Shown here piece after piece: positions 1-22,816 of a stretch of DNA of 22,816 nt. The position numbers and the translations under genes were made by a program. This DNA comes from a virus. The notes beneath the pieces are model-generated. The model searched no databases. It was not told the DNA's origin and worked only from the letters and a program-made list of their open reading frames with translations. The DNA is taken from the IMG/VR virus record IMGVR_UViG_3300030329_002746, positions 1 through 22,816 of that record. One strand, given 5' to 3'. Numbering within the stretch: position 1 is the stretch's first letter; each line of letters begins with the position of its first letter.

Positions 1-127
1 AGCCAGCCAGTGACCCCTGACCCCACGGGTAACTGAACAGGACATGGCCTAACGGATCAGCATAATACTGGCTTATGTCCGTAGCGAGCTGGTCATCAAG
101 GTGGAGGGCGTTAGACGATTGGCTCAT
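1..127 (-). CDS. Terminase large subunit, N-terminal part (runs off the left edge)
   Basis: The frame opens with ATG at 127 and stays open to the window edge, giving 42 residues. They include the stretch YYADPLGHVLFSYPWG, which resembles the region before the ATPase domain at the N-terminus of phage terminase large subunits. The full protein would be the ATP-driven motor and nuclease that packages DNA into the prohead. The ATPase and nuclease motifs lie outside the window. Its start overlaps the upstream zinc-knuckle gene by 17 bases, and no clear Shine-Dalgarno site precedes it, so translation is probably coupled. Finding it at the end of an operon that carries a terminase small subunit-like gene supports the call. 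The start codon is the least certain part. Confidence 0.68.
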   Translation of the reverse strand, partial: MSQSSNALHLDDQLATDISQYYADPLGHVLFSYPWGQGSLAG

Positions 128-338
128 AACTATGATGCGTATTGTGTGCCGTTGGATGAAGACCGTCGCAGGCAGACGCCGGGTGGTGAGGGTCAACGCT
201 GTTCACAGTCTCCTTAGCACCGCACCGCTTACAGATTTGCATAGACCCGGACCCCGGAGCAGGCGGCCCCCACTCGTGAGCTGTCGGTGTCTGACTAGAC
301 GGATGCCCTGCCGCTGCGTACAGATCGCGTTGCGACAT
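111..338 (-). CDS. Small zinc-knuckle-like protein of unknown function
   Basis: A 75-residue frame starts with ATG at 338, four bases after the stop of the lysine-rich gene, and ends inside the start of the terminase large subunit gene. The second half has a CKRC pair followed by a third cysteine (ASACDGLHP), with several histidines after it, as in small phage zinc-binding proteins. The first half is rich in Ser, Pro and Gly and gives no fold clue. An internal ATG at 242 (MQICKRC) could be the true start, leaving a 43-residue knuckle. I see no strong ribosome binding site for either start. The position in the packaging operon suggests a structural or packaging accessory role, but this is only inferred. 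Confidence 0.5.
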   Translation of the reverse strand: MSQRDLYAAAGHPSSQTPTAHEWGPPAPGSGSMQICKRCGAKETVNSVDPHHPASACDGLHPTAHNTHHSYEPIV

Positions 339-342
339 GCCG

Positions 343-441
343 CTAGTACCCACCACGCCGCTTAGACGACGCTGCCTTAGCACCTGCCTTCTTCGGCGCT
401 GGTTTCTTTTTAACACTGGTCATCTTCTTAGGCTTCTTCAT
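343..441 (-). CDS. 32-residue lysine/arginine-rich basic protein
   Basis: This short gene starts at 441 with an ATGA overlap on the stop of the terminase small subunit gene, the usual sign of coupled translation. The product begins MKKPKKMTSVKKKPAPKK and ends SSKRRGGY. About 13 of 32 residues are Lys or Arg, with Ala, Pro and Ser between them. Such tails and small proteins bind DNA or RNA without a fold. It sits between the small and large terminase genes, so a DNA-condensing or packaging accessory role is plausible but unproven. It falls below the usual gene-caller length limit. The start overlap is the main reason for accepting it. Confidence 0.55.
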   Translation of the reverse strand: MKKPKKMTSVKKKPAPKKAGAKAASSKRRGGY

Positions 442-1274
442 TTCACACTCCCATCTGCCTCTTCCAAAGCAAGCAACGTCTCGCGCAAGTCGGCAGGATC
501 ACGACAGGTTCTCAGTCTCACAACATTGTCGCGCCCTTCTTTCAAGCGCTCCTCCAGTTGCGTTACGTTGACGTTCAGGTTCTCCGACTTGGACGCTGGT
601 ATCAGATCCCCTAGTTTCGCTTTCGCCATAATCGCGTTTGTCATAGCGTTGGGTTGGTCAGTCTCTTTCGCCAGAGCCTGAGCTTCTTCCAGCTCATGTA
701 TCAGCTTCTCCACTGTCAATCCTATCTGCTCAACTGCAGGCTTCCTTAACTCTGCAATCCTTAGTGCGATCTTAGTATCCGCCACGAGTTTGGCACTGTT
801 CACATGGATGCTGTTCGCCTGCATCTTGGATGCGTCATATGCCTCGCGATAAGCATCACTCTGATTAACGCCACTCGCCACGAGCTGAGCAAACTTCTCC
901 TGCTTCGGTGTCAGTGCCTTTGTCTTTACCTCTTCATCATCCAAGCGTTTCGTCCCCGGTTTCAATCCGCCTGCGCCTCCGACATTCTGGTTTGTTAAAT
1001 TCTCAAGACCAAACTTTTCAATGGTCACCTTCTCCTCGGCGTAGGCTTCCTTCTGTGTCTCGTGCCAAGACAGGACGACAGCCTGTGGTTTAAAACCAGC
1101 AGCCTCTATCTCTTCAAACCTCTTAACCTTAGCAGGGTTCTTCCGAGCATCAATCGGCGCTCTCTTGAAATGCTGGAAGCGACGTGCAGATGATCCCTTA
1201 CCAATATAAAAGGGACCGAAGGTGTCTGGCCTTGGGTCTAGGATCGCATACACATAATGTTTTTTGTCACTCAT
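438..1274 (-). CDS. Terminase small subunit-like protein with N-terminal GIY-YIG nuclease domain
   Basis: The product has 278 residues. Residues 1-100 look like a GIY-YIG nuclease of the COG3680 type: YVYAILDPR near residue 7, FYIGKG near 22-27, an arginine near 31, a conserved glutamate near 80 and a closing LTNQNVGG near 93-100. After an acidic linker, residues 121-185 (LTPKQEKFAQLVASGVNQSDAYREAYD and on) resemble the helix-turn-helix part of Terminase_2 small subunits, which bind the packaging site. The C-terminus is helical and charged. ATG at 1274 is preferred over the longer frame to 1310 because it overlaps the upstream stop by 8 bases (ATGAGTGA). The terminase large subunit follows two small genes later. 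The fusion could nick or cut DNA at the packaging site, or act on competing DNA; neither is shown here. Confidence 0.75.
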   Translation of the reverse strand: MSDKKHYVYAILDPRPDTFGPFYIGKGSSARRFQHFKRAPIDARKNPAKVKRFEEIEAAGFKPQAVVLSWHETQKEAYAEEKVTIEKFGLENLTNQNVGGAGGLKPGTKRLDDEEVKTKALTPKQEKFAQLVASGVNQSDAYREAYDASKMQANSIHVNSAKLVADTKIALRIAELRKPAVEQIGLTVEKLIHELEEAQALAKETDQPNAMTNAIMAKAKLGDLIPASKSENLNVNVTQLEERLKEGRDNVVRLRTCRDPADLRETLLALEEADGSVK

Positions 1275-1602
1275 TTTTTGACAATAGCCCAGCTTTACCA
1301 AAAAGGTCAACTAAGGTCTCCTCCTCCAGCACATAGATACGTCGATGCCGATCCTGTTTCAGAACAAGCATGTCGTTCACGTCATCCTGATCCAATGCGT
1401 CGTATAAAAATTTGAACCCGCTCTTCTTTCGCTTGGCCTCCACCACATAAGGGCCGAGCTTGATGTCCCCCGCAAGATCGTCAGAGTAATGCTTATAAGC
1501 TCCGCTGGATAACACCCGTTGAACTTCGGCCCCTTGCTCTTTCCAAAACTGGGTGCAAGACCTCTCCAGTTCGTATCCCCGCTTTCGATTTCTGTTCGTC
1601 AA
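1267..1602 (-). CDS. Hjc-like PD-(D/E)XK nuclease (putative Holliday junction resolvase)
   Basis: The product has 111 residues, close to archaeal Hjc-type resolvases and small phage PD-(D/E)XK nucleases. The N-terminal RGYELE supplies the helix glutamate near residue 12. AGDIKL supplies the metal-binding aspartate near residue 46, and VVEAKRK supplies the ExK pair near 54-56. Together these form the expected catalytic core. It would cut branched DNA made during replication and recombination before packaging. The start is TTG at 1602, with AGGAG seven bases upstream and no good ATG nearby. The gene ends inside the next one by 8 bases, so the two are probably translated together. The exact substrate cannot be told from sequence. 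Confidence 0.7.
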   Translation of the reverse strand: MTNRNRKRGYELERSCTQFWKEQGAEVQRVLSSGAYKHYSDDLAGDIKLGPYVVEAKRKKSGFKFLYDALDQDDVNDMLVLKQDRHRRIYVLEEETLVDLFGKAGLLSKNE

Positions 1603-1618
1603 TTGTCGTCTCCTTTCT

Positions 1619-1669
1619 AACGCCCCTTGGGGCTGGTAGCCCCAAGCGTTCCAGCCCCCTTTAGGGGGA
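1619..1669 (-). promoter_or_regulatory. Two adjacent GC-rich stem-loops upstream of the resolvase-like gene
   Basis: The first hairpin has a 9-base-pair stem, CTTGGGGCT (1626-1634) with AGCCCCAAG (1638-1646) around a 3-base loop, and can be extended by AACG/CGTT (1619-1622 with 1647-1650). The second pairs CCCCC with GGGGG (1656-1669). Neither is followed by a U-run in the leftward transcript, so they are poor classical terminators. They sit between the helicase gene and a gene with a strong Shine-Dalgarno site and a TTG start, so RNA processing or stabilisation is more likely. Confidence 0.5.
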
Positions 1670-1838
1670 GCAGATCAAGCAGATAGATAACCCATTGAAA
1701 TCATTATGCAAATCCTACCTTCTGCCTATCTGCTGCTCTATCTGCCTAAGCAGATTGTAACCCATTGATATACATACATAATATGCCAAGCAGATCAATG
1801 ATCTGCCCATCATCTGCTGACCTGAAATACCCATCTGC
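1670..1838. repeat. Cluster of nine GCAGAT/ATCTGC repeats (candidate origin or control site)
   Basis: GCAGAT occurs at 1670, 1680, 1750 and 1790, and its complement ATCTGC at 1728, 1740, 1801, 1812 and 1833. Two pairs form perfect inverted repeats: ATCTGC-CTAA-GCAGAT (1740-1755) and GCAGATCA-A-TGATCTGC (1790-1806). TAACCCATTGA is repeated directly at 1688-1698 and 1758-1768. The stretch 1756-1789 is AT-rich. Most of the cluster is non-coding; the last copies lie in the final codons of the helicase gene. Iterons with an AT-rich stretch beside a replicative helicase gene fit a replication origin. A repressor site or packaging signal is also possible. Confidence 0.55.
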
Positions 1839-3969
1839 CTTTGCTCTTTTTTCTCTCGTTCAGGACAAGGCGAACCTGCCCATCCTCGGTGTCTATCGTC
1901 TCGCCAAACATACCAAGCAACTCCTGCTTGTGGCTCTCCTGCAGCTTGGACGCATCGGTCAACCATAAGGGGCTGCCCTTAAGCACCCTATGCACCTCAG
2001 CCACCTCGAAGCTACCCTCGCCCAAGCATCCGATAATCTGCAACGCCAGCTCTACCGCTCGCTCAATGTCAGCGTTCTCATAGAGCAGAGAGTTTCCAGC
2101 TTCATGCTCTGTCGATAACCTAGACACACCAATCTCATATCCCTCTGGCAATTCCTCTCCAACCAGCTCATAAACAATAGGCTCAGTCGGTTTGCCCTCA
2201 CGAATTTTCCCCGTGTCCAGCACCACCCAGCGCGACAGCTCACTGCTCAGATACTTCTCCTTCCACTCCTTCCTGCGCTGCCTCTCCCTCGGCATCCAGT
2301 TCGCGAGCGTGAAGCCACAGTCCAGCGCCGAATAGATCGCACCACTGCCACGCCATGCGGAAGCGTCACCGCGATACCAGTCATTGTCCTTTGTTCGATC
2401 CTTCGGCGTGTGGTGAGCGTGCAGCACCGCCGACCCCGTCAGCGAAGTGATATGCAGAAACGCCTTCGTCAGCATGGCTGCAGACGTCGCACTGTTCTCG
2501 TCCATCGCATCCGATAGCGTGACGTAGGGATCGAAGATGATAAGCTGCGCTTCGATGCGCTTGGCCTGAGCGACGATACGGGCAATGTTCTCCGCATCCA
2601 ATTCAGGATTGGAAATCTCGTTCAATGCCACCAGCCTGAACGTCCCCTCCGTCTTCGGCCTGACCGAGATCACTTCTCCGTCTTTAACTCCGTAGTGCTG
2701 CGCTGCCGCCTTGATCCTGCGCTGGATGTCTTGGCAGTGTTCCTCGTTCGCGACCCAAAGTACGCTGGTACGTTTGCATGGCGGCAAGCCAAGTGGCTCA
2801 GTATCTCCAGAACTAATCGCCGCACAGAGTGCCGCCAACCATCTTGTCTTTCCGACATTCGATGTCCCTCCTAAACTGGAGATGCCGCCCTGTGGCAGCA
2901 TCCCTTCAATCAACCATTCAATATCAGGCAGTCGCTTCTCTCGCAGCTCACCTACTGTAAAAGTTTCAAACTCTTCTTGCGGGTCACTCTCTTCTATCGC
3001 CTCAGCAAGCGCCCGAATTCTTTCGGGACGTGTCTCCTGCTGAGGCCCAATGGGGCGGCGGAGTAATGCCTCCTCATTGACGAAGCTCTCTCCGTCGCCG
3101 AGGATCAGCTCCTGCTCGTGATCCGTCAGCCAATTCTCTGGCGAATGTTTTTCTACCGCACTCTCGACTAAGTCAGGTATCTTTGAGTTGCGATCCAGCC
3201 AATCGTGATGCCTCTTATGAGAAGGGTCTGACGCCACGCTCTCCTGCATGATAGCCTGCAGTACCTCCATCTGTTGCTGCTTGTCCAGATACACTCCGTC
3301 CTCGTCGCGTCTAGTCGGAAGCCTGTAACTGAGGCTACGCAGCGCTGGGTATAAGTCACTGGCATCTAGTATCGATTGAATGAGTTCCTCGTCAGTGGCC
3401 TGATTCCAGCTCGACAGCGTCACCGTCCTCCCGTCGCGCTCTATCGAGTTGAGCAGCTCGACAGGAAACTCCTTGATCGAAGCCGTACTTTCCTCGACGT
3501 AGTTTCCAGTAGGGGGCCAGCAAACATATCCGCCCTGCCCTTTTATATCGACGCCGTTCCTGAGCTGAGCAGGCAACCTACGCAGCGGGTTGTACTTGTA
3601 CAAAAAATGTAACCCGCCTGAGCGGGTTCGATGGATGCGGGTCTCGCCTAAAGTTTTTCTGTTGGCCTCAAGCCACGCCTCCACTTCCTCGCCCTTATAA
3701 AGATCAGCGTCCACGCAGACCAAGCCGCTCGGCTCGCCCATCGGCACGGCAATCTCCCGCGCTCTCGGATGGCTGAACAACTTTTTAATTTGCTTGGGAT
3801 CGCGTGTCGCGATCTTGTATCCGCCCTCGCCCTTGCCTACGCCTAACTCTGCGTTAGACCAGACGGGGAGTTTATCGGCTGTCGGAAAAACTGGATAGTG
3901 CTTGGCTACCTTCAACGCAGCCTTGATAAGCAAAGCGTTTTTTGGTATCTCTTCTTTTGTCGATGGCAT
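1810..3969 (-). CDS. Bifunctional primase-polymerase / RepA-like replicative helicase
   Basis: The product has 719 residues. The N-terminal 200 or so resemble an archaeo-eukaryotic-type primase-polymerase: PVFPTADKLPVW near the start, the metal-binding pair in VCVDADLY near residue 85, and GGLHFLYKY near 118. The C-terminal half is a RecA/RepA-type hexameric helicase (AAA_25-like), with Walker A GGTSNVGKT near 369, Walker B LIIFDPYV near 477, and HAHHTPKD near 515. It should prime and unwind DNA at the fork. The frame extends to a GTG at 4011, but ATG at 3969 has GGAG six bases before it, in a context (ATGGAGAAAGTAATG) like the shared start module of the rightward genes. It is transcribed away from the polymerase and other replication genes. 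Confidence 0.85.
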   Translation of the reverse strand: MPSTKEEIPKNALLIKAALKVAKHYPVFPTADKLPVWSNAELGVGKGEGGYKIATRDPKQIKKLFSHPRAREIAVPMGEPSGLVCVDADLYKGEEVEAWLEANRKTLGETRIHRTRSGGLHFLYKYNPLRRLPAQLRNGVDIKGQGGYVCWPPTGNYVEESTASIKEFPVELLNSIERDGRTVTLSSWNQATDEELIQSILDASDLYPALRSLSYRLPTRRDEDGVYLDKQQQMEVLQAIMQESVASDPSHKRHHDWLDRNSKIPDLVESAVEKHSPENWLTDHEQELILGDGESFVNEEALLRRPIGPQQETRPERIRALAEAIEESDPQEEFETFTVGELREKRLPDIEWLIEGMLPQGGISSLGGTSNVGKTRWLAALCAAISSGDTEPLGLPPCKRTSVLWVANEEHCQDIQRRIKAAAQHYGVKDGEVISVRPKTEGTFRLVALNEISNPELDAENIARIVAQAKRIEAQLIIFDPYVTLSDAMDENSATSAAMLTKAFLHITSLTGSAVLHAHHTPKDRTKDNDWYRGDASAWRGSGAIYSALDCGFTLANWMPRERQRRKEWKEKYLSSELSRWVVLDTGKIREGKPTEPIVYELVGEELPEGYEIGVSRLSTEHEAGNSLLYENADIERAVELALQIIGCLGEGSFEVAEVHRVLKGSPLWLTDASKLQESHKQELLGMFGETIDTEDGQVRLVLNERKKSKGRWVFQVSR
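3308..3317 (+). repeat. CGTCTAGTCG copy within the helicase gene
   Basis: First of five exact copies (plus strand reading). It lies inside the coding sequence, where the minus-strand frame reads T-R-R with a rare AGA codon. A related copy with one mismatch is at 292-301. Confidence 0.5.
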
Positions 3970-4032
3970 TACTTTCTCCATTCCTGATGTTATCGATAGT
4001 CGGGGCAGCACACCCCGCGACCTTGAAAAACT

Positions 4033-4067
4033 AGAGGCCGAATTGAGGACATTACTCTTCGGCCTCT
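4033..4067. other. Ten-base-pair inverted repeat in the divergent control region
   Basis: AGAGGCCGAA (4033-4042) pairs perfectly with TTCGGCCTCT (4058-4067) around a 15-base spacer. Read leftward, the repeat is followed by AGTTTTTC, a short T-run, so it could attenuate transcription entering the helicase gene. Read rightward it is followed by AATTTTG. A smaller GC hairpin, CGGGG/CCCCG, lies at 4001-4017. The repeat overlaps a weak leftward promoter, so it may instead be a protein site. It is on the only non-coding stretch between the two divergent transcription units. Confidence 0.5.
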
Positions 4068-4078
4068 AATTTTGTCAA
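4049..4078 (-). promoter_or_regulatory. Weak candidate leftward promoter for the helicase-packaging operon
   Basis: On the minus strand TTGACA lies at 4078-4073 and TAATGT at 4054-4049, 18 bases apart. The -35 match is perfect but the -10 is weak. It is the only sigma70-like site I can propose upstream of the helicase gene, and it overlaps the large inverted repeat. Confidence 0.35.
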
Positions 4079-4104
4079 GATTACCCCTAAAAAATAATTT
4101 CGAT

Positions 4105-4149
4105 GTAAGTCACTTTTTGTTTGTTGTCAGTGCCTGATTAGTGTATAAA
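4105..4149 (+). promoter_or_regulatory. Candidate early promoter P1 with two operator-like palindromes
   Basis: TTGTTG (4121-4126) and TATAAA (4144-4149) are 17 bases apart, giving a sigma70-like promoter for the first rightward gene. Two copies of the 11-base element T[AC]AG-N3-CT[GT]A lie here: TAAGTCACTTT at 4106-4116 (one mismatch), just upstream of the -35, and TCAGTGCCTGA at 4127-4137, in the spacer. Their centres are 21 bases apart, two helical turns, so two bound dimers would face the same side of the DNA. Confidence 0.55.
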
Positions 4150-4176
4150 ATTAGATATCAACAAATGGAGGTCACT

Positions 4177-4371
4177 ATGAAAAAATTCACAGACGATGAC
4201 AGAACTAATACCCGTGGGATGAAAGTGCGGATGCTGGATATGGCTGCGTCTTGGCGTCGGATGGCAGTTTTCGCCGTGATTGACGGGAACGAGCGCAATT
4301 TCAAGCGTTGTATTGGTCGCGCCCGTCAATATGTCGCTAGCGCGAAATACCACAATCAGCCCTTGCCATAA
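4177..4371 (+). CDS. Small basic early protein of unknown function
   Basis: The product has 64 residues, is rich in Arg and Lys, and begins MKKFTDDDRTN. The middle part (MLDMAASWRRMAVFAVIDGN) could form an amphipathic helix. I recognise no family. It is the first gene after promoter P1, the place where phages usually put fast-acting proteins against the host or early regulators. ATG at 4177 is chosen because GGAGG lies five bases before it within the shared ATGGAGGTCAC module. The in-frame ATG four codons earlier belongs to that module and would have no Shine-Dalgarno site of its own. Confidence 0.65.
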   Translation: MKKFTDDDRTNTRGMKVRMLDMAASWRRMAVFAVIDGNERNFKRCIGRARQYVASAKYHNQPLP

Positions 4372-4395
4372 AGAAGAGAGCTTAACGCTCCCGTT

Positions 4396-4421
4396 GCCCC
4401 GGTCCGAAAGGATGGCGGGGC
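4396..4421 (+). promoter_or_regulatory. Intergenic stem-loop with GAAA loop
   Basis: GCCCCG (4396-4401) pairs with CGGGGC (4416-4421). Inside, GTCC and GGAT can pair around a GAAA tetraloop, leaving a two-base bulge. Only TTT follows, so it is a weak terminator at best. It lies between two genes that both carry the shared start module, and may mark an RNA cleavage or stability site. Confidence 0.45.
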
Positions 4422-4453
4422 TTTCGGGGTAGGAAAAACAAATGGAGGTCACT

Positions 4454-4774
4454 ATGAAAAGTTCTTGGATAGAATTTAAGTACACCGAAGATCGCAAGCA
4501 CGTCGATCTGGTCAACCCAAACATTGCTGCTCGCTGGGAAGTTCAACCAAGCGGCCTGACGCTGGTAGAATACTCGGACGAATTTTCATCAGCTTTCGAT
4601 GTCGTCCGGGCATCCGCCAAAATTAGCTTGGAGGCCGCTCGCTGGCATCGCAGCCAGCAGCGTCGTCAGCAGCAGCTCCGCGAATTGGCGGACGAGCTGC
4701 AGGCCGAGCGCGAAGAGGAAGAGGCAATCGAAGACGAGCGCCGTCACAACGCCAGCGTAAGCTGGCCTAGCTAA
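4454..4774 (+). CDS. Unknown early protein with acidic and Gln/Arg-rich coiled-coil tail
   Basis: The product has 106 residues. The first 55 look like a small mixed fold with alternating hydrophobic and charged residues (HVDLVNPNIAARWEV, LTLVEYSDEF). From about residue 60 onward the chain is a long charged helix, with HRSQQRRQQQLRELADEL followed by a glutamate run, probably coiled coil. I recognise no family. The start at 4454 has GGAGG five bases upstream in the shared module. It is followed after 10 bases by the protease-like gene, whose start is a variant of the same module, so the two are probably made from one message. Confidence 0.65.
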   Translation: MKSSWIEFKYTEDRKHVDLVNPNIAARWEVQPSGLTLVEYSDEFSSAFDVVRASAKISLEAARWHRSQQRRQQQLRELADELQAEREEEEAIEDERRHNASVSWPS

Positions 4775-4784
4775 GGAGGTCAAC

Positions 4785-5543
4785 ATGGCTAAACTTAAAC
4801 TGCGTGCCGTCGATCACGGCAAGGACAAGAACCGCTACTGTGGTCCGTCCGTAATCTCGGCGGTCACCAAGCTGACAAGCGGAGAGGCTGCTCGCCTCAT
4901 CCGCAAGCAGAGCGGCAAGCGTTCCGTCAAAGGGACAAGCACTTCCAATATTCGCCGCGCACTCGAAGCGTGCAACATTCATATGAACTTTGTTCGCTCG
5001 CCTGAAGGTACACGCTACGGCAGAAGCGACGGCATTACCTTGGCCCGTTGGCTGAAGCTGACCACCCGTAGCAGAGGCAGCAAAATTTTCTTGATCGTTG
5101 CCGGGCATCACTGGCAGCTCGTCAGCGGACGACGCTACGTTTGCGGATTGACTGAAGACATTGTTTCGATCCGCGACAAGAAAGTTAAGCGGAGAGCGAG
5201 AGTGGCTGAAGTCTATGAGCTGACGTCGGACAACGTCACGCTTCCATCCCTCGACGTGTCGAAGCCGAAGCCCAAGGCAAGCTCCACTCGCTACCAGTGC
5301 AAGAAGATCGTCAAACAGTACCCGCAATTCGATTTCAGGATTGAGGCTGAGAACTACAGCGGCGAGCCTGATGGTTGGTCTTGGTGGGTGCAGATGAGTG
5401 ACGAGCTTGAAGACAAAGCAGTGGCGCTGGAGCATGAGTTACACGATTGTCATAGTTGTTACTGCTGGGATGAAGTATTAGACAGGCTCCAAAGAATGGT
5501 AGAGTTTGGTAAACAGTACAAAAGGAATGACCACCCGGAATGA
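4785..5543 (+). CDS. Putative papain-like (C39-type) cysteine protease
   Basis: The product has 252 residues. NRYCGPSVISAVT near residues 17-29 places a cysteine at the start of a helix, as in papain-fold and C39-type proteases. GHHWQLVSGRRYVCG near 108-122 supplies the expected histidine in a strand context; the following DIVSIRDKK could carry the third polar residue. The C-terminal 90 residues are a separate acidic, aromatic and cysteine-containing region (HDCHSCYCWDE) of unknown role. The start at 4785 has AAGGAGG six bases before it. An early cysteine protease could process phage proteins or attack host ones. A related transferase or deubiquitinase-like activity cannot be excluded, since only the Cys/His pattern is visible. 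Confidence 0.55.
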   Translation: MAKLKLRAVDHGKDKNRYCGPSVISAVTKLTSGEAARLIRKQSGKRSVKGTSTSNIRRALEACNIHMNFVRSPEGTRYGRSDGITLARWLKLTTRSRGSKIFLIVAGHHWQLVSGRRYVCGLTEDIVSIRDKKVKRRARVAEVYELTSDNVTLPSLDVSKPKPKASSTRYQCKKIVKQYPQFDFRIEAENYSGEPDGWSWWVQMSDELEDKAVALEHELHDCHSCYCWDEVLDRLQRMVEFGKQYKRNDHPE

Positions 5544-5599
5544 GCCGGGTGGCATGGGCGGGGGGTTTTCATCTGATTGGTCTTGGGTTGGCCCCCCGC
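5531..5599 (+). terminator. Two stem-loops ending the first early transcription unit
   Basis: CCACCCGG (5531-5538) pairs with CCGGGTGG (5545-5552) around a 6-base loop that contains the stop codon of the protease-like gene. Next, GCGGGGGG (5558-5565) pairs with CCCCCCGC (5592-5599) around a 26-base loop. Neither has a long U-run, though TTTT starts the second loop. Promoter P2 follows at once, so a terminator or processing site here makes sense. Confidence 0.5.
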
Positions 5600-5617
5600 T
5601 CCTCCCAAAATTTATAA

Positions 5618-5646
5618 TTGACAATAAGTGCCTGACGGGTGTAAAA
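5618..5646 (+). promoter_or_regulatory. Candidate promoter P2 with operator-like palindrome
   Basis: A perfect TTGACA (5618-5623) is followed after 16 or 17 bases by TGTAAA or GTAAAA (5640-5646). The spacer carries TAAGTGCCTGA (5625-5635), a full match to the element T[AC]AG-N3-CT[GT]A. The sequence from AGTGCCTGA through GGTGT to the -10 resembles that of P1, so the two promoters probably share control. Confidence 0.55.
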
Positions 5647-5683
5647 CATAAGTTCTTAAACGACGCAACAAATGGAGGTCACA

Positions 5684-5977
5684 ATGCGTATCAAAAATAA
5701 AGTCGATCAGTTTCTCAACGTCTCAGCCGAGATCAAGCAGCTCCAGAAAAAGCAGAAGGAGCTTCGCGAGTTTCTCCTTGAAGCAATGGACGATCACGAC
5801 GTGACGTTCCTCGCAGGCAAAAATGGCGAGGGTGTCGTCAAGGCAGAGAGCATTCGCTGGACGCTCGACACCAAGGCCGTCCGCGAAGAGATGGGCGACG
5901 TCTGGGCAGACCAGCGTTCCAACATGACGCCAGTCGTTTCCCTTCGGGTTTCGACGGGCATCAAGCAGGCAGCCTAA
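5684..5977 (+). CDS. Unknown phage protein with N-terminal coiled coil
   Basis: The product has 97 residues. Residues 5-40 form a charged helix with heptad spacing (VSAEIKQLQKKQKELREFLL), likely coiled coil. The rest looks like a small beta-rich unit with a VRE/VWA helix and the conserved-looking end MTPVVSLRVSTGIK. Similar helix-plus-strand small proteins are common in phage early regions, but I cannot name a function. It is the first gene after promoter P2, and its start at 5684 lies in the shared module, preceded by CGACGCAACAA, which also precedes the gene at 14044. Confidence 0.65.
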   Translation: MRIKNKVDQFLNVSAEIKQLQKKQKELREFLLEAMDDHDVTFLAGKNGEGVVKAESIRWTLDTKAVREEMGDVWADQRSNMTPVVSLRVSTGIKQAA

Positions 5978-5990
5978 AGACTACTGATGA

Positions 5991-6025
5991 GGCGGGGTGG
6001 TGTCCCGCCGAAACCCCTCCGGGGG
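5991..6025 (+). promoter_or_regulatory. Tandem intergenic hairpins before the ArdC-like gene
   Basis: GGCGGG (5991-5996) pairs with CCCGCC (6004-6009). ACCCC (6012-6016) pairs with GGGGT (6021-6025) around a TCCG loop, which closes as the very stable C(UNCG)G tetraloop in RNA. No U-run follows. They may protect the 3' end of the upstream message or set a cleavage point before the next start module at 6042. Confidence 0.5.
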
Positions 6026-6053
6026 TCTAGTCAACCAAACAATGGAGGTCACA

Positions 6054-6923
6054 ATGGCTAAAGAAAAATTCGACGCATATCAGGTAGTAACCGATCAGAT
6101 CGTAAAGGCTCTGGAAGCAGGAACCCGCCCTTGGACGAAAAGCTGGGCAGGCGGGTCAGGCGGCCTGCCCCTACGCCACAACGGCAAGCCTTATTCGGGC
6201 GTCAACATCTTGATCCTCGGCCTGTCAGGTTTCACCAACCCTTACTGGATGACGTTTAAGCAGGCGCAGGAGTATGGCGGCAAAGTCCGCAAGGGTTCGA
6301 CGGCAACGAAGATCGTCTTCTTCAAGCCCCTCAAGATTGAGGACAAGGTAACCAACGAAGAGAAGAGCATCCCCCTACTCCGCACTTACAACGTCTTCAA
6401 TGCCGAGCAGATCGAAGGGTTGCCTGAGCGGTTCTATCCCGGCGAAGAAGTTCGTAACCAAGGCGAGCGCATCGAAGCTGCCGAGGCTTTCTTTGCTGGC
6501 AGGACGAACCTTGTTCACGAGGGTGGGCAAGCGTACTACCGTCCGTCGCTCGACCAGATCGTCATGCCTGCGTTCGAGAAGTTCGATGACCCCGAGGCGT
6601 ATTACAGCACGCTCTCTCACGAGTTCATCCATTGGACGGGTCACAAGTCCAGACTGGACCGTGACCTGAAGACGAGCTACGGCACAAAAGACTATGCTCG
6701 CGAGGAGTTGGTTGCCGAGCTGGGGTCAGCCTTCGTCATGCACACCCTCGGCCTAAGCGCCGAGCCACGAGAAGACCACGCCGAGTACCTAGCCGAATGG
6801 CTGAAGGTATTGAAGGAAGACAAACGGGCGATCTTCCGCGCTTCGGCAGCAGCCCAGAAGGCGGCAGATTTTCTGTCCGCCAACGCAAACCCTGAAACTG
6901 AAACCAAGAAGGAGGCAGCCTAA
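6054..6923 (+). CDS. ArdC-like antirestriction protein with zinc metallopeptidase domain
   Basis: The product has 289 residues. The N-terminal 130 match the ArdC single-strand DNA-binding domain: YQVVTDQIVKALEAG, PWTKSW, GKPYSGVNILIL, YWMTFKQAQEYGG and a run ending YNVFNAEQIEGLP. The C-terminal half is a zincin-type peptidase-like domain with HEFIHWTGH near residues 189-197, the HExxH zinc motif, and a downstream glutamate in AREELVAELGSAF as third ligand candidate. ArdC proteins from plasmids protect incoming DNA from restriction; phage copies probably do the same on entry. The start at 6054 is in the shared ATGGAGGTCAC module. The stop overlaps the next start as TAATG, so translation continues into the small acidic gene downstream. 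Confidence 0.8.
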   Translation: MAKEKFDAYQVVTDQIVKALEAGTRPWTKSWAGGSGGLPLRHNGKPYSGVNILILGLSGFTNPYWMTFKQAQEYGGKVRKGSTATKIVFFKPLKIEDKVTNEEKSIPLLRTYNVFNAEQIEGLPERFYPGEEVRNQGERIEAAEAFFAGRTNLVHEGGQAYYRPSLDQIVMPAFEKFDDPEAYYSTLSHEFIHWTGHKSRLDRDLKTSYGTKDYAREELVAELGSAFVMHTLGLSAEPREDHAEYLAEWLKVLKEDKRAIFRASAAAQKAADFLSANANPETETKKEAA

Positions 6924-7186
6924 TGGCAAAATTTATAGTCAACATGGAACACGAGGAGGTCAAGAAAGTGACCTCCTCTATCAAGGTCAGCGTCACCCGC
7001 GACGAAGTTGTCGAGGAGCTTCAGCTTGAAGGAGAAGAGCGACAAGATTGGCGGGAGCGCATCGAAGAGTATATTGACGCTGTCGGAATTGAATGGGTCC
7101 ATGACGAGGGTGAAGTCCTCTCAACAGAAGACGAGTGGAATGATGAAAGGTTAAATGAAATCATCCACGATGTTGGAGAGGCATGA
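6923..7186 (+). CDS. Small acidic protein of unknown function
   Basis: The product has 87 residues and is strongly acidic, with about 30 Asp or Glu. It starts MAKFIVNMEHEEVKK, and the rest is mostly charged helix (RDEVVEELQLEGEERQDW). I recognise no family; it resembles phage DNA-mimic or antirestriction partners only in charge. It overlaps the stop of the ArdC-like gene (TAATG), which suggests the two act together. The start of the next gene overlaps its own stop by four bases. A ten-base-pair hairpin lies within codons 10-19. Confidence 0.65.
   Translation: MAKFIVNMEHEEVKKVTSSIKVSVTRDEVVEELQLEGEERQDWRERIEEYIDAVGIEWVHDEGEVLSTEDEWNDERLNEIIHDVGEA
6952..6977 (+). promoter_or_regulatory. Intragenic hairpin that would bury a Shine-Dalgarno-like core
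   Basis: GAGGAGGTCA (6952-6961) pairs perfectly with TGACCTCCTC (6968-6977) around a 6-base loop. The left arm contains GGAGGTCA, the core of the start module used by other genes here, and the right arm is its exact complement. An in-frame GTG lies at the loop edge, so the hairpin could control internal initiation, or act as a decoy or target for a factor that reads the module. Confidence 0.45.
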
Positions 7187-7386
7187 TGTTAAAAGACGAC
7201 ATCATGGCGGCGGAAGAATTGAAAGGCGGCCCCGTCGCAGCCGCAGTCCGCTTAAATATAATCCAGCACAAAATCAGTCTGGAGGACGGGTTTAATTTTC
7301 TGAGGTCGCACGGTTGCCATCCTCGGATTGCATGTCAGCTCCTTAAAGGGGCAGTAGAAAAAATTGGATACGAGGTGGGGGGTTGA
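7183..7386 (+). CDS. Small unknown protein
   Basis: The product has 67 residues and is probably all helical, with the pattern RLNIIQHKISLEDGFNFL followed by HPRIACQLLKGAVEKIGY. The second half may be a short helix-turn-helix-like unit, but the match is too loose for a call. The start overlaps the upstream stop (ATGATG), where the second ATG at 7186 could also serve. The gene ends the ArdC operon; a GGGG-rich stretch and then a possible promoter follow. Confidence 0.6.
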   Translation: MMLKDDIMAAEELKGGPVAAAVRLNIIQHKISLEDGFNFLRSHGCHPRIACQLLKGAVEKIGYEVGG

Positions 7387-7418
7387 CCCCCACCAATTTT
7401 TAATTTAGAAGGCACTTA
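7383..7418 (+). promoter_or_regulatory. Possible promoter/operator before the helicase gene
   Basis: TTGACC (7383-7388) could be a -35 box, but the -10 region 17 bases later (TAGAAG) is poor. The more convincing signal is GAAGGCACTTA (7408-7418), which on the minus strand reads TAAGTGCCTTC, a near match to the shared operator (one mismatch in one half-site). It sits 16 bases before the start module of the SNF2-like gene. Confidence 0.35.
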
Positions 7419-7434
7419 CATTTTGGAGGTCACT

Positions 7435-8805
7435 ATGAATAAAGAACTGCTCCCGCATCAGATCGAAGACGCCAAGTTCCTTGCGAGCAAATCCTTTGCT
7501 GGAAATTTTTCTGGCATGGGCAGCGGCAAGACACTCACCGCCCTGAAGGCTTGCGACTTGGTTAAGTCATGGCGCAAGTACAACAACGTCATTATCATCG
7601 GCCCCCCGATCAGCTTGCCCATGTGGAAGGCGGAGGCTGAGGCCAATCTCCCCGGAGAGGAAGGAAGCTACTGGCCTACTCAAGCACAGATTTTAAAAAC
7701 GGGGACGACCAAGATCGACAAAAACGCAGACGTCCTCATCATGTCTTACGAGATCGCAACCAAGAGGGTTGCTGAGCTGAAAGCATTGAAGGCTTGCGTT
7801 TTAATCTGCGACGAGAGCCACGCCTTGAAAAGCATCAAGGCCAAGCGGACCAAAGCCATCTTGGGAAGAGACGGACTGGCGTCCTACGTCAAGCACGCTT
7901 GGATGTTGAGTGGTACACCGATTACCCGCTGGAACGACGACCTTTACAGTTTTCTCAGCCGCGCTGACCTCCGGGGCATGAGAGAACGCTTGGGTGGCGA
8001 CAGTATGGAGAGGTTTCGTCTCCAATACTGCGTCACCCAACGCAAGCACTGGCCGGGGGCTAGTTTCCCGACAATAGTCACTGTTGGCAGCCGCAACACC
8101 GACAAGCTGAACGAATGGGTTTTCGATGGCGGCCTAGCTGTTCGCCGTGATCTGGCTGACGTTTGGAAAGCCATGCCGCCATTCACGTCTAACCGTCTGC
8201 CCGTTAGCCAAACCCGTGACCCTGAGCTGGCTGCCATGATGAAGATGCTGGACAGGCGGACCCTCAAACAGATTGAGGAGGCGTTGGGCAGTAACGACGA
8301 ACATATCGCGACAATGCGTCGTTGGCTTGGCCTATCCAAGGTAGCCGCCGCCGCTGATCTTATTGCTGACAGAATAGAGAGCGGGAGCGGCCCACTGCTT
8401 GTTGGAGTTTGGCATCGTGACGTGATTGATAAACTCGTCACTGAGCTTCAGAAGCGCGACATCAGCCAGCGGGTTATTGACGGACGCACGTCCGCCGCGC
8501 AGAAGCAGTCAGCGCAGGAGCTGTTCAACGCCAAACAGATCGACGTGCTTGTTGGGCAGATTGCTTCTATGGGCGTTAGCCTGAACCTCCAGCATGGCGG
8601 TAACCGCATAGTGGTAGTGGAGGAAGATTTTTCGCCAGCCGTCATGGATCAGTTCTATGCTCGCCTTCTTCGCATGGGGCAGGAGAAGCACGTCCATGCA
8701 GACATCCTCGTCACCGACACTAAGCTCGACAAAGCCATTGCACAAATTAGCAGCCGCAAGCGAAGCGAACATGGTATCCTTCTGAAACAGGAGGAGGCAG
8801 CGTGA
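7435..8805 (+). CDS. SNF2-like superfamily 2 helicase
   Basis: The product has 456 residues. It begins with a Q-motif-like LLPHQIEDAKFL. Walker A GMGSGKT is at residues 27-33, motif II reads DESH near 126-129, motif III is in LSGTPITRW near 157-165, and the second lobe ends with QFYARLLRMGQ near 405, the SNF2-type motif VI. It should be an ATP-driven DNA translocase. Phage relatives commonly lie in replication modules near polymerase and nuclease genes, as here, and are thought to assist recombination or fork restart. The start at 7435 has the shared module. The stop overlaps the next small gene as TGATG. Confidence 0.85.
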   Translation: MNKELLPHQIEDAKFLASKSFAGNFSGMGSGKTLTALKACDLVKSWRKYNNVIIIGPPISLPMWKAEAEANLPGEEGSYWPTQAQILKTGTTKIDKNADVLIMSYEIATKRVAELKALKACVLICDESHALKSIKAKRTKAILGRDGLASYVKHAWMLSGTPITRWNDDLYSFLSRADLRGMRERLGGDSMERFRLQYCVTQRKHWPGASFPTIVTVGSRNTDKLNEWVFDGGLAVRRDLADVWKAMPPFTSNRLPVSQTRDPELAAMMKMLDRRTLKQIEEALGSNDEHIATMRRWLGLSKVAAAADLIADRIESGSGPLLVGVWHRDVIDKLVTELQKRDISQRVIDGRTSAAQKQSAQELFNAKQIDVLVGQIASMGVSLNLQHGGNRIVVVEEDFSPAVMDQFYARLLRMGQEKHVHADILVTDTKLDKAIAQISSRKRSEHGILLKQEEAA

Positions 8806-8918
8806 TGTTAAATTTTCAAAACGTCCTTGCGGTAGTGTTTATAATTGCCGTCGTATTTTTTCTTGTGTGGCAGTCGATGCTATCCATTGACGAGCTGATG
8901 GCATTGAGGGGGTTCTAA
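8805..8918 (+). CDS. 37-residue single-span membrane protein
   Basis: A short frame starts at 8805, overlapping the helicase stop (TGATG), and ends one base before the nuclease start. It has GGAGG upstream. The product, starting MLNFQNVLAVVFIIAVVFFL, has one hydrophobic segment at about residues 7-24 and a short C-terminal tail ending ALRGF. It exactly fills the space between two sure genes, which supports it as real. The role is unknown; small early membrane proteins of phages often modify the host envelope or block superinfection. Confidence 0.6.
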   Translation: MLNFQNVLAVVFIIAVVFFLVWQSMLSIDELMALRGF

Positions 8919-8919
8919 C

Positions 8920-9909
8920 ATGGATTTGAAGGAAGCAGTTGTTGGAGGTCAGAGAATACTCGACAGCCAGAAGGAATGGGGTTTCGATAGAAGCCAGTAC
9001 CTCAACGCTAGTGAGGCGGAGGATTGCATCCGCCGCATCTGGTATTCCAAGCACCAACCTGAGCTGGCGGAGGAACAGGAGTGGGGCTTCGCTTGGCGAG
9101 GCCATCTTACCGAGGAATACGTCGTCCGCTGCCTGCAGGCGAGAAACGACGTTACCCTCGCCCTTGCCGGGGAGGAGCAGGAGAGCATCCAAAACGAGAA
9201 GCTCCGACTATCGGCTACGCCTGACGGGGTTATATCTTTTGAAGGCGGACCCTTTGAGGGCTTGGAGGTCAAGAGTATTGATCCCCGGACTAACAGGAAC
9301 AACCTTCCCCGTGTGGGCCACGTCGTCCAGCTTAAACTAGGCATGGCCCTGTTCAACATGAAGTGGGGAGGCGTTGCGCCCTACACCACACTGGAGAAGG
9401 GGCGCATCCTCTACATCGACGCGAGCAACTACAACGACATCATTGAATTTGAGGTGCAGGCGGACGACACCATACTGGATCGCTACGCCAAGAAGGCTGC
9501 CAAAGTTTTCCGCACCCAGTCTGTAGACGGCCTAGATCGCGAGGGAAAGCGGCTAGGTACATGCAACTACTGCAGTTTCAAATCTGCGTGTGGAGTAGAC
9601 GTAGCGCAACCGTCTAGTCGGAAAGCACCTTCCAGCGTCTCCAAGGCCGCCAAAAGATATATGGAGGTCAGGGACAGCGAAGAGGCGATCAAGCTGGAGA
9701 AGGCTGCTTTGAGCGAGGAGCTGAAGGCTTTGCTTGGCAGCATGAACATGAACAACGCTGTAGTCGATGGCGTCGAAGTCAAGATGACTACAGTCAAGGG
9801 ACGTGAGAGCTTAGATAAGAAGGCTGTCGCGAAGGCGGGGATAGACTTGTCCCCATTTACTACGGTGGGCGCACCGAGCGTGCGCCTGAACGTGAAACGT
9901 GCGAATTGA
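8920..9909 (+). CDS. Cas4/RecB-like PD-(D/E)XK nuclease with four cysteines
   Basis: The product has 329 residues. LNASEAEDCIRRIWY near 27-41 gives the first cysteine. ATPDGVI near 94-100 carries the metal aspartate, and GLEVKSID near 109-116 the ExK pair. QLKLGMALF provides the conserved glutamine of RecB-type nucleases. CNYCSFKSACG near 214-224 supplies three more cysteines. The one-plus-three cysteine order matches the iron-sulphur cluster of Cas4 and AddB-type nucleases. It probably resects DNA ends for recombination or turns over host DNA. The C-terminal 100 residues are a helical, lysine-rich extension. A possible decoy of the start module, GGAGGTCAG, lies at codons 9-11. Confidence 0.8.
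   Translation: MDLKEAVVGGQRILDSQKEWGFDRSQYLNASEAEDCIRRIWYSKHQPELAEEQEWGFAWRGHLTEEYVVRCLQARNDVTLALAGEEQESIQNEKLRLSATPDGVISFEGGPFEGLEVKSIDPRTNRNNLPRVGHVVQLKLGMALFNMKWGGVAPYTTLEKGRILYIDASNYNDIIEFEVQADDTILDRYAKKAAKVFRTQSVDGLDREGKRLGTCNYCSFKSACGVDVAQPSSRKAPSSVSKAAKRYMEVRDSEEAIKLEKAALSEELKALLGSMNMNNAVVDGVEVKMTTVKGRESLDKKAVAKAGIDLSPFTTVGAPSVRLNVKRAN
9611..9620 (+). repeat. CGTCTAGTCG copy within the Cas4-like nuclease gene
   Basis: Second exact copy, read as PSSR in the coding frame, at the junction of the cysteine cluster and the C-terminal extension. Confidence 0.5.
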
Positions 9910-9925
9910 AAAGGAGCTATTTAAC

Positions 9926-10621
9926 ATGGCAAACGCACTATCTACTTTTATCAAGGGGGCAGGCGAAAGTCTTCCCGCAATGACGGACGACCAGTTAGCG
10001 GATGCGCTGGATCGTGCAAACGAAGCCTATGGAGTATCCGACACGTCGGGTATTCAGTATGTAACCTTCTCTGGAAAAAACGGAGAGTACACCATAGGTA
10101 AATCGAGTGAACGTGACGAGGACGCCCTCTACCTGATCGAACCAAAATCCTTCATAGCTGGATTTAAATGCTGGAAGGGGGGTAAACCCGTAGGCGTAGT
10201 AGAGTGGTCATACTTTACTCCAGAGCGTGCCGTTGCAGTGGCTGATCTGGAAGACCACGGTCCTTACGACGAGCGTCGGGGTGAGGGCTGGAAGCCGTTG
10301 CTCGGTTTCGGCCTTGTATCGACGGACGGAAATAACACCGCCCTGAAATATACGACGACGACAATCTCTGCGTGCAACGCCGTGAAAGACCTCATCTTGG
10401 AAGTGGGCAGCCGTGCGCGGAATAAAGAGCCGTCCCTTCCGCTGGTCTACCTCGGGGCTGAGCAGTTTACGTCACGCGACGGTGACACCAACTGGAAGCC
10501 TACCTTCCACGCTGAGACGTGGGTGACCCGCCCAGCCTTCGCAGCCTTCTTTGAAGGCGAGATGGACTTGGACGCACTTGTCGAAGGCGAGCAGCCGAAG
10601 AAGAAGCGAGGACGCAAGTAG
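9926..10621 (+). CDS. Unknown replication/recombination-associated protein
   Basis: The product has 231 residues. After a helical start (LPAMTDDQLADALDRANEAYG) it appears beta-rich, with FSGKNGEYTIGK, DALYLIEPKSFIAGFKCWK, GVVEWSY and later ALKYTTTTISACNAVKDLI. It ends in an acidic stretch followed by PKKKRGRK. I know no named family for it. Its place right after a Cas4-like nuclease and before the DNA polymerase would suit a single-strand DNA-binding or annealing protein, but that rests on context only. The start at 9926 has AAGGAG nine bases upstream. A strong hairpin follows the stop. Confidence 0.65.
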   Translation: MANALSTFIKGAGESLPAMTDDQLADALDRANEAYGVSDTSGIQYVTFSGKNGEYTIGKSSERDEDALYLIEPKSFIAGFKCWKGGKPVGVVEWSYFTPERAVAVADLEDHGPYDERRGEGWKPLLGFGLVSTDGNNTALKYTTTTISACNAVKDLILEVGSRARNKEPSLPLVYLGAEQFTSRDGDTNWKPTFHAETWVTRPAFAAFFEGEMDLDALVEGEQPKKKRGRK

Positions 10622-10628
10622 CCACAAA

Positions 10629-10663
10629 GAATTACCCCCCAGTTTTTGGCTGGGGGGTAGTTC
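10629..10663 (+). terminator. Strong hairpin between the nuclease partner gene and the polymerase gene
   Basis: GAATTACCCCCCAG (10629-10642) pairs with CTGGGGGGTAGTTC (10650-10663) with one G-U pair, giving a 14-base-pair stem around TTTTTGG. Only TTC follows, so it is not a textbook terminator. It may pause polymerase or protect RNA upstream of the polymerase gene. Confidence 0.55.
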
Positions 10664-10676
10664 TTCAAGGAGTTCA

Positions 10677-10748
10677 ATGAAAAACAGAAAAGTTGTTAGA
10701 AGCATTGGAGGTCACCAACACTATGCCTTTAAATACCCCCAGATATAA
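10677..10748 (+). CDS. Possible 23-residue leader peptide overlapping the polymerase start
   Basis: ATG at 10677 follows AAGGAG by four bases and opens a frame that reads MKNRKVVRSIGG and ends at TAA (10746-10748). It runs through the polymerase Shine-Dalgarno site and start codon in a different frame and stops 26 bases inside the gene. Ribosomes on it would cover the polymerase start, so it could couple or restrain polymerase translation. It is short, and may be chance. Confidence 0.35.
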   Translation: MKNRKVVRSIGGHQHYAFKYPQI

Positions 10749-12537
10749 GAAGGTGTCAACCCTTGAGGGTCTAGTAAAGATACTGGACACCGTAGGCGAT
10801 ACCGACTGCGCCCTTGATTTTGAGACGACGTCTCTCCGTCCACAGGACGGCAGGGTCCGCCTTGTTTCACTGTGTAACAAGAAAGTGAAAGCCGTCGTAG
10901 ACTTCGATCAGATCAAGGGCGGCTTCAAAGCCGTAGCCAAGTTATTCGATAGAGGGCAATGGGTTGTCTTCAATGCCGGGTTCGAGCTTCGCTGGTTTAT
11001 TGACGCTGGCTGTCCGAATACGGCGTGCCTCGACGTTGGCTACTTACGACGGGCCATCCTTGGCGGAGGAACCTTCAGGCTGTTGGACATAGTCGCTTGG
11101 GACTTGAATGAGACGATGTCGAAGGAACAGCAGCTTAGTAACTGGTCCGCCAAGCTACTGTCAAGAGAGCAGCTCGACTACGCCTTCCTCGACGCCTACA
11201 AAACTTTTCAGCTCTGGCAGCACTGGCATAGCCGAGCGGCCTCCCATCACTGGGGTGGATTTTATATGCTGAACGAGATGGTCCCGGCAGTCATAGAGAT
11301 GGAAGACAGCGGCATGAAGCTGGACGTCAAGCGCCATCGTGAGCTTTGCCTGCGCTGGGAAAAGGTGCAGAGGCAGAAGTACAAAGAGATCAGAGACATC
11401 GTCAGCGCTTCGGATGTCGCTAACATTCAGAGCGATAGCCAGTGGTCAGATTTTCTGGGCAGCTTCCTCCCTGACGCTTTGTTATTGAATTGGCCTCGAA
11501 CCGAAAAGACGGGCCAGCTCAAAATGTCAACGGACGTCCTCCGTCAGGTGGCGGCCCACGTCGAAGCATCGACGGGGGATAACCCGCTCAGCAATCTGCT
11601 CGACGCCTTGGCGGATTACAAGAAGATCACCAAGTACCTCAGCTCGTTTGGCGAGACGCTTATCACCAAGGCGGAGCTGTCCAAGGACAAGAGGGTTCGC
11701 GCACGCTTTAACATTGGTGCGGCGAAGACGTGCCGCTTCAGCTCCAGCAATCCCAACCTGCAGCAGATACCCCGAGACAATGAATTGATGGGGGAAGTAA
11801 CCAGTGTCCGAAAATCTTTTACTGCTGATCTTGGACGCAAGCTGGTCAGCCTCGACTACAGCGGAATTGAGTTGAGGGTGCTGGCGCTGCTGGCAGAGGA
11901 TGACCAGCTCTTGGAGGACGTCGTCTTCGGAGATGTCCATGCCGAGGTTGCGTCAGTGGTTGCAGGAAAAAAGATTAATCCTAAAAGCAAGGAGGGCAAG
12001 ACCGCCCGATCTAAAGCCAAGGGCGTGTCCTTCGGAATTATCTACGGAAGCGGTGCGGGTGGATTATCGACAACAATGCGGACGACAGTAGAAAACGCCC
12101 AGCGCTATATCGACTTCTGGGCGGATCGTTACAAGAACGCTTTTAATTACCGCCACGAGATTATGACGGAGGCTACCCGCACCAAGTACATTAAAGTCAT
12201 TGACGGCGGGACGATTTATATGGGCAAGAAACCTGAGCTGCCCCGCTGCGCCAACTACCCTGTTCAGAGAGCAGCCCTCGCAGTGATGGCAAGGGCCATC
12301 GTCCGCCATAAGGTCACGCTGGATAAGGAAAGAGCTGCAGGCAGGCATCGTATGACCCGTATGCTTAGCACCATCCATGACGCCCTTATAGACGAAGCGT
12401 CTAGTCGCAATGCTGCTGATTGCCTCCGTCTTATGGAGAAAGACATGGTTGCAGCGTACCTAGACTATTTTCCCAACGCCCCAACAGAGAACCTTGTCGA
12501 AGGAGGTATTGGCAAGGATTGGGGAACCTTGGAATAA
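10723..12537 (+). CDS. Family A DNA polymerase
   Basis: The product has 604 residues and lacks a 5' nuclease domain. The 3'-5' exonuclease domain shows ALDFETTS near 31 (Exo I), NAGFELRWF (Exo II; usually ends FD) and LDYAFLDAY (Exo III). The polymerase domain shows motif A LDYSGIELRVLA near 376, motif B KAKGVSFGIIYGSG near 430 and motif C STIHDALIDEA near 549; the last two differ slightly from the usual DYSQIELR and HDE, as in several phage polymerases. It copies the phage genome, probably with the primase-helicase. ATG at 10723 is chosen; GGAGG lies 11 bases upstream, because CAACAC separates GGAGGTCAC from the TATG of the shared module. A TTG at 10693 is a weaker alternative. Confidence 0.9.
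   Translation: MPLNTPRYKKVSTLEGLVKILDTVGDTDCALDFETTSLRPQDGRVRLVSLCNKKVKAVVDFDQIKGGFKAVAKLFDRGQWVVFNAGFELRWFIDAGCPNTACLDVGYLRRAILGGGTFRLLDIVAWDLNETMSKEQQLSNWSAKLLSREQLDYAFLDAYKTFQLWQHWHSRAASHHWGGFYMLNEMVPAVIEMEDSGMKLDVKRHRELCLRWEKVQRQKYKEIRDIVSASDVANIQSDSQWSDFLGSFLPDALLLNWPRTEKTGQLKMSTDVLRQVAAHVEASTGDNPLSNLLDALADYKKITKYLSSFGETLITKAELSKDKRVRARFNIGAAKTCRFSSSNPNLQQIPRDNELMGEVTSVRKSFTADLGRKLVSLDYSGIELRVLALLAEDDQLLEDVVFGDVHAEVASVVAGKKINPKSKEGKTARSKAKGVSFGIIYGSGAGGLSTTMRTTVENAQRYIDFWADRYKNAFNYRHEIMTEATRTKYIKVIDGGTIYMGKKPELPRCANYPVQRAALAVMARAIVRHKVTLDKERAAGRHRMTRMLSTIHDALIDEASSRNAADCLRLMEKDMVAAYLDYFPNAPTENLVEGGIGKDWGTLE
12398..12407 (+). repeat. CGTCTAGTCG copy within the DNA polymerase gene
   Basis: Third exact copy, read as ASSR in the frame, just after polymerase motif C. 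Confidence 0.5.
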
Positions 12538-12540
12538 GTG

Positions 12541-12569
12541 TTGACGTAAGTGACTTATTCCTGTATTTA
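12541..12569 (+). promoter_or_regulatory. Candidate promoter P3 with perfect operator palindrome
   Basis: TTGACG (12541-12546) and TATTTA (12564-12569) are 17 bases apart. The spacer starts with TAAGTGACTTA (12547-12557), a perfect palindrome around one base and a full match to T[AC]AG-N3-CT[GT]A. It begins three bases after the polymerase stop codon and leads into the DUF6011 gene. Confidence 0.55.
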
Positions 12570-12600
12570 TTGGGGATCATCAGAACTAACGGAGGTCACA

Positions 12601-13035
12601 ATGTTTACTCAAGCTCAAGACGCAAAGCGCTTTATCTTCGCAGGCAACGCTCGGTTCACGCTTACCAGCACCAAGACCGATACGTCTTTCACCTTCAAGA
12701 TGAACGCCCCCAAGGACGATGACAGCATCCGATTTGTCAAAGTCCTGAACGGCCCTGACAATTCTTGGGATGGCGATTGGATGTTCCTTGGCTTCGTTAA
12801 GATGCAGGATGGTCAGCCTACCACCGACTTGATTGCAGGCCGCAAGGGACGCCCAGACGCACCGAGCTTCAAAGCTCTGTCTTGGACGTTGGCGCAAATC
12901 AATCGGGACAATATCCCCGAGGCTTTAGAGATCAGGCACGAGGGCAAGTGCTGCAAGTGTGGTCGCGCCCTGACCGTGCCTGAGAGTATCGACACCGGGA
13001 TTGGCCCGGAGTGCAGAAAGAGGATGGGGCTTTAA
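12601..13035 (+). CDS. DUF6011-type zinc-binding protein
   Basis: The product has 144 residues. The first 100 are beta-rich and unfamiliar (GNARFTLTSTKTDTSFTFKM). The C-terminal part, CCKCGRALTVPESIDTGIGP followed by ECRKRMGL, is the signature of DUF6011, with cysteines placed to bind zinc. DUF6011 proteins are common in phages and plasmids; their role is not known to me. It is the first gene after promoter P3 and uses the start module in the form AACGGAGGTCACA before ATG at 12601. Its stop codon lies in the loop of a terminator-like hairpin. Confidence 0.7.
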   Translation: MFTQAQDAKRFIFAGNARFTLTSTKTDTSFTFKMNAPKDDDSIRFVKVLNGPDNSWDGDWMFLGFVKMQDGQPTTDLIAGRKGRPDAPSFKALSWTLAQINRDNIPEALEIRHEGKCCKCGRALTVPESIDTGIGPECRKRMGL

Positions 13036-13043
13036 GCCCCATC
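13023..13043 (+). terminator. Intrinsic terminator-like hairpin over the DUF6011 stop codon
   Basis: GATGGGGCT (13023-13031) pairs with AGCCCCATC (13035-13043), followed by TTCCATTTT. The stem is strong and the T-run broken, so partial termination before the following small genes is likely. Confidence 0.55.
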
Positions 13044-13068
13044 TTCCATTTTAGGAAGGAGTGAAACA

Positions 13069-13251
13069 ATGAAGTGTGTATTATGTAAGGAACAGATCGA
13101 CGCACAACGCACCCCGTTTGGGGAGGTTGTGTGGGAGGGAGGCCACAACGCCGAGCCTGTTAAGAGAGGACGGTGCTGCTCGGTTTGTAATGAGACACGG
13201 GTAATCCCCGCGAGGCTGGAGCAACTCCTGCCCGTAAGCGTAACGGCTTAG
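13069..13251 (+). CDS. Small double zinc-ribbon-like protein
   Basis: The product has 60 residues. MKCVLCKEQID gives a CxxC pair near the start and RCCSVCNETRVIPARL a second cysteine group near residue 37, enclosing WEGGHNAEPVKRG. Small proteins with this order, including the VIPARL end, are widespread in phages and some bacteria, and are expected to bind one zinc ion. Function is not established. It has AAGGAG upstream with seven bases before ATG, an ordinary ribosome binding site rather than the shared module. Confidence 0.7.
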   Translation: MKCVLCKEQIDAQRTPFGEVVWEGGHNAEPVKRGRCCSVCNETRVIPARLEQLLPVSVTA

Positions 13252-13260
13252 GAGGGGGCT

Positions 13261-13494
13261 ATGTCAGCACGCATCCATAGCCGTGAAGATTTGCAGTATA
13301 CCATTAAAGAGCTAATAGCGGATATTGACAGATCAAAAGCAGCAGTAAATCGAAAGAGAAAACTGCCTACCTCTGCTAAAGTATTTTCGCTGGTTGATCT
13401 TGATAACAAACGAGCCGTGCTTCAATGGGCTGAACGTATGGCAACCGCTGCGCCAGAAGGCATACAAATTACCGAGAATGGAGAAGAGATATGA
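13261..13494 (+). CDS. Small helical protein of unknown function
   Basis: The product has 77 residues, mainly helical and basic, with LQYTIKELIADIDRSKAAVN near the start and a second helix RAVLQWAERMATAAPEG. I recognise no family. It starts nine bases after the upstream stop, with GGAGGG before ATG, and overlaps the next gene by ATGA, so it belongs to a translationally coupled row with the DUF6378 and ribbon-helix-helix-like genes. Confidence 0.6.
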   Translation: MSARIHSREDLQYTIKELIADIDRSKAAVNRKRKLPTSAKVFSLVDLDNKRAVLQWAERMATAAPEGIQITENGEEI

Positions 13495-13829
13495 CTACAG
13501 AAAAGCAAATGCCCCTCCCCGGCATGGAGGAGGTACACTACATCAACCGCACTGCAGAGTTCGACGCAGAGCTTGTGAACATCGTTAAGGACAGGGGAGA
13601 AGACTACGGGCATCCTCTGGACGATTTTGAAACAGCCAGCAAGATCAGGGACGCACTAAAACGCTGCCCCGATCCTATCGTCCGTCACGCTCTCAGCATG
13701 ATAGGCGTGAAGATGGCTCGGCTGTGTACCAACCCGGAACACTTGGACAGCATCAAGGACATTGCAGGCTACGCCCGTACCATTGCCATGCTCTTGGATG
13801 AGAGAGATAGGAGAGGAGACAATGGCTAG
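13491..13829 (+). CDS. DUF6378 (MazG-like) phage protein
   Basis: The product has 112 residues. KDRGEDYGHPLDDFETASKI near 36-55, then MIGVKMARLCTNPEHLDSIK and DIAGYARTIAML, match the DUF6378 pattern, an all-helical family widespread in phages and thought to be related to MazG-type nucleotide pyrophosphohydrolases. Acidic residues in this order could bind metal, but catalysis is not proven. It may adjust nucleotide pools during infection. It overlaps the upstream gene by four bases and the downstream gene by eight. Confidence 0.7.
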   Translation: MTTEKQMPLPGMEEVHYINRTAEFDAELVNIVKDRGEDYGHPLDDFETASKIRDALKRCPDPIVRHALSMIGVKMARLCTNPEHLDSIKDIAGYARTIAMLLDERDRRGDNG

Positions 13830-13971
13830 ATCAAGTGCTGAACGGCAGCGCGAATACGAGGAGCGGAAAAAGAAAGCTGGCTGGACCCGCCTCGCCGTGT
13901 GGGTGTCCCCAAAAGTAGATAGGGACCAGATCAAGAAGTACGTCAGCAAGCTAAATAAAAAAGCGTCTTAA
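13822..13971 (+). CDS. Small basic protein, possibly ribbon-helix-helix type
   Basis: The product has 49 residues. The order SAERQREYEERKKKAGWTRL then AVWVSPKVDRDQIKKYV resembles small ribbon-helix-helix DNA-binding proteins, in which a basic helix precedes a short strand (RLAVWV) and a second helix. ATG at 13822 has GAGGAG close upstream and overlaps the DUF6378 gene by 8 bases. If the fold is right, it could be the phage factor that binds the shared palindrome, but no sequence evidence ties the two. Confidence 0.55.
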   Translation: MARSSAERQREYEERKKKAGWTRLAVWVSPKVDRDQIKKYVSKLNKKAS

Positions 13972-13984
13972 TTAAAATAGGGGG

Positions 13985-14014
13985 TTGTCAGACACTGACA
14001 ATCCCCTTTATAAT
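13985..14014 (+). promoter_or_regulatory. Candidate promoter P4 with 17-base perfect palindrome
   Basis: TTGTCA (13985-13990) and a perfect TATAAT (14009-14014) are 18 bases apart. TTGTCAGACACTGACAA (13985-14001) is a palindrome with 7-base arms around three bases; its centre TCAGACACTGA matches the shared operator. It overlaps the -35 box, the position of a repressor site. The word CGACTAGACG begins two bases after the -10. Confidence 0.65.
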
Positions 14015-14015
14015 C

Positions 14016-14025
14016 CGACTAGACG
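14016..14025 (-). repeat. CGTCTAGTCG copy downstream of promoter P4
   Basis: Fourth exact copy, on the minus strand (plus strand CGACTAGACG). It starts two bases after the -10 box, near the expected transcription start. Confidence 0.55.
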
Positions 14026-14043
14026 CAACAAATGGAGGTCACC

Positions 14044-14403
14044 ATGAACAAGCCAAATAGCAACCGTGTGTGTAGAGAGTGCGGCGAGCCTTTCTTGGGC
14101 CGCAAGCGCCATGCAGCCTTTTGCAGCACTGCCTGCCGCAAGACGTGGAACAACCGTCGCGCCACCAGAGGCGCACAGATGTATGATGCCGTCATGGCTA
14201 TGCGCTATGACCGGGAGAAGGCCAAGGCGCTGGGCATCGACTGGACGTTCGTCTGCCGTATGGCTGAAATGTGGAACAACGAAGATAAGGGCAGCAGCGG
14301 CCCCCACGGCAAGTCTTACAAGAACCCGCACGATCTGAAGGAGGAGCTTGGTGCAATCGTCAACGCACGTTGTTGCGGGTACGACAAGACAGGACGCAGA
14401 TAA
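14044..14403 (+). CDS. Zinc-finger protein of unknown function
   Basis: The product has 119 residues. The N-terminal part VCRECGEPFLGRKRHAAFCS followed by TACRKTWNNRR has cysteines in the order CxxC-x15-CxxxC, a treble-clef-like zinc finger common in phage and alphaproteobacterial proteins. The middle carries an amphipathic helix (YDAVMAMRYDREKAKALG); the end has another CC pair. It could bind nucleic acid. It is driven by its own promoter P4, starts at 14044 in the shared module, and is followed immediately by a strong terminator, so it forms a one-gene unit. Confidence 0.7.
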   Translation: MNKPNSNRVCRECGEPFLGRKRHAAFCSTACRKTWNNRRATRGAQMYDAVMAMRYDREKAKALGIDWTFVCRMAEMWNNEDKGSSGPHGKSYKNPHDLKEELGAIVNARCCGYDKTGRR

Positions 14404-14407
14404 AAAG

Positions 14408-14430
14408 AACCCCCGCCAAGAGCGGGGGTT
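14408..14430. terminator. Two-way intrinsic terminator between convergent units
   Basis: AACCCCCGC (14408-14416) pairs with GCGGGGGTT (14422-14430), followed by TTAG on the right and preceded by AAAAAG on the left, so both directions give a GC-rich stem with a U-rich tail. It separates the rightward early genes from the leftward lysis genes. Confidence 0.85.
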
Positions 14431-14436
14431 TTAGTT

Positions 14437-14817
14437 TCAGGGAGATTTCGGAGGTTCTACGTTTCTCTGCTCGTGATAATCTAAAGCGGAATTAGCCTGC
14501 TTCATCCAGAAGCTCACTTCCTTATTAAATACCCGAAGGCTAACATAGTGATCGCTTTGCATACACACCAATCTTCCTTCAGGGATTTTCTTTTCTTTCC
14601 AGTATGGCAGGGGACCGATCTCTACTCTTGGGGGGATTACGGGGCTTGGCCTTGGGGGATTTAGGTATGTATATTTTACAGTCGGAGGAGGAGCCTCCAC
14701 CAGAGAGGCAAATCTCCCGCAAGCTCCTAGCCCAAAGATAAGTGGTAGCACGACCAGCCCTGACAGGTTCTTTTTCCAGCGCCTTTTGTAATGTGGTCGA
14801 GGTTGATCTAATCGCAT
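14437..14817 (-). CDS. Rz1-like outer-membrane spanin lipoprotein
   Basis: The product has 126 residues. A basic start (RPHYKRRWKKN) is followed by the hydrophobic stretch LSGLVVLPLIFGLGACGR, which ends in the lipobox LGAC, so cleavage and lipidation at cysteine 33 are expected. After it comes a proline-rich segment (PPPTVKYTYLNPPRPSPVIP), typical of Rz1. The gene overlaps the Rz-like gene by 239 bases in another frame, the classic arrangement for spanin pairs. It would anchor in the outer membrane and join Rz to fuse the membranes in the last step of lysis. It is longer than lambda Rz1, with an extra C-terminal domain. Confidence 0.75.
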   Translation of the reverse strand: MRLDQPRPHYKRRWKKNLSGLVVLPLIFGLGACGRFASLVEAPPPTVKYTYLNPPRPSPVIPPRVEIGPLPYWKEKKIPEGRLVCMQSDHYVSLRVFNKEVSFWMKQANSALDYHEQRNVEPPKSP

Positions 14818-15076
14818 TACTCTGTTTCCTTAGCGTCGCCATCTCTCTGTTGCGATCCTTGAGCTGGTTGTCCATAGCGTGCATCTGTCGCTGGTGTTCC
14901 ATCTTCATATCGCTGATCTGCTGGATGGCCTTTTGTGTTTCGGCCTGCTGCTGAGCGTACTTCGCTTCCAGCTCCGCTACATCCTGCCACGCTGATTTGA
15001 GCAGCGCCCCAGAAGCTGCGAGAGCGGCTAACGCGATTACCAGCAATATTCCAAGGATAACTGTTGGCGAAGGCAT
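14579..15076 (-). CDS. Rz-like inner-membrane spanin
   Basis: The product has 165 residues. An N-terminal membrane span (ILGILLVIALAALAASGALL, about residues 7-26) is followed by a long charged coiled coil (residues 35-100, with YAQQQAETQKAIQQISDMKM), then a more basic C-terminal tail. This is the layout of Rz-type inner-membrane spanins. The ATG at 15076 lies three bases after the holin stop. A frame from 15080 overlaps it but gives an unlikely protein. The overlap with the Rz1-like gene explains the unusual Pro/Arg/Ser-rich tail, which is constrained by the other frame. Confidence 0.75.
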   Translation of the reverse strand: MPSPTVILGILLVIALAALAASGALLKSAWQDVAELEAKYAQQQAETQKAIQQISDMKMEHQRQMHAMDNQLKDRNREMATLRKQSNAIRSTSTTLQKALEKEPVRAGRATTYLWARSLREICLSGGGSSSDCKIYIPKSPKAKPRNPPKSRDRSPAILERKENP

Positions 15077-15079
15077 CCA

Positions 15080-15322
15080 TTATTTTCCCTTAATATTCAT
15101 GGCCACGGCCCCACCCATATACACAGCCACGGGTGCGCCTAAGAAAGTCAACAGCGCAAGGATAACGGCACTGGTTTTGTCTACCCGGTCACTTACTTCA
15201 GGAATAAACATAGCGCAGAAAATAACAATGACAGACAATGCCAGACCCGCGACAAGACTAAGCCACGCCATACGACGGCGGTTCGTCATTTTGACTTCAG
15301 ATACTGGTGCTTGCTCAGCCAT
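15080..15322 (-). CDS. Holin-like two-span membrane protein
   Basis: The product has 80 residues. Two hydrophobic segments are visible, MAWLSLVAGLALSVIVIFCA near 18-38 and VILALLTFLGAPVAVYMGGA near 54-72, with a short charged loop between (PEVSDRVDKTS) and a basic tail. It lies between the DUF5675 gene and the spanin genes, where a holin is expected. It would form the pores that set the time of lysis. The start overlaps the upstream stop by eight bases and is preceded by GAGG. Other small membrane proteins upstream could be the holin instead, or an antiholin. Confidence 0.7.
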   Translation of the reverse strand: MAEQAPVSEVKMTNRRRMAWLSLVAGLALSVIVIFCAMFIPEVSDRVDKTSAVILALLTFLGAPVAVYMGGAVAMNIKGK

Positions 15323-15764
15323 CGTCCATGTCCTCGTCTATGTATTCAATCTGTAAGTCTTCGTCTCTAGCCGCCTCGACTATAGCTTGATACAGGTCTG
15401 AATAAGCAGCACGAGAATTACCGATAGTAAAAGTATCTTCGTTGCGAGTGTGGCCCACAAGAAGACAGCCAGATGTATGGTCGTCAGTGTTGCCAGTGTG
15501 GATATAAATCCACTCAAACCCCGGAACATTTTGTACATGCAGCATCCCTTCATGGAAGTCGTACCGCTCGGCGTATTTCTTCGTCATGCCCCCTTCGTCG
15601 CGCAGCTTGATGTCGTAGGTTCCTGCAGGGATGCGGGTCTCATGCATCACCTTCTCCTCTTGGGGCTGATCCTCCAACCCGTAGCAGAACTCCTCGTCAT
15701 CAAGGTAAACCCGTGACAGGGTTGCCTCCTCGTTGTGGGCATAACGTCGAACGGTAATCTTCAT
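15315..15764 (-). CDS. DUF5675 protein, probable endolysin
   Basis: The product has 149 residues. The middle (ETRIPAGTYDIKLRDEGGMT) and the segment WIYIHTGNTDDHTSGCLLVG near 84-103 fit DUF5675, a phage family. The histidine followed at a distance by SGC resembles the active site of L,D-transpeptidase folds, so attack on peptidoglycan cross-links is a reasonable guess. No other lysozyme or amidase gene lies in this cassette, and the holin and spanins follow directly, so it is the best endolysin candidate here. The start has AGGA nine to ten bases upstream. Confidence 0.65.
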   Translation of the reverse strand: MKITVRRYAHNEEATLSRVYLDDEEFCYGLEDQPQEEKVMHETRIPAGTYDIKLRDEGGMTKKYAERYDFHEGMLHVQNVPGFEWIYIHTGNTDDHTSGCLLVGHTRNEDTFTIGNSRAAYSDLYQAIVEAARDEDLQIEYIDEDMDDG

Positions 15765-15766
15765 TA

Positions 15767-15967
15767 TTAAGTTTCCTTCTTAATCGGATTACTAAAATCA
15801 ATAGTGGTGCAAACTGCCGCCCACTGCCGATAGGCTCCTAGCCTCTGATGATAGTCGTAATGCCGTTCTGTCATGTCCTTTGAGGGACAGCTATCCACGG
15901 GCATCCCAGTAATGTCATACGAGCCATCATTCATTATGATAAAAACAACAAAAAATAAAACCTTCAT
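15767..15967 (-). CDS. Small protein with hydrophobic N-terminus
   Basis: The product has 66 residues. It begins MKVLFFVVFIIM, a signal-like or short membrane segment, and continues with two cysteines (VDSCPSKD and AAVCTTIDF) in an otherwise polar part, so export with one disulphide is possible. A longer frame starts at 16012, but ATG at 15967 overlaps the stop of the upstream membrane gene (ATGA), which favours it. The neighbourhood suggests a lysis or envelope role. I recognise no family. Confidence 0.55.
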   Translation of the reverse strand: MKVLFFVVFIIMNDGSYDITGMPVDSCPSKDMTERHYDYHQRLGAYRQWAAVCTTIDFSNPIKKET

Positions 15968-16122
15968 TTCTTTTCTCTTACGGCTTGCCGCCAACGCCAC
16001 GCCAAAAAACATAAAGACGCAAGCAACAATAAAATGGACAAGCTGGTTTCAACCAACCCCAGCCATGAGGCGGCAACAGCCACGCCGCCCGGTGCTACAG
16101 TTGCAAGGTCTTTCGTTTCCAT
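15964..16122 (-). CDS. 52-residue membrane protein, possible second holin
   Basis: This short gene begins at 16122, overlapping the stop of the upstream gene as TAATG, and ends overlapping the next start as ATGA. The product has a mild amphipathic first half (LATVAPGGVAVAASWLGLVE) and one strong membrane span, LSILLLLASLCFLAW at about residues 28-42, closed by a basic tail RWRQAVREKK. Both overlaps support it. It could be a holin, antiholin or pinholin accessory. It is too short for many gene callers. Confidence 0.65.
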   Translation of the reverse strand: METKDLATVAPGGVAVAASWLGLVETSLSILLLLASLCFLAWRWRQAVREKK

Positions 16123-16478
16123 TACTTGCTCTCCACTGGGGGATGTGAACCATTATGTGCGTGAGACAGTTGATCCAGTTGCTTACCTAAATATTTAACG
16201 TCTTTCTGAAGACCCTCTAGTTCTCTGTGAAGCATCTTTAATTCAGTGGGAGAGTTGATACCCTTTAACGTTAAAACCTGATTTGCGATCTTACCCCGTT
16301 CCTGTTCCGCTTTATCAATTCTACTGTCGAATTTTTCACGGGTGTCCTCATAATTTTTAATGTGTTCAGCAAAGTCTTCCTTGAGGCGTTGCACAGTAGC
16401 CCGGACTACTGCATATCCAGAAATGGCAGTCCCGGCCAATATGGCAAGCTGGAGAGCGTGAGATGCAGTGAGTTCCAT
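16122..16478 (-). CDS. Membrane-anchored coiled-coil protein
   Basis: The product has 118 residues. One membrane span lies at residues 7-27 (ALQLAILAGTAISGYAVV), followed by a long charged helix with heptads (KEDFAEHIKNYEDTREKFDS and LKMLHRELEGLQKDVKYLGK). The layout is like an Rz-type protein or a phage protein that holds a complex at the inner membrane. ATG at 16478 lies two bases after the upstream stop; a TTG two codons earlier is possible. Function unknown. Confidence 0.65.
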   Translation of the reverse strand: MELTASHALQLAILAGTAISGYAVVRATVQRLKEDFAEHIKNYEDTREKFDSRIDKAEQERGKIANQVLTLKGINSPTELKMLHRELEGLQKDVKYLGKQLDQLSHAHNGSHPPVESK

Positions 16479-16480
16479 AA

Positions 16481-16702
16481 TCAATCCATAATCAGTTTTA
16501 CAGGGTATTGTTTACCATCAATCGTCTTCAGCAGCAATTTTCCTTTGCGGCAAATCCACCGCTCCTTCCCTCTTGGAGGATCGCTACGTTCAATGACCCG
16601 CTTGGCCTTCAGGCAATCGCTCAGGCTGTCCCTCGGAGTAAACTCTAGAAGCGCTCCCGCCGTCGTATACAGGTGAAGGACGAACCCGACAAAAGTCTCC
16701 AT
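16481..16702 (-). CDS. Small unknown protein with two cysteines
   Basis: The product has 73 residues. It starts METFVGFVLHLYTTAGALLE, mildly hydrophobic, and has a basic middle part with SLSDCLKAKRVIE and ERWICRKGK, then a strand-like end. The two cysteines could form a disulphide if it is exported. It starts one base after the upstream stop and ends just before the next start. I recognise no family. Confidence 0.6.
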   Translation of the reverse strand: METFVGFVLHLYTTAGALLEFTPRDSLSDCLKAKRVIERSDPPRGKERWICRKGKLLLKTIDGKQYPVKLIMD

Positions 16703-16703
16703 C

Positions 16704-17138
16704 TCATTTCCCCGTTATCTGCAAATGCCTCTGGGCATCTTTCAATTTCTCAACCGCCGCTCTCACTTCCAGCATATCCTCTTGAAGGCGGGTAATGTTT
16801 ACCTTGTTGTTAGAATTTTGATCTGCACGTCGAGCCACGGTTTTAGCGAAAGCCTCTTGCTCCTTCGCCAAATGCTCTATCAACATAAAACTTTCTTTCG
16901 TACTAGGAGACTGAGGACGCTCAATCCGAAACTTTGTGTTCTTCTCAATTTGTTTGGTTAACGAAGTGACATGATTTTTCATATCTCGTTCCATCAACGC
17001 AGCTTTCACGGATAACGTATTTATGGATTCCTGTATTAAAAAATAGCTGTATGTAAATACTGCCACTAACGCAATTAAGCTCACAACGGTCTTCATAGGC
17101 ATCTGGACGTTTGTGCTGTCGGATATCTTTGTCGTCAT
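16704..17138 (-). CDS. Membrane-anchored coiled-coil protein
   Basis: The product has 144 residues. Residues 16-35 (TVVSLIALVAVFTYSYFLI) form a membrane span after a short polar start. The rest is a long charged helix with several heptad stretches (LMERDMKNHVTSLTKQIEKN, TRLQEDMLEVRAAVEKLKDA). The layout repeats that of the gene at 16122-16478, though the sequences differ. A structural or envelope role is likely. GGTGATGGT precedes the ATG at 17138. Function unknown. Confidence 0.65.
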   Translation of the reverse strand: MTTKISDSTNVQMPMKTVVSLIALVAVFTYSYFLIQESINTLSVKAALMERDMKNHVTSLTKQIEKNTKFRIERPQSPSTKESFMLIEHLAKEQEAFAKTVARRADQNSNNKVNITRLQEDMLEVRAAVEKLKDAQRHLQITGK

Positions 17139-17142
17139 ACCA

Positions 17143-17664
17143 TCACCTAATCTTCGGAGCTGTGGATGCCCACCAGAGGAACCATGCGATTGCTGCGGTA
17201 ACTACGACAAGGATGACCACCTTACCCCCCTCAACAAGTATCTTGTGCCATAAAGCCCGGTCATGCTCCCGCTTTGCTTCCAGCTCTTTCTTCTTTTTGG
17301 CGTCGGCTTCTTCCTTCTCTTTAACCCGCCGATCCCTTTCGTCCAGTATCGACTGCCAGACCCCTTCGCCAAATTTAGCATCTACCTCAGCGGAAAGGGC
17401 CGCGATAGCCGCCTTCTGTTTTTCAGCTTCTAGGATGTCATCTGCGACGGCGGCAAGAGAGGTTTCGTCGGAGGTGTCTTCGCCTGTCCGTATATTTAAG
17501 ACCTGCTTCTGCCGAGTGAGGGGCTTCTCTTTCTTCTTCTTCTCATGCTCCTCTTGAGCATGGAACATAGCATCGAGACTATGCGTAATCTCATGCAGCC
17601 CCTTCGCACTCTTAACTAACGTCCGGGCAGTAGATATGGTCAGCGCTAGAGTTGCCGGGTCCAC
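17143..17664 (-). CDS. Charged helical protein with C-terminal membrane span
   Basis: The product has 173 residues. The N-terminal third is helical (LALTISTARTLVKSAKGLHE). The middle is highly charged, with a KKKKEK run and a long Glu/Lys/Arg coiled coil (residues 105-145), and the end has a membrane span, VVILVVVTAAIAWFLWWA, near 150-167. Phages of the T7-like type often have such a protein between tail fibre and lysis genes. The start is GTG at 17664 with GAGGAG seven bases upstream; an ATG nearby is in another frame. Function unknown. Confidence 0.65.
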   Translation of the reverse strand: MDPATLALTISTARTLVKSAKGLHEITHSLDAMFHAQEEHEKKKKEKPLTRQKQVLNIRTGEDTSDETSLAAVADDILEAEKQKAAIAALSAEVDAKFGEGVWQSILDERDRRVKEKEEADAKKKKELEAKREHDRALWHKILVEGGKVVILVVVTAAIAWFLWWASTAPKIR

Positions 17665-17682
17665 TCATAATCTCCTCTATGG

Positions 17683-17696
17683 CTTGGTCGGCCAAG
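17683..17696. other. Short intergenic inverted repeat
   Basis: CTTGG and CCAAG pair around TCGG between the chaperone-like gene and the next one, in the only gap of more than 50 bases in this part of the late operon. No U-run follows on either strand, so it is an unlikely terminator. Confidence 0.35.
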
Positions 17697-17717
17697 GATC
17701 ACTTTAGCTCCTATTTC

Positions 17718-18050
17718 CTACTCCTTGGGATTATCTGTTTTAACCTTGTTAATAGCAGCGTACCAAGTACCTGTCTTGTCCCCTTTACCAGCAGTCATAT
17801 CGTGAAAAAGTAAATCAAATTGCTCTGCTAATTCGGGGTAAGCTACCCGTCGATCACCTCGTACTTTAGGCAAAGTTGATGCTTCCAAAGCGTTGATGGT
17901 ATCCATGCTTGGTTTTTCACCTAGTTTGTCGGTATCCCAACTTTCAATGCGGTGAACCCCATTTTCAAAAACTAACCGAAAGTCATCTTCAACATTCCGA
18001 ATATCAATACTCTTACTTTCGAGGTATGTTGTTAGTTTTTCATAACTCAT
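17718..18050 (-). CDS. Probable tail fibre assembly chaperone (XkdW-like C-terminus)
   Basis: The product has 110 residues. The C-terminal half (RVAYPELAEQFDLLFHDMTA, then GTWYAAINKVKTDNPKE) resembles the short helix pair of XkdW-like phage proteins and tail fibre assembly factors, which typically end with YP..., two helices and a KYPK-like tail. It follows directly after the tail adhesin gene, the usual place for such a chaperone. ATG at 18050 overlaps the upstream stop (TGATG). The longer frame to 18080 has no ribosome binding site. The match is by pattern only. Confidence 0.55.
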   Translation of the reverse strand: MSYEKLTTYLESKSIDIRNVEDDFRLVFENGVHRIESWDTDKLGEKPSMDTINALEASTLPKVRGDRRVAYPELAEQFDLLFHDMTAGKGDKTGTWYAAINKVKTDNPKE

Positions 18051-18637
18051 CAGACAATCCTCCAACCAAAGAATTGACACTTATTCATATTTCTTGCTCC
18101 ACCAGAGTTTTGATAAACTTGCACAACCATATAGTCATTTGTACTCATGGCAAACGCTCTCATGCCCGACATTGATGCTTCATGGATTGTCGTTTTTACA
18201 ACCGGAGCCTGATATTGTGAAACATCTGAACTATTGTAATGATGGATCGACAATCGTTGATCTGTACCAGTACCACTACTCTCAATGTACGGAAAGGTTG
18301 CGTAGAACATATATTTACCATCAGACGGTGCAGTAAATTTATTGCTGGCAAAATGGCCACCTTGATCTAAGACTTCCGTATCAAAAGTTGCCGTTGTCCA
18401 AGACGCATTTGCTATTGATTGGTCGCCTGAGTTAGTTGCTATAAAAAGTTTTTCAATTGCACCACCACCAGCTAGGTCGAGAACACCTTGTACAGTATCC
18501 TTTTTGGTGACATTCGATCCTCCAACATCGGAGAAAGAAATTATATCACTGGCAGTAATTGTGTGGTCTGACAGATGCGACTGCTCATCGACTACCTGTG
18601 AACCAAACATGCGTCTGTCTAATGTTGTTTGTGCCAT
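18050..18637 (-). CDS. Tail adhesin with C1q/TNF-like C-terminal fold
   Basis: The product has 195 residues. The N-terminal 60 (SDHTITASDIISFSDVGGSN) look like a trimeric fibre shaft. From about 65 on, the strand pattern FTAPSDGKYMFYATFPYIES, LSIHHYNSS, MRAFAMSTNDYMVVQVYQNS and a final FGWRIV fits a C1q/TNF-like jelly roll, commonly used as a receptor-binding tip by phages. It would sit at the end of a fibre and bind the host surface. The upstream gene overlaps its start as TAATG, and the probable chaperone follows. Confidence 0.65.
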   Translation of the reverse strand: MAQTTLDRRMFGSQVVDEQSHLSDHTITASDIISFSDVGGSNVTKKDTVQGVLDLAGGGAIEKLFIATNSGDQSIANASWTTATFDTEVLDQGGHFASNKFTAPSDGKYMFYATFPYIESSGTGTDQRLSIHHYNSSDVSQYQAPVVKTTIHEASMSGMRAFAMSTNDYMVVQVYQNSGGARNMNKCQFFGWRIV

Positions 18638-18984
18638 TACAATTTACTCCGTTCTGTAGCAATCTCTGCTTCTTTATTTTTGAGCCAATCACTGTCAGTA
18701 CCGAGTATTGCTTCACGAATACGACGAGGTGTTACTTCAGCTTCAAGGGAATATATTTTAGCCAATGTCTCAGCTTTGGCCTGTGTAGTGTTTGCCGCAC
18801 TGGTATCAAACGTCACGGTCTTTGCACTTTCATTTACAACCCAAAATTCAGTGTCACCGTCAACAGCATCAGTTACGAAACCTCCATACGTTGCAACGTG
18901 ACCGTCTGCATCGGATTTATTGGCAAACTCCATATACTTTTCGACTTTGTTGTTTGAAGATTTAACGATTGCTACATAAGCCAT
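18637..18984 (-). CDS. Small tail-associated protein of unknown function
   Basis: The product has 115 residues. It starts MAYVAIVKSSNNKVEKYMEF and has a beta-rich first half with a helical second half (TTQAKAETLAKIYSLEAEVT) ending in WLKNKEAEIATERSKL, which could form a coiled coil. Its position between two fibre genes suggests a tail component or chaperone. A GTG at 18999 lies in frame, but ATG at 18984 with GGTGATGG before it is preferred. I recognise no family. Confidence 0.6.
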   Translation of the reverse strand: MAYVAIVKSSNNKVEKYMEFANKSDADGHVATYGGFVTDAVDGDTEFWVVNESAKTVTFDTSAANTTQAKAETLAKIYSLEAEVTPRRIREAILGTDSDWLKNKEAEIATERSKL

Positions 18985-18991
18985 TTTACCA

Positions 18992-19945
18992 TCACCCACA
19001 TAAGATGTTCATTGAGCCGCTGGACAAAGTTCCAGTAGATGTCACGAATTTTACTTGAGTTAATTCTCCACTCAGGGCTTTCTTGCCGCCGCCTAATTGA
19101 GCATCAGAACCGCCATCTCGTAATGTGTGATCAGACACCCAAAGGTTCGTTGAAGAATTTAAAAGGTAGCACTTAAATGTTCCTTCCAGCGTATCACTCG
19201 TATCTTGAGCATGGATAATCATACTGTCAGTTGCAGTTGCTGCGTTATTATCTGAAGTGCGGAGTCCCGTACTAACATAGCCGCTGGTTTCAATTCCACC
19301 TGAATCGCCTAATTGGATTTTTATCGTGCAACCGCTGGACGTAACCACTTGTGAAAAATGAATAATAAAATAGGTAATTCCTGACTTAATTCCTGAGTTG
19401 GAACTATTCCATGTATGATTAGCCGTAGAACTTAATGTCAGCGGTGTTCCTAAAGTTGGGCCAGTGCTGATTGTTGCCCACTCAGGGGCAGTTGCACCAC
19501 TGTTAATTCTTAATTGTTGTAAAGCCGTGCCTTTAGCTAATCTAACATAGTCCGTGCCGTTGTGATAAAGAACGTCACCAGCAGCATCAGACCCCATTGC
19601 GATCTTCGCACCCGTCACATTATTATCTGCGATCTTAGCTGTAGTCACTTGATTGTCAGCAATCTTAGCCGTGACAATGCTGTTATCTTCTATGACAGGG
19701 GCATTGCCAGCATCGTGGATAATCAGACTAAAGACCTCTACACCTGATGTAACACTGGATGTTGTTGTGATAGCTGTGCCTGAGACTGTGTAATCCGTAG
19801 AAGGCTTCTGGATTATCCCCCCGATACTTAGTAGCACTGAATTGGTTGAGGCTGATTTATCTAACGTGAAACTTGTACCACCACCTGTACCGTGGTTTTT
19901 AAAGGTTACGCCAGAGTTACCAGCAAAGTTTAAAAAGTTACTCAT
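18992..19945 (-). CDS. Tail fibre or appendage protein with repeated shaft motif
   Basis: The product has 317 residues. The N-terminal 90 resemble fibre-attachment beta domains (SFTLDKSASTNSVLLSIGGI, YTVSGTAITTTS). Near 85-120 a short unit repeats three times: IVTAKIADN, VTTAKIADN and VTGAKIA, as in beta-helical shafts of phage fibres. The C-terminal half (residues 165-317) is a distinct beta-rich domain with TITYFIIHF-type strands and a closing VKFVTSTGTLSSGSMNILCG, probably a receptor-binding head. It starts at 19945, two bases downstream of the discoidin-type gene. Confidence 0.65.
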   Translation of the reverse strand: MSNFLNFAGNSGVTFKNHGTGGGTSFTLDKSASTNSVLLSIGGIIQKPSTDYTVSGTAITTTSSVTSGVEVFSLIIHDAGNAPVIEDNSIVTAKIADNQVTTAKIADNNVTGAKIAMGSDAAGDVLYHNGTDYVRLAKGTALQQLRINSGATAPEWATISTGPTLGTPLTLSSTANHTWNSSNSGIKSGITYFIIHFSQVVTSSGCTIKIQLGDSGGIETSGYVSTGLRTSDNNAATATDSMIIHAQDTSDTLEGTFKCYLLNSSTNLWVSDHTLRDGGSDAQLGGGKKALSGELTQVKFVTSTGTLSSGSMNILCG

Positions 19946-19946
19946 G

Positions 19947-21032
19947 TTATGCCCACCTTAATACCACGCCTGACACGCGGATTTCTTTTGTGTTGTGCGT
20001 AGTGACCTTGTATTTCATGCTGGTGCCACTAGGCTGTCCACTGATATCAACTGAGCCTTCATAATTTATAAAGTTGGAATTTGTCGCACCGGCAGCAAGC
20101 GTTACCTCGCTGTAATTGCTTCCCGAATCACGCGAGATGAAAGCCTTCAAGTCTGTATTTAATGTGATGGCACTGACGGGATCGGCTTGGACAGTGATGT
20201 AGCCTGTCGAGGGTGCAGACGATGCGGTCAAAGCATTGCTTATTAACGTCATATTTGAAGGTGCCGAGGATTCAAACATATCAAGTTCAATGATGTGTAG
20301 TCCAGCACCGCCAGATGCCGTGTTCTTACTTTTCACCGTGATTTTATAATAGCGATATGCGGTACTATTTGACCAAGTGTAGTTTGCGGTCGTGTTAGCC
20401 GAGCTACCACCACTTTCATCTATTAGAGTTGTGTAATCACTGTCGTTATTTGAGCCTTCGACTTTGATTCCAAGTAGATAATTCGTAATATCGCTATGGT
20501 TCTGCCAGTGAATAGACATTTTGGTTGCGGTCTTTGTGACCCCGGAACCAAGATCAAGTTTTAGCCAGCGTGACCCGGCTGGCAGAGGAACTGGAACACT
20601 AGCTTGAGTGCCTGTGTTATTATCGGCAAGATTGTTAATGTTAGCTACATCATTTCCACCGCCTGTCTCACCTGTCCATGTCATACCGCTAGTAATAAAG
20701 GTACTTTCATATCCTCCACTGGGATTGTGATAATAGTCGGAACTAGCATCATAGGTTGCGTTGGTTTTTGTAGCTAGAGTGTCACTGTCAAACGGGTCAG
20801 CCCCACCATTAGGAAAGTTTAACGCCGCGCCTTTTACATCACTTACCTCAAGAGCTAATGCTCGAATGTCTTTGTCGGATGGCAAGCCTGTCGTTTTTTC
20901 AGATGTTACTGCTGCATTAGCAATGTGGGCAGTATCAATAGAACCGTCTGCATAGTGTTGACTATCTATCGCATCATTAGAGATTTGAGATGCGCTTACG
21001 TTTGTTATGTTTCCCGTTAAAAAACCTGACAT
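19947..21032 (-). CDS. Tail adhesin with F5/8 type C (discoidin)-like domain
   Basis: The product has 361 residues. The N-terminal 60 carry shaft-like repeats (ISNDAIDSQHYADGSIDTAH, IANAAVTSEKTTG). Residues 115-255 fit an F5/8 type C fold: NINNLADNNTGTQASVPVPL, then RWLKLDLGSGVTKTATKMSI, YLLGIKVEGSNNDSDYTTLI, YRYYKITVKSKNT and LHIIELDMFES. Such domains bind sugars or lipids. The final 100 residues form another beta domain. It is probably a receptor-binding fibre. The start at 21032 lies one base after the upstream stop (TAATATG); the longer frame from 21086 runs back through the previous gene and lacks a ribosome site. Confidence 0.75.
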   Translation of the reverse strand: MSGFLTGNITNVSASQISNDAIDSQHYADGSIDTAHIANAAVTSEKTTGLPSDKDIRALALEVSDVKGAALNFPNGGADPFDSDTLATKTNATYDASSDYYHNPSGGYESTFITSGMTWTGETGGGNDVANINNLADNNTGTQASVPVPLPAGSRWLKLDLGSGVTKTATKMSIHWQNHSDITNYLLGIKVEGSNNDSDYTTLIDESGGSSANTTANYTWSNSTAYRYYKITVKSKNTASGGAGLHIIELDMFESSAPSNMTLISNALTASSAPSTGYITVQADPVSAITLNTDLKAFISRDSGSNYSEVTLAAGATNSNFINYEGSVDISGQPSGTSMKYKVTTHNTKEIRVSGVVLRWA

Positions 21033-21033
21033 A

Positions 21034-21384
21034 TTATACGTCCTGCTCCAGATAACTAATCGTTGCCATAAGTTTTGAACTGGCATCGGCCTTCATACGA
21101 AGTACATCTGACGCATTTAGCACCAGCTTGCCACCTTGTAATAAACTCAAGGTATCGTTGACCGGGATGCTAATGTCCTTGACGAGTGTGCTGTCTGAAC
21201 TAACCCCTGCCGCGCTGTCTATCATACACTCAAACGTGGCAGCATCTGTCGCATGGATATTTGCAATCTGTAAGCCGATAATCGTGTAGGCTTTACTTGC
21301 GGAACCGATAAATGCCCTGTTTGCATTGTCGGTAATAGCCGAGTGAACTACTGCGTATCCCACACTTTTTAATAAATCTGCCAT
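21034..21384 (-). CDS. Probable virion or fibre-associated beta protein
   Basis: The product has 116 residues and is beta-rich: YTIIGLQIANIHATDAATFE, then VKDISIPVNDTLSLLQGGKL and VLNASDVLRMKADASSKLMA. The pattern resembles small virion proteins of tailed phages that have an IGL.IAN strand and a V..GDxL strand, and may decorate the tail or connect fibres. It lies between two fibre genes, with GGAGAG before the ATG at 21384. The exact role is not known. Confidence 0.65.
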   Translation of the reverse strand: MADLLKSVGYAVVHSAITDNANRAFIGSASKAYTIIGLQIANIHATDAATFECMIDSAAGVSSDSTLVKDISIPVNDTLSLLQGGKLVLNASDVLRMKADASSKLMATISYLEQDV

Positions 21385-21394
21385 TTTCTCTCTC

Positions 21395-22429
21395 CTAACC
21401 TAGTGCCAGTGCCAGACCAATTCCAACGGGGCCAGTTGCGCCTGTCGGCCCTTGCGGCCCGGCAGACCCTGTCTCGCCCTTGTCGCCTGTCCTGACAAAC
21501 TGAAGGCGGCATTTGGTTCCGTTAGTAAATGTTCCGTTGCTATCAACGTGCGTGAGGCCAACCTGTAGCCAAGACGTGCTGTCCGTCACAGCCCCTACGG
21601 TATAGATCGCAAAAGTTGACGGAGTACCCTCCTGCACAATAACAATGTGACCGTTAAGGGTGGACGAGCTGTCGTCCATTGTAATGATGTAATCAGAGAT
21701 GTCTGGGTTGCCACTATCTGCTGTGGCGTTTGAAAGAGCAGCAGCCGTTGCGCTGCCTGATGCTCCATTGTTCAGCCTGAACTCCCCGGTTCCGGGGTTA
21801 GCCATGCTTGTCCCGTTGTCGAACGTGTAAGGAAAAGCAACCGCGCTTGCCGCTGCCGCTGCTGACGCAGCACTGGCGGCGGCTGCTGTTTCAGAGGCCG
21901 CTGCTGCAGTAGCCGAAGCGGAAGGCTCATTGACTAACTCAAACCCATTGTTAGAGGAATTGATTGCAATGACTTTACTGGCTACGGGAGCGGGGACAGA
22001 AGTGTTAAAGCTGGAGAGATCAGCGCTGACTGCAAACTTCACAGAACGATCAAGCTCGCCTTGCTGGTCTTGGTCGATCTGGGTGAGCTTGTCGTAACCT
22101 GTCTCTAAAGTTTCAGGCTGAACGCCGCCTCGGTTCTGCAAATCCGTAGTCTGTGTTAAGGGGACAGCTCTGGTAATCGTAACCGTCGTCCCACTGGGAG
22201 CGTGCGTACTGGCGGAAGTAAAGACAATGTTACCGCCGCTTGCCGTGCCTACCCCGGTCACCGAGTAGTGACTGGTCAGGGACTTCACAACCTCCACGCC
22301 AGTAGAGGTCGTCTTTACGGTGACAACAAGGTGTGCCTGATCCAGCACGAGGAAGTCATACGCGAAGGTCGTAGTGCTTCCGTTTCCGTCGTAGGGTCCA
22401 GTGCGTGCGTCTGTCGAAGCCACAGTCAT
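21395..22429 (-). CDS. T7 gp17-like tail fibre with collagen-like end
   Basis: The product has 344 residues. Residues 1-150 match the T7 tail fibre N-terminal domain, which attaches to the tail: YDGNGSTTTFAYDFLVLDQA, HYSVTG, APSGTTVTITRAVPLTQTTD and LETGYDKLTQIDQDQQGELD. Residues 170-198 are an alanine-rich helix (SASATAAAASETAAAASAAS), likely a trimeric coiled coil. A beta domain follows, and the end carries GDKGETGSAGPQGPTGATGP, a collagen-like Gly-X-Y segment. It is shorter than T7 gp17, so the other fibre genes may supply the receptor-binding tips. AGGAG lies eight bases before ATG at 22429. The preceding gene is an internal virion protein, as in T7. Confidence 0.8.
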   Translation of the reverse strand: MTVASTDARTGPYDGNGSTTTFAYDFLVLDQAHLVVTVKTTSTGVEVVKSLTSHYSVTGVGTASGGNIVFTSASTHAPSGTTVTITRAVPLTQTTDLQNRGGVQPETLETGYDKLTQIDQDQQGELDRSVKFAVSADLSSFNTSVPAPVASKVIAINSSNNGFELVNEPSASATAAAASETAAAASAASAAAAASAVAFPYTFDNGTSMANPGTGEFRLNNGASGSATAAALSNATADSGNPDISDYIITMDDSSSTLNGHIVIVQEGTPSTFAIYTVGAVTDSTSWLQVGLTHVDSNGTFTNGTKCRLQFVRTGDKGETGSAGPQGPTGATGPVGIGLALALG

Positions 22430-22447
22430 GGGGCCGCTCCTTCCTTC

Positions 22448-22457
22448 CGTCTAGTCG
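22448..22457 (+). repeat. CGTCTAGTCG copy upstream of the tail fibre gene
   Basis: Fifth exact copy, intergenic. Read in the direction of the fibre gene it is CGACTAGACG, a few bases after TATAAT. A partial copy, GACTAGA, lies 20-30 bases further upstream. Confidence 0.55.
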
Positions 22458-22462
22458 TATAC

Positions 22463-22468
22463 ATTATA
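22463..22468 (-). promoter_or_regulatory. Isolated TATAAT upstream of the tail fibre gene
   Basis: On the minus strand a perfect TATAAT lies at 22468-22463, about 34 bases before the tail fibre start. No -35 box is seen at 16-18 bases upstream. The word CGACTAGACG begins five bases after it, as it begins one base after the TATAAT of promoter P4. A fibre promoter that needs an activator is possible. Confidence 0.3.
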
Positions 22469-22489
22469 ATCTTCATAAAATCTAGTCCC

Positions 22490-22816
22490 CTAGTAGGCAT
22501 CTTCTCTTAACTCTAGCTGTTTCTTAGTGCGTCCTCGAATTAGGTCGCCCCATTCAAAGTCATCTTCATCATCCCATAATGCACCCAGCCCCTTTAAAGT
22601 CCTGTTGGCTTGTATAGCGGGTAATCCTGTTAGCGTACCTCCTAAAAGAATGTACGGGCGCAGCGCCTTCATAGTATCCTCCCAGCTCTCTTCCATCTCT
22701 AAGTCCAAATCCATATCATCAAACCACCCTTCCACCATCTCAATTCCATCCTCTCCTATCTGGATAATAGACGTTGCAACCTGAGCGAGGGGGCTTCCGC
22801 TATATCCGTAATCTGT
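22490..22816 (-). CDS. C-terminal end of a large internal virion protein (runs off the right edge)
   Basis: The frame is open from the window edge to the stop at 22490, giving 109 residues; an internal ATG at 22738 is probably not a start. SPLAQVATSIIQIGEDGIEM is followed by LRPYILLGGTLTGLPAIQAN, and the end is acidic and then basic. The helix followed by TGLPAIQANRTLKGL resembles the C-terminal ends of large internal virion and polyvalent phage proteins. Being just before the T7-like fibre gene it matches the place of T7 gene 16, which is ejected into the host and helps DNA entry. The catalytic parts are outside the window. Confidence 0.6.
   Translation of the reverse strand, partial: TDYGYSGSPLAQVATSIIQIGEDGIEMVEGWFDDMDLDLEMEESWEDTMKALRPYILLGGTLTGLPAIQANRTLKGLGALWDDEDDFEWGDLIRGRTKKQLELREDAY

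Follow-up and report, generated by a model that had tools for sequence, protein, structure and literature searches.

A single in-frame gene, found in at least about 40 IMG/VR contigs of uncultured phages from many metagenomes, joins a GIY-YIG nuclease domain to a small terminase subunit (TerS). By the textbook account, phage packaging divides the labour between TerS, which recognizes the DNA, and the large terminase subunit (TerL), which cleaves and pumps it; this division no longer holds where a widespread TerS carries a conserved nuclease domain. With a nuclease fused to it, the DNA-recognizing subunit of the motor is probably a DNA-cutting one as well. Both protein families are known, and their widespread, conserved combination in one protein is new: a literature search found no paper that describes a GIY-YIG–TerS fusion, although single database entries may exist. 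The fusion links the COG3680/LEM-3 GIY-YIG family, which includes an animal branch cutter and a bacterial anti-phage restriction enzyme, to viral DNA packaging, and it offers a one-protein test of the role in packaging of auxiliary nucleases, whether terminase-side HNH or GIY-YIG.

Architecture and spread of the fusion

The DNA analysed here (the window) is a stretch of 22,816 nucleotides from an IMG/VR virus record. Its fusion gene (Table 1) is a single open reading frame with no internal stop codons that runs on the minus strand from an ATG start at 1274 to a TGA stop at 440–438. An earlier note on this DNA had read it as one gene combining a GIY-YIG domain with a Terminase_2-like domain, and domain searches of both halves agree. 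Pfam PF22945 (LEM-3_GIY-YIG) matches residues 22–101 in the N-terminal half (E = 7.5e-13). In the C-terminal half, Pfam PF03592 (Terminase_2) matches residues 121–209 (E = 4.4e-6; 27.8 bits, just above the cut-off of 26.1) and the TerS family PHROG_51 matches the same half of the protein (E = 1.2e-16).

Table 1. Positions of the fusion gene, its parts and the neighbouring genes in the window
Feature	Position	Strand	Basis or remark
TerL start, cut by window edge	1..127	-	Whole gene in relative L002
Small zinc-ribbon-like ORF, 75 aa, HEWGPPAPGSGSMQICKRCGAKET	111..338	-	C-x2-C-G
Lys-rich ORF, 32 aa	343..441	-	Read from sequence; ATGA overlap with terS stop
GIY-YIG–TerS fusion gene, 278 aa	438..1274	-	Same in-frame architecture in at least about 40 contigs
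TerS helical core and C-terminal helices, residues ~178–278	441..742	-	AF2; Pam5 profile match
TerS helix-turn-helix (HTH) DNA-binding region, residues ~121–177	743..914	-	PF03592, AF2 helices; swapped between L003 and L004
Flexible linker, residues ~103–119	917..965	-	AF2 pLDDT <50 over 103–118
LEM-3/COG3680-type GIY-YIG nuclease domain, N-terminal, residues ~1–105	960..1274	-	PF22945, CMoRE profile match, AF2
Hjc/RusA-like resolvase gene	1267..1602	-	phrog_244 E 2.6e-11; PDDEXK_15 and Hjc weak, below cut-off
Primase-helicase (Prim-Pol + AAA_25), upstream in gene row	1810..4011	-	Profile match

The same fusion was sought in related phages and found in the contigs counted above; because it recurs in frame across all of them, a frameshift or assembly error between the halves is ruled out. 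From these contigs we aligned 25 non-redundant fusion proteins, of which all match PF22945 and 17 match PF03592 at E ≤ 0.01. TerL follows the fusion on the same strand in 35 of 38 contigs, and the other three end before TerL would begin. In near-complete contigs of 40–44 kb, wherever a Terminase_2 match was found there was one per contig, and it was always the fusion. The distance to TerL in the window, 311 nt past the terS stop, falls within the 330 bases given in the earlier note, and the packaging role proposed there is made credible by the sole TerS match, the adjoining TerL and the conserved operon.

The recurring gene row consists of primase-helicase, resolvase, GIY-YIG–TerS, small ORFs, TerL and portal. 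The last 8 nt of the resolvase gene overlap the start of the fusion gene. This slot holds a Hjc/RusA-like resolvase in the window and in L003, L004, L015, L103 and L106, and a RuvC-like one in L115, L119, L121, L122, L126, L150 and L020. Downstream of the fusion, K-rich ORFs similar to that in the window are present in relatives, and the zinc-ribbon-like ORF, which has no Pfam or PHROG match, is conserved directly before TerL in most relatives. Only the first ~42 codons of TerL lie inside the window; a 96%-identical contig (L002) has the full gene, and the full-length TerL of a further relative (L004) matches phrog_2 (E = 1.6e-39).

Across 50,697 phage genomes, no match over more than 80% of the length of the fusion was found, except for a single protein of Erwinia jumbo phage pEa_SNUABM_22. 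This only isolate match at that coverage of a fused query consists of the GIY-YIG domain alone, has no TerS profile and has no terminase annotated nearby. We also considered Bordetella phage IFTN as an unfused precursor and rejected it, as no GIY-YIG domain is encoded by the ORF ahead of its terS and the long BLAST match is accidental. One contig scan of bacterial and archaeal genomes yielded no locus with both halves; the bacterial GIY-YIG matches that we inspected were CMoRE-like or other stand-alone proteins.

The AF2 model of the TerS half, which reaches a pLDDT of 84 when modelled alone, has three short helices (residues 123–133, 138–145 and 153–165) followed by a helical core, in the order expected for TerS. 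The Pam5 small terminase (PDB 21di) matches profile positions 114–227 (E = 2.6e-12), and fold matches in BFVD, which are predicted viral models, are annotated as terminase small subunit (E = 2.7e-6). A Foldseek search of the TerS half against PDB gave no significant match (PaP3 and NV1 TerS at E of 2–4), and the TerS assignment therefore rests on profiles, synteny and the absence of another TerS match. The C-terminal half thus resembles Terminase_2 TerS proteins (PF03592), including Pam5, in having an HTH and a helical core with TerL adjoining, whereas plain Terminase_2 TerS has no N-terminal nuclease domain.

Conservation and relatives of the nuclease half

The tyrosines, arginine, glutamate and asparagine of a GIY-YIG domain, which the earlier note had picked out, are all present (Y7/Y9, Y23-I24-G25, R31, E81 and N95). 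All 25 fusions in the alignment share Y9, Y23, G25, K26, R31, K49, E81 and N95 without variation. In measurable close pairs, the dN/dS of the nuclease half (Nei–Gojobori) is mostly 0.03–0.11, reaching 0.20 in one, and is usually below that of the TerS half in the same pairs. These comparisons show strong purifying selection on the nuclease half, and it looks active. That TerL retains its own nuclease residues would suit a reading in which catalysis has been lost and the GIY-YIG domain only gives TerS an additional module for DNA binding or regulation; given the invariant catalytic residues and the mostly very low dN/dS of the nuclease half, we consider this highly improbable.

The TerL nuclease aspartates are conserved in both the fused and the plain groups, with a Ser at one column in the weakly alignable TerL of L121. 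We therefore rejected the idea that the GIY-YIG domain rescues a lost TerL nuclease; TerL can presumably cut by itself, and the GIY-YIG domain would act in addition.

The AF2 model of the nuclease half has the order strand-strand-helix-strand-helix. The nearest solved GIY-YIG structures are those of CMoRE/PD-T4-3 (9u75 and 9u7u; profile E = 6e-23), and the Foldseek match to 9u75 has a probability of 1.00 with an E value of only 0.015. The PADLOC and PDB matches of the fusion to CMoRE come from its GIY-YIG part. CMoRE/PD-T4-3 is an anti-phage type IV restriction enzyme specific for 5hmC, whose GIY-YIG domain is N-terminal and whose sensor is C-terminal (PMC12923530). The fusion shares with it the extra-tyrosine GIYxY-YIG signature (Y7, Y9 and Y23 in the fusion) and the layout of nuclease, linker and targeting domain, but it has Terminase_2 in place of the modification-sensing C-terminal domain, is encoded by phages and lies among packaging genes. 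The acidic autoinhibitory loop of CMoRE (a DDDD run) is not conserved in the fusions, in which the loop is mostly basic to neutral (0–4 acidic residues per 12–16). Bacteroidales genomes (L183, L188, L192 and L197) encode CMoRE/PD-T4-3-like GIY-YIG proteins with an IIIKTT C-terminal part, and this part is unlike that of the fusion.

With the LEM-3/ANKLE1/COG3680 group (PF22945), the N-terminal half has the profile, the catalytic residues and the predicted fold in common. Branched DNA is the specific substrate of the human nuclease ANKLE1/LEM-3 (PMC7610144). Proteins of the LEM-3/ANKLE1 kind, which process such DNA, have ankyrin and LEM domains as partners, whereas the partner domain in the fusion is a small terminase. 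The earlier note had likened the nuclease to a homing endonuclease. It is indeed a GIY-YIG nuclease, but one of the LEM-3/COG3680/CMoRE type and not clearly of the I-TevI homing type.

A LEM-3-type domain with a branch-specific human relative, encoded directly after and overlapping a resolvase gene, could point to debranching: the GIY-YIG domain would clear branches, flaps and junctions from concatemers en route to TerL, independently of sequence, with TerS as its tether. Debranching at the motor would resemble T4 gp49 or T7 gp3. We regard this role as distinctly unlikely. A dedicated Hjc- or RuvC-like resolvase adjoins the fusion in most members, so that plain branch resolution need not be the job of the GIY-YIG domain; a sequence-recognizing HTH would be superfluous as fusion partner; and the substrate that CMoRE, the closest relative of known structure, cuts is modified duplex DNA (PMC12923530).

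Exchange of domains among terminases

In phylogenetic analysis the 25 fused GIY-YIG domains are separated from CMoRE and from almost every stand-alone viral GIY-YIG protein, and a single clade of fused domains is not rejected (p-AU = 0.35). Two stand-alone sequences with very long branches (L132 and L151) fall among them without support, and no free-standing close relative occurs among the best 80 GIY-YIG matches. For the TerS halves, by contrast, a single clade is rejected (p-AU = 0.00025), with those of L117 and L141 placed among plain TerS. The TerLs beside the fusions form three lineages (a main one, L117, and L105/L121/L141), with 24–33% identity between lineages; the nuclease of L105 is closest to those of the window and L002, although its TerL belongs to another lineage. 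The grouping of the nucleases, set against the scattered TerS halves and the three TerL lineages, indicates that the nuclease has been joined to, or kept on, different terminases, and that a single nuclease type occurs with no fewer than two TerS lineages and with several of TerL.

Among close relatives, parts of the gene differ in their nucleotide identity. The window and L003 are 91% identical in the HTH and 90% identical in the C-terminus but only 56% identical in the GIY-YIG block, whereas L003 and L004 are 93% identical in the GIY-YIG block and 95% identical in the C-terminus but 57% identical in the HTH. Over 80 residues, the C-terminal TerS region has 94–97% amino acid identity among the window, L002, L003 and L004. 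The swapped GIY-YIG block is bounded at about 1284, close to the start codon, and at about 914, close to residue 120. These identities indicate that close relatives have exchanged the nuclease block and the HTH block independently of each other, a ready-made test of packaging-site specificity.

Separate swapping of the nuclease block is compatible with a homing origin. Phage GIY-YIG/T5orf172 homing endonucleases likewise lie near terminase genes and are exchanged among relatives (PMC10448857). They are separate genes, however, whereas the fused domain is an in-frame part of the only TerS and not an independently mobile gene, intron or intein; in further contrast to these homing genes, the best 80 GIY-YIG matches include no free-standing member of the fused group.

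The earlier note also proposed that the nuclease is directed against rival phage DNA carrying the same site. As a weapon or homing device, the fusion would cut the terminase region or pac DNA of relatives or satellites infecting the same cell, so as to exclude them or to propagate its own allele by recombination, and would be homing-like and perhaps domesticated. Exchange with edges at domain borders fits such a role. HEG-like nucleases have a hot spot upstream of terminases (PMC10448857), and the closest solved relative, CMoRE/PD-T4-3, is an anti-phage enzyme. Since blocks are exchanged and the nuclease is akin to CMoRE, we keep attack or homing as a possible reading, and judge it unlikely. 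All confidently placed members of the fused group occupy the same TerS position, with none free-standing among those 80 matches, unlike a mobile homing gene; the GIY-YIG domain belongs to the only TerS of the phage and is therefore not dispensable cargo; and the fusion lacks the modification-sensing domain of CMoRE, nor is the acidic autoinhibitory loop conserved. A composite of packaging and attack, in which TerS would be a site-specific nuclease with cassette-swapped parts that both designates its own genome for packaging and cleaves the matching packaging region of competitors, is a tentative and somewhat unlikely reading.

Packaging site and accessory nucleases

The closest cultured relatives by TerL are Vibrio phages 1.185.O, 1.021.A and PS25B.1 (~50% identity), which have a plain TerS. 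Immediately before terS they carry an HNH-like ORF that overlaps it by 4 nt and matches phrog_99 (E = 7e-9 to 2e-5). In the database records these HNH ORFs are annotated only as hypothetical (L093 1-501, L219 115-615 and L221 1905-2423, respectively). The HNH protein of HK97 acts with terminase in cos cleavage (PMC10448857), and HNH proteins of the HK97 gp74 type lie beside terminases, according to the accounts of Kala et al. 2014 in PMC9611059 and PMC10448857. As far as these accounts go, the fusion resembles the gp74 type in that an extra nuclease is tied to the terminase genes, as it is in the HNH-like ORF before terS of the sister Vibrio phages. The gp74-type nuclease is a separate HNH protein, whereas that of the fusion has a GIY-YIG fold and is a covalent part of TerS. 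With a GIY-YIG in place of an HNH domain, the likeness to HNH packaging proteins is one of working only. The authors of PMC10448857 treat packaging-HNH and HEG readings as mutually compatible.

We give about an even chance to a nuclease-armed TerS, in which the fusion would assist packaging by an extra cut in phage DNA and be the GIY-YIG counterpart of the HK97-type HNH proteins. The C-terminal half, as the only TerS of the phage, would probably form a ring, bind the packaging site of that phage and pass the DNA on to TerL. Through this binding, the GIY-YIG domain on its flexible linker would be kept close to packaging-site DNA, where it may add a nick or a double-strand cut and so help packaging to start or finish. 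It would thereby take the job that is done by separate HNH proteins beside other terminases. The likeliest mechanism would be one that the earlier note had proposed, site-specific cleavage of the packaging site.

Some results count against this reading. Our searches found no cut site, cos or pac; TerL, with intact nuclease aspartates, can presumably cut unaided; the TerS half has no significant Foldseek match in PDB; and conflict or homing would account equally well for the block swapping. The stretch between terS and TerL was considered as a place for a cos or pac site and rejected, since in the window it is filled by the K-rich and zinc-ribbon-like ORFs. Terminal repeats in five near-complete contigs yield circular maps with differing start points, and thus no fixed genome ends were seen. 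The circular maps agree with headful packaging and permuted ends, or with replicating DNA; they do not call for a site-specific end cut, and they neither prove nor exclude a site-specific first cut.

The intergenic stretch between the primase-helicase and resolvase genes (1603-1809) is 95–100% identical in most 40-nt windows among the window, L002, L003 and L004. It contains seven copies of ATCTGC/GCAGAT, a number reached in 0 of 300 dinucleotide shuffles, and a palindrome, CCCCCTAAAGGGGG, at 1655-1668. Other iterons occupy the same slot in other relatives (GTAGCA ×8 in L103, TACTGA ×9 in L106, GGTAGA ×10 in L115, and AACTTGA in L122, L128, L134 and L020), and a CCCCCTAAAGGGGG-like palindrome is present in most fused phages with a different iteron. 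We rejected this region as the TerS target: its repeated word is unchanged when the HTH or the GIY-YIG block is swapped, and a replication origin is therefore likelier than a TerS site.

Elsewhere in the window, the plus strand encodes an ArdC-like antirestriction protein with ArdcN and MPTase-PolyVal domains (5997-6923). A near-identical strong ribosome-binding leader, GGAGGTCANNATG, precedes eight plus-strand starts (4167, 4444, 4775, 5674, 6044, 7425, 12591 and 14034).
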